From NCBI RefSeq assembly GCF_004168035.1, contig NZ_SDPU01000022.1, forward strand, positions 62,001 to 126,000: 64,000 nucleotides of DNA, read 5' to 3'. Both the position numbers and the translations under genes were made by a program. This document shows positions 1 to 64,000 of the stretch, piece after piece. Position 1 is the stretch's first letter; each line of letters begins with the position of its first letter. This DNA is from Nocardioides iriomotensis (lineage in GTDB: Bacteria > Actinomycetota > Actinomycetes > Propionibacteriales > Nocardioidaceae). Below the pieces are notes generated by a model, which saw only the letters and a list, made by a program, of their open reading frames with translations, was not told the DNA's origin and did not search any database.

Positions 1-415
1 CCCGGGTCATCCCGATGGCGACCGTCGCGTGCGGCACCCCGGAGGCCTCCGCGGCAGCGAGCGAGCCGAGCTCGGCCGGCTCGCGCAGCACGAGGTCGGG
101 GTGCCACCGGTCGATCGTCGCCAGCACACCGGGGAGGGCGGCCTGCGCGTCGAGCCGGCCGAACACCTCGCGGACCACCACCTCGTCGGCCTCCTCGGCC
201 GGGAGCTGCGGCAGCCGGGCGAACGTCGCCTGCAGCTGCTCCGCGGGCGCGTCGGCGAAGGGGTGGTGCGCGAACTCTCTGCGCGCCACGTCGTCGGCGA
301 AGGAGGCCGGCGCCGCGACGGCGACCTCGTGGCCGGCGTCGCGCAGCGCGTGGGCGAACGGCACCAGCGGGCCGAAGTGGCCCGCTCCCGCGGTCGACGC
401 GACCAGCACGCGCAT
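1..415 (-). CDS. Glycosyltransferase (GT1/MGT-like), N-terminal part, cut by window edge
   Basis: The minus strand is open from an ATG at 415 to the window edge, giving 138 residues that begin MRVLVASTAGAGHFGPLVPF. The opening V-A-S-T-A-G-A-G-H-F-G-P-L-x-P-F-A-x-A-L pattern followed by GHEVAVAAP is the acceptor-side start of UDP-glycosyltransferase-like GT1 proteins. The later segment DLVLREPAELGSLAAAEASG is also typical of that half. The nucleotide-sugar-binding C-terminal half lies outside the window, so neither donor nor acceptor can be named. No Shine-Dalgarno is obvious. Family assignment is by pattern recognition only. Confidence 0.72.
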   Translation of the reverse strand, partial: MRVLVASTAGAGHFGPLVPFAHALRDAGHEVAVAAPASFADDVARREFAHHPFADAPAEQLQATFARLPQLPAEEADEVVVREVFGRLDAQAALPGVLATIDRWHPDLVLREPAELGSLAAAEASGVPHATVAIGMTR

Positions 416-479
416 GTCGCGGATCGTGGCACGACGCGACGGCGTGCCGGAACCGCCCGGCCGGGTGGCTCGGAGATGG

Positions 480-920
480 TCAGGGCCGCCGGGCGCGCCA
501 GGCGTCGATCGCGACGACCACGATGTCGGCGACGCTGGGCTCGTGGGCGACCGCGTCGACATCGAGCCAGGCCGCGAAGTCCGTGCTGCCGCCGACCTCC
601 AGGGTGCCGAGCGTGCCGCCGGTGACGGAGGCCCGGTAGATGACACGCACCGACTTGAACGGCCGGCCGGAGACGCGCGACGTCCCGGTCCACGAGTGCA
701 CCACGAGCGGGTCGTGCAGCTGCACGTCGTGCCCGGTCTCCTCGAGGGCCTCGCGCACGACCGCCTCCTCGACGGTCTCGTCGAACTCGACCCCGCCGCC
801 GGGCAGCGACCAGCACGGCGTTCCCGAGCCGGAGCCGTTGAACCAGGTGAGCAGGACTCGGTCGTCCTCGACGACCAGGGCATAGGCGGCGAGCCGGGTG
901 TCGTACTCCGTGTAGTGCAC
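480..920 (-). CDS. NUDIX hydrolase
   Basis: The 146-residue protein carries a complete Nudix box (G-x5-E-x7-R-E-x2-E-E-x-G) at residues 42-64, with Gly42, Glu48, Arg56-Glu57 and Glu60-Glu61. This is the Mg2+-binding motif of enzymes that hydrolyse nucleoside diphosphates linked to another group. The size is that of a single-domain cytosolic Nudix protein and the substrate cannot be read from sequence. The GTG start at 920 lies exactly 6 nt after a TAGCGT -10 element on the minus strand, so the transcript is probably leaderless. It is divergent from the PPOX gene. Confidence 0.88.
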
Positions 921-926
921 GTCGGC

Positions 927-932
927 ACGCTA
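927..932 (-). promoter_or_regulatory. -10 element of leaderless promoter for the Nudix gene
   Basis: TAGCGT on the minus strand ends 6 nt before the GTG start codon at 920, which leaves no room for a Shine-Dalgarno sequence. Confidence 0.5.
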
Positions 933-968
933 GCGATGAGTTCCGGCCGTCCCTGCGGTCGACACGGC

Positions 969-1487
969 ATGGCACACACGCACACGCGGCACGAGGTGGG
1001 CGCCGACCCCGACCTGCAGGCGGAGCTCCGCGACGTCCTGGACGCCAACCGGTTCATGGTGCTGGGCACGGTCGGGCCGGACGGGCACCCCCGCGTGAGC
1101 CCGGTGTACTTCACCCACGACGGCTACCGCCGGCTCTACTGGGTGTCGTCGCCGGACGCGCAGCACACGCACAACGTGCACGGGCACCCGGAGGTCGAGG
1201 TCGTCGTGTTCGACTCCACGCGCGTCCCGCGCGAGACGCAGGCGGCCTACCTGCGCGGCACCGCCGTCGAGGTTGCCGGACCCGAGCTGGCGGACGAGTG
1301 CGCGCGGGCGTTCGCGAGCGTGGGCGAGGGCGCGCGGCCCTTCACCCCCGAAGAGCTCAGCGGCGACGCGGACCTGCGGCTGTTCCGGCTGGACGTCCGG
1401 GAGTACGCCGTGCACGTGCGCGGCGGCTCCGCACGCGGGCTCGGTGTGGACACGCGGTTCGGCATCACGATGCCGGACGCCGGTTAG
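969..1487 (+). CDS. Pyridoxamine 5'-phosphate oxidase (PPOX) family flavoprotein
   Basis: The 172-residue protein has the split-barrel opening of PPOX/FMN or F420 proteins: residues FMVLGTVGPDGHPRVSPVYF, then a YWVSS strand and the H-x-H-N-V-H-G-H-P-E segment that usually contacts the flavin phosphate. These small cytosolic proteins use FMN, F420 or haem in redox reactions, and the exact cofactor is not decidable here. The ATG at 969 is chosen because the family begins just before this segment; the open frame continues upstream without any conserved content. No clear ribosome binding site is visible. The ATG lies 48 bp downstream of the divergent Nudix start. Confidence 0.75.
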   Translation: MAHTHTRHEVGADPDLQAELRDVLDANRFMVLGTVGPDGHPRVSPVYFTHDGYRRLYWVSSPDAQHTHNVHGHPEVEVVVFDSTRVPRETQAAYLRGTAVEVAGPELADECARAFASVGEGARPFTPEELSGDADLRLFRLDVREYAVHVRGGSARGLGVDTRFGITMPDAG

Positions 1488-2716
1488 CCGAGCCGCGACC
1501 GCCCGTCGTACCCACCGCGCGGCTCCCCGAGACCGAAGAACGCGCCGACCGTCGGCGCCACGTCCATCGTGCGGGCGACCGCCGTCGAGCTCACACCCCG
1601 TCGGACGACCCGGTGACCGCCGGACACGAAGAACGGGATCGGACGCGTGGCCGGGTGGCCGTGGTTGCCGGGGATCGGGTTGGCGTAGACCTCGGGGTCG
1701 CTGAACCGCCAGCCCGCCTCGCAGTAGACGACCAGGTCGCCCGCCTCCGGGCCGAGGCGCAGGGCAGCCGGCTCGTGCGAGGAGAGCACGCCCTCCACGC
1801 CGGCCACCACGGCACGCATCCGCGCGACGGCGGCGTCCCGCTCTTCAGCAGCGCCGGTCCAGTAGAGGAGGTCGGCGCCGCCGTTGTCGGCGATCTGGAC
1901 GTTCCCCGCGAGCAGCGGGTCGGCGTCCAGGGCGGGCGCGAGCGACACGACGCGGTGCGGGAGCGACCAGTCCATCGAGTGGTCGGCGAGGACGACGACC
2001 ACGGCGTCCTGCCAGCGGCCTGTGTCCTTCAGCATCGACACGAAGCGCGCTACCTGCTGGTCCACCGACACCAGCGCGGCGGTGCGGGCGGCCTGCAGCG
2101 TGGTGCCGGTCAGGTCGGAGTGACCCACCCGGTCGCAGTCGCCGAGGTTGACGAACACCAGGTGCGGGTCGAGCTCGCGCACCATCGCGATCGCGGCGTC
2201 CATCGTGAACTGGTCCGGCGCGTGGCCGCTGACGGGCACGACCGGCGCGGGCTCCCAGCGGTGCGTGGCGCGGGTGCCGAAAATGCCGTAGAGGTACTCC
2301 TTCGACAGCACCGTCCCGGTCGTCAGGCCGTGCGGGCGCATCCGTTCCAGCAGGGTCGGGAACCGCAGGTCGTCGGGCCGGTCGAGGTCGCGCACCGCCT
2401 GCTCGCCCCGGTCGTAGACGGAGTTGGCGGGGACGCCGCTGCGGTCCGGCCGGACGCCGGTCATCATCATCACGTGGTTCGGGATGGTCTCCATCACCGG
2501 AAGGGACCGCGCGCGGGGGAAGTCCGTGCCGTCGCTGCGCAGGCCCGCCAGGTGCGGCGTGAGCGCGGTGGTGATCTCGCCGGGCTTGCAGCCGTCGACG
2601 ACGAGCACGTAGGCCCGCCTGCGCGTCGCGGCGTGTGCCGTACCCGTGGCGCCGCTGGAGAACAGCAGGGTGGCGCCACCCGCGGCCCCGACCTGGAGGA
2701 AGGCGCGGCGCCTCAC
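1484..2716 (-). CDS. Tat-exported alkaline phosphatase / nucleotide pyrophosphatase family protein
   Basis: The protein has 410 residues and an N-terminal Tat-type signal (RRRAFLQVGAAGGATLLF, then AHA before the mature part). Family features follow: metal ligand Asp in VVDGCKPGE, the nucleophile segment METIPNHVMMMTG (Thr of the T-x-P-N-H motif of type I phosphodiesterases), GDCDRVGHSD, LADHSMD and NPIPGNHGHPA, matching the two-zinc core of NPP-like enzymes. It probably cleaves phosphodiesters or phosphomonoesters outside the cell. Its GTG start overlaps the stop of the upstream phoD-like gene (GTGA), so the two are translationally coupled. The last 4 nt overlap the end of the convergent PPOX gene. 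Confidence 0.82.
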   Translation of the reverse strand: MRRRAFLQVGAAGGATLLFSSGATGTAHAATRRRAYVLVVDGCKPGEITTALTPHLAGLRSDGTDFPRARSLPVMETIPNHVMMMTGVRPDRSGVPANSVYDRGEQAVRDLDRPDDLRFPTLLERMRPHGLTTGTVLSKEYLYGIFGTRATHRWEPAPVVPVSGHAPDQFTMDAAIAMVRELDPHLVFVNLGDCDRVGHSDLTGTTLQAARTAALVSVDQQVARFVSMLKDTGRWQDAVVVVLADHSMDWSLPHRVVSLAPALDADPLLAGNVQIADNGGADLLYWTGAAEERDAAVARMRAVVAGVEGVLSSHEPAALRLGPEAGDLVVYCEAGWRFSDPEVYANPIPGNHGHPATRPIPFFVSGGHRVVRRGVSSTAVARTMDVAPTVGAFFGLGEPRGGYDGRSRLG

Positions 2717-4386
2717 GCGACCGGCCCGTCCACGGGACGCACCTTCTGGGTGGTGGCGTCGGTCGCCCACGACGCCGTCCACGTCGAGCCGGCGTTGCGG
2801 TCGGCCCGGTCGCCGATGACGTAGTAGTCCATCTGCGTCCGTGCGCCGGTCACGTCGAGGACGGCGTAGCCGTGGTCGTCGAAGTTCAGGTACTTCACGT
2901 GCCGGTTGGCCGTCTTGATCGCGGTCTCGACGCCGATCGACGTGGTGCGCGGCGGGCTGCCGGTGATGTCCTTGAGGTTGTTGCTGGTGACGCTGGTGCC
3001 GACGAACTCGGTCGCGACCGACGGGCTCAGCGGGTAGGTGCCGGCGTCGAGAGGCAGGTCGCAGGCCCACCCGGAGTGGATGTCGCCGGTCAGGAACACC
3101 GTGTCGGTGATGCCGTTGTCGGCGAGGAACCGGAACACCTCGCGGCGGTCGGCGGTGTAGCCGTCCCACTGGTCGACGTTGTACGGCAGGCCGTCCTCCG
3201 GCAGGAGGCCCGTGACGTCGTTGACGCCGCGGGAGAGCTCGGCCGGCAGAGGCGGGAAGACCACCGGCGCGATCATCACGGGGTTGCCGACCAGCTTCCA
3301 CTGCGCACGGTCGCTGGCCAGCGACTCCTTGAGCCAGGCCATCTGCGCGTCGCCGGTGACCGTGCGCGCCGGGTCGCTGACACCGCCGTCGGTCGACGGC
3401 ACCGGGGGAGCGGGCTGCGCCGCCTGCTGGTCGCGGTAGCTGCGCAGGTCGAGCATGCTCAGCTCGGCGAGCGTCCCGAACCGCAGCCGCCGGTAGAGCC
3501 GGGTGCCGTCCCCTACGTCCGCGGTACCGCCGAGGCGCACCGGCATCCACTCGTCGTACGCCCGGTGTGCGGCGGCCCGTCGGGCCAGGTAGTCGCCCTC
3601 GTCGGGCTGGTGGTTCTCCGCGCCCGCGCGCCACTGGTCGTTGGCGACCTCGTGGTCGTCCCAGGTGACGACGAACGGGACCCGGGCGTGCAGCCGCTGG
3701 AGGTCGGGGTCGCGCTTGTACTGCGCGTGGCGTTGCCGGTAGTCGGCCAGCGCCACCATCTCGCGCGGCGGCTCGTGCGGCCGGACGTTGACGTTGGACC
3801 GGCCGTAGCCGTACTCGCCCGGGGCGTACTCGTACAGGTAGTCGCCGAGATGGATGACGGCGTCGAGGTCGTCGCGGTCGGCCAGGTGCCGGTAGGCGGA
3901 GAACCAGCCGGCCTGGAGGTTGGCGCACGAGACGACGCCGAAGCGGAGCCGGTCGGGGGAGGACCCGGCGGCCGGCGCCGTCCGGGTGCGGCCGGTCGGC
4001 CCGGCCACGCCGTCGTAGAGGAACCGGTAGAAGTACCGCGTCGCCGGGCTCAGTCCGCCGGCCTCGACCTTGACGGTGTGGTCGCGGCCGGGGCCGGTCG
4101 TGGTGGTTCCGCTGCTGACGACCCGGCGGAACCGGCGGTCGGTCGCGACCTGCCAGCGCACGCCGACCCGCGGGCCGCGCCCGGACCCGGGGGTGGCCGC
4201 GGCGGTGGGTGTCACGCGGGTCCAGAGGACCACGCTGCGGGGGTGCGGGTCGCCGGAGGCGACGCCGTGCTGGAAGTACGGCGGGGCCGCGTGCGCGTCG
4301 CCGGCGGTGAGGGTCACGGCGGCGGCGCCGGCGGCACCGGCGGCTCCGGTCAGCAGGGAGCGGCGGTCGAGGTCGGGTGGCGTCAC
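2713..4386 (-). CDS. PhoD-like alkaline phosphatase D, Tat-exported
   Basis: From the GTG at 4386 the protein has 557 residues. It has a Tat signal (DLDRRSLLTGAAGAAGAAAV, then AHA) and the PhoD core: GVASGDPHP, the VSCANLQAGWFSAYRH region, HLGDYLYEY, WDDHEVANDQW, LTGDIHSGWA and LNFDDHGYAV. PhoD enzymes are Ca/Fe phosphatases and phosphodiesterases, often induced by phosphate shortage. The start is uncertain: an in-frame GTG at 4440 would add 18 residues, and the frame stays open to 4716, which would run into the divergent capA-like gene. A GTGA overlap couples it to the downstream phosphodiesterase, suggesting a two-enzyme extracellular phosphate-scavenging operon. No Pho box was identified. 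Confidence 0.88.
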   Translation of the reverse strand: MTPPDLDRRSLLTGAAGAAGAAAVTLTAGDAHAAPPYFQHGVASGDPHPRSVVLWTRVTPTAAATPGSGRGPRVGVRWQVATDRRFRRVVSSGTTTTGPGRDHTVKVEAGGLSPATRYFYRFLYDGVAGPTGRTRTAPAAGSSPDRLRFGVVSCANLQAGWFSAYRHLADRDDLDAVIHLGDYLYEYAPGEYGYGRSNVNVRPHEPPREMVALADYRQRHAQYKRDPDLQRLHARVPFVVTWDDHEVANDQWRAGAENHQPDEGDYLARRAAAHRAYDEWMPVRLGGTADVGDGTRLYRRLRFGTLAELSMLDLRSYRDQQAAQPAPPVPSTDGGVSDPARTVTGDAQMAWLKESLASDRAQWKLVGNPVMIAPVVFPPLPAELSRGVNDVTGLLPEDGLPYNVDQWDGYTADRREVFRFLADNGITDTVFLTGDIHSGWACDLPLDAGTYPLSPSVATEFVGTSVTSNNLKDITGSPPRTTSIGVETAIKTANRHVKYLNFDDHGYAVLDVTGARTQMDYYVIGDRADRNAGSTWTASWATDATTQKVRPVDGPVA

Positions 4387-4455
4387 AGGAGGGACAACGA
4401 GCGTCGCCGCCTGCGGTGACGGTGCGCGACGAGGGTTCACCCGGCGTTCACCCCG

Positions 4456-4461
4456 TACCGT
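4456..4461 (+). promoter_or_regulatory. -10 element of leaderless promoter for the capA-like gene
   Basis: TACCGT ends 7 nt before the GTG at 4469. The divergent phoD-like gene starts within 83 bp. Confidence 0.45.
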
Positions 4462-4468
4462 CGTCGGC

Positions 4469-5812
4469 GTGGGCCCCTTCGTGCGGTCAGCCGGTGTGCG
4501 GGCAGGCGCAGCCGGTCTGGTGGCCTGCACGGCGCTCACCGCCTGCACGTCCGCGCCCACCGCGCCCACCGCGCCCACCTCGGACCCGGCGCCGCGGCCC
4601 GCCCGGGCACCGGCCTCGTCGGAGCCACCCTCCGCGACCGCCGCGCCCCCGGGCAGAACCTGCACCGAGCCGCTGGTGCTCACCCGGCCGCACGCGCGCG
4701 GTCCGTTCCGGCTCACCGCGCGCCAGGCCCGCGCCCGTGCGTCGGAGGCCGTGCCGGCCTCGCGGGTCGACGCCCGCGCCCGGGTCGCCGTCGTCGAAGG
4801 GATGCACCCGATGCGCCGGCCGCACGCCTACCCGCTGCGGACCGACACACCCTGCCCGGAGGAGTCGGTCCGGCCGGTGACGCTCACGGTCGTCGGTGAC
4901 GTGATGCTGGCCCGCGGGGTCGCGACAGCTTCGGGCGGCGACCTGTCCCGGCCGCTGGCCGCGACGGCACCGCGGCTGCGGCGCGCGGACCTCGCCGTCG
5001 GCAATCTCGAGAGCACGCTGTCGCGCGCCGGGGCGCCGACCCAGGGCGGCGACTCGTTCGGCGCCGACCCGTCCGCGGCCGACGCCCTGGTCGACGCCGG
5101 CTTCGACGTGGTCGGCCTCGCCAACAACCACACCGGCGACTTCGGCCCGGCGGCGCTGGTGCGGACGGTCGCCCGCGCCCGGGCCGCGGGCCTGCGCACG
5201 TTCGGCGCCGGCCGGGACCTCGCCGCGGCGCGGCGTCCCGCCGTCGTCGAGGCGGGCGGGACGACGTACGGCTTCGTGGGGTTCAACGCGATCGGGGAGA
5301 CCCCGGCCGCCGCGCCGGGGCGGCCCGGCGCGGTGCAGGTGGGCATGCCGCCGCGGACCGGGCCGCTGGACCGCGCCGGGCTCGACCGGTTCCTGCGCGA
5401 CGTACGGCGGCTGGCGCGGCGGGTCGACGTCGTGGTGGTGCTGCCGCACTGGGGCGAGCAGTACGTCCACCGGCCGTGGCCGGTGCAGCGGCAGGTCGCG
5501 CGCGACCTGGTCGCGGCCGGTGCCGACCTCGTCGTCGGCGGGCACCCGCACCAGGTGCAGGGCACGTCGACGGTCGGCGGGGCGCTGGTCGTGCACTCGC
5601 TTGGCAACTTCGTCTTCGACATGGACTTCGCCGGCCCGACCATGGAGGGCGCCGTGCTGGAGACGACCTGGTGGGGCGGCGAGCTGAAGGCGGCCGAGCT
5701 CGTGCCGTACCGGATGGACGCGTCGTTCACGCCGCGCTGGCTGCGGTGGCCCGAGGCGCGGCGGGTGCTGGCGCCGGCGGCGCCGTTCAGCGGGCCGGCG
5801 TTCCGGTTCTGA
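4469..5812 (+). CDS. CapA family lipoprotein (metallophosphoesterase-like)
   Basis: The 447-residue protein starts at GTG 4469. A short n-region and hydrophobic stretch end in a lipobox-like LTAC, so it is probably a lipoprotein, followed by an Ala/Pro/Thr-rich linker. The catalytic-type domain starts near residue 140: LTVVGDVMLARGV, VGNLESTLS, FDVVGLANNHTGDFG, VVVLPHWGEQYV, VVGGHPHQVQG and HSLGNFVFD. These are the metal-binding Asp, Asn-His and His-x-His positions of the PGA_cap/CapA superfamily. CapA proteins act in poly-gamma-glutamate or other envelope polymer export, and many actinobacterial members have unknown roles. No capB or capC partners are visible, so a general surface hydrolase role is as likely. 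The 3' end overlaps the convergent M28 gene by 26 nt. Confidence 0.83.
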   Translation: MGPFVRSAGVRAGAAGLVACTALTACTSAPTAPTAPTSDPAPRPARAPASSEPPSATAAPPGRTCTEPLVLTRPHARGPFRLTARQARARASEAVPASRVDARARVAVVEGMHPMRRPHAYPLRTDTPCPEESVRPVTLTVVGDVMLARGVATASGGDLSRPLAATAPRLRRADLAVGNLESTLSRAGAPTQGGDSFGADPSAADALVDAGFDVVGLANNHTGDFGPAALVRTVARARAAGLRTFGAGRDLAAARRPAVVEAGGTTYGFVGFNAIGETPAAAPGRPGAVQVGMPPRTGPLDRAGLDRFLRDVRRLARRVDVVVVLPHWGEQYVHRPWPVQRQVARDLVAAGADLVVGGHPHQVQGTSTVGGALVVHSLGNFVFDMDFAGPTMEGAVLETTWWGGELKAAELVPYRMDASFTPRWLRWPEARRVLAPAAPFSGPAFRF

Positions 5813-6764
5813 GCCAGGCCCAGGCGAGCCGGCCGGTGCGGCCGAGCTGGGCCGTCGAGACGACCGCGGGGACGTCGCCGGCGGAGTGGTAGCCGGCGTA
5901 GGGCGTGCTCCCGAACCGGACGACGGGGTAGCCGGCCTTCTCGAACGACCAGTGGTCGCTGGCGGTGTTCTCGCACGGGGCGGCCGGGACGCCGATCCGC
6001 CGCGCGGTGCGCAGGACGGCGCGCTGCACCCGGTCGGCCGACAGCGGTCCGGTGCACACCGGGACCGTGCGGCCGACGCCGACCCGGTCGAGCGAGGCCA
6101 TCGCCACCAGGGCGCGACGCTGCGCGCGCGGCATCGTCCGCACGTAGCGGGTCGAGCCGAAGTGGTGCAGCGCGTCGCCCGGCCCGCGCGGCTCCTCGGC
6201 GCCGAACGCCACGAACACGGTCGGCGCGCCCGGCTCCTCCCGCGCCGCCAGCCGCGCGAGCTCGAGCAGCACGGCGACGCCGCTGGCGTTGTCCTCGGCG
6301 CCGGGCGCGACCGCCACGGTGTCGAGGTGGGCGCCGACCAGCCGGTGCGGCCGCGACGGGTCGAACCCCGCTGGCTCCGCCACCACGTTGGACGACCGAC
6401 CGGCCGCCACCGGCGCGCCCCAGGAGTCGCCGGCCGGGACTGGGAACGACGGCCGGCTCACGTCGTACCCGAGCGAGCGGAGGCGACCCGCGACCCAGCG
6501 GGCGGCGCGGTCGTACACCGGTGCCGTCGCGAGCCGCGGCCCGATCCTGCCGGCGAGGTGGCGGACGTCGGCCGTGGCCCGGGCTGCGTCGAAGCGGACC
6601 GGTTGCGGTGCGGGGGCGGTCGTCTTGGTCGACTCCGTGGGGGAGGCAGCGACCGTGGCCGTGGGGGAGGACGAGGTGCTGCCCTCGGGGCGCGCGGAGG
6701 GCTCGGGCGTGCAGCCGACCAGGGCGAGGCCCGCGACGACGCCGAGCAGGTACGAGCCCCTCAT
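5787..6764 (-). CDS. M28 family zinc aminopeptidase lipoprotein
   Basis: The 325-residue protein begins MRGSYLLGVVAGLALVGC, a lipoprotein signal whose lipobox is L-V-G-C, followed by a Ser/Thr-rich linker. M28 zinc ligands are visible: HLDT in GAHLDTVAVAPG, the Asp of EDNASG, the Glu pair in GAEEPRG, Asp in ASLDRVG and a late His in YAGYHSAGD. It should remove N-terminal residues from peptides at the outer membrane face. The ATG at 6764 lies exactly 6 nt after a TACGCT -10 element, so the mRNA is probably leaderless. Its 3' end overlaps the convergent capA-like gene by 26 nt. Confidence 0.88.
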   Translation of the reverse strand: MRGSYLLGVVAGLALVGCTPEPSARPEGSTSSSPTATVAASPTESTKTTAPAPQPVRFDAARATADVRHLAGRIGPRLATAPVYDRAARWVAGRLRSLGYDVSRPSFPVPAGDSWGAPVAAGRSSNVVAEPAGFDPSRPHRLVGAHLDTVAVAPGAEDNASGVAVLLELARLAAREEPGAPTVFVAFGAEEPRGPGDALHHFGSTRYVRTMPRAQRRALVAMASLDRVGVGRTVPVCTGPLSADRVQRAVLRTARRIGVPAAPCENTASDHWSFEKAGYPVVRFGSTPYAGYHSAGDVPAVVSTAQLGRTGRLAWAWLRTGTPAR

Positions 6765-6770
6765 GCGACG

Positions 6771-6776
6771 AGCGTA
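6771..6776 (-). promoter_or_regulatory. -10 element of leaderless promoter for the M28 peptidase gene
   Basis: TACGCT on the minus strand ends 6 nt before the ATG at 6764. Confidence 0.5.
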
Positions 6777-7022
6777 GGGCGTGCCTCGCGTCCCCGGCCG
6801 TCGCGAGCGGTGTCATGTCGAGTGCCTCGCAAGGCGGAGGAGCGAAGGCGGCGCGAAGCGCCGTCGAGTCGAGTCCTTGTCGGGGTTCCCGCGGGAGCGC
6901 GAGCTCGCGAGCGTCTCCCGTGGGGTGGCACTGAACGCCGCGAGGCGCCGACAGGGCGGCGCGCATCAGGCCATGGGACGGGGAGTCACACCCTGGGGTT
7001 CGCGGCTGACAGGATGGTGGTC

Positions 7023-7769
7023 ATGGCGTCCTTGTTCGTGGTCAGCGACGTGCACGGCTACGCCGACGACCTCCGGGAGTCGCTGCGCAGCGCCGGGCTC
7101 GTCGACGCCGACGACGCGTGGACCGGCGACGACGCGCAGCTGTGGGTGCTCGGCGACCTCATCGACCGCGGGCCGGACGGCATCGGTGCCATCGACCTGG
7201 TGCGCTCGCTGATGGGCCAGCGGCCCGGCCAGGTGCACATGCTCATGGGCAACCACGAGGCGCTGGCGCTCGGCTACAAGCTCTTCCCCGACACTCGTTT
7301 CGGCGAGGTGTGGGCGATCAACGGCGGCCACGCCAGCGACCAGGACCGGCTCACCGACGACCACGTCGCGTGGCTGCGCACGCTGCCGGTGCTGGGCCGG
7401 CACGGCGACTACCTGCTGATGCACTCCGACACCACCGACTACCTCGAGTGGGGCGACTCGGTCGACGACATCAACGGCACCGTCGCGTCGCTGCTGGAGG
7501 ACGACGACGCGGAGGCGCACTGGGAGGTGTTCGCCTCGCTGACCAGCCGCTTCGACTTCGCGGGCAGCGACGGCGTGAAGGTCGCGCAGGACGTGCTGTC
7601 CACGCTCGGCGGCGGCTGCCTCGTGCACGGGCACAGCATCATCGGCACGCTGACCCAGCAGCCCTCGCACGAGATCGAGGGACCGATCGCGTACGCCGAC
7701 GGACTGGTGGTCGCGATCGACGGCGGCCGCTACGACGGCGGACCGCTCCTGCTGGTCGAGCTCGCCTGA
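7023..7769 (+). CDS. Calcineurin-like metallophosphoesterase
   Basis: The 248-residue cytosolic protein has the full set of calcineurin-type metal motifs: SDVHG (residues 8-12), GDLIDRGPDG, MGNHEALALG, a histidine in YLLMHSDT and the closing VHGHSIIG. It is close in layout to the PrpE/ApaH/serine-threonine phosphatase type, so it probably acts on a phosphoprotein, a dinucleoside polyphosphate or a small phosphoester. The ATG at 7023 is preferred; an in-frame ATG at 7014 would add MVV. The 258-bp gap upstream has several short GC-rich inverted repeats, including the palindrome CGCGAGCTCGCG, but no gene. Confidence 0.85.
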   Translation: MASLFVVSDVHGYADDLRESLRSAGLVDADDAWTGDDAQLWVLGDLIDRGPDGIGAIDLVRSLMGQRPGQVHMLMGNHEALALGYKLFPDTRFGEVWAINGGHASDQDRLTDDHVAWLRTLPVLGRHGDYLLMHSDTTDYLEWGDSVDDINGTVASLLEDDDAEAHWEVFASLTSRFDFAGSDGVKVAQDVLSTLGGGCLVHGHSIIGTLTQQPSHEIEGPIAYADGLVVAIDGGRYDGGPLLLVELA

Positions 7770-7771
7770 CC

Positions 7772-7784
7772 GGGCCTGCGGCCC
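7772..7784. terminator. Small hairpin between convergent genes
   Basis: GGGCC-TGC-GGCCC lies in the 28-bp gap between the metallophosphoesterase and lexA stops. It has a 5-bp stem without a T-run, so it is a weak candidate for a shared terminator. Confidence 0.3.
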
Positions 7785-7797
7785 TGTGCCCCTGGGG

Positions 7798-8541
7798 TCA
7801 GACCCGGCGCAGGACCGCGGTGACCTTGCCCAGGATCGTGGCGTGGTCGCCGTCGATCGGGTCGTAGGCCTGGTTGTGCGGCAGCAGCCAGACGTGCCCG
7901 TCCTTGCGCTGGAAGGTCTTCACCGTCGCCTCGCCGTCGAGCAGCGCGGCCACGATGTCGCCGTTGTCGGCGGTCTGCGCCTGCTTGACCACGACGTAGT
8001 CGCCGTTGCAGATCGCCGCGTCGATCATCGAGTCGCCGACGACCTCGAGCATGAACAGCGTGCCGTCGCCCACGAGCGAGCGGGGGAGCGGCAGCACCTC
8101 CTCGAGGTTCTCCTCGGCGAGGATCGGGCCGCCGGCCGCGATCCGGCCGACCAGCGGGACGAGCTGCGGCTGCGGCTGGGCGTCGCCGATGCCGGTCACG
8201 TCGCCGGTGTCGCCCGGCTCGCCGGCGAACGCCGCCGGCTCGGCGGCTGCGCCGCCGCTGCCGGGGTCGAAGACGGAGAGCGCGCGCGGCCGGTGCGGGT
8301 CGCGCTTGAGGTAGCCCTTCTCCTCCAGCACGCGCAGCTGGTGGGCGACCGAGGATGAGCTGGTCAGCCCGACCTGCTCGCCGATCTCCCGCATGCTCGG
8401 GGGGTAGCCGCGGTGCTCGATGGAGTCCTTGATGACGGTGAGGACACGCTGCTGCCGGGGCGTGAGGCCGGAGGCGTCGGGAGGTCCGTCGGGCAGCTCG
8501 GTGACGGTGCCGTGCCCTGATGCGGTCTTCTTGCCAGCCAT
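7798..8541 (-). CDS. lexA: LexA SOS repressor
   Basis: The 247-residue protein has an N-terminal winged helix (about residues 25-90: [20 protein letters not shown], then [12 protein letters not shown]), an acidic Gly/Ala/Pro linker longer than in E. coli LexA, and an S24 self-cleavage domain. The cleavage bond is Ala136-Gly137 within GRIAAGGP. The catalytic dyad is Ser171 (VVGDSMIDA) and Lys208 (EATVKTF). It represses DNA-damage genes until RecA filaments trigger self-cleavage. Minus-strand GAGGA precedes the ATG by about 7 nt. Its promoter carries a LexA box (8671-8686) over the -35 element, consistent with autorepression. Putative targets here are the LysM gene and the dnaE2 operon. Confidence 0.97.
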
Positions 8542-8644
8542 CGTGCGTCCTCACGTCGGGTGCCCCGGTGACCCCGTGGTCCTGGTCTGGGCCGTGGTCC
8601 CGGTCCTGCGCGGCCCTGCTCGGCCACAGCGGCCCAGTGCCGTC

Positions 8645-8674
8645 ACCGTAGGGCAGAGCACCCTCCGGGTTCAA
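8645..8674 (-). promoter_or_regulatory. lexA: lexA promoter
   Basis: On the minus strand, a TTGAAC -35 (8674-8669) is separated by 18 bp from a TACGGT -10 (8650-8645). The LexA box overlaps the -35. This predicts a leader of about 100 nt before the lexA ATG at 8541. Confidence 0.55.
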
Positions 8675-8686
8675 ACACTTGTTCGA
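8671..8686. promoter_or_regulatory. LexA (SOS) box, lexA/SDR intergenic region
   Basis: TCAAACACTTGTTCGA differs at one position from the actinobacterial consensus TCGAAC-N4-GTTCGA. It covers the -35 of lexA and ends 18 bp before the SDR start codon on the other strand, so LexA bound here could affect both genes. Confidence 0.85.
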
Positions 8687-8704
8687 ACGGCGTGTCGTGG
8701 TGGG

Positions 8705-9538
8705 ATGCCGGGCATGACGCCCGCCGCCCCCGCTCCCGTCGCCGTCGTCACCGGGTCCGCCCGCGGGATCGGGCGGGGCATCGCGCAACGCCTGGTGGCG
8801 CGGGGGTACGCCGTCGTCGTCACCGACGTCGACGGCCCCGCGGCCCGCCGTACAGCCGAGGAGGTGGGGGCGGTCGCCGGCCTCGCCCAGGACGTCCGCG
8901 ACGAGGCGTCGCACGCGGCGGTGGCCGCCGAGGCCGCCCGGCACGGACGCCTCGCGGTGTGGGTCAACAACGCCGGCGTCGGCGACGACGGGACGTTGGT
9001 CGGCGTCTCGTCGGAGTCGGTGCGCCGGCTCGTGGACGTCAACCTGCTCGGCGTGCTGTGGGGGATGCGCGCGGCGCTCGCGGCGTTCGGTCCGGAGGGC
9101 GGCGACGTGGTCAACGTGGCCTCGGCCTCGGCGCTCGGGCCGGTCCCCGGGCTCGCGGTGTACGCCGCCACGAAGGCGGCCGTCGTGTCCGTCACCACCT
9201 CCGCGTCCATCGAGGCACCGCGCGGGGTGCGCCTCCATGCGCTCTGTCCCGACGGCGTCGATACCGCGATGGTCGCCGCCATGGACCCGGCTGGCCCGGC
9301 CCGCGCGATGGTGCACTCCTCCGGGCGGCTGCTCACCGTCGACGAGACCGCCGACGCCGCCGTCGCCCTGGTTGGCAGCGGCCGGGTGGTCCGCACGCTG
9401 CCGACCTGGCGCGCGCCGCTGATCCGGTCGGGGTCGCTGCTGCCCTCCAGGACGGGGCCGGCGTTCCGCGTGTTCGAGCTGGTCGGGCGCCGCGTGATGC
9501 GGCGACACGCTCGAACACGTGTGCGACCGGAGGCTTGA
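8705..9538 (+). CDS. Short-chain dehydrogenase/reductase (SDR)
   Basis: The 277-residue protein is a classical SDR: the Rossmann motif TGSARGIGRG (Gly-rich T-G-x3-G-x-G), NNAGVGDD, a catalytic Ser in NVASASA and YAATK (Tyr-x3-Lys). It should reduce or oxidise a hydroxyl/keto group with NAD(P)H, and the substrate is unknown. The start may be ATG 8705 or ATG 8714; neither has a strong ribosome binding site. It stands between lexA and the SOS-type LysM gene. Its last codons contain a LexA-box-like sequence (9511-9526), so it may simply be embedded in the SOS locus without being part of the response. Confidence 0.85.
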   Translation: MPGMTPAAPAPVAVVTGSARGIGRGIAQRLVARGYAVVVTDVDGPAARRTAEEVGAVAGLAQDVRDEASHAAVAAEAARHGRLAVWVNNAGVGDDGTLVGVSSESVRRLVDVNLLGVLWGMRAALAAFGPEGGDVVNVASASALGPVPGLAVYAATKAAVVSVTTSASIEAPRGVRLHALCPDGVDTAMVAAMDPAGPARAMVHSSGRLLTVDETADAAVALVGSGRVVRTLPTWRAPLIRSGSLLPSRTGPAFRVFELVGRRVMRRHARTRVRPEA

Positions 9539-9594
9539 TTCGTTCGAACACGTGCTCTACGGTCGAACTTGTGTTCGATCGAACAGGCTTTCGA
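9511..9594. promoter_or_regulatory. Cluster of four LexA-box-like sequences upstream of the LysM gene
   Basis: Box A, TCGAACACGTGTGCGA (9511-9526), has one mismatch. Box B, TCGAACACGTGCTCTA (9544-9559), has two mismatches, both in the right half-site. Box C, TCGAACTTGTGTTCGA (9563-9578), is a perfect TCGAAC-N4-GTTCGA match. Box D, TCGAACAGGCTTTCGA (9579-9594), has one mismatch and abuts C directly. Box A lies in the end of the SDR gene. Only box C is a confident site alone; the spacing suggests cooperative LexA binding. The LysM ATG is 118 bp past box D. Confidence 0.85.
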
Positions 9595-9712
9595 CTCCGG
9601 GCAGGGTCCGGGCGGGGCGGGTTCGCGAAAACTGTCGGTGGGGCTCGATACACCTTCAGCCATGGACACGCTCACGCACCGCACCACCGCTTCCTTCCCC
9701 CGGAGGTCTGAG

Positions 9713-10114
9713 ATGAGCACCCTCGCCGTCGCACCTGGTTATGCAGCGCCCCGCGAGCGCGCGGTCCGTGCCGCCCGGCCGGCCCGGCCTGCCGCCCGCG
9801 CCGCGGCCCCGGCGCCCGCCGCCCCGGTCCGCCTCACCCGGCGCGGCCGGCTGGTCGTCACGCTGCTGTTCGTCGTGGCGCTCACGGTGCTCGCCACGGT
9901 GTTCGGCGCCACGTCCGCCGCGACCGGGGAGGCCGGCACCCCGGTGCCGACCCGCACCGTCGTGGTCCAGGAGGGCGACACGCTGTGGGCGATCGCGGGC
10001 GAGGTGGCCGCGCCCGGCGACGTGCGCGAGATGGTCCACCGCATCCAGGAGCTCAACGCGCTGCCCGGGTCCGGCCTGACGCTCGGCCAGGAGCTGGCAG
10101 TGCCGCTGGGCTGA
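9713..10114 (+). CDS. LysM-domain membrane protein, probable SOS-induced division inhibitor
   Basis: The 133-residue protein has a basic Ala/Pro/Arg-rich N-terminus (1-45), one TM helix (about 46-66, LVVTLLFVVALTVLATVFGA) and an extracytoplasmic LysM domain (82-131: VQEGDTLWAIAG to LTLGQELAVPLG). The ATG at 9713 follows a GGAGG ribosome binding site. The architecture and place beside lexA match YneA of Bacillus and Rv2719c of Mycobacterium, membrane-anchored LysM proteins made during SOS that slow septation by acting at the wall. Known for the family: LexA control and division delay. Seen here: the LexA boxes and domain layout. The division role is inferred. No hydrolase domain is present. 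Confidence 0.83.
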   Translation: MSTLAVAPGYAAPRERAVRAARPARPAARAAAPAPAAPVRLTRRGRLVVTLLFVVALTVLATVFGATSAATGEAGTPVPTRTVVVQEGDTLWAIAGEVAAPGDVREMVHRIQELNALPGSGLTLGQELAVPLG

Positions 10115-10203
10115 GCGCCCGCGCACGTCGGGCGACCGACCAGGCGACCGACAACAGACGTGCCTCGACCTCCTCGACCCGGGTCCGCAGGCATGAGGGG
10201 AAG

Positions 10204-10238
10204 AAGGGCGGAGCCGCTGCCCGTGCGGCTCCGCCCTT
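10204..10238. terminator. Bidirectional terminator between LysM gene and polyprenyl synthase gene
   Basis: A perfect 14-bp stem, AAGGGCGGAGCCGC paired with GCGGCTCCGCCCTT, has a 7-nt loop. A-rich flank on one side and TT on the other suit termination of both convergent genes. Confidence 0.85.
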
Positions 10239-10252
10239 CGTCATGTCCGGCG

Positions 10253-11314
10253 TCAGTGCGCGCGCTGGGTGGCCGCGTCGGCCAGGTCGCGCAGCGCCGA
10301 CCGGGCGGTGCCCGTGATCGGTGCCGCCTCGAGGGCGGCCAGCGCCGCGGAGGTCAGCGCGTCGATGCGGCGCTCCACGTCGTCGGCCGCACCCGACGCC
10401 TCGATGACCGCGCGCAGGTCGGCGACCTCGTCCTCGTCCAGCGGCCGGCCGAGCCCAGCGTCGAGCCGCTTCGCGTCGGCCGCGCCGGCGCCCTCGAGCG
10501 CGAGCGCCACCAGGACGGTGCGCTTGCCCTCGGTGAGGTCGTCGCCCGCGGGCTTGCCGGTGACCTCGGGGTCGCCGAACACGCCGAGCAGGTCGTCGCG
10601 CAGCTGGAACGCCTCGCCGAGCGGGAGCCCGAACGCCGACAGCGCGTCGATCGTCGCCGGGTCCGCGCCGGCCAGGGCGGCGCCGACGTGCAGCGGCCGC
10701 TCGATGGAGTACTTCGCGGACTTGTAGCGCAGCACCTTCATCGCGAGGTCCACGTCGGACTCCCCGCGCGCCTGCACCGAGACGTCGAGGAACTGCCCGG
10801 CGATCACCTCGCTGCGGGTCAGGTCGAACACCGCGAGCGCGTCGCGCACCCGGTCGTGGGGGAGCCCGCAGCGGCGCAGCAGCTCGTCCGACCAGGACAG
10901 CAGCAGGTCGCCGAGCAGGATCGCTGCGGCGGCGCCGTACTGCTCGGGCGAGCCGGACCAGCCGAGCTCCCGGTGCCGCGCGCCGAACGCCGCGTGCGTG
11001 GCGGGACGGCCGCGGCGGGTGTCGGAGGCGTCCATGAAGTCGTCGTGCACCAACGCGCTCGCGTGCAGCAGCTCGAGCGAGGCGGTCGCCCGCACCAGGG
11101 CGGCCTGGTCGAGGACCTCGTCCTGCACGGCGCGGTAACCCCACCAGCAGAACGCCGCCCGGAACCGCTTGCCGCCGCGCACCGCGTCGTGCGCGGAGCG
11201 GACCAGCGCGTCGGCGTCGGGTCCCAGCGGCGCGAGACGGCGGGCCTGCTCGTCGACGAACGTGTCGAGCGCGGACTGCACCGCGGAGCGCAGCGTCGCG
11301 GGGTCCCAGGTCAC
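10253..11314 (-). CDS. Trans-polyprenyl diphosphate synthase (GGPP synthase type)
   Basis: The 353-residue all-helical isoprenyl synthase shows GGKRFRAAF near the N-terminus, the first Asp-rich motif in LVHDDFMD (D-D-x2-D) and the second in QLRDDLLGVFGD. It condenses isopentenyl diphosphate onto allylic diphosphates; the chain length (C20 versus longer) cannot be fixed by eye. Products feed carotenoids, menaquinone or undecaprenyl carriers. The GTG start at 11314 is 6 nt after a TAGGCT -10 element. It is divergent from metF, an arrangement also known in Mycobacterium (idsA2 beside a MetF-like gene near the dcw region). Confidence 0.92.
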   Translation of the reverse strand: MTWDPATLRSAVQSALDTFVDEQARRLAPLGPDADALVRSAHDAVRGGKRFRAAFCWWGYRAVQDEVLDQAALVRATASLELLHASALVHDDFMDASDTRRGRPATHAAFGARHRELGWSGSPEQYGAAAAILLGDLLLSWSDELLRRCGLPHDRVRDALAVFDLTRSEVIAGQFLDVSVQARGESDVDLAMKVLRYKSAKYSIERPLHVGAALAGADPATIDALSAFGLPLGEAFQLRDDLLGVFGDPEVTGKPAGDDLTEGKRTVLVALALEGAGAADAKRLDAGLGRPLDEDEVADLRAVIEASGAADDVERRIDALTSAALAALEAAPITGTARSALRDLADAATQRAH

Positions 11315-11320
11315 CGGCGC

Positions 11321-11326
11321 AGCCTA
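11321..11326 (-). promoter_or_regulatory. -10 element of leaderless promoter for the polyprenyl synthase gene
   Basis: TAGGCT on the minus strand ends 6 nt before the GTG at 11314. Confidence 0.55.
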
Positions 11327-11380
11327 CGTCGGCCTCTCCTCACGTGATGGACCCGTCCGGGATGGGGCAGTTCCTCCACC

Positions 11381-11386
11381 TATCCT
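11381..11386 (+). promoter_or_regulatory. -10 element of leaderless metF promoter
   Basis: TATCCT ends 6 nt before the metF ATG at 11393. Confidence 0.55.
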
Positions 11387-11392
11387 GGGGGC

Positions 11393-12307
11393 ATGGCTCT
11401 CGGACTGCCCTCACGCATGCCCGGCGGTGCGTCCACCGTCCGGGAGCTGATCGCTGCCGGGGAGCGGTCGTTCTCGTTCGAGTTCTTCCCGCCCAAGGAC
11501 GCCGAGGGCGAGCGGCAGCTCTGGCGCACGCTGCGTGAGCTGGAGCCGCTGAACCCGACGTTCGTCTCCGTGACGTACGGCGCCGGCGGGTCGACCCGCG
11601 ACCGCACGGTCGGCATCACGGCGCAGATCGCCCACGACACGTCGATGACGCCGCTGGCGCACCTGACCTGCGTCGACCACTCGGTCGCGACGCTGCGGTC
11701 GGTCATCGGCTCCTACGCCGGCGCCGGGGTGCGCAACGTGCTCGCGCTGCGCGGCGACCCGGCCGGTGGCCCGCGGGCGCCGTTCGAGCCGCACCCCGAG
11801 GGTCTGCGCTACGCCGTCGAGCTGGTCGAGCTGACCAAGTCGCTCGGCGACTTCTGCGTCGGGGTCGCGGCGTTCCCGGAGCTCCACCCGTCGGCCGAGT
11901 CGGCCGACGCGGACGCCCGTGTGCTCGCGGCCAAGGCGCGCGCGGGCGCGGACTTCGCGATCACCCAGCTGTTCTTCCGGCCCGACGACTACTTCAGGCT
12001 CGTCGACCGGGTCTCGGCCCTCGGCGTCGACATCCCGATCATCCCGGGCATCATGCCGATCACGAACCTCGCCCAGGTCACGCGCATGGCCGAGCTCTCC
12101 GGTGCCGCGCTGCCCGACGAGGTGGTCGAGCGGGTGGCGCGCTTCGAGGGCGACCCCGCCGCCGTCCGCGCCGAGGGCATCCGGGTCGCGACCGAGCTGT
12201 GCGACACCCTGCTCGCCGGCGGCGCGCCGGGCCTGCACTTCTACACGCTGAACCGCTCGAAGGCCACGCGCGAGATCTTCTCCGGGCTGCGCACGGCGGT
12301 CGGGTGA
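11393..12307 (+). CDS. metF: 5,10-methylenetetrahydrofolate reductase
   Basis: The 304-residue TIM-barrel flavoenzyme reduces methylene-THF to methyl-THF, the methyl donor for methionine synthesis. Family landmarks are SFEFFPPKD near the N-terminus, SVTYGAGGSTRDRT, HLTCVD, LALRGDPAGG, FAITQLFF, PIIPGIMPI and a C-terminal GLHFYTLNRS. The length is normal for bacterial MetF. Start and -10 spacing suggest a leaderless mRNA. The stop TGA overlaps the ATG of the following SIMPL gene (ATGA), so the pair is translationally coupled. Confidence 0.95.
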   Translation: MALGLPSRMPGGASTVRELIAAGERSFSFEFFPPKDAEGERQLWRTLRELEPLNPTFVSVTYGAGGSTRDRTVGITAQIAHDTSMTPLAHLTCVDHSVATLRSVIGSYAGAGVRNVLALRGDPAGGPRAPFEPHPEGLRYAVELVELTKSLGDFCVGVAAFPELHPSAESADADARVLAAKARAGADFAITQLFFRPDDYFRLVDRVSALGVDIPIIPGIMPITNLAQVTRMAELSGAALPDEVVERVARFEGDPAAVRAEGIRVATELCDTLLAGGAPGLHFYTLNRSKATREIFSGLRTAVG

Positions 12308-12930
12308 TGGCCGGCACCTCGATCACCACGGTGGGCGAGGGCCAGGCGTCCGGTACCCCGGACTCGCTGCGGCTGCACGTGTCCGTGCAGCACACGGCCG
12401 CGAGCGTCAGCGACGCCCTGTCGGGCTGTGCCTCGCGGCTCGAAGCCGCCGTCGCGGTGGCCCGCCGGTTCACCGAGCCGCACCGCATCGGGTCCACCGG
12501 GCTGCACGTCGACCACGAGTACACCGACCAGGGTCGCGCCACCACCGGGTGGGTCGCGCACCACGCGCTCCGCATCGAGGTGCCCGACGTGGCGGCGTCG
12601 GGGGACCTGGTCACCGCGCTGGCCGACGAGGTGGGTGACGCGCTGCGGGTCGGCCATGTCGAGATGTACCTCGCCGATCCGGCCGACCTCGCCGTCACGG
12701 CCCGCGCGGCGGCGTTCGAGAACGCCCGCGCCAAGGCCGACGAGCTCGCCGCGCTCGCCGGGCAGCAGGTGACCGGCGTCGTCTCGGTCGCCGAGGGCGC
12801 CGGGGTCCGTCCCTACGGCGTCGTCGAGGCCGCGCCGGCCGCGATGGCCAAGGTCGGCACGTCGTTCGAGCCCGGCTCGGCCACGGTCTCCGCGTCGCTC
12901 ACCGTGGTCTGGTCGACGACGCCGGCGTAG
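12307..12930 (+). CDS. SIMPL (DUF541) domain protein
   Basis: The 207-residue protein has the SIMPL/DUF541 pattern: ITTVGEGQASGTPDSLRLHV at the N-terminus, a central TGLHVDHEYTDQG strand region and ARAAAFENARAKADELAALAG, closing with SLTVVW. The family includes the mouse SIMPL signalling protein and bacterial channel-like or periplasmic proteins of unknown role. No signal peptide is visible, so it is probably cytosolic. The ATG overlaps the metF stop. Its last 32 nt overlap the convergent FAD oxidoreductase gene. Confidence 0.8.
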   Translation: MAGTSITTVGEGQASGTPDSLRLHVSVQHTAASVSDALSGCASRLEAAVAVARRFTEPHRIGSTGLHVDHEYTDQGRATTGWVAHHALRIEVPDVAASGDLVTALADEVGDALRVGHVEMYLADPADLAVTARAAAFENARAKADELAALAGQQVTGVVSVAEGAGVRPYGVVEAAPAAMAKVGTSFEPGSATVSASLTVVWSTTPA

Positions 12931-14242
12931 CGCGCGGCACCTCCCCGATCCGTTCCGCCACGACGGCGGCGGTCAGGGTCGCGAACGGCAGCCCGCTGGT
13001 GCCCGCGACATGTGCGCCGGCGGCGTAGACCCCCTCGACCGGCGTGCGCGTCCCGAGCCGCTGCCGCACCGTCGCACGGCCCTGCCACAGCACGCCGTAC
13101 GGCGACCCGCCCCACGCGACCACCTGCTCGCGCGGCGACCGGTCGACGCGCACGACGACCTGTTCCCGCACGTCGACGCCGCGGCGGGCCAGGGCGACCA
13201 GCACGTCCTCGGAGAGCCGGCCGCGACCGAGCACCGTCCACGCGGCACCACCCTCCGGCGCGGAACCACCGGTCCGCACCACGAGGGTCGGGTCGCCGTG
13301 CAGGACCACCTCGTGCGGCAGGTCCGGGACGTCACCGCGGAGGCCCAGGTGGCTGACGACCGGTGGGATCGCAGGCATGGTGCGGCGGACCCGGTCGGCG
13401 AGCGCGGGAAGGCCCCGCGGGTCGACCGCGACGACCACGACGTCCGCGTCCACCACGCCCGCGGAGGTGTCGACGCCGACGGCCCGGCCGTCACGCACGA
13501 CGAGGTCGCGGACCGTGGTGCCCAGGCGCACGTCCACCCGGCGCTCGCCGAGCCTCCGGGTCATCGCGTCCGCCAGCGCGCCCAGCCCGCCGGCGACCGT
13601 CCAGGTGCCGAAGTTCTGCTCGACGTAGTCGAGCATCCCGACCCAGGCCGGGACGTTGCGCGGGTCGTGGCCGTCGAGGACGGCGTGGGTGAGGGCGAGG
13701 GAGCGGAGCCGCTCGTCCGTGCGGAACCTGCGACGTACGACGCCGTGCAGCGACGTCCGCGAGCTCAGCACGTCGCGGACGGCCGCGTCCTGGTGGTCGT
13801 GGTCCCAGGGCCGCTCGAGGTAGCCGCGGCGGAGCACGTCCCAGGTGCCGGCGAAGGAGTGCACGTGGTCGACCCAGGCCTGCCCCGCGGCGGGACCGAG
13901 CGCCTCGCCCACCGCGTCGAGCTGGCCCCCACGGCTGCCCGACGGCAACGCCAGCGTGGTGCCGTCCTCGAAGCGGTGCTCGCGCACCGGCTGGACCGGC
14001 ACCAGGTCGAGCTCGCGCTCCAGCGGGCGGCCGGACTTGCGGAACAGGTCGCGCAGCACGGCGGGCAGCGCCGTCGCCGTCGGGCCCGTGTCCCAGCGGA
14101 AGCCCTCCCGCTCCAGGAAGCCGACCGCCCCGCCGAGCCGGTCCCGCCGCTCCAGCAGCACGACCTCGTGACGGTGCTTGGCCAGCCGCGCGGCCGCCGC
14201 GGTGCCGGCGATGCCGCCCCCGACCACCACCACGCGCGCCAT
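12899..14242 (-). CDS. FAD-dependent oxidoreductase, phytoene desaturase/amine oxidase type
   Basis: The 447-residue protein begins with a dinucleotide fold (VVVGGGIAGTAAAARLAKHR, G-x-G-x2-G) whose second strand ends VVLLERRDRLGG, the layout of carotenoid desaturases and related flavoproteins. RWDTGPTATALP and a C-terminal GVYAAGAHVAG segment complete the FAD site. Without neighbouring carotenoid genes the substrate stays open. The ATG at 14242 is chosen because the fold starts there and a TAGGCT -10 lies 7 nt upstream. The longer open frame would cross into the divergent MFS gene. It overlaps SIMPL by 32 nt at the 3' end. Confidence 0.83.
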   Translation of the reverse strand: MARVVVVGGGIAGTAAAARLAKHRHEVVLLERRDRLGGAVGFLEREGFRWDTGPTATALPAVLRDLFRKSGRPLERELDLVPVQPVREHRFEDGTTLALPSGSRGGQLDAVGEALGPAAGQAWVDHVHSFAGTWDVLRRGYLERPWDHDHQDAAVRDVLSSRTSLHGVVRRRFRTDERLRSLALTHAVLDGHDPRNVPAWVGMLDYVEQNFGTWTVAGGLGALADAMTRRLGERRVDVRLGTTVRDLVVRDGRAVGVDTSAGVVDADVVVVAVDPRGLPALADRVRRTMPAIPPVVSHLGLRGDVPDLPHEVVLHGDPTLVVRTGGSAPEGGAAWTVLGRGRLSEDVLVALARRGVDVREQVVVRVDRSPREQVVAWGGSPYGVLWQGRATVRQRLGTRTPVEGVYAAGAHVAGTSGLPFATLTAAVVAERIGEVPRATPASSTRPR

Positions 14243-14249
14243 GGCGGGG

Positions 14250-14255
14250 AGCCTA
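14250..14255 (-). promoter_or_regulatory. -10 element of leaderless promoter for the FAD oxidoreductase gene
   Basis: TAGGCT on the minus strand ends 7 nt before the ATG at 14242. Confidence 0.45.
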
Positions 14256-14345
14256 CGGGTGGCCGGCGCCGTCCCGGCTGTCGGTCCGGGGTGGTGAACT
14301 TGGACTGTCCCACCGTCGTCCCCCCGACCGAGAAGGACCCTCGTC

Positions 14346-15938
14346 ATGTCCGACCCGCGCCCCGCACCGGTGGCCGACCCGAAGTGGTGGACGCTCGCCG
14401 CGGTCTGCCTCGGCGTCTTCATGCTCCTGCTCGACATCACGATCGTGAACGTCGCGCTGCCCGACATCGCGACCGACCTCGACGCGTCGCTGTCCGACCT
14501 CCAGTGGGTGATCGACGCCTACGCCCTGTCGCTGGCCGCGCTGCTGCTCACGGCCGGGTCGTTGGCCGACCTCTACGGCCGCAAGCGCGTGTTCGTGATC
14601 GGCACCCTGCTGTTCACGGTGGGCTCGCTGGCCTGCGGCTTCGCCCAGGACGTGGTGTTCCTGTGCCTGTCCCGGGCCTTCCAGGGCATCGGCGGCGCGG
14701 CGATGTTCGCCACCGCTCTCGCCCTGCTGGCCAGCGCCTTCCGCGGCAAGGACCGCGGCACCGCGTTCGGTGCCTTCGGTGCCACCACCGGTGTCGCGGT
14801 CGCGGTCGGACCGGTGCTCGGTGGTGTGCTGACCAGTGGCATCTCGTGGCGCTGGATCTTCTTCGTCAACATCCCGATCTGCGTCGTCGCGATCGCGATG
14901 ACCGCCGCCAAGGTGAGGGAGTCCCACGACCCGCGCGCCGGCCGGCCCGACTGGTTCGGCTTCGTGACGTTCTCGCTGGCGCTCGGCTCGCTGGTCTACG
15001 CCCTCATCGAGGCCGGGCAGCGCAGCTGGGGTGACCCGCGGGTGGTCACCTTCCTGGTCGCGGCGGCGGTCCTGCTCGTCGTGTTCCTCGTGGCGGAGGT
15101 CCGGGGCTCGCACCCGATGTTCGACCTCGGCCTGCTGCGCAAGCCGACGTTCACCGGTGGACTGGTCGCGGCGTTCGCCGTCTCGGCGTCGGTCTTCTCG
15201 CTGCTGACCTACCTCGTGCTCTACGTCCAGGGCGTGCTGGGCTACGACGCGGTCGGCACCGGCGTCCGGTTCCTCTACCTGTCGGTGGCGTCCTTCTTCG
15301 CCGCCGCGGTCGCGGGGCGCCTCACCTCGTTCGTGCCGACCCGGTGGCTGATCGGTCCCGGGTTCCTCGTCCTCGGCGTCGGGCTGGTCCTGCTCGGCGG
15401 GATCGAGCCCGACGACACCTGGACGCACCTGATCCCCGGACTGGTGGTCTCCGGCATCGCCGTCGGCATGATCAACCCGCCGCTCGCGTCCACGGCCGTC
15501 GGCGTGGTCAGCCCCGACCGGTCGGGGATGGCGTCCGGGGTCAACTCCACGTTCCGCCAGGTCGGGATCGCCACCGGCATCGCGGCGTTGGGCTCGATCT
15601 TCAGCCACCAGGTCTCCGACGCCGTCGCGTCCGGGCTCGGTGACAAGGTCCCGCCCGCGGCGCTGGAGGGGCTGACGGCCGCCCTGACCAACGCGCAGGT
15701 GGTCGCGGCGTCCGAGGGCGCCCGCCAGGCCGCCACGCAGCAGGGCGGTGCCGCCGCCGGGGCGCAGGCGTTCGACCTCGTCCACACGGTCGGCACGTCG
15801 GCGGTCGTCGACGCGCTGAACCACATCACGCTGATCGCTGCGACGCTCGCCTTCGTCGCCGGCGTGGTCTGCCTGCTGATGATCCGGCAGCAGGACTTCG
15901 TCCAGCACGAGGCCGAGGCGATGGCCGCCGTCGGCTGA
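14346..15938 (+). CDS. MFS drug-exporter-like transporter, DHA2 (14-TM) family
   Basis: The 530-residue membrane protein has 14 predicted hydrophobic segments. The DHA2 signature follows the first helix (LDITIVNVALPDIATDL) and motif A-like GSLADLYGRKRV sits in the loop between helices 2 and 3. Motif C-like glycines (VAVGPVLGGVL) are in helix 5. It should export a hydrophobic or cationic compound by proton antiport, and no substrate is deducible. GAGAAGGA precedes the ATG. No TetR-type regulator lies beside it. It is divergent from the FAD gene across 103 bp. Confidence 0.9.
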   Translation: MSDPRPAPVADPKWWTLAAVCLGVFMLLLDITIVNVALPDIATDLDASLSDLQWVIDAYALSLAALLLTAGSLADLYGRKRVFVIGTLLFTVGSLACGFAQDVVFLCLSRAFQGIGGAAMFATALALLASAFRGKDRGTAFGAFGATTGVAVAVGPVLGGVLTSGISWRWIFFVNIPICVVAIAMTAAKVRESHDPRAGRPDWFGFVTFSLALGSLVYALIEAGQRSWGDPRVVTFLVAAAVLLVVFLVAEVRGSHPMFDLGLLRKPTFTGGLVAAFAVSASVFSLLTYLVLYVQGVLGYDAVGTGVRFLYLSVASFFAAAVAGRLTSFVPTRWLIGPGFLVLGVGLVLLGGIEPDDTWTHLIPGLVVSGIAVGMINPPLASTAVGVVSPDRSGMASGVNSTFRQVGIATGIAALGSIFSHQVSDAVASGLGDKVPPAALEGLTAALTNAQVVAASEGARQAATQQGGAAAGAQAFDLVHTVGTSAVVDALNHITLIAATLAFVAGVVCLLMIRQQDFVQHEAEAMAAVG

Positions 15939-15959
15939 CCCTGCGATGGCAGCCGGGCG

Positions 15960-17366
15960 CTAGCCGGGGCGCAGGTCCGGCGGTACGTCGACGGGGCCGA
16001 ACCCGGTGCCCAGCTCGGCGTCGAGGAAGGCCATGAGCGCGGCGTTGAGCGGACCGAGTCGCTCGCCGGGTGCCAGGTCGAGGTCGCGGAGCATGCAGAA
16101 CGTGCCGACCGCGGCCGGACCGGCCAGCACGTGGCCGTCGGCGTCGTCCTCGCCCGCTGCGCTGAGACACGAGCCGTCCCAGCGGACCGGGAGCTCGCAC
16201 GACTCCGCCGCCACCCGGCCCGTGCTCATGGCCAGCGCCTTCGCGACGCGGTGCCCGTCCATCGCGGGCAGCGCCCACGCCTCCAGCTCGGCCACGGTGA
16301 CCTCGGGAGGGTGGTCGGCGAGCTGCGCGAGCTGGAGCAGCAGGAACGCCATGTCGTCCGTCGCCCGGGCCAGCGTGCTGAGGCCCCCGGCCATCCGGGT
16401 GTTGAGCTCGGTCGGACGGAACCCGTCGCGGGTCAGCACGCCGTCGATCCCGAACGCGCCGCGGTAGCCGACCCGCTCGCGCAGGTGCTCGCCGGTCCGG
16501 CGCACCAGGTCGCGCATCTGCGCGCGGTCGTCCTCCGGCGGGTCCCAGGTGGTGCCCTGCCCGCCGTACACGAAGCGGCGGTCCTGCCCGCGCAGGATCG
16601 CCAGCTCCACCGGGCGAAAGGCCGCGGTCCCGTCGGGGAGGACGATCCCGTGGATGCTGCACGGGACCCCGTCGAGGAACGGCAGCACCCGGACCCGGTC
16701 GCAGCGCGGCGCGAAGAACGCCAGCGCCGCGGCGCGGTCCTCCGGCGTGACCACCCAGCGGGTGAAGTCGCCACCGCCGTTGAAGCCGTCCCGGGCGTCA
16801 CCGGCCCACACCGTGCCGGCGCCCTCGTCGAGCTCGTCGGCCGCCGCGTCGAGCGCCCCGGCGTCGACCGGCACGACACGCGCCGGTGCGTGCGCCGCGC
16901 CGACGGCGTCCCACACCGACTCGGCGAGCAGCTTGTCCTCCAGCGCGAGCCACGACGCGGGCCGGCCTCCGAGCACGGGGCGTCCGTCGAACGGCTCGTT
17001 GACCACGAACCAGCCCATCAGCCAGACCGCCTCGCAGTCCGGGTCGTACGCCGCCAGCGCGGCCGCCGCGGCGGGTGGCAGGTCGTGCACGAGCACGTCC
17101 GCCTCGCGCAGCTCCTCGGTCATCGACGGCGCCGGGGGCCGGTCGATGACGTGCACGTCGGCCTCGTCGTCGTCCGGGACCGGCCCGGCGCCCCGACCCG
17201 TCGCCAGGACCAGCGGCCTCCGTGCGCCCGCCTCGCGCAGCATCGACAGCCACGTGACCGAAGCGGCCAGCGGGACGAGGCCGACGACGACCTTGCGCCC
17301 TCCGAAGAGCCGGGCACCCAACAGGGCCTTCCACGCTGCGCGGGTCTGCTCGTCGGCCAGGTCCAT
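15960..17366 (-). CDS. ATP-grasp family protein
   Basis: The 468-residue protein has an N-terminal pre-ATP-grasp Rossmann-like part (KVVVGLVPLAASVTWLSML, VLVHDLPPAA) and a central-to-C-terminal ATP-grasp fold: LALEDKLLAESVW, RVLPFLDGVPCSIHG, GYRGAFGIDGVLT and the metal-binding RPTELNTRMAGGLS. Such enzymes join an acyl phosphate to an amine or thiol. No substrate or pathway is apparent from neighbours. Its -10 box (TAGCCT, minus strand) overlaps the stop codon of the upstream DUF4126 gene and ends 6 nt before the ATG. Confidence 0.8.
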   Translation of the reverse strand: MDLADEQTRAAWKALLGARLFGGRKVVVGLVPLAASVTWLSMLREAGARRPLVLATGRGAGPVPDDDEADVHVIDRPPAPSMTEELREADVLVHDLPPAAAAALAAYDPDCEAVWLMGWFVVNEPFDGRPVLGGRPASWLALEDKLLAESVWDAVGAAHAPARVVPVDAGALDAAADELDEGAGTVWAGDARDGFNGGGDFTRWVVTPEDRAAALAFFAPRCDRVRVLPFLDGVPCSIHGIVLPDGTAAFRPVELAILRGQDRRFVYGGQGTTWDPPEDDRAQMRDLVRRTGEHLRERVGYRGAFGIDGVLTRDGFRPTELNTRMAGGLSTLARATDDMAFLLLQLAQLADHPPEVTVAELEAWALPAMDGHRVAKALAMSTGRVAAESCELPVRWDGSCLSAAGEDDADGHVLAGPAAVGTFCMLRDLDLAPGERLGPLNAALMAFLDAELGTGFGPVDVPPDLRPG

Positions 17367-17372
17367 CGGGTC

Positions 17373-17378
17373 AGGCTA
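17373..17378 (-). promoter_or_regulatory. -10 element of leaderless promoter for the ATP-grasp gene
   Basis: TAGCCT on the minus strand ends 6 nt before the ATG at 17366. Its first three bases are the TAG stop codon of the DUF4126 gene. Confidence 0.5.
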
Positions 17379-17972
17379 GGAACCGGACGACACCCGCTGC
17401 GACCTGTTTTCCGTCCACCGCTTCCAGCCGCTCCGGATCTTCCGCACCAGCACCACGACGAGCGAGACGCCCGACGCCAGCAGCACGAGGGCCACGCCCA
17501 GCGCCAGCCACGGATGGGTGACCGCCAGCAGCACGACGGTCGCGACGCCGAGGTCCTCCGCGACGCTCGTCGTCGCGTTGGTGACCGGCTCGGGGGAGGT
17601 GTTGATCGCCAGTCGCAGCCCGGCCTTGACCCCGTGCGCGGCGAGCGCCGCACCTCCACCGACGACGGCGTAGACCGCCTGCTCGAGGGTGGAGACGTCC
17701 CCGGCGAGCAGCACGCCGATGACCGCGCCGATCGTCGGCCGGATCGCCGTCGAGATCGCGTCCCACGACGAGTCGACGTACGGGATCTTGTCGGCGACGA
17801 ACTCGACCGCGTACAGCACGCCGGCCACCACCAGGACGTCGGTGCGGGCGAGCACGTCGGGCACCTGGGCGAGCTGCCAGAAGCGGTCGGCGAGGCCGAG
17901 CACCAGCACGACGAGGTAGGCGTTCACCCCGGTGGCGAGGCCGCTCGAGGCCACCAAGGGCATGAGATCCAC
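17376..17972 (-). CDS. DUF4126 integral membrane protein
   Basis: The 198-residue protein has about five hydrophobic segments and the DUF4126 pattern: ATGVNAYLVVLVLGLADRFW, VADKIPYVDSSWDAI, IRPTIGAVIGVLLAGD and the Gly-rich helix VVGGGAALAAHGVKAGLR. The family has no established function. The GTG at 17972 stands 6 nt after a TAGAGT -10 element. The C-terminal tail is basic and cytosolic. Confidence 0.83.
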   Translation of the reverse strand: MDLMPLVASSGLATGVNAYLVVLVLGLADRFWQLAQVPDVLARTDVLVVAGVLYAVEFVADKIPYVDSSWDAISTAIRPTIGAVIGVLLAGDVSTLEQAVYAVVGGGAALAAHGVKAGLRLAINTSPEPVTNATTSVAEDLGVATVVLLAVTHPWLALGVALVLLASGVSLVVVLVRKIRSGWKRWTENRSQRVSSGS

Positions 17973-17978
17973 GCCGCA

Positions 17979-17984
17979 ACTCTA
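17979..17984 (-). promoter_or_regulatory. -10 element of leaderless promoter for the DUF4126 gene
   Basis: TAGAGT on the minus strand ends 6 nt before the GTG at 17972. Confidence 0.5.
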
Positions 17985-18178
17985 GGCGGGTGAGCCCGGG
18001 CACCCGCGGATCTGAGGACGCGCCCGGGCGTGGCCTCGGGCCGCCGCTCCCGTCCGGCACGAGTGGACCAACGGACTAAACCGTCCGGCCGAACCCCTTG
18101 ACGAGCGCAACATCTGCCGGGTTGGCTTGGCACCGGCCCGGCACCCTTCCGGGCTCATCTCGGGAAAGGGAATGCGCG

Positions 18179-20080
18179 ATGGCGCCCAGGTTCAGACGAC
18201 TCACGCGGTTCGGGACGGGAGCGGTGGCGACGTCGCTGGCCCTCGCCGGGCTCGCCCTCACGACCCCCTCGGCCTCCGCGACGGACTGGAGCGCGTGCCT
18301 GCAGGGCTCCGGCGACACCCAGGCGACGTTCGCCCGGGCCGCGAAGGTCAGCGGCGTTCCCGAGGACGTCCTCCTCGCGGTCGGCTACCTGGGGTCTCGG
18401 TGGAGCCAGAACGCCGGGCAGCCCAGCGTCTCCGGCGGGTACGGCGTGATGCACCTGACCGACGAGGCGGTCAGCGCCACGTCGGCGCCGGCCAAGGGCG
18501 ACACCAACCGCGGGCTGCCCGACCGGGCCGGCACGATGAGCGTCGCGCGCGACGAGACCGGCCTGTCGCTGCAGCGGCTGCGCACCGACCCCGTCGCCAA
18601 CATCTGCGGCGCGTCGGCCGTGCTCGCGTCGTACCAGCCGGGCACGACCGCCCAGCGGCCCGCCGCGTGGAGCAAGGCGATCGCGCTCTACGCCGGCACC
18701 GCCGACCGCACCGAGGCCCTGCACTACGCCGGGCTGGCGTTCGACGTGCTGCGCAGCGGCGCGACCGAGACCACCGACCTCGGCGACACGGTGACGCTCG
18801 CGGCGAACCCCGACGCCTCCTTGAACGAGGCGGCCGTCGAGGACGACCGGCTGCTCCAGCCCGGCGTCCAGGAGCTCGAGTGCCCGGCGACGATCGCGTG
18901 CGACGTCGTGGAGGCGCAGTACCGCAGCACCGGCCCGTCGCCGACGCAGTACGTCAACTACGACCTCGCCGACCGGGAGAAGGACCTCTCGATCGACTAC
19001 CTGGTCGTGCACAACACCGAGTGCACCTACGACGTGTGCACCAAGCTGATCAAGGGCGAGGCCGAGCCCAACCGGTTCGTGTCCTGGCACTACACCGTGC
19101 GCTCCAACGACGGTCACGTCGACCAGCACGTCGCCACCCGCAACGTGGCCGCTCACGCCGGCAACTGGTACCTCAACATGCACTCGATCGGCGTCGAGCA
19201 CGAGGGGAAGGCCGGTGAGCCGGGCACCTGGTACACCGAGGCGCTCTACCGCTCGTCCTCCGAGCTGGTGAAGTACCTCGCCGACAAGTACGGCTACGAG
19301 CTCGACCGGGCGCACGTCGTGGGCCACGAGGAGTTCGGCTCGTCCAACTACAAGTGGGACCCGGGCCCGTACTGGGACTGGGAGCACTACATGACGCTCC
19401 TCGGTGCGCCGATCCGGCCCGACCGCCGTGGCCCGAGCAGCGTGTTCACCGTCAAGCCGGGCTTCACCGACAACGCGCGTGCTCTCGACGGCTGCTTCAC
19501 CCCGGCCCGCCCCTGCCCGTCGTTCGGTACCAACTACGTCGACGTGCGCACCGCGCCCAGTGACGACGCCCCGCTCGTCGAGGGTTCGACGGACCTGGTC
19601 TCGGACCGCAACGCCCGGGCCGCCGCCGGCCACAAGTTCTACGTCGTCGAGCGGCAGGGCGACTGGCTGCAGGTGTGGTGGGACGGCATCGCCGGCTGGA
19701 TCAAGAGCCCCAAGGGCGAGACGGCCGACGTGGTGCCCTCCCAGGGCGAGGTGGTCGAGGCCGTCGGCAAGCCGGCCACCGTCTACCAGCGGGCGTACCC
19801 CGAGGCGGCCGCCTACGAAGGCACGCCGGTGCCGTACCAGGGCCAGCCCGTCCTGCTCGGGGCCGACAACAAGACCGCGATCACCCTGCAGCCCGGGCAG
19901 CAGTACGTCATCGCCGACAAGACCGTGCCCACCGACTACTACTTCGCCAAGACCATCGACAACTCGCTGCCCGGCGACAAGACGGTGGTCACCGGGCAGC
20001 AGAAGTACTACCAGGTCTGGGTCGGCCACCGCTTCGGCTACGTGAAGGCCGAGGACGTGCAGGTGCTCTCCGGTCGATGA
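18179..20080 (+). CDS. Secreted N-acetylmuramoyl-L-alanine amidase, multidomain
   Basis: The 633-residue protein has a Sec signal peptide (cleavage near SASA-TDW, residue 34). Residues 40-200 form a helical region with GSRWSQNAGQPSVSGGYGVM that resembles a lysozyme-like helper domain. An Amidase_2 domain follows at about 270-425 (YLVVHNTECTYDVCTK, VSWHYTVRSNDGHVDQHV, AHAGNWYLNMHSIGVEHEG, VVGHEEFGSSNYKWDPG), with the zinc His and the catalytic Glu/Lys-type positions present. C-terminal SH3-like repeats include NYVDVRTAPS and QGDWLQVWWDGIAGWIK. It cleaves the glycan-peptide bond of peptidoglycan. Its TGA overlaps the ATG of the endonuclease gene, so the two exported enzymes are coupled. Confidence 0.9.
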   Translation: MAPRFRRLTRFGTGAVATSLALAGLALTTPSASATDWSACLQGSGDTQATFARAAKVSGVPEDVLLAVGYLGSRWSQNAGQPSVSGGYGVMHLTDEAVSATSAPAKGDTNRGLPDRAGTMSVARDETGLSLQRLRTDPVANICGASAVLASYQPGTTAQRPAAWSKAIALYAGTADRTEALHYAGLAFDVLRSGATETTDLGDTVTLAANPDASLNEAAVEDDRLLQPGVQELECPATIACDVVEAQYRSTGPSPTQYVNYDLADREKDLSIDYLVVHNTECTYDVCTKLIKGEAEPNRFVSWHYTVRSNDGHVDQHVATRNVAAHAGNWYLNMHSIGVEHEGKAGEPGTWYTEALYRSSSELVKYLADKYGYELDRAHVVGHEEFGSSNYKWDPGPYWDWEHYMTLLGAPIRPDRRGPSSVFTVKPGFTDNARALDGCFTPARPCPSFGTNYVDVRTAPSDDAPLVEGSTDLVSDRNARAAAGHKFYVVERQGDWLQVWWDGIAGWIKSPKGETADVVPSQGEVVEAVGKPATVYQRAYPEAAAYEGTPVPYQGQPVLLGADNKTAITLQPGQQYVIADKTVPTDYYFAKTIDNSLPGDKTVVTGQQKYYQVWVGHRFGYVKAEDVQVLSGR

Positions 20081-21204
20081 GGGTCCTCGCGCCCTTCCTC
20101 GCGTTCACGCTCGTCGTCGTCGGCTGGACCACCGGTCCGGCCGGCGCGGCGGGCGAGATCACGGCCGCCCGGGCGATCTCCACCCAGAACGGCTCGACCG
20201 CCGAGGTGCGCGGGCACGTCGTCGGGCAGCCCACCTCGTCGAGCACCGTGGTGACGAGCGGCTTCCCCGACGACTACGCGCTCGCCCTCGCCGACAGCCC
20301 GGGGGAGACCAGCACGTCGCGGATGGTCTACGTGCAGGTCCCCACCGCGTTCCGGTCGCAGTGGGGCCTGCGCAGCAACCCCGGCCTCCTGGGCGACCGG
20401 ATCGACGTGACGGGCACGCTGACGGCGTACTTCTCCCACGCCGGCCTCAAGAACGGCACGGCGTTCGCGTTCGCGGATGGTGGGGACGGGGACCCACCGC
20501 CCGGTGGTGGCGAGTACGACGGCACCTACTACGCCTCGGCGATCGGCCTGACCGGCAGCGCGCTGAAGGCCGAGCTGCACGACATCGTCAGCACCGGCGT
20601 CACGCGGATCAGCTACGACCAGGTGTGGGAGGCGCTGAAGCAGACCGACGAGGACCCGGGCAACGCGGCCAACGTCGTGCTGCTCTACTCCGGCCGCTCG
20701 CAGAGCAAGTCGAGCAACGGCGGCGACCCCGACGACTGGAACCGCGAGCACGTCTGGCCGCAGTCGCACGGCGGCTTCGGCACCACAACCGGACCGGGCA
20801 CCGACCTGCACCACCTGCGGCCCGAGGACGTGACGGTCAACGGCACGCGCGGCAACAAGGACTTCGACGACGGCGGCTCGTCCGTCGCGGAGTGCTCCGG
20901 CTGCCTGACCGACGCCGACTCGTTCGAGCCGCGCGACGCGGTCAAGGGCGACGTGGCGCGGATGGTGCTCTACATGGCCGTGCGGTACGACGGCGGCGAC
21001 GGCTTCGCGGACCTCGAGCCCAACGAGTCCACGAGCAACGGCTCCTCGCCGTACACCGGGAAGCTCTCGGTGCTGCTCCAGTGGAACCGAGAGGACCCGC
21101 CGAGCGCCTTCGAGCAGCGCCGCAACGACGTCATCTTCGACACCTGGCAGCACAACCGGAACCCGTTCATCGACCACCCCGAGTGGGCGGACGCGATCTG
21201 GTGA
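20077..21204 (+). CDS. Secreted endonuclease I family nuclease with N-terminal OB-type domain
   Basis: The 375-residue protein has a signal peptide (MRVLAPFLAFTLVVVGWTTG, then AGAAG) and an OB-fold-like domain of the YhcR type (about 27-135, AEVRGHVVGQP to DVTGTLTAYFSHAGLKNG). A Gly/Pro/Asp linker leads into an endonuclease I domain (about 150-375). The His-Me finger core is DDWNREHVWPQSHGGFG with the catalytic His near residue 225, then TDLHHLRPEDVTVN, a ribosome-like NGTRGNKDF and two paired cysteines. It should degrade extracellular DNA. The ATGA overlap with the amidase gene suggests joint release and breakdown of cell-wall and nucleic acid debris. Confidence 0.9.
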   Translation: MRVLAPFLAFTLVVVGWTTGPAGAAGEITAARAISTQNGSTAEVRGHVVGQPTSSSTVVTSGFPDDYALALADSPGETSTSRMVYVQVPTAFRSQWGLRSNPGLLGDRIDVTGTLTAYFSHAGLKNGTAFAFADGGDGDPPPGGGEYDGTYYASAIGLTGSALKAELHDIVSTGVTRISYDQVWEALKQTDEDPGNAANVVLLYSGRSQSKSSNGGDPDDWNREHVWPQSHGGFGTTTGPGTDLHHLRPEDVTVNGTRGNKDFDDGGSSVAECSGCLTDADSFEPRDAVKGDVARMVLYMAVRYDGGDGFADLEPNESTSNGSSPYTGKLSVLLQWNREDPPSAFEQRRNDVIFDTWQHNRNPFIDHPEWADAIW

Positions 21205-21226
21205 CGCGTCCCGCGCGTCCGGCCCG

Positions 21227-21288
21227 CTACCGATATCGGTAGTCCGAGCGTGACCCCTGGGTCACTCCTGGACTACCGATATCGGTAG
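21227..21288. repeat. 62-bp symmetric element: two identical 16-bp palindromes flanking a third
   Basis: CTACCGATATCGGTAG occurs at 21227-21242 and again at 21273-21288. Exactly between them, with 7-bp spacers on both sides, is GTGACCCCTGGGTCAC (21250-21265; 7-bp arms, 2-bp centre). The whole element is symmetric about 21257.5. It ends 20 bp before the TAGCGT -10 of the next gene and so overlies its -35 region. Similar TACCGATATCGGTA-type palindromes are, from memory, operators of PadR or TetR regulators in actinobacteria. No such regulator is in the window. Confidence 0.85.
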
Positions 21289-21308
21289 CGGCTGTCGGTG
21301 GTCGGTCC

Positions 21309-21314
21309 TAGCGT
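21309..21314 (+). promoter_or_regulatory. -10 element of leaderless promoter for the DinB-fold gene
   Basis: TAGCGT ends 6 nt before the ATG at 21321. The expected -35 position falls at the edge of the second CTACCGATATCGGTAG palindrome. Confidence 0.55.
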
Positions 21315-21320
21315 CGCGCC

Positions 21321-21920
21321 ATGACCGACACCGATCCCGTCCCCGGCTCGCCGGAGTACCCCTGGGAGCCGCCGCTCTCCGGCACCGAGGTGGAGCACCT
21401 CGCCGGCGCGCTCGACCGGCTGCGCACGACGTTCCGCTGGAAGGCCGACGGCCTCGACGCCGGGGGCCTCGCCACCACGATCGGGTCGTCCAGCCTGTCG
21501 CTGGGGGCGCTGCTCAAGCACCTGGCGCTGGTCGAGGACTACACCTTCACGGCCAAGCTGCGCGGCGAGTCGCCGGGGGAGGTCTGGTCCGACTACGACC
21601 CCGACGTCGACGACTGGGTCTTCGTGTCGGCGGCCGACGACACGCCCGCGGCGCTCTACGCCCGCTACGACGAGGCGGTAGCGCGCTCGCGCGAGCGGTT
21701 CCGCGCGGCGCTCGACGAGGGCGGGCTCGACGGGCCGATCGCGCTGACCGGCCCCGACGACCAGCCGGCGAGCCTGCGCCGGCTCGTGTTCGACCTCGTC
21801 GAGGAGTACGGCCGTCACACCGGCCACGCCGACCTGCTCCGGGAGAGCGTCGACGGCCTCGTCGGCGAGGACCCGCCGGCGGGCTGGCGGCCGGTGAGCG
21901 GCAGCTACGCGTTCTCCTGA
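21321..21920 (+). CDS. DinB-fold (DUF664) protein
   Basis: The 199-residue protein has the four-helix-bundle DinB/DUF664 layout with potential metal-binding histidines: LGALLKHLALVEDYTF (His in helix 2) and DLVEEYGRHTGHADLLRE (two His in the last helix). Members include thiol-dependent transferases (mycothiol and bacillithiol S-transferases), which fits a mycothiol-making actinobacterium, but the substrate is not shown. Despite the name it is unrelated to Pol IV DinB. Regulation by whatever binds the nested palindrome upstream is likely. Its last 16 nt overlap the convergent arsC-like gene. Confidence 0.85.
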   Translation: MTDTDPVPGSPEYPWEPPLSGTEVEHLAGALDRLRTTFRWKADGLDAGGLATTIGSSSLSLGALLKHLALVEDYTFTAKLRGESPGEVWSDYDPDVDDWVFVSAADDTPAALYARYDEAVARSRERFRAALDEGGLDGPIALTGPDDQPASLRRLVFDLVEEYGRHTGHADLLRESVDGLVGEDPPAGWRPVSGSYAFS

Positions 21921-22267
21921 GCCTCGACGACCTTCGTGAGGCTGTCGGGGTCGCGCCCGACGACGGTGGTGCCGTCGTCGGCGGTGATGATCGGCCGCTG
22001 GATCACCCGCGGCTGCGCGGCCATCGCGGCGAACCAGTCGTCGCGGTGCGCCGCGTCCCTCGGCAGGTCGATGCCGGCCTCGGCGGTCTCCTTCGGGCGC
22101 GCGACGTGCCACGGCTCGACGCCGAGCCGGTCCACGACCGCGCGCAGCTCGTCGGCGGTCGGCGGCTCGTCGAGGTAGCGACGCACGGTGTACGACACGC
22201 CCGCCTCGTCCAGCGCCGCCGTCGCCGCGCGGCACTTCGAGCAGGCCGGGTTGACCCAGATCTCCAC
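21905..22267 (-). CDS. ArsC/Spx-family thioredoxin-fold protein (arsenate reductase-like)
   Basis: The 120-residue protein starts at a GTG preceded by an excellent GAGGAGG six bases upstream. It begins VEIWVNPACSKCRAATAALD. The C-x2-C at the N-terminal helix and the later R-P-I-I region (VIQRPIITADDGTTVVGR) are the ArsC/Spx fold. Classic ArsC uses the first Cys, GSH and three Arg; actinobacterial relatives are often annotated as arsenate reductase without proof. A redox role in the cytosol is safe; arsenate reduction is possible. No ars operon genes are next to it. Confidence 0.83.
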   Translation of the reverse strand: MEIWVNPACSKCRAATAALDEAGVSYTVRRYLDEPPTADELRAVVDRLGVEPWHVARPKETAEAGIDLPRDAAHRDDWFAAMAAQPRVIQRPIITADDGTTVVGRDPDSLTKVVEAQENA

Positions 22268-22293
22268 GGTTCCTCCTCGCCGAGCCCGTGCGC

Positions 22294-22821
22294 TCAGTCG
22301 ACGTCGGTCTCGGCGGCGCCGGTCATCGCGACCAGCTCGTCGAACGTGCTGCTGAACACCGCCGCCGGGTGACCCGCGGCGGCCCAGACCTCGTCGTACT
22401 TCCGCAGCCACGGGTCGATGTACGTCGGGATCGGCGCCGGGTGCGCGATCGGCGAGACGCCGCCGATCACCTGGCCGGTGTGCTCGCGCACGAACTCCGG
22501 TGCCGCCCGCTTCAGCGCCGGGACGCCGACCCGCTCGGCCACCTTGGCGGTGTCGACGCGGTGCGCCCCGGAGGTGAGGATCAGCACCGGCTGGTCGCCG
22601 GCCGCGAACAGCAGGCTGTTGGCGATCGCGCCGACCTCGCAGCCGAGCGCCTCCGCCGCCAGCGCCGCGGTGTGCACGGAGTCGGGCAGCACCACGATCC
22701 GACCGGCGCCGCCACGCCGCTCGAGCTCGTTGCGGAACCGCGCGATCGCCGGGTGCTCGCCGGCCTGGTCGAGCGCGCCGGCCGGGTCGACGGGGTTGTC
22801 GGTGGGCTCGGGGATGGTCAC
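22294..22821 (-). CDS. YbaK/EbsC-type aminoacyl-tRNA deacylase domain protein
   Basis: The 175-residue protein matches the YbaK/ProX editing fold: RIVVLPDSVHTAALAAEALG, CEVGAIANSLLFAAGDQPVL, the basic DTAKVAERVGVPALKRA helix and VIGGVSPIAHPAPIPTYID with the conserved Gly-Gly-x-Ser-Pro and Pro-x-His. Relatives hydrolyse Cys-tRNAPro or Ala-tRNAPro in trans, protecting translation fidelity. The GTG start at 22821 is 6 nt after a TAGGGT -10. It is separated from the ArsC-like gene by 26 bp on the same strand. Confidence 0.88.
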   Translation of the reverse strand: MTIPEPTDNPVDPAGALDQAGEHPAIARFRNELERRGGAGRIVVLPDSVHTAALAAEALGCEVGAIANSLLFAAGDQPVLILTSGAHRVDTAKVAERVGVPALKRAAPEFVREHTGQVIGGVSPIAHPAPIPTYIDPWLRKYDEVWAAAGHPAAVFSSTFDELVAMTGAAETDVD

Positions 22822-22827
22822 CCCAGG

Positions 22828-22833
22828 ACCCTA
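22828..22833 (-). promoter_or_regulatory. -10 element of leaderless promoter for the YbaK-like gene
   Basis: TAGGGT on the minus strand ends 6 nt before the GTG at 22821. Confidence 0.5.
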
Positions 22834-22865
22834 TCCACCGATCTTCCACCGATCGCGCCAACCCG

Positions 22866-22919
22866 TTGAGGACTGTCGGGGGAGCGGTGTACCGTTCAGG
22901 TATTCGAACATGTGTTCGA
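22866..22919 (+). promoter_or_regulatory. SOS promoter and perfect LexA box of the dnaE2 operon
   Basis: A TTGAGG -35 (22866-22871), 18-bp spacer and TACCGT -10 (22890-22895) are followed by TCGAACATGTGTTCGA at 22904-22919. This is an exact TCGAAC-N4-GTTCGA LexA box inside the longer palindrome TTCGAACATGTGTTCGAA. The box covers the expected transcription start, a typical repressing position. The leader to the first ATG is about 170 nt and contains a three-copy 8-bp repeat. Confidence 0.9.
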
Positions 22920-23011
22920 ACGCCTCGACTCCGGGGACGGTGACCTCGACCCCCACCGTCCCCGGGCCAGAGGCAACCGCGAGGCCTCCGCAGGGCCACC
23001 GCGGTCCGAGC

Positions 23012-23035
23012 AGCACAGCAGCACAGCAGCACAGC
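23012..23035 (+). repeat. Three tandem copies of AGCACAGC
   Basis: Three perfect 8-bp copies lie in the untranslated leader of the SOS operon, between the LexA box and the first gene. The array is prone to slippage and has no evident coding role. Confidence 0.8.
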
Positions 23036-23086
23036 CATCCGGGCGGGGTCGAGGGGTCGAGAGCGAGCAGCGAAGGAGTGGGCGGC

Positions 23087-23491
23087 ATGCGGCGCTACGA
23101 CGACCCCGTGGAGGTACGCCGAGGCCTGGTCGACGGACCCGGCGGGCAGCAGGAAGGACCCGAGCAGTTCCTCTGGCGGGGCCGGCTCTGGAAGGTCCGC
23201 GACGTGGTCGCGCACTGGGTGGAGACCGGGCCCTGGTGGCAGTCCGCCGGCGTGCACGCGGTGCTCGGCGCCGACGGCGCCACGGGCACCACGGGCGGGA
23301 CGGCCACGGCGACCGCCACGGCGGGGCCGACGGCGGGCGTGCGCACCGACCTGCTCGCCGAGCGCGAGGTGTGGCGGGTCGAGGCCTCCCGCGGCCTGGC
23401 CGCCACCCACGCGGCGGGCGGGCCCGGGCTCTTCGACCTGGTCTTCGACTGGGCCGACGGCACCTGGGCGCTCACCCGCTGCGACGACTGA
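23087..23491 (+). CDS. DUF6504-type protein, first gene of SOS mutagenesis operon
   Basis: The 134-residue protein begins MRRYDDPVEVRRGLVDGP and contains FLWRGRLWKVRDVVAHWVET, followed by WWQ, a Gly/Thr/Ala low-complexity stretch (GATGTTGGTATATATAG) and the closing FDLVFDWADGTWALTRCDD. The F-x-W-R-G-R-x-W-x-V and W-x-L-x-R/Y pattern is that of DUF6504 proteins, which sit beside error-prone polymerases in actinobacteria. Function is unknown. GAAGGAG lies upstream of the ATG. Its place right behind the LexA box suggests a role in damage-tolerant synthesis. Confidence 0.75.
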   Translation: MRRYDDPVEVRRGLVDGPGGQQEGPEQFLWRGRLWKVRDVVAHWVETGPWWQSAGVHAVLGADGATGTTGGTATATATAGPTAGVRTDLLAEREVWRVEASRGLAATHAAGGPGLFDLVFDWADGTWALTRCDD

Positions 23492-23522
23492 CCCGCCACC
23501 CGCGTCCCGAGAGGAGGAAGCC

Positions 23523-24044
23523 ATGACCACCAGCACCCGCACCACCGGCACCCGCACCGCCCGCACCGCCAGCCCGGTCCACGCCTTCGACGTCCCGGCG
23601 TCCAGCCACGCCTACCTCGCCCGCGCCGCGGAGTCCCTGCGCGAGGCGATGACCGGCCACGACGTGCCGATGCGCTACGCCCACGCCCACGTCGCCGCGC
23701 TGCGCGCCACCGCCGCCCTGCTCGCCGCCCGCGCCACCCGGGTCCCGCCGAGCCGCACCGGTCGGCGCCGCCCGGCGCAGAAGAACGCCTGGGTGCTCCT
23801 CGCCGAGGTCGCTCCCGAGCTCGCCGAGTGGGCGGCGTTCTTCTCGGCCGGCGCCGCCAAGCGTGCCGCCGCCGAGGCCGGCTCCACCCGTGCGGTCACC
23901 GCCCGCGAGGCCGACGACCTGGTCCGTGACGCCGACCGGTTCCTCGGCCTGGTCGAGGAGGCACTGGGGCTGACCCCGCACGTCCCGGTCCAGCTCTCCT
24001 TCGAGCCGGCCGCCGGCTCGATCGCCGACTCCCTCGCCGGCTGA
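23523..24044 (+). CDS. SAV_6107-family HEPN domain protein
   Basis: The 173-residue protein has a Thr/Arg-rich start, then a helical HEPN-like domain: HAYLARAAESLREAMTGHDV, MRYAHAHVAALRATAALLAA, KNAWVLLAEVAPELAEWAAF, and AREADDLVRDADRFLGLVEE. HEPN domains are often RNases (R-x4-H) or nucleotide-binding helpers; the classic R-x4-H is not clearly present, so enzymatic activity is doubtful. It stands between DUF6504 and dnaE2, 10 bp ahead of the polymerase, a grouping known in Streptomyces. GAGGAGG precedes its ATG. Confidence 0.75.
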   Translation: MTTSTRTTGTRTARTASPVHAFDVPASSHAYLARAAESLREAMTGHDVPMRYAHAHVAALRATAALLAARATRVPPSRTGRRRPAQKNAWVLLAEVAPELAEWAAFFSAGAAKRAAAEAGSTRAVTAREADDLVRDADRFLGLVEEALGLTPHVPVQLSFEPAAGSIADSLAG

Positions 24045-24054
24045 GGAGGTCGCG

Positions 24055-27000
24055 TTGCCCGACCCGTTCGTGCATCTCCACGTGGCATCCGGCTACTCCC
24101 TGCAGTACGGCGCCTCCCACCCGCACGTCCTCGTCGAGCGCGCGGTCGAGCAGGAGATGGACACCCTGGCGCTGACCGACCGCGACGGCACCTACGGCGC
24201 GGTCCGGTTCGCCAAGGCCTGCCTGCAGGCCGGGGTGCGCCCGGTGCTCGGGGTCGACCTCGCCGTCGCCCCGTCGGGGCTGCTCCCGGTCGCGGCCGGG
24301 AGCAGCCCCGGGGGCCGCCGGACCGCCCGCACGCCCCGCACCCCGGTGCGCGGCGGGGCGTTCCGCGATCCCGGTCCCGAGCGCGGCGGCCTGCCCCGGA
24401 TGACCTTCCTCGCCGCCGGCAAGCGCGGCTGGGCGACGCTGTGCCGCCTGGTGTCGGCCACCCACCTCGCGGGGGAGCGCGGCACCCCGGTCACCACCCG
24501 GGAGATCGTCGCCGAGCACCTCGCCGCGGCCGACGCCGGCGACGTGCTGGTCCTGCTCGGCCCCGGCTCCGAGCTCGGCCGCGCCGCCACCCTGCGCCGC
24601 GACGACCTGGCCCACGCCGTCCTCGCGTCCTGGCGCGAGGTCGTCGACCCGGCCGACCTGCTCGTCGAGGTGGTCTCCCACCGGCTGCCCGGCTCCGGCC
24701 CCGGCTCGTCGCCCCACGCCGCCCGGATGCTCGGGGCGGCCCGCGAGCACCACCTCGGCGCGGTGCTCACCAACGCCGTCCGCTACGCCGACCGCGTCGA
24801 CGCCACCACCGTCGACGTCCTCGACGCCGCCCGCCGGCTGGTGCCGCTCGACCTGCGCCACGTCGACCGCGGCAACGCCGAGGGGTTCCTCAAGTCCGGC
24901 AAGCAGATGGCCGAGGTCGCCGACGAGATCTGCCGCTTCGCCGGCCTCGGCGACAGCGAGCGCGAGGCCCGACGGCTGCTCGCCCGCACCCGGGCCGTCG
25001 GCGACCGGTGCGCCCTCGACCCGCGCGCCGACCTCGGCCTCGGCGAGATCCACTTCCCGGAGTTCGGCGCCTCCCGCGACGAGGCCGACCGGATGCTGCG
25101 CGCCCGCTGCGAGGGCGCGATCGGCGACCGCTACGGCAGCGCTCCCAAGCAGCGCGTCTGGAAGCGCCTCGACGACGAGCTCCAGGTGATCAGCCGGCTC
25201 GGCTACGCCTCCTACTTCCTCACCGTCGGCGACGTCACCGACCTGATCAAGGAGATGGGCGTGCGCTGCGCGGCCCGCGGGTCCGGCGCCGGCAGCCTGG
25301 TCAACTACCTCCTCGGCATCTCCGGCGTCGAGCCGCTGCGGCACAACCTGCTCATGGAGCGGTTCCTCTCGCCGCTGCGGCAGGCGCTGCCCGACGTCGA
25401 CGTCGACGTCGAGTCCGCGCGCCGGCTCGAGGTCTACGAAGCCGTCCTCGACCGCTACGGCGGCGAGCGCTGCGTGTGCGTGTCGATGATGGACACCTAC
25501 CGCGTCCGGCACGCCGTCCGCGACGTCGGCGCCGCGCTCGGGATGCCGCTCGGCGAGATCGACGCCATCGCCAAGGCGTTCCCGCACATCCGCGCCCGCG
25601 ACGCCCGGGTCGCGCTGCGCGAGCTGCCCGAGCTGCGAGCGTCCGGGTTGGGGGAGGAACGGCTCGACCTGATGTTCCGGCTCGTCGAGCGGCTCGACGG
25701 CCTGCCCCGGCACATCGCGGTGCACCCCTGCGGCGTGCTGCTCTCCGACGCCACCCTGCTCGACCGCACCCCCGTCGAGGCCTCCTACGCCGGCTTCCCG
25801 ATGAGCCAGTTCGACAAGGAGGACGTCGAGGACCTCGGCCTGCTCAAGCTCGACGTGCTCGGCATCCGGATGCAGTCCTCGATGGCCCACGCCGTCGCCG
25901 AGATCCGGCGCGTCGACGGCGTCACCGTCGACCTCGACGACGAGGAGCAGGTGCCGCTCGACGACGAGCCGACCTACCGGATGATCTCCACCGGCCGCAC
26001 GCTCGGCTGCTTCCAGATCGAGAGCCCCGGCCAGCGCGAGCTCGTCGGCAAGTCCGGCATCGAGACCTTCGAGCAGGTCATCACCGACATCTCGCTGTTC
26101 CGGCCCGGCCCGGTCAAGAGCGACATGATCACGCCGTACCTCGACGCCAAGCAGGGCTGGAAGATGCCCCTCTACCTCCACGACGACCTGCGCCCGATCC
26201 TCGGCGAGACCCACGGCGTGGTGGTGTTCCACGAGCAGGTCATCGAGATCATCGCCCAGTTCGCCGGCTGCACCCTGGCCGAGGCCGACGAGGCCCGCCG
26301 CGCCCTCGGCGACGTCGAGGGGATGGCGGAGACCAAGCTGTGGTTCTTCCCCCGCGCGGTCGGCCGCGGCTACCCCCGCCGGCTGGTCGGGGAGGTCTGG
26401 AAGGTCCTCGAGGCGTTCGCGTCGTTCGGCTTCTGCAAGGCCCACGCCGCCGCGTTCGCGCTGCCCACCTACCAGTCCGCCTGGCTCAAGCGGCACTGGC
26501 CGGCGCACTTCCTCGCCGGCGTGCTCACCCACGACCCCGGCATGTACCCCAAGCGGCTCATCCTCGAGGACGCCCGCCAGCTCGGCATCGCCGTGCTCCC
26601 GCTCGACGTCAACGCCAGCGAGAAGGAGTACGTCGTCGAGAAGGTCGGCCTCCACGACGAGCCCCCGCCCGAGATCTTCGGCGCCGCGCCGAGGCAGGCG
26701 CCGCACCCCGACCTGCCGGACGGGCGTGCCTACGGCATCCGGCTCGCCCTCGACGAGGTGAAGGGGATCGCCGAGGCCGAGGTGCTGCGCATCGTCGCGG
26801 CCCGGCCCTACCAGTCGCTCACCGACTTCTGGCACCGCGCCCGGGTGTCCCGGCCGGTCGTCGAGCGGCTGGTGCTCGCCGGGGCGTTCGACTCGATCTA
26901 CGGCATCGGCTCGCCGCTGGCCGGCCGCGGGGTCCGCCGCCGCGGCACGGTCACCCGGCGCGACCTGCTGCTCCAGGTCGCCGACCTCGACCGGCACACC

Positions 27001-28134
27001 CGGGCGATCGACCGCGCCGGCCAGGGCCGCGGGCGCGGGCTGCCCCGCAGCGGCACCGTGCCCAACGGCCGCGAGGGGGCCGCGGTCCGGGCCGAGGCGG
27101 CCGCGCGTGCCAACAGCTCCGACGACCGGGTCCGGGCCGAGGGCCGCGACGAGCTTGCGGTCCGGCCCTCCGGCGCCCGGTCCGGCCACGAGCCGTGGGA
27201 GCAGCCCTCCAACCTCGCCGACCAGTCCCAGCTGCACCCCGCCCGCGCCAAGGCCGGCGTGTGGGAGCAGGCCGCGCGCCAGTCGCAGGCCACCCGCAAG
27301 GCCCGGCCGGTCACCTCGGTCCAGCTCGCCCTCGACCTCGGCGACGCGCCGGTCGACGGCGAGGTGTCCGGGCTGCCGGAGATGAGCGCCTCCGAACGCG
27401 TCCGCGCCGAGCTCGAGATCCTCGGCCTCGACGTGAGCCGGCACGTCGTCGACTTCTACGCCGGCCTGCTCGACGCGCTCGACGTGACCCGGTCCGTCGA
27501 CCTGCTCAACCGGCGCAGCAAGTCCGAGCTGCTCGTCGCCGGGGTCAAGGTCGCCACCCAGACGCCGCCGATCAGGTCCGGCCGCCGCGTCGTGTTCCTC
27601 ACCCTCGACGACGGCACCGGTCCGGTCGACGCGACGTTCTTCGAGGACGCGCAGGGACCGTACGCCGCCACGGTCTTCGGCTCCTGGCTGCTCCTCGTCC
27701 GCGGTGAGCTGCGGCGCACCGGCCACCAGGGCGTCTCCCTGCGTGCCACCGGCTGCTGGGAGCTGTCCGCGCTGCACGACCTGTGGCAGCGCGAGGGGAT
27801 CGACGCCGTGCGCGAGGTGCTCGCCGCCGTGCCGGAGGGCTTCGCCGCCGCCGACGTCGACGACCGCGCCACCCGCGGCGCCGCCGAGAGCCGGGCCACG
27901 CGGCCGGTGATGGCCAAGCCGGCGTCGTTCGGGGGCGACGAGGGGGAGGGCGACGGCGTCGCCCGTCCGGGCGGTGGCGCGGGTGCCGCGGGCGGCATGG
28001 GCCGGCGCCGGGTGCTCGTGCACTCCAGCGGCTTCAAGATGTCGCCGTACGCCGACATCAAGCCGGCCGGCGAGGACACCAAGTCTGCACCCCGCAAGCT
28101 CTGGCACTCGTCCCCTGGATCCTCGGGGGCATGA
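24055..28134 (+). CDS. dnaE2: Error-prone DNA polymerase III alpha subunit, DnaE2/ImuC type
   Basis: The 1359-residue protein starts at TTG behind a strong GAGGAGGT. A PHP domain lies at the N-terminus (FVHLHVASGYSLQYG, then DTLALTDRDGTYGAVRFAKA). The polymerase core has CAARGSGAGSLVNYLLGISG and catalytic aspartates in LPDVDVDVES (about residues 446-452). Tandem HhH and OB-fold regions follow in the C-terminal third. A long Arg/Ala/Gly-rich insertion (about 955-1095) ends in VQLALDLGD, which resembles a clamp-binding Q-L-x-L segment. DnaE2 replicates across lesions with SOS-induced mutation. In mycobacteria it works with ImuA' and ImuB, neither of which is in this operon. Confidence 0.93.
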   Translation: MPDPFVHLHVASGYSLQYGASHPHVLVERAVEQEMDTLALTDRDGTYGAVRFAKACLQAGVRPVLGVDLAVAPSGLLPVAAGSSPGGRRTARTPRTPVRGGAFRDPGPERGGLPRMTFLAAGKRGWATLCRLVSATHLAGERGTPVTTREIVAEHLAAADAGDVLVLLGPGSELGRAATLRRDDLAHAVLASWREVVDPADLLVEVVSHRLPGSGPGSSPHAARMLGAAREHHLGAVLTNAVRYADRVDATTVDVLDAARRLVPLDLRHVDRGNAEGFLKSGKQMAEVADEICRFAGLGDSEREARRLLARTRAVGDRCALDPRADLGLGEIHFPEFGASRDEADRMLRARCEGAIGDRYGSAPKQRVWKRLDDELQVISRLGYASYFLTVGDVTDLIKEMGVRCAARGSGAGSLVNYLLGISGVEPLRHNLLMERFLSPLRQALPDVDVDVESARRLEVYEAVLDRYGGERCVCVSMMDTYRVRHAVRDVGAALGMPLGEIDAIAKAFPHIRARDARVALRELPELRASGLGEERLDLMFRLVERLDGLPRHIAVHPCGVLLSDATLLDRTPVEASYAGFPMSQFDKEDVEDLGLLKLDVLGIRMQSSMAHAVAEIRRVDGVTVDLDDEEQVPLDDEPTYRMISTGRTLGCFQIESPGQRELVGKSGIETFEQVITDISLFRPGPVKSDMITPYLDAKQGWKMPLYLHDDLRPILGETHGVVVFHEQVIEIIAQFAGCTLAEADEARRALGDVEGMAETKLWFFPRAVGRGYPRRLVGEVWKVLEAFASFGFCKAHAAAFALPTYQSAWLKRHWPAHFLAGVLTHDPGMYPKRLILEDARQLGIAVLPLDVNASEKEYVVEKVGLHDEPPPEIFGAAPRQAPHPDLPDGRAYGIRLALDEVKGIAEAEVLRIVAARPYQSLTDFWHRARVSRPVVERLVLAGAFDSIYGIGSPLAGRGVRRRGTVTRRDLLLQVADLDRHTRAIDRAGQGRGRGLPRSGTVPNGREGAAVRAEAAARANSSDDRVRAEGRDELAVRPSGARSGHEPWEQPSNLADQSQLHPARAKAGVWEQAARQSQATRKARPVTSVQLALDLGDAPVDGEVSGLPEMSASERVRAELEILGLDVSRHVVDFYAGLLDALDVTRSVDLLNRRSKSELLVAGVKVATQTPPIRSGRRVVFLTLDDGTGPVDATFFEDAQGPYAATVFGSWLLLVRGELRRTGHQGVSLRATGCWELSALHDLWQREGIDAVREVLAAVPEGFAAADVDDRATRGAAESRATRPVMAKPASFGGDEGEGDGVARPGGGAGAAGGMGRRRVLVHSSGFKMSPYADIKPAGEDTKSAPRKLWHSSPGSSGA

Positions 28135-28148
28135 GATGAGGACGCCAC

Positions 28149-28154
28149 TAGGGT
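28149..28154 (+). promoter_or_regulatory. -10 element of possible leaderless promoter for the methyltransferase gene
   Basis: TAGGGT ends 7 nt before the ATG at 28162. It would give the methyltransferase and the Pol IV gene expression independent of the upstream LexA box. Confidence 0.4.
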
Positions 28155-28161
28155 GGGCGTC

Positions 28162-28932
28162 ATGCCCGCCGAGACCAGCCTCCAGCGCCGCAGTGCCGCC
28201 CGCACCGCCGTGGTCTGGGGTGCCCTGCGCGACGTGCTCGGCCGGGTCGCCGGGGGCGGTTCCGGCAGCGGCAGCGCCCGGGTCGTCGACGTCGGCGGCG
28301 GCACCGGTGGGCTCGCCGTCCGCGCCGCCGGCCTCGGCCACGACGTCACCGTCGTCGACCCCAGCCCCGACGCGCTCGCGATCCTGGCCCGCCGCGCCGA
28401 CGAGTCCGGCGTCGCCGACCGGGTCACCGCGGTCCAGGGCGACCTCGGCACCCTCGCCGACGGGTCCCTGGCCGACCGGGTACCCCCCGGCACCGCCGAC
28501 CTCGTGCTCTGCCACGGCGTGCTCGAGATCGTCGACGACGTCCCGGCCGCACTCGCCTCGATCGCCGCGCTGCTGCGCCCCGGCGGTGTGCTCAGCCTGC
28601 TCGTCGGGCAGCGGCACGCCGCGGTGGTCACCCGGGCGATGGCCGGCCACTTCGCGCAGGCGCTCGCGATCCTCGACGACACCGGCTCCGGCACCAGCGG
28701 CACCGGGCGTCGCTTCACCGCCGACGAGGTCGCGACCGTGCTCGACGAGGCCGGGTTCGACACCGACGCCATGCAGGCCGTCCGGGTGTTCGTCGACCTG
28801 GTGCCCAGCTCGCAGGTCGACCTCGAGCCCGGCGCGGCCGAGCGCCTCGTCGCGCTCGAGCAGGCCGTCGCCGACCGGCCGGAGTACCTCCCGCTCGCCA
28901 CGCAGATCCACGTGGTCGCCACCCGCCGCTGA
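28162..28932 (+). CDS. Class I SAM-dependent methyltransferase
   Basis: The 256-residue protein has SAM motif I VVDVGGGTGGLAVRAA, acidic motif II VTVVDPSPDALAI, the VQGDLGTLAD region and motif IV ADLVLCHGVLEIVDDV. It is closest by eye to the SmtA/CmoM or ubiquinone/menaquinone methyltransferase style. The substrate is unknown. It lies 27 bp behind dnaE2 and 51 bp before Pol IV on the same strand. A gene of this type between dnaE2 and dinB recalls the E. coli cmoM/SmtA group that modifies tRNA wobble uridines, but that is speculation. Confidence 0.82.
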   Translation: MPAETSLQRRSAARTAVVWGALRDVLGRVAGGGSGSGSARVVDVGGGTGGLAVRAAGLGHDVTVVDPSPDALAILARRADESGVADRVTAVQGDLGTLADGSLADRVPPGTADLVLCHGVLEIVDDVPAALASIAALLRPGGVLSLLVGQRHAAVVTRAMAGHFAQALAILDDTGSGTSGTGRRFTADEVATVLDEAGFDTDAMQAVRVFVDLVPSSQVDLEPGAAERLVALEQAVADRPEYLPLATQIHVVATRR

Positions 28933-28983
28933 CGCGCGAGGTCGCACCCGGAGCCGCATCAGGGTTTGCACCGGGAGCCGGCC

Positions 28984-30234
28984 GTGACGGCCGCGCCCTG
29001 GGACCCCGTCGCCACGGCCCGGCTCGACCGCGCGGTGCTCGAGCGCGCCTCCCGCGACTGCCCGGTGCTGCACGTCGACATGGACGCCTTCTACGCCTCG
29101 GTGATGCTGCGCGACCGGCCCGACCTGGCCGGCGTCCCGGTCGTGATCGGCGGTGGCCAGCGCGGGGTGGTGCTCTCGCCCAGCTACGCCGCGCGCGCCT
29201 ACGGCGTCCGGTCCGCGATGCCGATGACGCGTGCACGCCGGTTGTGCCCGGGGCTGGTGGTGGTCAGCCCCGACTACGACCAGTTCAGCGCGGTGTCGTC
29301 GTCGGTGATGGAGACGTTCCGCCAGGTCACCCCGCAGGTGCAGGTGATCTCGCTCGACGAGGCGTTCCTCGACGTGCGCGGGTCGCTGCGCCGGTTCTCC
29401 TCGCCGTACGCCGTCGCCGAGCACCTCCGTGCCCGCATCCACGACGAGCAGCGGATCACCTGCTCGGTCGGGGTCGCCGGCACGGTCGGGCTGGCCAAGC
29501 TCGCGTCCCGGCGCGCCAAGCCCGACGGCGTCGTGGTGGTGCCGCCCGAGGAGGTGACCACGTTCCTGCACCCGCTCGGCGTGGAGGAGCTGTGGGGCGT
29601 GGGGGAGAAGACCGCCGCGATGCTGCACCGGCTCGGCCTGATGACGATCGGCGACATCGCGCACACGCCGCTCCCGACGCTGCACCGCGCGATCGGCGTC
29701 GCGATGGGCACCCAGCTCCACGAGCTCGCCTGGGGCATCGACGGCCGCACCGTCGTGCCCCGGCGCGGCGACGACGAGCCCGACAAGAGCATCGGCGCCG
29801 ACGAGACCTTCGGCCGCGACAGCGACGACCACGAGGTGATCCTGCGCGAGGTGCTGCGGCTCTCGGGCAAGGTGGCGGGGAGGATGCGCACCGCCCAGGT
29901 GTGCGGCCGCACGGTGACGCTGAAGGTCCGGTTCGCCGACTTCACCACCATCACCCGCTCCCGCACGATGGCCGAGGCCACCGACGTGACCCGGGAGATC
30001 TACCAGACCGCCGCCGACCTGTACGCCGCCCTCGGCCTGCAGCGCGCCCGGATCCGCCTCGTCGGCGTGCGCGTCGAGGGCCTGATGCCGCGCACCCGGG
30101 TGCAGCGCCAGCTCGTCCTCGGCGGCCGCGAGCACGGCTGGCAGGAGGCCGACCAGGCCGTCGACCGCGCCGTCCTCAGATACGGGGATCGGGCGGTCCG
30201 ACCGGCTACGCTCCTGCGGGGAGATCGGGCGTAG
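28984..30234 (+). CDS. dinB: DNA polymerase IV (Y family)
   Basis: The 416-residue Y-family polymerase has the palm motif VLHVDMDAFYASVMLRD with catalytic Asp, PVVIGGGQRGVVLSPSYAAR in the fingers, catalytic S-L-D-E in VISLDEAFLD, HhH segments (GVEELWGVGEKTAAMLHRLG) and a little-finger domain (GADETFGRDSDD, VTLKVRFADFTT). A C-terminal RQLVLGG resembles a clamp-binding Q-L-x-L motif but lacks the usual Phe. The GTG at 28984 is preferred over a TTG at 28966. It bypasses lesions at the cost of fidelity. It may stand in here for the ImuB-type partner of DnaE2. Confidence 0.93.
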   Translation: MTAAPWDPVATARLDRAVLERASRDCPVLHVDMDAFYASVMLRDRPDLAGVPVVIGGGQRGVVLSPSYAARAYGVRSAMPMTRARRLCPGLVVVSPDYDQFSAVSSSVMETFRQVTPQVQVISLDEAFLDVRGSLRRFSSPYAVAEHLRARIHDEQRITCSVGVAGTVGLAKLASRRAKPDGVVVVPPEEVTTFLHPLGVEELWGVGEKTAAMLHRLGLMTIGDIAHTPLPTLHRAIGVAMGTQLHELAWGIDGRTVVPRRGDDEPDKSIGADETFGRDSDDHEVILREVLRLSGKVAGRMRTAQVCGRTVTLKVRFADFTTITRSRTMAEATDVTREIYQTAADLYAALGLQRARIRLVGVRVEGLMPRTRVQRQLVLGGREHGWQEADQAVDRAVLRYGDRAVRPATLLRGDRA

Positions 30235-30269
30235 CCCGGTCACAGCACCTCCGGGGGGAGGCAGAACGA

Positions 30270-33236
30270 GTGGCTTCACGCAGCCCGGCTGACGGGCCGG
30301 CGCGCGCACAGGCGCGCCCCCTCGGCCTGCCGACCCAGCCGCCGGGCACACCCGGGCCGGGCGCCGGCGACCGCTACACCCCGGTCACCGCGCTGGCGCC
30401 GGTCGCCGAGGCGGAGATGTTCCGCAGCATCGCGGCCAGCACCCCCGACGGGGTGGTCGCCGCCGACGCCGCCGGCGTGATCGTCTGGGCCAACGACGCC
30501 GCCGCCGAGATGTTCGGCTGGGACCCCGCCCACCTGGTCGGCCGCCCGGTCACCGTCCTCGTCGACGCGAGCGTCCACCCCGAGGCGCTCGAGCTGCGCC
30601 GCCGCGTGCTCAGCGGCGAGCCGATCGGCCGGATGACCAGCACCGGCCTCCGCCGCGACGGCACGACCTTCCCGCTCTCGCTCGTCCCGGCGATCCGCCG
30701 TACCCCCGCCGGGCAGGTGCTCGGCATGAGCGCCATCACCCGCGACCTCACGTACGAGCAACAGGTGCGACGCGACCTCACCGAGGCGCTCGCCCGGTCG
30801 CACGCCCGGTTCGACCAGGTCGCCAAGCCGCAGGCGCTGCTCGACCTCGACGCCCGGTTCGTGTCCGTCAACGACGCGAGCTGCAGGCTGCTCGGCTGGC
30901 GGCGCGACCAGCTGCTCGGCCGCGACGCCCGCACCCTGGTGTACCCCGTCGACCTCGGCGACGCGACCGTCAAGCTCGACCGGCTCGCGGCGGGGGAGTC
31001 CGACGCGATCAGCTACGAGGTCGTCGCCACCCGGGCCGACGGCAGCGAGCTGCCGGTGCTCATCGACGTCTCGCTCGTGCGCGACCGCGACGGCACGCCC
31101 CGCGAGCTGGCGGTGTTCGGCCACGACCTCAGCGAGGTCGCCGAGGCCCACGAGCGCGTGGAGAAGCAGGACGCCTTCTTCCGAGGCCTGTACCGCCGCG
31201 CCGTCGACCCGGCCCTCGCCCTCGACGCCGCGGGCCAGGTCGTCTACGCCTCGCCGGCGTTCACCCGGGTGTTCGGCTACCAGCCCGAGGAGATGCGTGA
31301 CCGCAGCGCTCTCGAGGTGCTGCACCCCGACGACGTCCCGCGCTGCCGCGCCATGCTCGACCGGATCACCGCCGTTCCCGGCCGCACCGACCGGATCACC
31401 GTCCGCGGCCGCGACGTGACCGAGCGCTGGCGCTGGTTCGAGGCCGTGGCCACCAACGCGCTCGACGACCCCGCTCTCTCCGCACTCGTCATCAACCTGC
31501 ACGAAGTCACCGCAGAGCTCGCGGCCCGCGAGGAGCTGCGCCGCTCCGAAGAGCGCTACCGCGCGATCGTGGAGACCGCTCAGGAGGGGATCATCCACCT
31601 CGACCGGCGCGGCACGGTCCTGTTCGCCAACGAGAAGACCGGCGACATCCTCGGCGTCGACCACGCCGCCCTGGTCGGTACGTCGATGCTCGACCTCCTC
31701 GACGGCGACGAGCGCGCCCGCGCCGAGGACCGACTGGCCCGGCGGCCGCTGACCGGGCCGGAACAGCTCGAGGTGCGCTACGCCCACCCCGACGGCACCC
31801 ACCGGGTCCTGCTCATCGCGGCCGGCCCGCTCTCCGACGACGCCGGCGGCGAGCTGGGCTCGCTCGGCATGGTCAGCGACGTCACGCTCGAGCGCGAGGC
31901 CGAGGCCGAGCTGCGCTACCAGGCGCTGCACGACTCGCTGACCGGCCTGCCCAACCGCGCCCTGCTGATCGACCGGCTCTCGATGGCCGCGCACCGCCAG
32001 CAACGCGTCGCCGCCACCGGCGACGAGGCCGGGGCCGGCCTCGCGGTGCTGTTCCTCGATCTCGACCACTTCAAGCTGATCAACGACTCGCGCGGCCACG
32101 AGGCGGGTGACCGGCTCCTCGTCGAGGTCGCCGGACGGCTCTCGGGCGCCGTCCGCGAGACCGACACGGTGGCGCGGCTCGGTGGCGACGAGTTCGCCGT
32201 GGTGTGCGAGGAGGCCACGGCTGCCGACGCCGACCTCGTCGCCGAGCGCGTCCAGGAGGCCCTGCGGGTGCCGTTCGACCTGGGCGGCGAGCCGGTCCAC
32301 GTCGGCGCCAGCATCGGCATCGCGATGTCGCCGCCGCACTCCATCTCCGACCTGCTCCGCTTCGCCGACGCGGCGATGTACACCGCCAAGGTGTCCGGGC
32401 GCAGCCGCACCTCGGTGTACGTCGACGCGACGGAGGACGACGGGTCGCTCGCCGCCGAGCGACGGCTGGCCGTGTCGACGGCCCTGCACGAGGCGCTCGC
32501 CCGCGACGGCGTGACGCTCGGCTACCAGCCGATCGTCGACTTCGCGTCGCAGCGGGTCGTCGGGGTCGAGGCGCTGATCCGGTGGCAGCACCCCACGCTC
32601 GGGCTGCTGGCCGCTGACGAGGTGGTGCGGACCGCGGAGACCGCCGGGCTGTCCTACGACCTCGACCGCGCCGTGATCCGGTCCGCCGGCCGCGACCTCG
32701 TCGCGCTGCGCGAGCGGGGCGTCATCGGGGGAGATGTCTACGTCTCCGTGAACATCTCGCCGCGCACCACCTCCCAGCAGAGCCTCGACGACCTGGTCGC
32801 CGAGATGCTCACCGAGACGGGCTTGCCCGCCTCGTGCCTGTCGCTGGAGATCACCGAGCACGCGATCATGGACCACGCCGACCAGGCGGGCGCACTGCTC
32901 GACCGGCTCTCGGCCAGCGGGGTCAACGTCGCCATCGACGACTTCGGCACGGGCTACAACTCCCTGGTCCACCTCCAGCGGCTGCCGGTGCGGACGCTGA
33001 AGATCGACCAGTCGTTCGTCACCGATCTCGCCGACCACCCCGAGGCGCTCGGCATCGCACGGTCGGTCATCGGCCTCGCCCGGGCCTTCGGCATGGCGAC
33101 GGTCGCGGAGGGCGTCGAGCAGGCCGGCCAGCTCGACCTGCTCCGGGCGCTGGGCTGCGACGCCGGCCAGGGATACCTCTGGGGTGCCGCCGCCGGCGTG
33201 GACGAGCTGGAGTCCTTGCTCGCGACGCTCGCCTGA
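30270..33236 (+). CDS. PAS-GGDEF-EAL bifunctional cyclic-di-GMP enzyme
   Basis: The 988-residue cytosolic protein starts at GTG behind GGGGGGAGG. About four PAS domains fill residues 45-545 (first PAS: GVVAADAAGVIVWANDAA), with no membrane segment. GGDEF domain: LHDSLTGLPNRALL, FLDLDHFKLINDSRGHEAGD, and an intact GGDEF at about 637-641. Five residues before it is RETD, the inhibitory I-site R-x2-D. EAL domain: intact E-A-L at about 766-768, VNISPR, SLEITE, AIDDFGTGYNSL, LKIDQSFV and VAEGVEQ, so all catalytic metal ligands are present. It can in principle both make and break c-di-GMP under PAS control. Just downstream lie rsiG and whiG, whose products are c-di-GMP effectors. Confidence 0.93.
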   Translation: MASRSPADGPARAQARPLGLPTQPPGTPGPGAGDRYTPVTALAPVAEAEMFRSIAASTPDGVVAADAAGVIVWANDAAAEMFGWDPAHLVGRPVTVLVDASVHPEALELRRRVLSGEPIGRMTSTGLRRDGTTFPLSLVPAIRRTPAGQVLGMSAITRDLTYEQQVRRDLTEALARSHARFDQVAKPQALLDLDARFVSVNDASCRLLGWRRDQLLGRDARTLVYPVDLGDATVKLDRLAAGESDAISYEVVATRADGSELPVLIDVSLVRDRDGTPRELAVFGHDLSEVAEAHERVEKQDAFFRGLYRRAVDPALALDAAGQVVYASPAFTRVFGYQPEEMRDRSALEVLHPDDVPRCRAMLDRITAVPGRTDRITVRGRDVTERWRWFEAVATNALDDPALSALVINLHEVTAELAAREELRRSEERYRAIVETAQEGIIHLDRRGTVLFANEKTGDILGVDHAALVGTSMLDLLDGDERARAEDRLARRPLTGPEQLEVRYAHPDGTHRVLLIAAGPLSDDAGGELGSLGMVSDVTLEREAEAELRYQALHDSLTGLPNRALLIDRLSMAAHRQQRVAATGDEAGAGLAVLFLDLDHFKLINDSRGHEAGDRLLVEVAGRLSGAVRETDTVARLGGDEFAVVCEEATAADADLVAERVQEALRVPFDLGGEPVHVGASIGIAMSPPHSISDLLRFADAAMYTAKVSGRSRTSVYVDATEDDGSLAAERRLAVSTALHEALARDGVTLGYQPIVDFASQRVVGVEALIRWQHPTLGLLAADEVVRTAETAGLSYDLDRAVIRSAGRDLVALRERGVIGGDVYVSVNISPRTTSQQSLDDLVAEMLTETGLPASCLSLEITEHAIMDHADQAGALLDRLSASGVNVAIDDFGTGYNSLVHLQRLPVRTLKIDQSFVTDLADHPEALGIARSVIGLARAFGMATVAEGVEQAGQLDLLRALGCDAGQGYLWGAAAGVDELESLLATLA

Positions 33237-33288
33237 ACGGCCGCTTTGCTGCCCGCCCCAACGAGCCAGTCGCGCAGGTGGAAAAGCA

Positions 33289-33327
33289 GAAGCCCCCGGT
33301 CCGTCTCGAGTTCGGACTGGGGGCTTC
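33289..33327. terminator. Terminator after the GGDEF-EAL gene
   Basis: A 15-bp stem with one G-T pair joins GAAGCCCCCGGTCCG to CGGACTGGGGGCTTC, with a 9-nt loop. It insulates rsiG-whiG from upstream transcription. Confidence 0.83.
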
Positions 33328-33489
33328 CGTTGCCGACGCATCGGGGGGCTGAGGCATCGGCACCGCGTTCGGCAGGGGGGCTTGCGTCCCGCGGCGTGGG
33401 GTCCTGAGGTCACGCGCGTCGTTCCTCCCAAGAGCGACGCGTGCTCGTTCAGTCGAGATGTTCTTCGGCCGGCCCGCGACACCCCTTGA

Positions 33490-33505
33490 TAGTCCGAACG
33501 GACTA
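33490..33505. promoter_or_regulatory. Palindrome TAGTCCGAACGGACTA upstream of rsiG
   Basis: The 7-bp arms with an AA centre lie 150 bp before the rsiG ATG in AT-richer sequence than the surroundings. It could be an operator for the rsiG-whiG unit; the binding factor is unknown. Confidence 0.5.
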
Positions 33506-33654
33506 TTTCCCGACGGACGTCCGGCCCCCGAGCCCGCAGATCCCCGCGCGCGAGCGCGAAAGGTGGAAAGGTTGTCGCCGTTCGGTCATGCTGGAAATCG
33601 GCATGGATCACCCAAATCGTCTGTCGTCCGGAACGGCCAGGGCTGGAAGCGACC

Positions 33655-34194
33655 ATGAGCATGGATGAGACGCGTGCACCGCAGGGGGCGGTCGCGAGCG
33701 TCGAGGAACCGCCGCGCCACTGGTCCGAGCTGTCCCTCGACGGGCTCCGCGCGTACCGCCGCCGGCTGGCCGACGAGGAGGAGCGTGTCTCCTACTGGCG
33801 CCGGCTCGCGCACGCGCGCATCGACGTCCTCGAGGCCGAGGCGCACCACGAGCGACCGCTGCACATCGACGAGCTGGTCCGCGTGCTCGGCGACACCGGC
33901 CAGGGCCGCGGCCGTACGGCGCTCGTCAGCGTTCACGCCGCCGAGCCGTTGCCCGACCTCCCGGTGCTGCAGGAGATGTGGGTGACCGAGCTCGACCCCA
34001 ACGACGCCGCCGCCGTGGCCGACGCCCTCGACCGGCTGCGCACCGCCGAGCAGCAGCTCACCGAGTACCGCAAGGCCCTGCACGGCCGGCTGGACCAGGC
34101 GACCAAGGAGCTGATCGGCCGCTACCGGGAGGACCCGGTCAGCGCGCTGGTCGCCCTGACCCGCCCGCACACGCGCACGGGAGGGCTCGCGTGA
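33655..34194 (+). CDS. rsiG: RsiG-type anti-sigma factor with two variant c-di-GMP motifs
   Basis: The 179-residue helical protein lies directly before the WhiG-type sigma gene with a GTGA overlap. In Streptomyces venezuelae, RsiG uses two E-x3-S-x2-R-x3-Q-x3-D motifs in an antiparallel coiled coil to bind a c-di-GMP dimer and so hold WhiG inactive. Here the first helix has E42-x3-S46-x2-R49-x3-H53-x3-D57 and the last has E132-x3-T136-x2-R139-x3-H143-x3-D147. All charged positions and both Arg are kept. Both Gln are His and the second Ser is Thr, so the ligand site is probably kept with changed chemistry. The region between (about 66-115) has little structure by eye. Homology is inferred from the motif spacing and context. 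Confidence 0.82.
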   Translation: MSMDETRAPQGAVASVEEPPRHWSELSLDGLRAYRRRLADEEERVSYWRRLAHARIDVLEAEAHHERPLHIDELVRVLGDTGQGRGRTALVSVHAAEPLPDLPVLQEMWVTELDPNDAAAVADALDRLRTAEQQLTEYRKALHGRLDQATKELIGRYREDPVSALVALTRPHTRTGGLA

Positions 34195-34916
34195 GCGACC
34201 AGGACAGCGTGCTCCTGCTCTGGAAGGAGTACCAGCAGACCGGCGACGCGAACCTCCGCAACCGCCTGGTCATGCAGTACGCCCCGCTGGTGAAGTACGT
34301 CGCCGGCCGCATGCGCACCCGGCTGCCCGACTCCGTCGACCAGGACGACCTCGTCTCCGACGGCGTGCTCGGCCTGATGGACGCCGTCGAGCGGTTCGAC
34401 CCGGAGCGCGGCCTGACCTTCCAGACCTTCGCGGTTCCGCGCATCCGCGGCGCGATCATCGACGGCATGCGCGCGATGGACTTCGTGCCGCGGTCGGTGC
34501 GCGACAAGCTCCGCACCGTGCAGAAGGCCCAGCTCGCCCTCGAGGAGCGGCTCGGCCGCAGCCCCGAGGTCGAGGAGGTCGCCGCCGAGGCGGGCATGCC
34601 GCTGCAGCAGGTCCGCGACCTGACGAAGCAGGCCTCGGGCAACCACGCGAACCTCGACGACTTCGACCTCGCCGACGAGCTCGCCTCGGCCACCGACACC
34701 GGTGTCGAGGAGGGCGACGACAACGCCCTGCTGATGCGGATGGTGCAGGAGCTCGCCGAGCGCGACCAGGTCGTGATCGCGCTCTACTACTTCGAGGGCC
34801 TGACCCTGGCCGAGATCGGCTCGGTCCTCGGCGTCACCGAGTCGCGCGTCAGCCAGCTGCACAGCCGGGCGACCGCGACGCTGCGCACCAAGATCGTCGC
34901 GCTCGAGTCCGCCTGA
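34191..34916 (+). CDS. whiG: WhiG/FliA-type RNA polymerase sigma factor
   Basis: The 241-residue sigma-28 family protein has region 2 (YAPLVKYVAGRMRTRL, then QDDLVSDGVLGLMDAVERFD and FQTFAVPRIRGAIIDGMRAM), region 3 (DFVPRSVRDKLRTVQKAQ) and region 4 with helix-turn-helix TLAEIGSVLGVTESRVSQLH. In Streptomyces WhiG starts sporulation genes; in motile Nocardioides-like bacteria the same family drives flagellar genes. The GTG start overlaps the rsiG stop. With the anti-sigma gene upstream and a c-di-GMP enzyme before that, it is probably inactive at high c-di-GMP. No target genes are in this window. Confidence 0.93.
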   Translation: MSDQDSVLLLWKEYQQTGDANLRNRLVMQYAPLVKYVAGRMRTRLPDSVDQDDLVSDGVLGLMDAVERFDPERGLTFQTFAVPRIRGAIIDGMRAMDFVPRSVRDKLRTVQKAQLALEERLGRSPEVEEVAAEAGMPLQQVRDLTKQASGNHANLDDFDLADELASATDTGVEEGDDNALLMRMVQELAERDQVVIALYYFEGLTLAEIGSVLGVTESRVSQLHSRATATLRTKIVALESA

Positions 34917-35005
34917 CCGGACACGGATGGCCCGGACGCGACCGGATCGTGGTCCCGAGGGGTGAATTTTCCCACGACCGGGTACCACCGTCTTGAACTG
35001 CTGCC

Positions 35006-35011
35006 TAGACT
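35006..35011 (+). promoter_or_regulatory. Probable -10 element for the DUF3040 gene
   Basis: TAGACT lies 30 bp before the GTG. This transcript would have a leader with a GGGAGG ribosome binding site, unlike the leaderless genes here. Confidence 0.4.
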
Positions 35012-35041
35012 TGGGCACACGATGACTGGCGGGAGGTAGCC

Positions 35042-35488
35042 GTGCCGCTCTCGGAAGAAGAGTTGCGACTGCTCGAGCAGATGGAACGCGCGCTGGTCGC
35101 CGAGGACCCCAAGCTGGCCTCCACGATGCGCGGTTCCCGGATGCGTCACCACGCGCGTCGTCGCGCCTACATCGCCGGCGGTGTCTTCCTCGTCGGTGTC
35201 GTCACCCTCATGACCGGAGCGGTGACCTCCCAGACCGTCGTCGGCATCGTCGGCTTCGTGGTGATGCTGGGAGCGGCGTACGTCGCCCTCGTGTCCTGGC
35301 GCGGCTCCAACGCCAGCCACGACAACGAGGCGCCCGCCGACCCGCACTCGCCGTTCACGCTGATCGAGGGCGGCCGCGCCAGCAAGCGCAGCAAGCCCGC
35401 GCGCGGCGGTCGCGGCCAGCAGCACGGCACGATGATGGAGCGGTTCGAGGAGCGCTGGCGCCGCCGCCGCGACCAGAACGGCTTCTAG
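35042..35488 (+). CDS. DUF3040 membrane protein
   Basis: The 148-residue protein starts at GTG after GGGAGG. It begins MPLSEEELRLLEQMERALVA, the DUF3040 start, has a basic RMRHHARRRAY stretch and two hydrophobic helices (YIAGGVFLVGVVTLMTGAV and VVGIVGFVVMLGAAYVALV), then a basic cytosolic tail. These proteins are found near division and wall genes in actinobacteria and have no known activity. A strong terminator follows. Confidence 0.83.
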   Translation: MPLSEEELRLLEQMERALVAEDPKLASTMRGSRMRHHARRRAYIAGGVFLVGVVTLMTGAVTSQTVVGIVGFVVMLGAAYVALVSWRGSNASHDNEAPADPHSPFTLIEGGRASKRSKPARGGRGQQHGTMMERFEERWRRRRDQNGF

Positions 35489-35508
35489 CCCAGGCAGCCC
35501 CGGACATC

Positions 35509-35544
35509 GAGAAGGGACACCGGCCACGGTCGGTGTCCCTTCTC
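35509..35544. terminator. Terminator between DUF3040 gene and transglutaminase operon
   Basis: A perfect 14-bp stem (GAGAAGGGACACCG with CGGTGTCCCTTCTC) has an 8-nt loop. It lies between convergent genes and can serve both. Confidence 0.85.
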
Positions 35545-35613
35545 CGTGTCTGGGGCTGATTCGTGTGCGAGGCGCCCGCGTGGATCACCCCGTGGCGCGC
35601 AGACGATTCATGG

Positions 35614-38019
35614 TCAGACCGCGCGGTCGACGCCGGGCTCGTCGAACCGGAGCTGCCGGCGCCGGCCGGTGGTCGTCGCACCGCCGTGGATCAGCGAGGC
35701 CGGGAGCCAGTCGGCCTTGGTGCGCGCCCGGCGGCTTGCTCCTGCCCGCAACGCCTCGACGCACCGCGCGACGTCGGCGCGCGTCGCGTCGACCTCGGCG
35801 GCCGACGGCGGCACCTCGCGGGCGTACCGGGCGAGCTCGACCAGCCGGACCAGCCCGTCGAGGGACCGGGCCGCCTCCGGGTTGGCGTCCTCGCCGCGCG
35901 CCTCGGCGCGGGTCATCGCGTCCTCGTCGCCGCCGGGCCGGCCGAAGGACCGGACCAGCTCGCGGGCCCGGCTGCGCACGGTGACGGTGTCGTCCCAGGC
36001 GACGCCGAGGTCGCGCGCGGTGTCGCGCAGCTCGGCCCAGCTCGCCTCGGCCAGCAGCACCGGTGACGTCGCCGTCGCCCACCGCCGGCGGCGCACCAGC
36101 TCGCGCAGCAGCCGGGGGACCAGCAGGACGAGCGCCACCAGCAGGACCAGACCGGCCGTGCGGACCAGGAAGCGCAGGTCGATGCCGCCCCCGCCGCCGC
36201 CCGACCCGGCGGCGGCCGACGCGGTCGGCTGGTCGATCCGGTTCTGCGTCGGGGCGACCGCGCGCGAGGAGGTCGTGCTGCCCGGGTCGTCGCGGTCGAT
36301 CGTGCCGCGGGTGTACGACGGCACGGTCGGCGCTTGCACCGCGGGCGTCGGCTCGAACCGCACCCAGCCGATGCCCTCGAAGTACATCTCGGGCCACGCG
36401 TGCAGGTCGTGGGTGCTGTAGGTGTAGGTCTCGCCCCCGTCGGTCGAGGTCGGACGGAGGAAGCCGACCGCCACCCGTGACGGGATCTTCAGCGCCCGAC
36501 CCATCGTGGCCATCGCGGTGGCGAACTGCTCGCAGTAGCCGCTCTTGTCGTTGAGCAGGAAGTCCTCGAGCTCGCTGAGCCCGGTGCCGGGGCGCCGGGT
36601 GAGGGAGTACTCGAAGCCGCCGCCGACCCGGAACCAGCGCTGCAGAGCGACGGCCTGCTCGAACTTCGTCGGCTGGTCACGGGTGACCTCCAGGGCGAGC
36701 CGGGTGACCGCCGGGGGCATGTCGGGCAGCTCGGTCATCGGCTGGAAGATCGTGGCCGGGACCGGTGCCGACGTCGCGAGCTCCTCGGCGGTCGGGTTCA
36801 CCCGCAGCGACTGCAGCTCGTAGCTCTGGCCGCGGGTGTCGAGGTCGTCCACGGCCGCGATGAAGTCCATCGTGCGGACGTCGTAGCGCCAGTCGCCGGG
36901 CGCCTCGAGGGAGTGCGTGGGGTAGGGGGCCGGCAGCCAGTTGGAGTCGAACCGGTCGTTGATGCTGACGTCCCAGTCGTAGATCTCGCGCTCGGTCTCG
37001 TCGTCGAGACCGGGCGGCCGGGGGAGCAGGCCTTGGGCGGACTGGTCGCGCGGGATGTCGCGCTCCGACGGCCGCCAGCTGTCGCCGTCGAAGCGGTCCA
37101 GCACGGTGACCCGCAGGTACGTCGGGTCGGGGTCGTCGGTCCGCACGGTGATGAGGTCGACGTCGCGGCCGCGTGAGAGGTCCCGCCGCATGTCGGCCAT
37201 CGGGTTGGTCAGCGACACCGAGTCGCCGCTGCCGCCGGGGCCGTTGCCGAAGCCGTCGAACAGCTGCAGCGACAGCGTCGGCACGAGCAGCGGCACCAGC
37301 ACGGACAGGCCGGTCGCGGTGACGCCGATCTTGCGGGCCGAGGACCAGACGGCCTGGCTGTTCACCTCGGTGCTCTGCGAGTCGAACATCCGGTGGTCGG
37401 AGACCTGCCGGCCCCACTGCGACAGCCGGGTCGCCTCCTGCGCGGCGATGAGGAACAGGAAGCACAGCGCCCCGGCCGCGAACTTCGCCCAGGGGACGCC
37501 GCCGTCGAGGATGCTGATCGGGGCGGTGTACGCCGCCAGGAGGGGAAGGCCCGCGACGGGCGCCCGGCGCAGCGTGCACGCGATGAAGTCGACGAGCAGG
37601 ACCATGCCCATGCCCGCGACGATCATCAGCGGGGCGAAGGCCGTGGCCTCGGCGGGCACCGGGGCGGCGTAGGTGCGCGCGACCTCGGCCGCGTCCACGA
37701 ACGCGAGCCGGAACGTCTCCAGCGACGTGGCGTTGGGGATCCAGCCCCACGTGGCGGCCGGCCCGGCGAGCCGGTGGTGCAGCCAGACCCCGACCACCAG
37801 CACCTGCACGAGCAGGACCAGCAGCGGGTGCAGGCGCGCGGCGCGCAGCAGCACCCCGCTGACGGCGACCAGCAGCGCGCCGAACGCGAGCGGCACCAGG
37901 AAGGTGCTGGGCTGCTCCGCGAACGGCGACCAGACCAGCAGCGTCACCCACGCCGTGAGCGCCGCGAGCCCGGCGGTCAGGGCCGAGCCCGGCAGCCCCA
38001 GGTCGAGCCGGTCCCTCAC
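35614..38019 (-). CDS. Membrane-bound transglutaminase-like protein (TgpA family)
   Basis: The 801-residue protein has about seven hydrophobic helices in residues 1-250, a large outside domain with a transglutaminase core, one further TM helix (LVRTAGLVLLVALVLLVPRL) and a C-terminal cytosolic DUF4129-like helix bundle. The catalytic Cys is in KSGYCEQFATAM (about residue 496), His in THDLHAWPEMYF (about 540) and the Asp/Glu position follows. It should cross-link or cleave peptide bonds at the outer membrane face. Its GTG overlaps the DUF58 stop (GTGA). The moxR-DUF58-transglutaminase trio is a common actinobacterial operon. Confidence 0.88.
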   Translation of the reverse strand: MRDRLDLGLPGSALTAGLAALTAWVTLLVWSPFAEQPSTFLVPLAFGALLVAVSGVLLRAARLHPLLVLLVQVLVVGVWLHHRLAGPAATWGWIPNATSLETFRLAFVDAAEVARTYAAPVPAEATAFAPLMIVAGMGMVLLVDFIACTLRRAPVAGLPLLAAYTAPISILDGGVPWAKFAAGALCFLFLIAAQEATRLSQWGRQVSDHRMFDSQSTEVNSQAVWSSARKIGVTATGLSVLVPLLVPTLSLQLFDGFGNGPGGSGDSVSLTNPMADMRRDLSRGRDVDLITVRTDDPDPTYLRVTVLDRFDGDSWRPSERDIPRDQSAQGLLPRPPGLDDETEREIYDWDVSINDRFDSNWLPAPYPTHSLEAPGDWRYDVRTMDFIAAVDDLDTRGQSYELQSLRVNPTAEELATSAPVPATIFQPMTELPDMPPAVTRLALEVTRDQPTKFEQAVALQRWFRVGGGFEYSLTRRPGTGLSELEDFLLNDKSGYCEQFATAMATMGRALKIPSRVAVGFLRPTSTDGGETYTYSTHDLHAWPEMYFEGIGWVRFEPTPAVQAPTVPSYTRGTIDRDDPGSTTSSRAVAPTQNRIDQPTASAAAGSGGGGGGIDLRFLVRTAGLVLLVALVLLVPRLLRELVRRRRWATATSPVLLAEASWAELRDTARDLGVAWDDTVTVRSRARELVRSFGRPGGDEDAMTRAEARGEDANPEAARSLDGLVRLVELARYAREVPPSAAEVDATRADVARCVEALRAGASRRARTKADWLPASLIHGGATTTGRRRQLRFDEPGVDRAV

Positions 38020-39329
38020 AGCACGCTCCTCGCGGAGGACACGGTCGCCGACTGCGACCGGGTGGTGGAGGCGGTGCGGCCGAGCAGGCCGAGCTCCTGC
38101 CACACCGTCGGCAGCGGGTCCCGCGGGCCGGCGGCCACCGCACGCCAGCCGTGCGCGGTCAGCCACGGCACCGCCGGTACGGCGGCCGCGCCCGCGAGCG
38201 GGGCGCCTCCCGGGGCACGGCCCCAGGCGCCGACGTCGAGGGCGACGGCCATGGCGCCGGCGGCGGAGTGGCGCATCCGCGTGAGCACGGGGTGGTCGTG
38301 GTCGGAGACGGCGCCGAGCACGCCGATGAGCAGCCCGGAGTGGCCGCCGTCCTGGAGCCACTTCACGTCGAGGTGCGGGTGCGTGACCGCGGAGACCACG
38401 GCCAGCGACTCCAGCAGGTGCCGGGTCTCGGCGGCCATGACGGTGTGCTCGTGCCACTGCGAGGAGGTCTCCTCGCCGGCCGCGGTGACCAGCCGGACGT
38501 TGAACCCGCGCTGCACGAGGTGCACCGCGATCGACGCGGCCGCGACCACGGCGTGCTCCAGCGAGGAGGCCGGTCCGCTGCCCACGTGCGCGATCTTGCG
38601 GTTGTCGAGGAAGAGCGTGGCGCGCGACTGCCACGGCTGCTCCTCGCGGCGCACCATCAGCTCGCCGGCGTGCGCGCTGCTGCGCCAGTGCACGCGGCGC
38701 AGGTCGTCGCCGCGGCGGTACTCGCGCACGGTGACGTCCTCGGCGCTGCCGCTGGCGAAGGCCCGGGGCCGGTTGTCGCCCGAACCGGTCCACGCGCCCG
38801 ACAGCGGCACCGGCGGCAGCGGCACCACGCGCGGCGTCACCACCAGCGACGACGTCGTCTGGAACGTGCGGTCGAGCTCCACCATCCCGAACGGGTCGCT
38901 GAGCCGGACCTTCATCGGGCCGATCGTGAACTTGCCGCGCACGTCGGAGCGCACCATGTAGCCGACCTGCCGCTTCCACCGCGGCCCCATCCGGTCGACC
39001 ACGAAGCGGGGGCGGGTGCCCAGGACGTAGGGGATCTGGTCCTCGAGCAGCAGCAGACCGGTCGGCATCCGGCCGTCGTTGGTCAGGTCGACCGAGACGC
39101 GGGCCTGCTGGCCGGCAGACACCTGCGCCGGCGTCAGCGTGCGGACCAGCCCGAGACGGTAGCGGCTGCGGCCAAGGAACCACGCGGTCACCAGCGGCAC
39201 GAGCAGCAGCAGCGCGCCGACGCGGACGAGCTCGTCGTACCCGAGGAACACCGCACACACCGTGGCCGTGAGCCCGGCGGCCAGGAACGCCCGGCCTCGG
39301 GTGGTCAGGGCGGAGAGTGCCTCACGCAT
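38016..39329 (-). CDS. DUF58 domain protein (MoxR-associated)
   Basis: The 437-residue protein has two N-terminal TM helices (FLAAGLTATVCAVFLGY and VGALLLLVPLVTAWFLG), then a beta-rich part and a von Willebrand A-like DUF58 core with VTVREYRRGDDLRRVHWRSS and a MIDAS-like FLDN. DUF58 proteins usually pair with MoxR AAA ATPases as chaperone partners. It lies 13 bp after moxR and overlaps the transglutaminase gene by 4 nt. Confidence 0.88.
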   Translation of the reverse strand: MREALSALTTRGRAFLAAGLTATVCAVFLGYDELVRVGALLLLVPLVTAWFLGRSRYRLGLVRTLTPAQVSAGQQARVSVDLTNDGRMPTGLLLLEDQIPYVLGTRPRFVVDRMGPRWKRQVGYMVRSDVRGKFTIGPMKVRLSDPFGMVELDRTFQTTSSLVVTPRVVPLPPVPLSGAWTGSGDNRPRAFASGSAEDVTVREYRRGDDLRRVHWRSSAHAGELMVRREEQPWQSRATLFLDNRKIAHVGSGPASSLEHAVVAAASIAVHLVQRGFNVRLVTAAGEETSSQWHEHTVMAAETRHLLESLAVVSAVTHPHLDVKWLQDGGHSGLLIGVLGAVSDHDHPVLTRMRHSAAGAMAVALDVGAWGRAPGGAPLAGAAAVPAVPWLTAHGWRAVAAGPRDPLPTVWQELGLLGRTASTTRSQSATVSSARSVL

Positions 39330-39342
39330 CGTCGGCTCCCGC

Positions 39343-40338
39343 TCAGCCGCGTCGGCTCTCGGGCATCGCGACCCCCGCGACGATCTGCCGGACGGCCTGC
39401 TCGGTGGTGCGGCCGCTCATGGACGCCTCCACCGTCGGCAGCATCCGGTGGGCGAGCACCTGCACCGCCAGCTCCTGCACGTCGTCGGGGATGACGTAGT
39501 CGCGGCCGCTGATCGCCGCCGCGGCCTTGGCGGCGCGCACCAGGTGCAGCGTCGCGCGCGGCGAGGCACCCAGCAGCAGCTCGGGGGAGCGGCGGGTGGC
39601 GGTCGCGATCGCGACGGCGTAGCGGTTGACCGCGTCGGAGACGTAGACGTCGCCGACGATCCCGATCAGCTTGCGGATCTCGGCCGCGTCGGTCACCGGC
39701 TCGAGGTCGTCGAGCGGGTTGGAGCGCGTGTGGCTGTCGAGCATCGCGATCTCCGCGGCCTCGACCGGGTAGCCCATCGACACCCGCGCCATGAACCGGT
39801 CGCGCTGCGCCTCGGGCAGGGCGTAGGTGCCCTCCATCTCGATCGGGTTCTGGGTCGCGATCACGATGAACGGCGCCTCGAGGTGGTACGTCGAGCCGTC
39901 GACGGTGACCTGGCGCTCCTCCATGCACTCCAGCAGGGCGGACTGCGTCTTGGGGCTGGCGCGGTTGATCTCGTCGCCGACGACGACGTTGGCGAACACG
40001 CCACCCGGCCGGAACTCGAACTCGCGGCTGTCCTGGTTGAAGACCGACACCCCGGTCACGTCGGACGGCAGCAGGTCGGGCGTGAACTGGATGCGGCGCA
40101 CCGAGCAGTCGATGGTGCGGGCCAGGGTCTTGCTCAGCATCGTCTTGCCGACGCCGGGCACGTCCTCGATGAGGAGGTGGCCCTCGGCGAGCAGCACGAC
40201 GACCGCGAGGCGCGCGACCTCGGGCTTGCCCTCGATGACCTTCTCGATGCCGCCCCGGACCAGGCCCGTCACCCGCTGCAGGGTGTCGAGGTCGGCTCCT
40301 GCCGATCCCGTGCCGGTCTCCGCTCCTGTTGAGGTCAC
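39343..40338 (-). CDS. MoxR-family AAA+ ATPase
   Basis: The 331-residue protein has Walker [19 protein letters not shown], Walker [20 protein letters not shown] (G-D-E-I-N-R signature of MoxR), sensor 1 [14 protein letters not shown] and a sensor-2 helical lid. MoxR ATPases help assemble or mature metal-binding vWA proteins, here presumably the DUF58 product. AGAGGA precedes the GTG start at 40338. It is divergent from the mraZ-led dcw cluster. Confidence 0.93.
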
Positions 40339-40430
40339 GCGATCCTCTTTCTCCCTCTTGGCGGCGCCGCCTGGTGCGTGCGCGTCCCCGTCCCCAGCAC
40401 CCCCGGGGTGGAGGTAGTCAACCTCATCGC

Positions 40431-40446
40431 CGGTGACGTGTCACCG
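40431..40446. promoter_or_regulatory. Palindrome CGGTGACGTGTCACCG upstream of moxR
   Basis: The 7-bp arms have a 2-bp centre. It lies 93 bp ahead of the moxR start on the minus strand and is a possible operator for the moxR operon. Confidence 0.45.
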
Positions 40447-40529
40447 ACCTCCCGGAAGCGTCCCCCGAGCGTCACCGAATCGTTCGCCTCCAGTCTGCCC
40501 GCACGTGCCCAGAGCCGCCTCCCTCCACC

Positions 40530-40590
40530 TCGCCCCACCCGCCCGCTCCACTTCGCCCCACTGCCCGCTCCACTCCGCCCCACCCACGCC
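40530..40590 (+). repeat. Imperfect 22-23-bp tandem repeat, pyrimidine-rich
   Basis: Two full copies of the form CGCCCCAC-(C/T)-GCCCGCTCCACT and a third partial copy lie in a tract that is almost purine-free on this strand. Confidence 0.65.
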
Positions 40591-40608
40591 TGCGGGCCCG
40601 GTCCCACG

Positions 40609-40641
40609 CCGTTCCCGCGCCGTTCCCGCGCCGTGCCCGGG
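40609..40641 (+). repeat. 11-bp tandem repeat CCGTTCCCGCG
   Basis: Two perfect copies (40609-40619, 40620-40630) and a third diverged copy (CCGTGCCCGGG) follow directly. Confidence 0.7.
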
Positions 40642-40706
40642 CCGGCTCCGGCCGGCAGCGGAACCGCCCGCGAGCAGGCGGGAAACACGGGGGAGAAAGC
40701 CCGGAA

Positions 40707-40750
40707 ATGGTTGACGGTGGAGGAAAGTGGGTTAGAGTGGAGCGCAGTGG
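40707..40750 (+). promoter_or_regulatory. mraZ promoter with 10-bp-phased MraZ boxes
   Basis: GTGG occurs at 40717, 40727, 40737 and 40747, exactly 10 bp apart, with a degenerate ATGG at 40707. MraZ is known to bind short direct repeats with helical spacing upstream of its own gene. The boxes overlap a -35 TTGACG (40711-40716) and -10 TAGAGT (40733-40738) with a 16-bp spacer, so MraZ should repress or tune the dcw operon here. Confidence 0.83.
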
Positions 40751-40791
40751 AGGAGAGGGAGCCTCTCGACGTGGACCTGGGGAGGGACCGG

Positions 40792-41220
40792 ATGTTCTTC
40801 GGTACCTACACACCCCGGCTCGACGACAAGGGGCGCCTGTTCCTCCCGGCGAAGTTCCGGGACGAGCTTGCGGAGGGACTCGTGGTCACTCGAGGGCAGG
40901 AGCGCTGCCTCTACGTGTGGTCCATGGAGGAGTTCGGCAAGCTCACCGAGCGGCTGCGCGAGGTGCCTGTCACCAACAAGGCCGCACGGGACTACGTCCG
41001 CATGTTCTTCGCCGGCGCCTCCGACGAGACGCCGGACAAGCAGGGCCGCGTGACCATCCCGCCGATGCTGCGGGAGTACGCGTCGCTGTCGAAGGACTGC
41101 ATCGTGATCGGCGCGATGAACCGGATCGAGATCTGGGACGCCGCGTCGTGGCAGAGCTACTCCGACGAGCAGGAGCAGGCCTTCGCGGACCTCTCCGAGG
41201 ACGTCTTCCCGGGTCTCTGA
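40792..41220 (+). CDS. mraZ: MraZ transcriptional regulator
   Basis: The 142-residue protein begins [20 protein letters not shown] and has two AbrB/SpoVT-like MraZ repeats: D-x-K-G-R-L-x-L-P-x-K-F-R near residue 11, and [16 protein letters not shown] near 82. The ATG at 40792 is preferred because GGGGAGGG lies 5-6 nt upstream and the length equals the family norm; the frame remains open upstream. MraZ rings bind direct repeats and control the dcw operon. Confidence 0.96.
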
Positions 41221-41247
41221 CCCGGCCGGCACAGCACGGGCACACAG

Positions 41248-41274
41248 GCACAACACCGCACAACAGGGCACAAC
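41248..41274 (+). repeat. Three GCACAAC repeats with exact 10-bp spacing
   Basis: GCACAAC occurs at 41248-41254, 41258-41264 and 41268-41274. The helical phasing suggests binding of a protein array in the mraZ-rsmH gap. Confidence 0.75.
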
Positions 41275-41464
41275 TGAACAGGGGCTCACCCGAGTCGCCG
41301 GACGAGGTCTGCGTCCGCCCCTCCGGAGCCGTCTGGCACACCTTCCCCGGTGCCAGAAGGCAACTTCCCTCCGGAACGGGCGGACGCCGGACCTGGCCCG
41401 GCGAACCAGGTGGGCCCCTCTGCATTCCGCACCACCATCCAGCTGCAACCGAGGGGTCGACTCG

Positions 41465-41650
41465 ATGAGCTCGTTCGCACCCGGACGCCTGTCCGGCATC
41501 ACCGCACCCGCGGTGGACGCGCGACCGTTGCGCCGGGTCCGCCACGAGGTCCGCGACGGCGCGGTGGTGATGGCGTTCTCCGCCGTCGCCTCCACCGCCC
41601 TCGCCGGCGCGATGCTCCTGGTCGTCACGCTGGCGGGTCAGGGCGCCTAG
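41465..41650 (+). CDS. Small membrane protein between mraZ and rsmH
   Basis: The 61-residue protein has a short Pro/Ala-rich start, a basic RPLRRVRHEVRDG stretch and one hydrophobic helix (VVMAFSAVASTALAGAMLLV) at the C-terminus. Its stop lies 3 bp before rsmH, so it is read on the dcw transcript. Its Shine-Dalgarno is weak. Small proteins at this place occur in other actinobacteria but have no assigned role. The codon pattern agrees with a coding region. Confidence 0.65.
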   Translation: MSSFAPGRLSGITAPAVDARPLRRVRHEVRDGAVVMAFSAVASTALAGAMLLVVTLAGQGA

Positions 41651-41653
41651 GCC

Positions 41654-42610
41654 ATGCCGACTCCCGCCCACGTCCCGGTGCTGCTCGACCGGGTCGTCGC
41701 CCTGGTCGCGCCCGCGCTCGAGCGGCCCGGCTCGATCATGGTCGACGCCACCCTCGGCCTCGGCGGCCACACCGAGGCCGTCCTGGAGCGCTGCCCGCAG
41801 GCCCGCGTCATCGGCATCGACCGCGACACCCACGCCCTCGAGCGCAGCCGCGAGCGGCTCGCGCCGTACGCCGAGCGGGTCACGTTCGTGCACGCCGTGT
41901 ACGACGAGATCGGCGAGGTGCTCGCCGAGCAGGGGCTGGACCACGTCGACGGCGTGCTGTTCGACCTGGGCGTCTCCTCCATGCAGCTCGACGTCCGCGA
42001 GCGCGGCTTCGCCTACGCCGAGGACGCTCCGCTCGACATGCGGATGAACGACACCACCGGGCCGACCGCCGCCGACGTGCTCAACGAGTACTCCGTGGAC
42101 GAGCTCGCCCGGATCCTCAGGGAGTACGGCGAGGAGAAGTTCGCCCGCCGCATCGCCGAGGCCGTGGTCCGCGAACGGGCCAAGGAGCCGTTCACCCGCA
42201 GCGGCCGCCTCGTCGAGCTCCTGTACGCCGCCATCCCGGCGCCCGCGCGACGCACCGGCGGCCACCCGGCCAAGCGGACGTTCCAGGCGTTGCGGATCGA
42301 GGTCAACGACGAGCTGTCGGTGCTGCGCCGCGCGCTGCCGGCGGCGATCGACGCGGTGGGCGTCGGCGGCCGCGTGGTCGTCATGTCCTACCACTCGCTC
42401 GAGGACCGGATGGCCAAGCAGGCCTTCACCGAGGTCACCCGCAGCGACCTTCCGCCGGAGCTGCCGTTCGTGCCCGAGGGCCACGAGCCGCCGTTCCGGC
42501 TGCTGACCCGCGGCGCCGAGAAGGCGCCCGCCGACGAGATCGCCGAGAACCCCCGCGCCGCCTCCGTGCGCGTGCGGGCCGTGGAACGCGTAGCAGGGGG
42601 AGTCCGATGA
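41654..42610 (+). CDS. rsmH: 16S rRNA (cytosine-1402-N4)-methyltransferase
   Basis: The 318-residue protein begins [17 protein letters not shown] and has the SAM motif [42 protein letters not shown] and the [15 protein letters not shown] end typical of RsmH/MraW. It methylates the P-site region of 16S rRNA and is the usual second gene of dcw clusters. The start follows the 61-residue gene by 3 nt and the stop overlaps ftsL (ATGA). Confidence 0.97.
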
Positions 42611-43221
42611 GCCAGGCCGCACCGAACAACGGATCCGCATGGGCCCGCAACCGGGTCCCGAAGATCGCCGAGGCCGCCGTCGAGCGGGCCCGGCTCACCG
42701 TCGTCCCGCGCCGCCGCACCCGCGCGCCGCGGGTGCCGTTCGTCGCCCTGGTGTCGCTGCTCCTGGTCAGCGGCGTCGCCGGGCTGCTGATGTTCAACAC
42801 GTCCATGCAGCAGTCGTCGTTCACCGCGACCGCGCTGGAGCAGCAGTCGCAGATCCTGGCCGCCCAGGAGCAGTCGCTGCAGATGGAGCTCGAGCAGCTG
42901 CGCGACCCGCAGCGCGTCGCCCAGGTTGCCCGCGAGATGGGCATGGTGCCGCCGGCCAACCCGGCCTTCATCCGGCTCTCCGACGGCACCGTGCTCGGCA
43001 CGCCGACCGCCGCCGTGCCCGAGGACGCGGTCCGGATCTCCCCGCTGCCGACCCGCAAGCCCAAGAACCTCCGGCCCGACCCGGTCATCGTGCCGGCCCC
43101 CGAGACCGAGACCGACGAGTCCGGCGCGGCGAACCGGGAGGACGGCGACCGAGCAGGTACAAAGAGCACGACGCGGGACCGGGGAGGACGGGCCGACGGC
43201 CAGCAGGGGAGCGGACGTTGA
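42607..43221 (+). CDS. ftsL: FtsL-like cell division protein
   Basis: The 204-residue protein has a basic cytosolic start, one TM helix at about 44-63 ([20 protein letters not shown]) and a coiled coil with spaced hydrophobics ([20 protein letters not shown]). The D-P-x-R-V-A-x-x-A-R-E-M-G-M motif is the septum-formation-initiator signature. The tail is Pro- and Asp-rich. It bridges FtsQ/DivIB-type proteins and the FtsW-FtsI synthase. It overlaps rsmH and ftsI by 4 nt each. Confidence 0.9.
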
Positions 43222-45092
43222 CGCAGGGCAGGCGGCCGCACCCGCGGCCCCATCCAGGTCGGCACCCCCGGCCGCACCCGCGTCCCCAGCAACGGCAGGG
43301 CCCACCCCCGCGCCGGCGGCCCCGCCGTCGCCCCCGCCGCCCGGTCGCGGCGCTGCGCGGCACGTCGCTGGTCCGGCTGCGGATCGGGCTGATCCTGATC
43401 GCGATGATCGTGTCGGTGTTCGCCGCGCGGCTGTTCCAGCTGCAGGGCGTCGACGCGGCGGCGTACGTCGCCAAGGCGGAGGCGCAGGGCGGCGTCATGG
43501 AGTCGATCACGCTGCCCGCCGAGCGCGGCGCGATCCTCGACCGCAACGGTGAGCCGCTGGCCGAGTCCGTCGACGGGCTGATGCTGATCGCCGACCCGAC
43601 GCTGACCCGCGACGACGCGAGCGAGATCGCCACGATCATCGCCCGGCGGCTCTCGGTCGACTACTTCGACCTGCTCGACCGGCTGCGTCGTCCCGACACC
43701 CGCTTCCAGTACCTCGCCCGCCGCGTCCCCTCGACCGTCGCCCGGGAGGTGCTCCAGGAGCTCGACGCGAAGGGCTACTCCGGGGTCTCGTCGCAGCGCG
43801 ACCCGGTGCGCGACTACCCGGCCAAGGACGTCGCCTCCAACCTCGTCGGCTTCATGAACGCCGAGGGTGACGCCGCCGAGGGCGCGGAGCTGATGTTCGA
43901 CCAGACCCTGCACGGCGTCGACGGGTCGGCGACCTACGAGCTCGGCGCCGGCAACCGGCTGCCGCTCGGCGAGAACGACACCGTCGTCCCGCAGTCCGGC
44001 CAGGACGTCACGCTGACGATCGACCGCGACGTGCAGTGGTACACCCAGCGGGTGCTGCGCACCGCCGTCCAGGGCTCGGGCGGCGAGTCCGGCTCGGCCG
44101 TCGTCATGGACACCCGCAGCGGCGAGCTGCTGGCGGTCGCCGACTACCCGACGTACGACGCCAACGGGCCGACGCTGTCGCCCGAGTCGGACCTCGGGGC
44201 CCGCGCGCTGCGCGACGCCTACGAGCCCGGCTCGGTCAACAAGGTGCTCACCGCCGCGTCGCTCATCGACTCGGGCCTGGTGTCGCCGGACACGAAGATC
44301 ACCGTCCCCCCGTCGCTGCCGCGGCCGGGCGCCGCGCCGCTGAAGGACTACTTCCCGCACGGCCGGCTGCGCCTCACGATGACCGGGGTCATCGCGAAGT
44401 CCTCCAACATCGGCACCGTGCTCGCCGCGCGCCAGATGCGGGAGCGGCCCTACTACAAGTACCTGCGGGCCTTCGGCCTCGGGCAGCCCACCGGCCTCGG
44501 CTTCGACGGCGAGTCCGCCGGCGTCCTGCCCCGGGTGAAGGACTGGGGGACGCTGACCAAGGACACCGTCTCCTTCGGCCAGGGCGTCGCGGTCAGCGCC
44601 GTGCAGATGGCCGCGGCCATCAACACGGTCGCCAACGGCGGCGTCTACGTGCAGCCCAGCCTTGTCAAGGGCCGGCTCACCACGTCGGCGGGGATCGAGG
44701 TCGGCTCCGACACCGCCACCCGGCACCGCGTGGTCAGCGAGGACGCCGCCCGGAAGACCGCCGAGATGATGGAGGCGGTGACCGACCTCGACGAGGGCAC
44801 CGCGCCCGGCGCGGCCATCCCCGGCTACCGGGTCGCCGGCAAGACCGGCACCGCCCAGCGGGTGGGCCCCAACGGCGGCTACGACGGCACGTTCACCGTC
44901 TCCTTCGCCGGCTTCGCCCCGGCCGACGACCCGCGCTTCATGGTGTACGTCGTCGTGCAGAACCCCTCCAACGGCGGCGGTGGCGGCTCCGTCGGCGGCC
45001 CGGCGTTCCGCAAGGTCATGACCCACCTGCTGCAGAAGTACGCCGTGCCGCCGACCGGTTCGGTGGCCCCGAAGCCCGTCGTCGAGTGGTGA
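43218..45092 (+). CDS. ftsI: Peptidoglycan transpeptidase FtsI (PBP3-type)
   Basis: The 624-residue protein starts at TTG overlapping the ftsL stop (TTGA). An unusually His/Pro/Arg-rich cytosolic tail (residues 2-45) precedes the TM helix (LIAMIVSVFAARLFQ). A PBP dimerisation domain is followed by the transpeptidase with Ser339-x2-Lys342 (PGSVNK), S395-x-N397 (KSSN) and K542-T-G (GKTGTAQ). It cross-links septal peptidoglycan with FtsW. The His/Pro-rich start lacks assigned function. Confidence 0.95.
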   Translation: MTQGRRPHPRPHPGRHPRPHPRPQQRQGPPPRRRPRRRPRRPVAALRGTSLVRLRIGLILIAMIVSVFAARLFQLQGVDAAAYVAKAEAQGGVMESITLPAERGAILDRNGEPLAESVDGLMLIADPTLTRDDASEIATIIARRLSVDYFDLLDRLRRPDTRFQYLARRVPSTVAREVLQELDAKGYSGVSSQRDPVRDYPAKDVASNLVGFMNAEGDAAEGAELMFDQTLHGVDGSATYELGAGNRLPLGENDTVVPQSGQDVTLTIDRDVQWYTQRVLRTAVQGSGGESGSAVVMDTRSGELLAVADYPTYDANGPTLSPESDLGARALRDAYEPGSVNKVLTAASLIDSGLVSPDTKITVPPSLPRPGAAPLKDYFPHGRLRLTMTGVIAKSSNIGTVLAARQMRERPYYKYLRAFGLGQPTGLGFDGESAGVLPRVKDWGTLTKDTVSFGQGVAVSAVQMAAAINTVANGGVYVQPSLVKGRLTTSAGIEVGSDTATRHRVVSEDAARKTAEMMEAVTDLDEGTAPGAAIPGYRVAGKTGTAQRVGPNGGYDGTFTVSFAGFAPADDPRFMVYVVVQNPSNGGGGGSVGGPAFRKVMTHLLQKYAVPPTGSVAPKPVVEW

Positions 45093-45122
45093 CCAGCCGC
45101 CGCTCGCCGGACGCCGCGCTTG

Positions 45123-45128
45123 TAGCCT
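45123..45128 (+). promoter_or_regulatory. Possible internal -10 element before murE
   Basis: TAGCCT ends 8 nt before a GTG at 45137, suggesting an internal, nearly leaderless murE start within the dcw operon. Confidence 0.35.
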
Positions 45129-45136
45129 CTTCGTCT

Positions 45137-46699
45137 GTGGCTGGACCTGCTGGCGTGATCCCGACCCGACCCCGGGACCCTCGGGAGACCCCGCTCCGGA
45201 CCGTGACCGAGTGGCTGGCCGACGAGCTCGTCGAGATCCGCGGCAGCGACCCCGAGCGCACCATCACCGGCATCACGATCAGCAGCACCCGGGTCGTGCC
45301 CGGGGACCTGTACGTCGCCCCCGCCGGAGCCCGCGCGCACGGCGCGTCGTTCGCCGCCCAGGCCGTCGAGGCCGGCGCCGCCGCGGTGCTCACCGACCCC
45401 GCCGGGGAGCAGCTCTGCGCCGAGGTCGACGTCCCCGTCCTGGTCGTCGAGCGCCCCCGCGCCGTCGTCGGCGACCTCGCCGCCCTGGTCTACGGCCGGC
45501 CGGCCGACGAGCTCACGCTCGTCGCGGTCACCGGCACCCAGGGCAAGACCACGACCACCCGCCTGGCCGAGGCCGCGCTCACCGAGGCCGGCGTGCGCGC
45601 CGCGGTGGTCGGCACCGTGGGCACCCGGGTCAACGGCCACGACGTGCCGACCTCGCTGACCACGCCCGAGGCGGCCGACCTGCACGGCCTGTTCGCGGTG
45701 ATGGTCGAGGAGGGCGTCGCCGCCTGCGCGATGGAGGTCTCCAGCCACGCGCTCGTGATGGGTCGCGTCGACGGGGTGGTCTTCGACGTCGCCTGCTTCA
45801 CCAACCTCGGCCGGGACCACCTCGACTTCCACGCCGACGTCGAGGAGTACTTCCAGGCCAAGGCCTCCCTCTTCACCCCGCAACGCGCGCGCGTCGGCGT
45901 GGTCAACGTCGACGACGAGCACGGCCGCCGTCTCGTCGACGAGGCCACGATCCCGGTGCGCACCCTCTCCACGACGACCGACACCGCCGACTGGTGGGTC
46001 AGCGACGTCGTGGTGGAGCCGGCCGGCTCGACGTTCACCGTGCACACGCCGGCCGGGGACGCCGTACCCGCCCGGGTGCCGCTCACCGGCGACTACAACG
46101 TCGCCAACGCGCTCTGCGCGATCGCCGCGCTCGGCGAGGCGGGCTTCGACCCGCGCCTCGTCGCCGACGGGCTCGCCGCCACGGCCGGGGTGCCCGGCCG
46201 GCTCGAGCGGGTCGACGCCGGGCAGGACTTCCTCGCCGTCGTCGACTACGCCCACAAGCCCGACGCCGTCCAGGCCGCGCTCGCCGCGCTGCGGCCGCAG
46301 GTCGCACCCGGCGGCCGGCTGGTGATCGTCCTGGGCGCGGGCGGCGACCGCGACCCGGGCAAGCGCCCGATCATGGGGGAGACCGCCGCCCGCCTGGCCG
46401 ACGTGCTCGTCGTCACCGATGACAACCCGCGCTCCGAGGACGCCGCCACGATCCGCGCGGCCGTGCTCGCCGGGACCGAGCAGGTGCCGGCCGCCGAGCG
46501 CGCCGAGGTCGTCGAGGAGGGCGACCGCCGGCTCGCGATCCGGCACGCCGTGGCGCACGCCACGGCCGGTGACGTGGTGGTCGTGGCCGGCAAGGGGCAC
46601 GAGACGGGGCAGGAGGTGCACGGTCTCGTGCACCCCTTCGACGACCGCGAGGTGCTCCGCGACGAGCTCACCGCGCTGCGAGGAGAACGAGCCCGGTGA
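45137..46699 (+). CDS. murE: UDP-MurNAc-tripeptide synthetase (diaminopimelate-adding)
   Basis: From GTG 45137 the product has 520 residues; a GTG at 45089 overlapping the ftsI stop would add 16. The Mur ligase P-loop is [19 protein letters not shown], the carbamylated-Lys segment [17 protein letters not shown] and [11 protein letters not shown] follow. The D-N-P-R motif is the marker for the diaminopimelate-binding type, in keeping with an LL- or meso-DAP wall. The murF GTG overlaps its stop (GTGA). Confidence 0.95.
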
Positions 46700-48150
46700 T
46701 CCCCCTGACCCTGCCCGAGATCGCGGCCGTCGTCGGCGGCACGGTCCACGACGACCCCGAGGGCGTCACGGTCTCGGCGCCGGCGTTCATCGACAGCCGC
46801 GTCGCCGAGCGGGACGGCCTGTTCGTGGCGCTGTCCGGTGAGCGGGTCGACGGCCACGACTACGCCGGTACGGCGATCGGCGCCGGCGCGGCGGCCGTGC
46901 TCGGCAGCCGCCCGGTCGGCGTGCCCGCGGTCGTGGTCGACGACGTCACCGCGGCGCTCGCCGCGCTGGCCCGGCACGTCGTCGCGCAGCTGCGGGACCT
47001 CACCGTCGTCGGGCTGACCGGTTCCCAGGGCAAGACCAGCACCAAGGACCTGCTCGCCCAGGTGCTCGCCCGGGCCGGCCGCACCGTCGCGACCTTCGGC
47101 TCCTTCAACAACGAGATCGGCATGCCGCTGACCGCGCTGCGCGCCGACGTACGGACCCAGTTCCTCGTGCTCGAGATGGGCGCCCGCGGCATCGGGCACA
47201 TCCGCGAGCTGTGCGAGCTCACCCCGCCCACGGTCGGCCTGGTGCTCAACGTCGGCAAGGCGCACCTGGGGGAGTTCGGTTCCCAGGAGGCGATCGCGCA
47301 GGCCAAGGGCGAGCTCGTCGAGTCCGTCGTCGAGGGCGGCACGGCCGTGCTGAACGCCGACGACCCGCTGGTGTCGGCGATGGCCTCGCGCACCGCGCAG
47401 CGCGTGCTGACCTTCGGTGAGTCCGCGCATGCCGACGTGCGCCTCGAGAACCTCACCACCGACGCGATGACCCGGCCGTCGTTCGACCTCGTCACGGCCG
47501 ACGGCGCCCGCGCGCACGTGTCCCTCCAGGGGCTCGGCGAGCACCAGGCCGGCAACGCGGCTGCCGCGGCGGCGGTCGCCCTCGCGCTCGGCATGGGGCT
47601 CGACGAGATCGCCACGGCGCTCGGGAAGGCCGCCAACCTCTCGCGCTGGCGGATGGAGGTGCACGAGCGCGCCGACGGGGTCACCGTCCTCAACGACGCC
47701 TACAACGCCAACCCCGACTCGATGCGGGTCGCCCTCAAGTCGCTGGCGGAGATCGGGCGCGGCCGGCCCGGTGCCCGCACCGTCGCCGTCCTCGGCGAGA
47801 TGCGCGAGCTCGGTGCGGCGGCCCGGGAGGAGCACGACACCGTGGGCCGGCTCGCGGTGCGGCTCGACATCCACCAGCTGGTCGTGGTCGGGGACGCCGC
47901 CCGGCCGATCCACCTGGGCGCCTGCCTCGAGGGGTCCTGGGGCGGCGAGTCCGTGTTCGTCGACGACAACGACGCGGCGCTGGCCTGGCTGCGCGGGAAC
48001 CTCGCCAGCGGCGACGTCGTGCTGCTCAAGGCCTCGCGTGCCGCGGCCCTCGAACAGGTCGCCGCCGCGCTTCTGGAAGACTCGGCGGCTCGGGTGGTCG
48101 AGCCTGTCGAGACCACGGACACCCACGACCACGGAGAGGCCGGCCGATGA
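46696..48150 (+). CDS. murF: UDP-MurNAc-tripeptide:D-alanyl-D-alanine ligase
   Basis: The 484-residue Mur ligase has the P-loop [29 protein letters not shown] and [11 protein letters not shown] (MurF signature), [12 protein letters not shown] and [13 protein letters not shown]. It adds D-Ala-D-Ala to the muropeptide precursor in the cytosol. The GTG overlaps the murE stop and its stop overlaps mraY (ATGA). The C-terminal tail ([17 protein letters not shown]) is short and acidic. Confidence 0.96.
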
Positions 48151-49211
48151 GGGCGATCCTGCTGGCCGGTGGACTCTCCCTGCTGTTCACCCTGCTCGGC
48201 ACCCGCGTGGCGATCCGGCTCCTGGTCGCGAGGAACTACGGCCAGCTCATCCGCGACGACGGCCCGACCACCCACCACACCAAGCGCGGCACGCCCACCA
48301 TGGGCGGCGCGGTGATCATCCTGTCGGTGGTCCTGGCCTACGCGCTCGCCAAGCTGATCACCCAGGACCTGCCCTCGTGGTCGGGTCTGCTGCTGCTGTT
48401 CCTGCTCGTGGGGCTCGGCGGCGTCGGCTTCCTCGACGACTACATCAAGATCGCCAAGCAGCGCAGCCTCGGCCTGCGCAGCAAGGCCAAGATGGCCGGC
48501 CAGACGATCATCGCCGTCTCGTTCGGCGCGCTCGCCCTGACCATGCCCGACGAGCGCGGGCAGACCCCGGCCAGCACGGCGATCTCGTTCACCCGCGTGA
48601 TGGAGCAGTGGACGCTGCCCGCCGTGCTCGCCGTCCTGCTGTTCCTGGTCATGATCACCGGCTCCAGCAACGCCGTGAACCTCACCGACGGTCTCGACGG
48701 CCTCGCCACCGGCGCGTCCACCATGGTCTTCGGCGCCTACACGCTGGTGAACATCTGGCAGAACAACCAGTCCTGCGTGATCAGCCCGGGTGCCAAGTGC
48801 TACGAGGTCCGCGACCCGCTCGACCTCGCGGTGATCGCCGCGGCACTCACCGGCGCCTGCTTCGGCTTCCTGTGGTGGAACGCCTCGCCCGCGAAGATCT
48901 TCATGGGCGACACCGGTTCGCTCGCGCTCGGTGGCGCCCTCGCGGGCCTGGCGATCCTGACCCGCACGGAGTTCCTGCTCGCGATCCTGGGCGGCCTCTT
49001 CGTGATCATCACCTTCTCGGTGATCATGCAGGTCGGTTACTTCAAGATCAGCGGGGGCAAGCGGATCTTCCGGATGGCGCCGCTGCAGCACCACTTCGAG
49101 CTCAAGGGTTGGGCGGAGATCACGATCGTGATCCGGTTCTGGATCATCACCGGCCTGTGCGTCGCCGCGGGGCTCGGCATCTTCTACGCCGAGTGGGTCG
49201 CCGGTGCCTAG
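48147..49211 (+). CDS. mraY: Phospho-MurNAc-pentapeptide translocase
   Basis: The 354-residue polytopic protein has the MraY active-site residues: [24 protein letters not shown] (D-D), [15 protein letters not shown] (N-x2-D), [12 protein letters not shown] and the HHFELKGW metal/nucleotide site. It makes lipid I at the inner membrane face. The ATG overlaps the murF stop. The murD GTG lies 8 nt inside its end. Confidence 0.97.
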
Positions 49212-50664
49212 CCTCCCCGACACCTCGTCCCTCACGCGCACGTCGGAGTGGGACGGCGTGCACGCCGTCGTCATCGGCATCGGCGTCTCCGGCTTCGCCG
49301 CCGCCGACAACCTGCTGCACATCGGCGCGACCGTCACGGTCCTCGCCGAGTCGGCGAGCCCGGCCCAGCAGGAGAAGGCCGAGCTCCTCGAGGTGCTCGG
49401 CGCCACCGTCCGCATCGGCACCGGCGCCTCCGCGACCCTGCCCGAGGGCACCGACCTCGTCGTCACCTCGCCCGGCGTCCCGCCCACCGCGCCCGCCCTC
49501 GCGGCGGCGTACGCCCGGGGCGTCCCGGTCTGGGGTGAGGTCGAGCTGGCCTGGCGGCTGCGCGACCCCGAGCACCCCGGCCGCTGGCTGTGCCTGACCG
49601 GCACCAACGGCAAGACGACCACGGTGCAGATGCTCGACACGGTCCTGCGCACCGCCGGCGTGCGGTCGGTCGCCTGCGGCAACGTCGGCCTGCCGATCGT
49701 CGAGGCCGTGATGGACCCCGAGCCGTACGCCGTCTACGCCGTCGAGCTCTCCAGCTTCCAGCTGCACTACACCCACTCGATGGCCGCCGAGTCGGCCGCG
49801 GTGCTCAACGTCGCCGAGGACCACCTCGACTGGTACACCGGCCCCACCGGCATGGCCGACTACGCCGCCGACAAGGGCCGCATCTACGAGCGCGTCCGCA
49901 CCGCCTGCGTCTACAACGTGCAGGACCCGGTCACCGAGCAGCTGGTCCGCGACGCCGACGTCGAGGAGGGCGCCCGCGCCATCGGCTTCACCCTCGGCAC
50001 CCCGGGCGTGGGCATGGTCGGCCTCGTCGAGGACGTGCTGGCCGACCGCGCGTTCGTCGAGGAGCGCCGTACGTCGGCCGCGGAGCTGTGCACGCTCGCC
50101 GACCTCGCCTCGCCCGCTCCGCACTTCGTGGCCAACGCGCTCGCGGCCTCGGCGCTCGCCCGGTCGGTCGGCGTGCCCGCGGTCGCCGTCCGCGACGGGC
50201 TGCGCTCCTTCCGGCCCGACGGCCACCGGATCCAGGAGGTCGCCGTCGTCCGCGACGTGCGCTACGTCGACGACTCCAAGGCGACCAACCCGCACGCCGC
50301 GCAGTCGTCGCTGCAGGCCTACGACCCGGTCGTGTGGGTCGCCGGCGGGCTCGCCAAGGGCGCCTCGTTCGACGACCTCGTGCGCACGGTCAGGGACCGC
50401 CTGCGCGGCGTGGTCCTGCTCGGCCGCGACCGCGGTGTGATCGCCGACGCCCTCGCGCGACACGCGCCCGATGTCCGGGTGATCACGGTCGAGGGCGAGG
50501 ACACTTCTGTCATGGACCGCGTCGTCGGTGCCGCCGCCGACCTCGCCCAGCCGGGCGACACCGTGCTGCTGGCCCCGGGATGCGCGTCCATGGACATGTT
50601 CGCGAACTACGGTGCCCGCGGGGATGCCTTCGCCGAGTCGGTCCGCCGCCTCCGCGCCGGGTAG
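49204..50664 (+). CDS. murD: UDP-MurNAc-L-alanine:D-glutamate ligase
   Basis: The 486-residue Mur ligase has [15 protein letters not shown] at the N-terminal fold, V-T-S-P-G-V-P, P-loop [50 protein letters not shown] and [14 protein letters not shown]. It adds D-Glu to UDP-MurNAc-L-Ala. The GTG start overlaps mraY by 8 nt. FtsW follows after 55 bp. Confidence 0.96.
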
Positions 50665-50719
50665 CCCCGCCGGTCACCACCGGGGCGCCACCGGGCACCC
50701 ACGGGGAGGAGACAGCGGG

Positions 50720-51997
50720 TTGACCACGACCGCGGGGAACGAGCCGGGCAGGGTCGCCGCCGACCGGCCGGCGCGCCCGACCCGGCCGGAGCGCCCGCTG
50801 GGCAGCTGGTTGCACTCCGTGCAGCACGCGCTCGACCGCCCGCTGACGTCGTACTACCTGCTGCTCGGCGCCGCGACCCTGCTGCTCACCATCGGGCTGA
50901 TGATGGTGCTGAGCGCGTCGAGCGTCTACTCCTACAAGCTCTACGGCAACAGCTACCACGTCTTCCTGCGCCAGCTGACCTTCGTCGCGCTCGGCCTGCC
51001 GGTCGCCTTCGTCGTGTCGCTGCTCCCGCACAAGCTGATCCGGGCACTCGCGTGGCCCGGGCTCGTGATCGCGGTCGTCCTGCTCGCCCTCACCAAGACC
51101 GGCCTCGGCTTCGAGGCCAACGGCAACCAGAACTGGCTGTCGCTCGGCCCGCTGCGCATCCAGCCCTCCGAGGTGGCCAAGCTGGCGCTGATCCTGTGGT
51201 GCGCCGACCTCTACGCCCGCAAGGAGAAGCTTCTCGGCGACTGGCGGCACGTGCTGTTCCCGATGGCTCCGGTCGCCGCTGCCGTCGTCGGCATGGTCGT
51301 GTGGCAGAAGGACCTCGGCACCGCCCTCGTGCTGTTCGCCATCGTGCTCGGCATGCTCTGGGTCGTCGGGGCGCCGGCCAAGCTGTTCGTGATGGGGCTG
51401 ACCAGCGTCGGCGTGCTCGTGCTCTGGCTGGCCACCACCAGCCAGGAGCGGCTCGAGCGGCTGACCAACTTCGCCGACCCGTTCAAGGACTACCAGGGCG
51501 CCGGCTGGCAGTCCGCCCACGGCCTCTTCGCGATGTCGAGCGGCGGCGTGTTCGGCAAGGGCATCTCCGCCAGCCAGCAGAAGTGGGGCTCGCTGCCCGA
51601 GGCGCACACCGACTTCATCTTCGCGGTGCTCGGCGAGGAGCTCGGCCTGGTCGGCACGCTGCTCGTCCTCGTGCTGTTCCTGACGATCGCCTACGCCGGC
51701 ATCCGGGTCGCGTTGCGCACCGACAACGCGTTCGTGCGCTTCATGGCCGCCGGCATCACGATCTGGCTCACCGTCCAGATGATGATCAACGTCGGCATGG
51801 TGCTCGCGCTGCTGCCGGTCATCGGCATCCCGCTGCCGCTGGTGTCCTACGGCGGATCGGCGCTGCTGCCGTCGCTGGTCGCGCTCGGCCTGCTCGTCTC
51901 GTTCGCCCGGCACGAGCCGGGCGCCAAGGCGGCGCTGCGCGCGCGGCGCCGCCGCCGTACCCCCGCCGGGGTCACCGCCGGGGGCGTCGGACGATGA
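50720..51997 (+). CDS. ftsW: SEDS glycosyltransferase FtsW
   Basis: The 425-residue protein starts at TTG with GGGGAGGA 9-10 nt upstream. About ten TM helices and SEDS signatures are present: IQPSEVAKLALILWCA, KDLGTALVLF, a long extracellular loop with DPFKDYQGAGWQ, LPEAHTDFIFAVLGEELGL, and GIPLPLVSYGGSALLPSL. It polymerises septal glycan together with FtsI. The C-terminus is strongly basic. Confidence 0.96.
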   Translation: MTTTAGNEPGRVAADRPARPTRPERPLGSWLHSVQHALDRPLTSYYLLLGAATLLLTIGLMMVLSASSVYSYKLYGNSYHVFLRQLTFVALGLPVAFVVSLLPHKLIRALAWPGLVIAVVLLALTKTGLGFEANGNQNWLSLGPLRIQPSEVAKLALILWCADLYARKEKLLGDWRHVLFPMAPVAAAVVGMVVWQKDLGTALVLFAIVLGMLWVVGAPAKLFVMGLTSVGVLVLWLATTSQERLERLTNFADPFKDYQGAGWQSAHGLFAMSSGGVFGKGISASQQKWGSLPEAHTDFIFAVLGEELGLVGTLLVLVLFLTIAYAGIRVALRTDNAFVRFMAAGITIWLTVQMMINVGMVLALLPVIGIPLPLVSYGGSALLPSLVALGLLVSFARHEPGAKAALRARRRRRTPAGVTAGGVGR

Positions 51998-52054
51998 TGG
52001 GTGCCATCCGCTGACCGACCGCCCCCCGACCGCAGGATCGTAGGAACCAGACTG

Positions 52055-53149
52055 ATGAAGGTACTTCTCGCCGGTGGCGGCACCGCGGGGCACACCTCCC
52101 CGCTCCTCGCCACCGCCGACGCGCTGCGCCGTCTCGACGACAGCGTCGAGGTGACCGCGCTCGGCACCGCCCGCGGCCTGGAGACCCGGGTCGTGCCGGA
52201 GGCCGGCTACCCGCTCGAGCTGATCCCGCCCGTGCCGATGCCGCGCCGGCCCAACGCCGACCTCGCCCGGCTGCCGGGCCGGCTCCGCGGCGCGGTCAAG
52301 GGCGCGCTCGACGTCGTCGACCGGCTCCGGCCCGACGTCGTGGTCGGGTTCGGCGGCTACGTCTCGGTGCCCGCCTACCTCGCGGCGCGCCGCCGCCGGC
52401 TGCCCCTGGTCGTCCACGAGGGCAACGCGCTGCCCGGCATGGCCAACAAGCTCGGCGTCCGGTTCACCCACCACGTCGCCACCAGCTTCCCCGGCACCCC
52501 GCTCAAGGACGCGGAGTACGTCGGCCTCCCGATCCGCCGGATGATCTCCACCCTCGACCGCGCCGCGCTGCGGGCCGAGGCCCGCGACTTCTTCGGCCTC
52601 GACGCCGACCGGCCGACGCTGCTGGTCACCGGCGGCTCCCAGGGCGCGCGCCGGATCAACGAGGCCGTCACCGCCGCCGCTCCCGCGCTCGCGGAGGCCG
52701 GCGCACAGGTGCTGCACGTGCCCGGCCCCAAGAACGACGGCGTCGCGCCGCGGGGGCGCACCGACGGCGCCCCGCCCTACGTCGTCGTGCCCTACGTCGA
52801 CCGGATGGACCTCGCCTACGCCGCCGCCGACCTCGTCGTGTGCCGGGCCGGCGCCAACACGGTCACCGAGACCGCCGCCGTCGGGCTGCCCGCCGTGTTC
52901 GTGCCGCTGCCGATCGGCAACGGCGAGCAGGACCTCAACGCCCGCGCCCTCGTCGACGCCGGTGCCGGCCTGCTCGTGCAGGACGCCGCGCTCACGCCCG
53001 AGTGGGTCGCCGCCACGGTCCCCGCGCTGGTCACCGACCCGGAGCGGATCGCCTCGATGTCGCGGGCCGCGACCGGGCTGATCCCGCGCGACGCCGACGA
53101 GCGCCTCGCCCGGATCGTGCTCGACGCGGCCCGGGAGGTCCGCGCGTGA
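52055..53149 (+). CDS. murG: UDP-GlcNAc:lipid I N-acetylglucosaminyltransferase
   Basis: The 364-residue protein begins MKVLLAGGGTAGHTSPLLAT (MurG G-loop) and has VVGFGGYVSVPAYLAA, VVHEGNALPGMANK, LLVTGGSQGARRIN and VCRAGANTVTETAAVGLPAV. It makes lipid II. The ATG at 52055 (AGGA upstream) is preferred to the ATG at 52001 because the G-loop starts there. murC follows with a GTGA overlap. Confidence 0.96.
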   Translation: MKVLLAGGGTAGHTSPLLATADALRRLDDSVEVTALGTARGLETRVVPEAGYPLELIPPVPMPRRPNADLARLPGRLRGAVKGALDVVDRLRPDVVVGFGGYVSVPAYLAARRRRLPLVVHEGNALPGMANKLGVRFTHHVATSFPGTPLKDAEYVGLPIRRMISTLDRAALRAEARDFFGLDADRPTLLVTGGSQGARRINEAVTAAAPALAEAGAQVLHVPGPKNDGVAPRGRTDGAPPYVVVPYVDRMDLAYAAADLVVCRAGANTVTETAAVGLPAVFVPLPIGNGEQDLNARALVDAGAGLLVQDAALTPEWVAATVPALVTDPERIASMSRAATGLIPRDADERLARIVLDAAREVRA

Positions 53150-54615
53150 AGGTCCCCGTCCCCGAGGTGCTGCTGCCCGCCGACGAGCTCGGCAAGGTGC
53201 ACTTCGTCGGCATCGGCGGTGCCGGCCTGTCCGGGATCGCCCGGATCATGCTGGCCCGCGGCATCGCGGTCAGCGGCAGCGACGCCAAGGACTCCCGCAC
53301 CCTCGAGGCGCTCCGGGCGCTCGGCGCGCGCTGCCACGTCGGGCACGCCGCCGACCAGGTGCAGGACGCCGACACGCTCATCGTGTCGACCGCCGTACGC
53401 GAGGACAACCCGGAGGTCGTCGAGGCACGCGAGCGCGGCCTGCGCATCCTGCCGCGGTCGGCCGCGCTCGAGTCGGTGATGCAGGGCCGCCGCGTCGTCG
53501 CGGTCGCCGGCACGCACGGCAAGACCACGACCACCTCGCTGCTCACCGTCGCGCTGCAGCACTGCGGCGCCGACCCGTCGTTCGCGATCGGCGGCGAGCT
53601 CAACGAGTCCGGCTCCAACGCCCACGACGGCAGCGGCGACGTGTTCGTCGCGGAGGCCGACGAGTCCGACGGCGCCTTCCTCGTCTACTCGCCCTTCGGC
53701 GCCCTGGTCACCAACGTCGAGGCGGACCACCTCGACAACTGGGGCACCGAGGAGGCCTACCACGCGGCGTTCTCCGAGTTCCTCGACCGGATCGTCGAGG
53801 GCGGGTTCCTGGTCGCGTGCGTCGACGACGACGGCGCCGCCGCGCTGGTCGCGGAGGCGCGCACCAAGGGCATCGACACCGTGGCGGTGGGGGAGTCGCC
53901 AGACGCCGACCTGCGCGCCGAGGGCCTGTCGTTCCGCGGCTCCACGTCGACGTTCACCGTCATCGACCGGGGCCGCCGGCTCGGTGAGGTGGCGCTGCAG
54001 ATCCCCGGACGGCACTACGTCCTCGACGCGCTCGCGGCGCTCGGCGCGGGACTCCGCCTCGGCTTCTCGTTCTCCGACCTCAAGCGAGGCCTCGAGTCGT
54101 TCACCGGCACCCGCCGCCGGATGGAGCACAAGGGCGAGGCCGCCGGCGTGCGCGTCTACGACAGCTACGCCCACCACCCCAACGAGATCCGCGGCGACCT
54201 CCAGGCCGCCCGCGCCCTCGCCGGCGACGGCCGGGTCGTGGTGGCCTTCCAGCCGCACCTCGTGTCGCGCACCCGGATCTTCGGCGCCGCCATGGGCCGC
54301 GAGCTCGGCGCCGCCGACGAGGTCGTCGTGATGGACGTGTACGTCGCCCGCGAGGATCCCGAGCCCGGCGTCGACGGCGCCCTGGTCGCGTCCCACGTCC
54401 CGCTGCGGCCCGAGCACGTGTCGTTCGTGCGCTCGTGGTCCGCGACGCCGGCCGCGCTGGTCGAGCGCGCCCGGCCCGGCGACCTCGTGCTCACCCTCGG
54501 CGCCGGCGACGTCACGCTCGTCGGGCCCGAGGTGCTCGAGCTGCTCGGCGAGCGGGAGGAGAGCGCGGACACGGGCCGGGAGACGGGGCTGGAGACGGAT
54601 GCCCACGCCGACTGA
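53146..54615 (+). CDS. murC: UDP-MurNAc:L-alanine ligase
   Basis: The 489-residue Mur ligase has VHFVGIGGAGLSGIARIML, STAVREDNPEV, P-loop VAGTHGKTTTTSLL, EADESDGAFL, TNVEADHLDNWG and YDSYAHHPNEI. It starts the cytosolic peptide by adding L-Ala. The GTG overlaps the murG stop. The last 17 nt overlap ftsQ, and the C-terminal tail (REESADTGRETGLETDAHAD) is acidic and poorly conserved. Confidence 0.96.
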   Translation: MKVPVPEVLLPADELGKVHFVGIGGAGLSGIARIMLARGIAVSGSDAKDSRTLEALRALGARCHVGHAADQVQDADTLIVSTAVREDNPEVVEARERGLRILPRSAALESVMQGRRVVAVAGTHGKTTTTSLLTVALQHCGADPSFAIGGELNESGSNAHDGSGDVFVAEADESDGAFLVYSPFGALVTNVEADHLDNWGTEEAYHAAFSEFLDRIVEGGFLVACVDDDGAAALVAEARTKGIDTVAVGESPDADLRAEGLSFRGSTSTFTVIDRGRRLGEVALQIPGRHYVLDALAALGAGLRLGFSFSDLKRGLESFTGTRRRMEHKGEAAGVRVYDSYAHHPNEIRGDLQAARALAGDGRVVVAFQPHLVSRTRIFGAAMGRELGAADEVVVMDVYVAREDPEPGVDGALVASHVPLRPEHVSFVRSWSATPAALVERARPGDLVLTLGAGDVTLVGPEVLELLGEREESADTGRETGLETDAHAD

Positions 54616-55345
54616 CCGTCGCGACGACCCGCTCCTCGTCGCCCGCAGGCGGTTCGCCCGCCGGCAGTGGGCGCGCCGCTGGCTCGCCTGGCGGGTGCTG
54701 CTCGGCCTGGTCGCCGTCGCCGGCGTGGTCGCGGGCGGGACCTGGCTGGTGTTCTTCTCGTCGGTCCTCGCGGTCCAGGGCGTCCGCGTCGAGGGAGCCG
54801 AGGTGCTCGACCCGCGCGAGGTCCGTTCGGTGGCCGCCGTACCCACGGGCTCGCCGCTCGCCACCGTCGACCTCGACGCCGTCAAGCAGCGCGTCGAGCG
54901 GCTCACCCCCGTCGAGGACGTCGACGTGTCGCGAGCCTGGCCCGACAAGGTCCGGATCGACCTCACCGAGCGCGAGGCGGTCGCGGTGGTGATCAGCGAC
55001 GGCGCCGTCCAGGGCGTCGACGCCGAGGGCGTGGTGTTCCGCCGGTACCCCTCCCGGCCGCCGAGCCTCCCGCTCGTCCGCACGACGCTGCGCACCGACA
55101 AGGCCGCCCTCGCCGAGGCGACCCGCGTCGTCGGCGCGCTGCCCGACGACCTCCGCGCTCGGGTGCGCTACGTCTCCGTCGCCACCGTCGACACGATCTC
55201 GCTGCGGCTGCGCAACGGGAAGGTCGTGCGCTGGGGGAGCGCCGAGGACTCCGCGTCCAAGGCCGAGGTGCTCGCCGTCCTGCTCGACCAGCCCGCGAGC
55301 CTCTACGACGTCTCGGTCCCGGGCCAGCCCGTCATCCGCAAGTAG
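54599..55345 (+). CDS. ftsQ: Cell division protein FtsQ
   Basis: The 248-residue protein has a basic cytosolic start, a TM helix (RVLLGLVAVAGVVAGGTWLV), a POTRA domain (SVLAVQGVRVEGAEVLDPRE) and the following beta domain (DVDVSRAWPDKVRIDLTERE, ISLRLRNGKVVRWGS). It recruits FtsL and FtsI partners at the septum. It starts inside the end of murC. A secreted-protein gene separates it from ftsZ. Confidence 0.95.
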   Translation: MPTPTDRRDDPLLVARRRFARRQWARRWLAWRVLLGLVAVAGVVAGGTWLVFFSSVLAVQGVRVEGAEVLDPREVRSVAAVPTGSPLATVDLDAVKQRVERLTPVEDVDVSRAWPDKVRIDLTEREAVAVVISDGAVQGVDAEGVVFRRYPSRPPSLPLVRTTLRTDKAALAEATRVVGALPDDLRARVRYVSVATVDTISLRLRNGKVVRWGSAEDSASKAEVLAVLLDQPASLYDVSVPGQPVIRK

Positions 55346-55358
55346 CCGCCCCGCCCCC

Positions 55359-55364
55359 TAGCAT
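55359..55364 (+). promoter_or_regulatory. -10 element for the secreted protein gene
   Basis: TAGCAT ends 7 nt before the ATG at 55372. Confidence 0.45.
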
Positions 55365-55371
55365 CCTTGGC

Positions 55372-55884
55372 ATGCGCAAGGTTCTCGTCACGCTCCTGGC
55401 CCTGTCCGCCCTCCTCTCGCCAGTGGCCGGCACGGCGACCGCCGCGCAGCCCGGGGTCGTCCGCTACGACGGTCGCGGAGTCCAGGTCTGGCGGCACGGG
55501 GGAGACCTGGCGAAGCTCGACGAGACGACGGCCGGCTTCCGTCGCTTCGTGGCGCACCGGCTCGACGTCCTCTGGCGGCAGGCCGGCGCCCGCCCGCGCT
55601 GCGCGCACTCCACCCTCGTGCAGGTGAAGGTGTACGACGCCCGGAGGTACGCCCGGATCGGCAACACCGGCAACTTCGCCCACGCCGGCGACCCGGCGTC
55701 CTGCTCGGGCGGCGGCTACACCTCGATCGCCGCGCGCTGGAACGGCCGCTGGCGCGAGGTCATCGCGGGGCAGGAGGCCTTCCAGTGCGCGGACCTGCGG
55801 CACTTCGCGGTGCCGGTGACGGTGGCCGACAGGTACTGCTACGACGAGTCCGGCGAGCTCGTGGTGTACCGCCCGGCGGGCTGA
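55372..55884 (+). CDS. Secreted protein of unknown function between ftsQ and ftsZ
   Basis: The 170-residue protein has a signal peptide (MRKVLVTLLALSALLSPVAG, then TATAA) and a compact mature part with four cysteines (RPRCAH, ASCSGGGY, FQCADLRH, RYCYDESG) that may form two disulphides. No family is recognised. It has its own -10 element and a terminator behind it, so it is an independent unit inserted in an otherwise continuous dcw cluster. Confidence 0.72.
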   Translation: MRKVLVTLLALSALLSPVAGTATAAQPGVVRYDGRGVQVWRHGGDLAKLDETTAGFRRFVAHRLDVLWRQAGARPRCAHSTLVQVKVYDARRYARIGNTGNFAHAGDPASCSGGGYTSIAARWNGRWREVIAGQEAFQCADLRHFAVPVTVADRYCYDESGELVVYRPAG

Positions 55885-55905
55885 ACTCACGGAAGAAAAC
55901 GCGAC

Positions 55906-55942
55906 GACGCGGCGTGTCTCCCGGGATCGGGCACGCCGCGTC
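55906..55942 (+). terminator. Terminator between the secreted protein gene and ftsZ
   Basis: An 11-bp perfect stem, GACGCGGCGTG with CACGCCGCGTC, has a 15-nt loop followed by ATTACGTT. It should separate ftsZ from the upstream transcript, so ftsZ needs its own promoter. Confidence 0.75.
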
Positions 55943-55966
55943 ATTACGTTCTTCATCAGCACGAGG

Positions 55967-55999
55967 TTGACATAACTATAACCCTCTACTTCAGGGTTA
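55967..55999 (+). promoter_or_regulatory. ftsZ leader: TTGACA and inverted repeat
   Basis: A consensus -35 TTGACA (55967-55972) is followed by TAACCCT (55979-55985), 7 nt, and AGGGTTA (55993-55999). The AGGGTT is repeated directly at once. No standard -10 fits 16-18 bp downstream. It looks like a regulated ftsZ promoter or operator; the binding factor is unknown. Confidence 0.55.
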
Positions 56000-56103
56000 G
56001 GGTTCATGGCAGCCGGGTGCACTTCCCCACCGACGTACACCTGTCTGTCCGGCACCTCCATCGGAGGTCCGCCGGGCAGCCCGAGCAGTGAGAGGCACCT
56101 GCC

Positions 56104-57345
56104 GTGGCAGCACCGCAGAACTACCTGGCCGTGATCAAGGTCGTGGGTATCGGTGGAGGTGGAGTCAACGCCGTCAACCGGATGATCGAGGTCGGCCTCA
56201 AGGGCGTCGAGTTCATCGCGATCAACACCGACGCCCAGGCCCTCCTGATGAGCGATGCCGACGTCAAGCTCGACATCGGCCGCGAGCTCACGCGCGGCCT
56301 CGGTGCCGGCGCCAACCCCGAGGTCGGGGCCAAGGCCGCCGAGGACCACGCCGAGGAGATCGAGGAGGTCATCAAGGGCGCCGACATGGTCTTCGTGACC
56401 GCCGGCGAGGGTGGCGGCACGGGCACCGGCGGCGCCCCCGTCGTCGCGCGCATCGCCCGCTCGCTGGGCGCCCTGACGATCGGTGTGGTCACCCGCCCGT
56501 TCGCCTTCGAGGGCCGCCGGCGCGCCAACTCCGCCGAGGAGGGGATCTCCCAGCTCCGCGAGGAGGTCGACACCCTCATCGTGATCCCCAACGACCGGCT
56601 GCTGTCGATCAGCGACCGAAACGTCTCGGTCCTCGACGCGTTCAAGCAGGCCGACCAGGTGCTGCTCCAGGGCGTCTCGGGCATCACCGACCTGATCACC
56701 ACGCCGGGCCTGATCAACCTCGACTTCGCCGACGTGAAGTCCGTGATGGCCAACGCCGGCTCCGCCCTGATGGGCATCGGCTCGGCGCGCGGCGAGGACC
56801 GCGCGGTCGCCGCCGCCGAGATGGCGGTGTCGAGCCCGCTGCTCGAGGCCTCGATCGACGGCGCCCACGGCGTGCTGCTCTCCATCGCGGGCGGCTCCGA
56901 CCTCGGCCTGTTCGAGATCAACGAGGCCGCCGCGCTGGTGTCGCAGGCCGCGCACGCCGAGGCCAACATCATCTTCGGTGCGGTCATCGACGACGCGCTC
57001 GGCGACGAGGTCCGTGTGACCGTCATCGCCGCGGGCTTCGACGGCGGCATGCCGAAGCGTCGCGACGGTGTCAACGTCCTGCGCCGCGACCCCGCCCCGC
57101 AGCAGAGCCAGTCCGAGACCCGTGCCGCCGCGCAGGCCGCCGCGACCCGCGCCCCCGAGCGCGGGACGCCCACGCCGAGCACCCCGGCGCCGGCACCCGC
57201 TCCGGTGGCCGGTGAGGGCACCCGCCCGCAGCCGTCCCGCCAGGTCACCCCGCCCCCGGCCGCCACGCAGCAGCAGCCGCCGAAGCAGCCGCGCCCGGTG
57301 CAGTTCGACGACGACGAGCTCGACGTCCCGGACTTCCTCAAGTAG
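56104..57345 (+). CDS. ftsZ: Cell division GTPase FtsZ
   Basis: The 413-residue protein starts at GTG after GAGAGG. Tubulin-type signatures: [26 protein letters not shown], the tubulin G-box [13 protein letters not shown] near residues 100-112, NDRLL and the T7 loop [15 protein letters not shown] with catalytic acidic residues. The C-terminal variable tail is Pro/Gln/Ala-rich and ends in [10 protein letters not shown], the conserved peptide that binds SepF and FtsW in actinobacteria. It forms the Z-ring that all genes here serve. Confidence 0.98.
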
Positions 57346-57347
57346 GC

Positions 57348-58082
57348 GTGTTCGCCTACCAGAGCACCCGCGTCGGGGCCACCACGGTCGACGTCGCGTT
57401 CACGGACCGCCACGGAGGAGTCAGTGGCGGTCCGTACGCGTCGCTCGACCTCGGTCGCCACGCCGCCGAGTCCGGCGAGCTCGACGTCAACCTCGGCCGG
57501 CTGGCGGAGGCGTTCGCCGGCGACCCCGGTACGCCGCTCGCCCTGATGAGCCAGGTGCACGGCCGCGACGTCGCGCGGGTCGACGGCCCGGGCGAGCCGC
57601 CGGTCGCCGACGGCCTGGTCACGGGCACGGCCGGGCTCGGCCTGGTCGTGCGCGTCGCCGACTGCGTGCCCGTGCTGCTCGCCGACCCCGACGCCGGCCT
57701 CGTCGGCGCGGTGCACGCCGGCCGGCCCGGCCTCGTCGCCGGCGTGGTGCCGGCCGCCGTCGAACGCCTCCGGGCGCTCGGCGCCGACCGGCTCGTCGCG
57801 TGGGTCGGCCCGCACGTGTGCGGCTCCTGCTACGAGGTGCCCGCCGAGATGCGCGACGAGGTCGTCGCGGTCGTCCCCGAGTCGGCCGCGACCACCTCCT
57901 GGGGCACCCCGGCGCTCGACATCGGCGCCGGCGTGGTCGCCCAGCTTCGCGCCGCCGACGGCGTGGAGGTCGAGGTGGTCGACGCGAGCCGCTGCACGAT
58001 CGAGGACGACGACCTGTACTCCTACCGCCGCCAAGGGCCCGCCTCGGGCCGGCTCGCGGGGATCGTGCGGGTGCGGCCGTGA
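57348..58082 (+). CDS. pgeF: Peptidoglycan editing factor / purine nucleosidase, PgeF (YfiH) family
   Basis: The 244-residue protein has the YfiH Cys-His zinc site: MSQVHGRDVARVDG, VRVADCVPVLLADP, GAVHAGRPGLVAGV and WVGPHVCGSCYEVP. The family has been assigned laccase-like, purine nucleoside phosphorylase and wall-editing roles. The GTG follows the ftsZ stop by 2 nt and its end overlaps yggS (GTGA), so it belongs to the ftsZ transcript. Confidence 0.9.
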   Translation: MFAYQSTRVGATTVDVAFTDRHGGVSGGPYASLDLGRHAAESGELDVNLGRLAEAFAGDPGTPLALMSQVHGRDVARVDGPGEPPVADGLVTGTAGLGLVVRVADCVPVLLADPDAGLVGAVHAGRPGLVAGVVPAAVERLRALGADRLVAWVGPHVCGSCYEVPAEMRDEVVAVVPESAATTSWGTPALDIGAGVVAQLRAADGVEVEVVDASRCTIEDDDLYSYRRQGPASGRLAGIVRVRP

Positions 58083-58810
58083 CCGACCTCGACCAGGCCG
58101 CCCGGCGAGAGCAGATCGCCGGGAACCTCGCCACCGTGCGCGAGCGGATCGCGTCCGCCTGCGCCGACGCCGGCCGCTCGCCCGACGAGGTGACGCTGAC
58201 GGTGGTCACGAAGTACTTCCCGCCGTCCGACGTACGTCTGCTCGCCGAGCTCGGGGTCACCGACGTCGGGGAGAACAAGCACCAGGAGGCGGAGGCCAAG
58301 GCCGCCGAGCTCCAGGACCTCCGGATGCGGTGGCACTTCGTGGGCTCCCTGCAGAGCAACAAGGCGGCCGCGGTCGCGCGCTACGCCGACGTCGTCGAGT
58401 CCGTCGACCGCACCAAGCTGCTGACCGGACTGAGCCGCGGCGCCCACCGGCGCGCCGCGACCCTCGACTGCCTCGTGCAGGTGAACCTCGACCCCGGTTC
58501 CGACGCGGGCACGGGCACGGGTCGCGGCGGCGCCGCGCCGGCCGACGTACCCGCGCTGGCGGAGGCCGTGGCCGCCGCCGAAGGCCTCCGCCTGCGTGGC
58601 GTGATGGCCGTGGCGCCGCTGGGGGAGGAGGACCCCCGTCCGGCGTTCGAACGACTCGCCCGGCTGGCCGACGAGGTCCGCCGGGTGGACCCTTCCGCGA
58701 CGTGGGTCTCGGCGGGGATGAGCGGCGACCTCGAGGACGCCGTTCGGACAGGTGCGACACACGTGCGGATTGGGTCTGCGGTCCTCGGACCGAGGCCTCC
58801 CGGACGGTAG
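58079..58810 (+). CDS. YggS/PLPBP pyridoxal phosphate homeostasis protein
   Basis: The 243-residue PLP-binding TIM-barrel protein begins with [20 protein letters not shown] and has [20 protein letters not shown] with the PLP Lys, [23 protein letters not shown] and [20 protein letters not shown], followed by IGSAVLG. It has no catalytic role and buffers PLP. It is the usual neighbour of sepF in actinobacterial and Bacillus dcw regions. Confidence 0.93.
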
Positions 58811-58871
58811 TGTCATGCACGCCAGCAGCACCAGGTCGACGGGGCCTGGCGCCGTACCGGAAGGCAAAGTC

Positions 58872-59393
58872 ATGGGCAGCGCGATGCGCAAGATGGGTGT
58901 CTACCTCGGCCTGCTCGAGGACACCGAGCGCTACGACGACGACTACTACGACGACTACGACGAGCAGCCCGCTCGCCGTGACCCGCGCGACGAGGCCCGC
59001 CTCGACCGCATCGAGCGTGCGGAGCGTGTCGAGTCCCGTCCTGCCCCGGTCGCCGACATCGCCGAGCGGCGCCGTCCGCAGCCGGCCGCCGCTCCGGCCG
59101 CATCGGTCGCGGAGCTGTCGCGGATCACCACGCTGCACCCGCGCAGCTACAACGACGCGCGCACCATCGGCGAGAACTTCCGCGAGGGCGTGCCGGTGAT
59201 CATGAACCTCTCCGAGATGGACGACGCCGACGCCAAGCGCCTCGTCGACTTCGCGGCCGGCCTGATCTTCGGCGTCCGCGGCAGCATCGAGCGGGTCACC
59301 AACAAGGTGTTCCTGCTGTCGCCGCCCAACGTCACCGTCGCGGCCGAGGACAAGCAGCGGATCCGCGAGGACGGCTTCTTCAACCAGTCCTGA
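58872..59393 (+). CDS. sepF: SepF, FtsZ membrane anchor
   Basis: The 173-residue protein starts at ATG 58872 after GGAAGG; another ATG at 58884 is possible. It begins with the amphipathic membrane-binding helix [13 protein letters not shown], has an acidic and basic linker ([20 protein letters not shown]) and the SepF core: [54 protein letters not shown]. It replaces FtsA as the anchor of FtsZ in this group. Confidence 0.95.
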
Positions 59394-59440
59394 GGGCGGC
59401 CACGCCGACATACCCTCACGTGGTTCTCAGACAGCCTGGC

Positions 59441-59446
59441 TAGGAT
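59441..59446 (+). promoter_or_regulatory. -10 element of leaderless promoter for the yggT gene
   Basis: TAGGAT ends 6 nt before the GTG at 59453. Confidence 0.55.
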
Positions 59447-59452
59447 CCCTGC

Positions 59453-59746
59453 GTGCTCCTCGTCGGATCGATCATCGACACGATCCTGTTCATCTTCCTG
59501 GCGCTGATGCTGATCCGCCTGGTCGTGGACTGGGTCCAGATCTTCGCGCGCTCGTGGACGCCCACCGGGCCGGTCCTGTTCGTGCTGGAGATCGTGTACA
59601 CCATCACCGACCCGCCGATCCTCTTCGTGCGCCGGTTCGTGCCGCCGCTGCGGATCGGCAGCGTCGCGCTCGACACCAGCTTCCTGATCGTGCTGATCGC
59701 CGTGTACCTGCTCCAGATCCTGAACCGGATGATCTTCCTGTCCTGA
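59453..59746 (+). CDS. YggT family membrane protein
   Basis: The 97-residue protein has two hydrophobic regions, VGSIIDTILFIFLALMLIRL and SFLIVLIAVYLLQILNRMIF, around the YggT core FARSWTPTGPVLFVLEIVYT and TDPPILFVRRFVPPLRIGS. The YggT family often lies after sepF and may help envelope or potassium homeostasis; the exact function is unknown. It is transcribed by its own leaderless promoter. Confidence 0.9.
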   Translation: MLLVGSIIDTILFIFLALMLIRLVVDWVQIFARSWTPTGPVLFVLEIVYTITDPPILFVRRFVPPLRIGSVALDTSFLIVLIAVYLLQILNRMIFLS

Positions 59747-59798
59747 GAAACCGCAGGCCACGCCGCGGTCACGGTGTGACGAGGGCCCGCTGCGAAGG

Positions 59799-59804
59799 TA
59801 GGCT
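59799..59804 (+). promoter_or_regulatory. Probable -10 element upstream of wag31
   Basis: TAGGCT lies 129 bp before the wag31 ATG. A further TACGGT is nearer (about 59870), so the true start is uncertain. Confidence 0.35.
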
Positions 59805-59932
59805 GCCAACGGTCCCGCGGCTGATCCGGGGGGCGTGGCCCCACTGGACGCCGGAGCGCTTCTTCGGAGTACGGTGGGCACGACGCAGGTCCGCAAGCAG
59901 CAACACAGACGACAACGAGTAAGGGTGAGGTC

Positions 59933-60685
59933 ATGCCGCTGACGCCTGAGGACGTGAGCAACAAGCGCTTTACTCCGGTCCGCCTCCGCGAGGGCTACGA
60001 CATGGGTGAGGTCGACCAGTTCCTCGACGAGGTCGAGGCGGAGCTGGCGCGGCTCACGCGCGAGAACGACGACCTCCGCCAGAAGCTCCAGGCCGCCCAG
60101 CAGGGTGGCGGGGCCGCTCCGGCACCGGAGAAGCCGGTCGTGAAGGCTCCCGAGCCGGAGCCCGTGAAGGCTCCCGAGCCCGCCCCCGCGCCGACCCCGG
60201 CCGCCGCGCCGGTCGAGACGATCAAGGTGGCCACCGTCGCCGACGCGTCCAGCGCCGCGGCCCGCCTGCTCGAGATCGCGACCCGCAACGCCGACGAGCT
60301 CGTCGCCGACGCCAAGAACCAGGCCGACAAGATCGTCGGCGAGGCCCGCACCAAGGCCGAGCGCCTCGAGTCCGAGAGCAAGGTCAAGTCGGACCGCATG
60401 GAGGCCGACGCCCGCACCCGCTCCCAGATGCTCGACTCCGAGACCGCCGAGCGCCGCCAGCAGCTCTTCGGCGACCTGGAGAAGGAGAAGGACAAGCTCA
60501 ACGGCGAGGTCGAGACGCTCCGCAACTTCGAGCGCGAGTACCGCAGCCGGCTGAAGTCCTACTTCACCCAGCAGCTCGAGGTCCTCGACAGCTCCGGCGA
60601 GTCCGGCGGCCCCGCCCTCGCAACCAGCGACCACGCGCCCAAGCGCCTCAAGTCGCTGCTCGGTGACGAGTCCGACAACGCCTGA
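59933..60685 (+). CDS. wag31: DivIVA / Wag31 polar growth protein
   Basis: The 250-residue protein has the DivIVA N-terminus PLTPEDVSNKRFTPVRLREG followed by YDMGEVDQFLDEVEAELARL, with the hydrophobic membrane-curvature end. A Pro/Ala/Lys/Glu-rich linker (about 60-95) with repeated K-A-P-E-P follows. A long coiled coil runs over 100-210 (KAERLESESKVKSDRMEADA). It marks the pole for apical wall growth. GGTGAGG precedes the ATG. Confidence 0.96.
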   Translation: MPLTPEDVSNKRFTPVRLREGYDMGEVDQFLDEVEAELARLTRENDDLRQKLQAAQQGGGAAPAPEKPVVKAPEPEPVKAPEPAPAPTPAAAPVETIKVATVADASSAAARLLEIATRNADELVADAKNQADKIVGEARTKAERLESESKVKSDRMEADARTRSQMLDSETAERRQQLFGDLEKEKDKLNGEVETLRNFEREYRSRLKSYFTQQLEVLDSSGESGGPALATSDHAPKRLKSLLGDESDNA

Positions 60686-60711
60686 GCCGCCGCACCTGCG
60701 TCACGTCTGAC

Positions 60712-60749
60712 CGAAGGCCGGGTTCCCCTCGCGGGGGACCCGGCCTTCG
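60712..60749. terminator. Terminator after wag31
   Basis: A 17-bp stem with one G-T pair joins CGAAGGCCGGGTTCCCC to GGGGGACCCGGCCTTCG, with a 4-nt loop. It lies between convergent wag31 and ileS. Confidence 0.85.
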
Positions 60750-60768
60750 TCGTGCGTGGGGCCTGTCG

Positions 60769-60792
60769 GTTTCCCAGCATCTGCTGGGAAAC
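60769..60792. repeat. 11-bp-arm inverted repeat with 2-nt centre
   Basis: GTTTCCCAGCA, TC, TGCTGGGAAAC. It adjoins the next, longer inverted repeat and shares base 60792 with it. Confidence 0.8.
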
Positions 60793-60831
60793 TTGCGCAT
60801 CCGGGCCGAAACTTCGGCCCGGATGCGCAAG
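60792..60831. repeat. 19-bp-arm perfect inverted repeat with 2-nt centre
   Basis: Arms CTTGCGCATCCGGGCCGAA (60792-60810) and TTCGGCCCGGATGCGCAAG (60813-60831) are perfectly complementary, followed by GAAAAGG. It may terminate ileS from the minus strand or be a cruciform or protein site. Confidence 0.85.
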
Positions 60832-60861
60832 AAAAGGACGGGTTGCCCTGGGGAAAACCCC

Positions 60862-63800
60862 CTAGGCCTTGGCCACCGTGAACGCCAGCCCGAGGTCCTC
60901 GTCGCGGAACGCGCCGTCGCCGTCGACAGAGCCGACCTCGGCCATCTCCACGGCCAGCACCTCGTCGGCGACCAGGTCGGCGTGCTCGCGCAGCGCCTCG
61001 GCCGTCTCGCCGCTGGCCGCCCAGCGCAGCGCGATCCGGTCGCTGACGTCGAAGCCACTGTTCTTGCGGGCCTCCTGCACCAGCCGCACCGCCTCGCGGG
61101 CCAGGCCGGCGCGGACGAGCGCGGGCGTCAGCTCGAGGTCGAGGGCGACGGTCTCGCCCTGCTCGTTGACGACCGACCAGCCCTCGCGCGGCCGCTCGGA
61201 GACGATGACCTCGTCGGGCAGCACCTCGACCTCGTCGCCGTCGACGAGGACGGTGGCGCGGCCGTCTGCCTCGAGGGCGGCGGCCAGAGCGGCGGCGTCG
61301 GACGCGGCGATCGCGGCGGCCACCTGCGGCGTCTGCTTCGCGAACCGCTTGCCGAGGGCGCGGAAGTTGCCCTTGGCCGTGTGGTCCACGAGCCCCTCGC
61401 CGGCCGTCGACAGCGGCTCCAGGCCGCCGATGTTCAGCTCGTCGGCCACCTCGCGCCGCAGCTCCTCGGTCAGCCGGGCGTGCGCCGAGGACGCCACCAG
61501 CGCGCGGCGCAGCGGCTGCCGGGTGCGCACCTTCGCGTCGGCGCGGGCGGCGCGGCCGAGCTCGACCAGCCGCCGGGCGAGCGCGACGGCGCCGGACAGA
61601 TCCGCGTCGACGGCGGCCTCGTCGTACGCCGGCCAGGGGGCCAGGTGCACCGACGCCGGCGCGCCCGGGTCGACCGACCGGACGACGTCCTGCCAGACGC
61701 GCTCGGTGATGAACGGCACCAGCGGGGCCATCAACCGGGTCACCACGTCGATCGTCTCGTGCAGCGTCGCCAGCGCGGCCGGGTCGCCGTCCCAGAAGCG
61801 GCGCCGCGAGCGGCGGACGTACCAGTTGGACAGGTCGTCGACGAACTGCGCGATCAGGCTGCCCGCGCGCTGGGTGTCGAACACCTCCAGCGCCGCGGTC
61901 ACCTGGCCGACCAGGCGCGCGGTCTCGGCGTGCAGCCACCGGTCCAGCACCGGCCGGTCCGCGACCTCGGGCGCGCCGTCAGCCGGCGTCCACCCCGCCG
62001 TACGGGCGTAGAGGACGTGGAACGCGACGGTGTTCCAGTAGGTCAGGAGCACCTTGCGGACCGTCTCCTGGATGGAGGCGTGCCCCACCCGGCGGGAGGC
62101 CCACGGCGAGCCGGACGCGGCCATGAACCACCGCACCGCGTCGGCACCGTGCTGCTCCATCAGCGGGATCGGCTCGAGGATGTTGCCGAGGTGCTTGGAC
62201 ATCTTGCGACCGTCCTCGGCGAGGATGTGGCCGAGGCAGAGCACGTTCTTGTACGACGACTGGTCGAACACCAGCGTGCCGATCGCCATCAGCGTGTAGA
62301 ACCAGCCGCGGGTCTGGTCGATCGCCTCGCAGATGAAGTCGGCCGGGTACGCCGCCTCGAACCGCTCCGCCGACCCCGGCCTGTGCGGGTAGCCCCACTG
62401 GGCGAACGGCATCGAGCCGCTGTCGAACCAGGCGTCGATGACCTCGGGCACGCGGCGCGCCTCGCCGTCGCACTCCGGGCAGGTGACGACGACGTCGTCG
62501 ACGTACGGGCGGTGCGGGTCGAGCTCGGACTGGTCGGACCCGGACAGCTCCGACAGCTCGGCGAGCGAGCCGACGCAGGTGAGGTGGCCCTCGCCGCAGC
62601 GCCAGATCGGCAGCGGCGTGCCCCAGTAGCGGCTGCGTGACAGCGCCCAGTCGATGTTGTTGTTCAGCCAGTCGCCGTAGCGGCCCCACTTGATCGTGTC
62701 GGGGTACCAGCTCGTCTTCTCGTTCTCGCGCAGCAGGGCGTCCTTGACCGCGGTGGTGCGGACGTACCAGGACGGCTGCGCGTAGTACATGAGCGCGGTG
62801 TGGCAGCGCCAGCAGTGCGGGTAGGAGTGCTCGTAGGCGACGTGCCGGAACAGCAGGCCGCGCGCCTCGAGGTCGGCCACCAGGTCGGTGTCGGCGTGCT
62901 TGAAGAACTGGCCGCCGACCAGGTCGATGTCGTCCTCGAAGTGGCCGTCGGGCCGCACCGGCACCACGACGGGCAGGTCGTAGGCCTTGCAGACCTTGAG
63001 GTCGTCCTCGCCGAAGGCGGGGGACTGGTGCACCAGGCCGGTGCCGTCCTCGGTGGTGACGTAGTCGGCGAGCACGACGATGTGGGCGGCCTCGGGGAAC
63101 TCCACGAGCTCGAACGGCCGCTGGTAGGTCCACCGCTCCATCTCGGTGGCCGGCAGCGTCGCCTCGACGGTCCAGCCCTCGCCCAGCACCTGCGCGAGCA
63201 GCGGCTCCGCGACGACGAGGCTCTCCTCGCCGTTCGACGCGACGACGTAGTCGACGTCCGGGTTCACCGCGACGGCGGTGTTGGACACCAGCGTCCACGG
63301 CGTCGTCGTCCACACCAGCAGCGCGGCCTTGCCGGCCCACGGCCCGGAGGTGAGCGGGAACCGGACGTACACGGACGGGTCGGTCACGGTCTCGTAGCCC
63401 TGAGCCAGCTCGTGGTCGGAGAGGCCGGTGCCGCAGCGCGGGCAGTACGGCGCCACGCGGTAGTCCTCGACGAGCAGGCCCTTGTCGAAGATCTGCTTGA
63501 GCGCCCACCACACCGACTGGACGTAGCCGGGCGTCATGGTGACGTAGGGGTCCTCGTTGTCGACCCAGAAGCCCATCCGGTCCGACATCTCCTCGAACGC
63601 GTCGACGTGCCGCAGCACCGACTCGCGGCACTTGGCGTTGAACTCCGCGACGCCGTACGCCTCGATGTCGCCCTTGCCGGAAAAGCCCAGCTCCTTCTCG
63701 ACGGCGAGCTCGACGGGCAGGCCGTGGCAGTCCCAACCGGCCTTGCGGTCCACCCGGTAGCCCTGCATGGTCTTGAACCGCGGGAAGACGTCCTTGAACA

Positions 63801-63993
63801 CCCGGGCCTCGACGTGGTGGGTGCCGGGCATGCCGTTGGCGGTCGGCGGCCCCTCGTAGAACGTCCAGCGAGGCCGGTCGCCGGTGAGGTCCAGCGAATG
63901 CTCGAAGGTCTTGTCGTCCTCCCAGAACGCCAGCACGTCGTGCTCCATGGCGGGGAGGTCCACCTGCGGCGGGACCGGGGTGTAGTTGTTCAC
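60862..63993 (-). CDS. ileS: Isoleucyl-tRNA synthetase
   Basis: The 1043-residue class I synthetase has the HIGH-equivalent in PPTANGMPGTHHVEAR, a large editing domain (VWTTTPWTLVSNTAVAVNPD), WDCHGLPVELAVE, the KMSKS-equivalent RKMSKHLGNILEPI and zinc-type cysteines in APYCPRCGTG and TCPECDGE. Length and the G-T-H-H and KMSKH variants suit the eukaryote-like long type usual in actinobacteria. It charges tRNA-Ile. The GTG at 63993 is 7 bp from the window end, so its promoter and any T-box lie outside. Confidence 0.96.
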   Translation of the reverse strand: MNNYTPVPPQVDLPAMEHDVLAFWEDDKTFEHSLDLTGDRPRWTFYEGPPTANGMPGTHHVEARVFKDVFPRFKTMQGYRVDRKAGWDCHGLPVELAVEKELGFSGKGDIEAYGVAEFNAKCRESVLRHVDAFEEMSDRMGFWVDNEDPYVTMTPGYVQSVWWALKQIFDKGLLVEDYRVAPYCPRCGTGLSDHELAQGYETVTDPSVYVRFPLTSGPWAGKAALLVWTTTPWTLVSNTAVAVNPDVDYVVASNGEESLVVAEPLLAQVLGEGWTVEATLPATEMERWTYQRPFELVEFPEAAHIVVLADYVTTEDGTGLVHQSPAFGEDDLKVCKAYDLPVVVPVRPDGHFEDDIDLVGGQFFKHADTDLVADLEARGLLFRHVAYEHSYPHCWRCHTALMYYAQPSWYVRTTAVKDALLRENEKTSWYPDTIKWGRYGDWLNNNIDWALSRSRYWGTPLPIWRCGEGHLTCVGSLAELSELSGSDQSELDPHRPYVDDVVVTCPECDGEARRVPEVIDAWFDSGSMPFAQWGYPHRPGSAERFEAAYPADFICEAIDQTRGWFYTLMAIGTLVFDQSSYKNVLCLGHILAEDGRKMSKHLGNILEPIPLMEQHGADAVRWFMAASGSPWASRRVGHASIQETVRKVLLTYWNTVAFHVLYARTAGWTPADGAPEVADRPVLDRWLHAETARLVGQVTAALEVFDTQRAGSLIAQFVDDLSNWYVRRSRRRFWDGDPAALATLHETIDVVTRLMAPLVPFITERVWQDVVRSVDPGAPASVHLAPWPAYDEAAVDADLSGAVALARRLVELGRAARADAKVRTRQPLRRALVASSAHARLTEELRREVADELNIGGLEPLSTAGEGLVDHTAKGNFRALGKRFAKQTPQVAAAIAASDAAALAAALEADGRATVLVDGDEVEVLPDEVIVSERPREGWSVVNEQGETVALDLELTPALVRAGLAREAVRLVQEARKNSGFDVSDRIALRWAASGETAEALREHADLVADEVLAVEMAEVGSVDGDGAFRDEDLGLAFTVAKA

Positions 63994-64000
63994 GTCTGAC

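Follow-up and report, generated by a model that had tools for sequence, protein, structure and literature searches.

The lexA–lysM Region of Nocardioides iriomotensis

The window analyzed here, i.e., the whole 64,000-nucleotide stretch of N. iriomotensis DNA to which all coordinates refer, contains the gene order lexA–SDR–lysM. The lexA gene (7798–8541, minus strand) encodes a protein with the Pfam domains LexA_DNA_bind and Peptidase_S24, which scores 235.6 bits against NCBIfam TIGR00498 (cut-off 110.95), and is accompanied by its own SOS box at 8671–8686 (no strand assigned; TCAAACACTTGTTCGA), the TCAAAC variant of which recurs at lexA in relatives. Among relatives, lexA's own box usually reads TCAAACANNTGTTCGA, an operator conserved with its one mismatch beyond the Nocardioidaceae as well. 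The second gene (8717–9538, plus strand, given as open reading frame coordinates with the exact start codon unsettled) encodes an SDR-family oxidoreductase (Pfam adh_short); tblastn places it between lexA and lysM in some Nocardioidaceae and finds it missing in others, even within the same genus (L020 and L021).

The third gene, lysM (9713–10114, plus strand), encodes a protein of 133 aa, in which one hydrophobic segment, assigned by inspection (LVVTLLFVVALTVLATVFG), precedes a C-terminal LysM domain at residues 84–131 (Pfam LysM, 28.1 bits versus 20.9). Its leader carries, at 9694–9706 of the plus strand, the sequence CTTCCCC, which is present in most leaders of the family, and then GGAGG (9702–9706), the Shine-Dalgarno sequence of the short form of the protein. 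The YneA of Bacillus subtilis is an SOS-induced division inhibitor with a single TM segment and a LysM domain, encoded near lexA (PMC13396833, PMC3989709), and requires the LysM residues D46 and T47 for its activity (PMC13396833). The D–T pair occurs in the N. iriomotensis protein as part of a GDTLW motif that is invariant in six genus-level sequences, but the protein differs from YneA in scoring under the cut-off of the curated YneA equivalog (NCBIfam NF010723; 44.5 bits versus 60), so that its placement in the YneA/Rv2719c-like class follows instead from the domain order and the linkage to lexA. The adjacency of lysM to lexA, under SOS boxes, is conserved across the class Actinomycetes. By position and domain content, the lysM product is probably a membrane-located division inhibitor of the YneA/Rv2719c type, which agrees with an earlier note on this DNA that had regarded it as a putative division blocker. 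The divS gene of Corynebacterium glutamicum, which encodes an SOS-induced division suppressor not significantly similar to YneA (PMC3989709), likewise lies near lexA and shares with lysM its SOS-type control, a likeness drawn from the published description.

Four LexA Boxes Upstream of lysM

The region upstream of lysM contains four LexA boxes (no strand assigned), located at 9511–9526 (box A, TCGAACACGTGTGCGA), 9544–9559 (box B, TCGAACACGTGCTCTA), 9563–9578 (box C, TCGAACTTGTGTTCGA), and 9579–9594 (box D, TCGAACAGGCTTTCGA). Counted against the consensus TCGAACNNNNGTTCGA, an actinobacterial type that differs from the LexA box of B. subtilis, box C is perfect, boxes A and D have one mismatch each, and box B has two. 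Relative to a putative promoter, P1, box A lies upstream of the −35 element, box B in the spacer between the −35 and −10 elements, box C over the −10 element and the start site, and box D, which abuts C, just downstream of the start region. Box A still falls within the SDR gene, close to its 3′ end, the stop codon (9536–9538) lying downstream of the box. Sites of the TCGAAC-N4-GTTCGA type at its promoter mark lysM as a predicted member of the LexA regulon.

The occurrence of such a cluster was compared with chance by means of a first-order Markov model of the 64-kb window (300 simulations) together with a Poisson estimate. For sites with no more than one mismatch, the model predicts 0.15 per 64 kb, as against 5 observed, and for those with at most two mismatches it predicts 2.6, of which no more than 2 fell within any 84 bp across the 300 simulated windows; the Poisson estimate puts the chance expectation of a four-site cluster at 1.7e-7 for the window and 1.2e-5 for the genome. 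The earlier note, which had described four LexA-box-like sequences in 84 bp, a perfect C, single mismatches in A and D, an abutting C and D, and a box A within the end of the SDR gene, is thus borne out on all these points, and the cluster lies well beyond chance. The abutting C–D pair occurs a single time in the whole 4.7-Mb genome. Upstream of the other identifiable SOS genes of this genome, namely recA (L009), uvrA (L013), and an alkB-like gene (L008), each box with no more than one mismatch stands alone within 200 bp, in line with the earlier statement that one box is the usual number for SOS genes. A perfect LexA box at 22904–22919 overlaps the start region of the gene for a DUF6504 protein.

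Among 85 unique promoters of the Nocardioidaceae, a site with at most two mismatches is present at the position of box C in all 85, of box D in 84, and of box A in 79, the latter about 50–54 bp before C, while box B (at most three mismatches), counted like the P1 and P2 elements over 87 promoters, is found in 73, at exactly −19. The A–B–C–D geometry is fixed across the family, and the information per column amounts to 1.5–2 bits over most of B, C, and D, falling mostly below 0.5 in the flanks. The retention of the extra boxes in sister species had been set beforehand as the test of the cluster, and the counts show A, B, and D to be kept. This conservation supports the assignment of the four sites as LexA boxes under strong selection.

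A class-wide search for the abutting pair (pattern TCGNACNNNNGTTCGATCGAANNNNNNNTCGA, one mismatch allowed) returned matches in 74 of 296 genomes and 39 of 103 genera, with none for the reversed control. In nearly all of the loci fetched from this search the pair is flanked by matches to lexA and to a LysM gene, the exceptions being L232, where the contig is truncated and the LysM gene missing, and L237, where no lexA match lies in reach. The C–D pair between lexA and a LysM gene hence recurs across the Actinomycetes and is not peculiar to this genome. Streptomyces reportedly has no clear homologue of any known SOS division regulator (PMC9380542).

Overlap of Box B with the Putative Promoter P1

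The putative P1 is of the SigA type, TTGATT-N17-TACGGT, with the −35 element at 9535–9540 and the −10 element (TANNNT) at 9558–9563 of the plus strand, separated by a 17-bp spacer; both are assigned by sequence and are weak matches to the Escherichia coli consensus. A generic sigma-70/terminator scan found nothing, including P1, its consensus being that of E. coli and uninformative for this host. The TTG of the −35 element is conserved at 82–100% per column, and the TA and the last T of the −10 element at 100% within the clade that carries box B. The two elements are interlocked with the boxes: the right half of box B, GCTCTA, overlaps the −10 element in such a way that its TA opens TANNNT, the last T of which is the first base of box C.

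Across the family, the right half of box B reads GCTCTA or GATCTA instead of GTTCGA, and the left half shows 100% conservation of TCGAAC in 71 promoters. The mismatches of box B are therefore themselves conserved and coincide with the −10 element, and box B would be degenerate, with its two conserved mismatches, because its right half doubles as the P1 −10. Judged from this pattern, box B is a compromise held between operator and −10 element. In one locus (L103) box B has been lost, yet TTGATT and a −10-like hexamer are retained.

P2, a Putative PafBC-Type Promoter Downstream of the Boxes

A second putative promoter, P2, of the PafBC/RecA-NDp type (TGTCGGTG-N8-TACACC; 9633–9654, plus strand), is assigned from the published motif and its conservation in the family, and lies 38 bp downstream of box D with no LexA box over it. 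Once activated by ssDNA, PafBC redirects the SigA holoenzyme (PMC11804915); its motif has been defined as TGTCGG-10N-TA-3N-T (PMC8151990). On the coding strand P2 fits this motif through TGTCGG-N10-TA and departs from it in the last base, which is C for T, and which differs from T in most members of the family too. The genome has adjacent homologues of pafB and pafC, which match the chains of solved PafBC structures at E values of about 1e-60 and 1e-50, and contains 13 matches to the strict motif (reversed control, 0), behind which are located, among others, genes of the damage type such as uvrA and a radA-like gene, as well as a gene for a mycothiol-transferase fold and a SWIM gene.

Of the 87 promoters, 70 carry the P2 element on the coding strand and none carries it on the opposite one. 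In 12 promoters the PafBC element is found at P1 instead, directly before box C and sharing the −10 element, and in this sister clade it occupies the position of box B, the g2-type species being without that box. The two arrangements exclude each other: no promoter carries PafBC elements of both the P1 and P2 types (P1 only, 12; P2 only, 70; neither, 5) and none combines box B with the P1-type element (box B only, 73; P1 only, 12; neither, 2), although these counts span related species, so that Fisher values calculated from them overstate independence. The P1 state is also seen in several outgroup families. In a tree of LexA fragments (FastTree, local supports only), it falls on the basal branches of the Nocardioidaceae and on the outgroups, box B together with P2 falls in one derived clade, and the changes between P1 and P2 over the whole tree number at least 3; in this tree, the Kribbella-like "P2" calls are regex matches that are not trusted, and L119, one of the rows with box B, is also flagged as P1 by a looser regex.

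A Probable Leaderless Start at ATG 9662

An in-frame upstream ATG (9662–9712, plus strand) lies at +29 from P2, a leaderless distance, and would add 17 codons to lysM. In this genome the first ATG or GTG of genes with the PafBC motif commonly falls 28–29 bases beyond the T that opens TGTCGG. In all 10 species that have an ATG at P2 +28/29, this codon shares the frame of the LysM gene and the frame is open, with the distance to the LysM start ranging from 13 to 34 codons in eight different values, which implies that indels have kept the frame, the 10 species being related rather than independent cases. A GTG at the same position is open in L149 and runs into a stop in L183. Species in the P1 state were left out of this survey because the ATG or GTG at that place is part of their box C. 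In most Nocardioides a start codon is absent there, the feature being limited to the genus of the window and a few neighbors.

An RNA Element in the lysM 3′ UTR

Between the lysM stop codon and the next gene lies an RNA element that seems not to have been described before (10156–10243, plus strand), which comprises a covarying hairpin with the loop TCGACCC, a linker GGGGAAG (10197–10203), and a terminator-like hairpin. Two-sided, pairing-preserving changes are seen in 21 of its 23 predicted pairs over 20 sequences, which were picked by the loop and linker motif, so that the invariance of loop and linker, and not that of the stems, is partly by construction. A covariance model gives one match each in 14 of the 15 genomes sampled that are Nocardioides-like or the organism's own, located just downstream of lysM on the same strand where coordinates are comparable; it found none in four g2 genomes, its matches in other families are weak, and no credible match to the element was obtained in Rfam. 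The linker is complementary to the CTTCCCC beside the lysM Shine-Dalgarno sequence, and the two sequences are retained together in 56 of 87 loci; the exceptions show no compensatory change. Pairing between GGGGAAG and CTTCCCC, which would join the 5′ and 3′ parts of the lysM message, is offered as a hypothesis. A separate candidate, sRNA pairing with the recA leader (through an RNA-motif match on the minus strand), was rejected, as it is not conserved in the recA leaders of 29 relatives.

A Model for the Control of lysM

In the model proposed here, which we regard as likely on the genomic evidence, a LexA-repressed P1 and a LexA-independent P2 would drive lysM such that either damage sensor suffices (OR logic). 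The model builds on the observed boxes, motifs, conservation, spacing, and exclusivity, and on the presence of pafB, pafC, and lexA; from these we infer occupancy, promoter activity, the leaderless start, and protein function. In the uninduced state, LexA bound to A–D would cover P1, with A above the −35 element, B over the spacer and −10, C over the −10 and +1, and D just below, and should keep the RNA polymerase off P1 until the RecA-promoted cleavage of LexA. Upon damage, ssDNA-bound PafBC would activate P2 through the housekeeping polymerase, the predicted footprint of which (from about 9607 onward) is clear of box D; in species with a shorter gap, LexA bound to D might hinder P2. The mRNA from P2 would probably be leaderless, starting at ATG 9662 and yielding a longer N terminus, and that from P1 would use the Shine-Dalgarno start at 9713. 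The OR logic would apply to the clade with box B and P2, and an AND-like logic to that in the P1 state.

A broader reading, which we put forward tentatively and hold to be possible rather than probable, joins these features into one history for a single clade of the Nocardioidaceae, in which the PafBC element left P1, where the shared −10 made the control AND-like, for a separate, LexA-free and OR-like P2, its former site was filled by a fourth LexA box, part of the clade gained a leaderless, extended isoform, and the single-copy 3′ RNA, through the pairing of its GGGGAAG linker with CUUCCCC, came to provide post-transcriptional or sRNA-type feedback.

The earlier note, which mentioned neither P2, nor the overlap of box B with the −10 element, nor the class-wide C–D pair, nor the mycobacterial precedent, had taken the multiple boxes to suggest very tight repression with a delayed, cooperative release. 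Developed in full, such a reading makes the four boxes cooperative operators, through which a toxic division blocker would be induced in an extremely tight, delayed, and switch-like manner and LexA would be the sole damage input, and it can draw on the conservation of all four boxes, the exact 16-bp register of C and D kept class-wide, an A-to-C spacing of 51–54 bp that is near five helical turns, and the single boxes of the other identifiable SOS promoters of the genome. It is nevertheless unlikely, because the conserved PafBC-type promoter below all of the boxes, by virtue of which an induction of lysM without the removal of LexA should be possible, undercuts a tight, delayed, and LexA-only release, and the homologous operon of Mycobacterium tuberculosis responds to PafBC (PMC8151990).

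More doubtful again is that only C and D are true operators, with A and B as evolutionary residues, A standing at the place of the lexA box of more compact relatives and B being a by-product of the spacer. Relative to C, the box at −53 is indeed lexA's own TCAAAC box in many other families, B has two mismatches, and the g2-type species manage without it; in the Nocardioidaceae, however, lexA has a box of its own besides A, which is held between −50 and −54 in 79 of the 85 promoters, and the complete conservation of the left half of B over 71 promoters exceeds what the promoter needs. That the boxes bind another regulator with a TCGAAC half-site, as has been suggested of ArsR-type regulators for SOS-box-like sites in mycobacteria (PMC8151990), is very improbable, given that the motif also precedes recA, uvrA, the alkB-like gene, and lexA in the same genome and that the array is linked to lexA class-wide.

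Relation to Known Systems

The proposed dual control by LexA and PafBC has its closest parallel in the lexA–Rv2719c (chiZ) region of M. tuberculosis, for which one SOS box for lexA, and three together with a PafBC motif for Rv2719c, have been described (PMC8151990), the multiple SOS boxes being credited there to Dullaghan et al. 2002. The two regions share the divergent lexA and LysM division regulator, several SOS boxes, and the PafBC motif, and control by multiple boxes and PafBC is therefore already known (PMC8151990). The N. iriomotensis region differs in its four boxes for lysM, the intervening SDR gene, the location of B in the P1 spacer, and a PafBC element that would act further downstream as a promoter of its own, followed by a probable leaderless start in frame. 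The novelty lies in a fourth box that overlaps the −10 element, a rewiring between P1 and P2, a probable leaderless isoform, and the 3′ RNA. The locus offers a testable case of the LexA/RecA and PafBC sensors being wired to one division checkpoint, with a wiring that alternates among close relatives between a shared promoter and two separate ones, and, should the 3′ RNA element prove functional, SOS control in actinobacteria would gain a post-transcriptional level.

Promoters of both types on one gene are also known from the recA of M. smegmatis, which has one PafBC-dependent and one LexA-controlled promoter (PMC11804915) and in this respect resembles lysM. The recA of the Nocardioidaceae has a layout of a LexA P1 and a PafBC P2 like that of lysM, differing in having one LexA box rather than four. 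A PafBC-type motif is seen near the single LexA box at both uvrA (L198/L013) and recA (L009). In five genomes (G669, G673, G674, G678, and G683) the recA matches are split in two or lie in an open frame of 721–795 aa, as expected for inteins.
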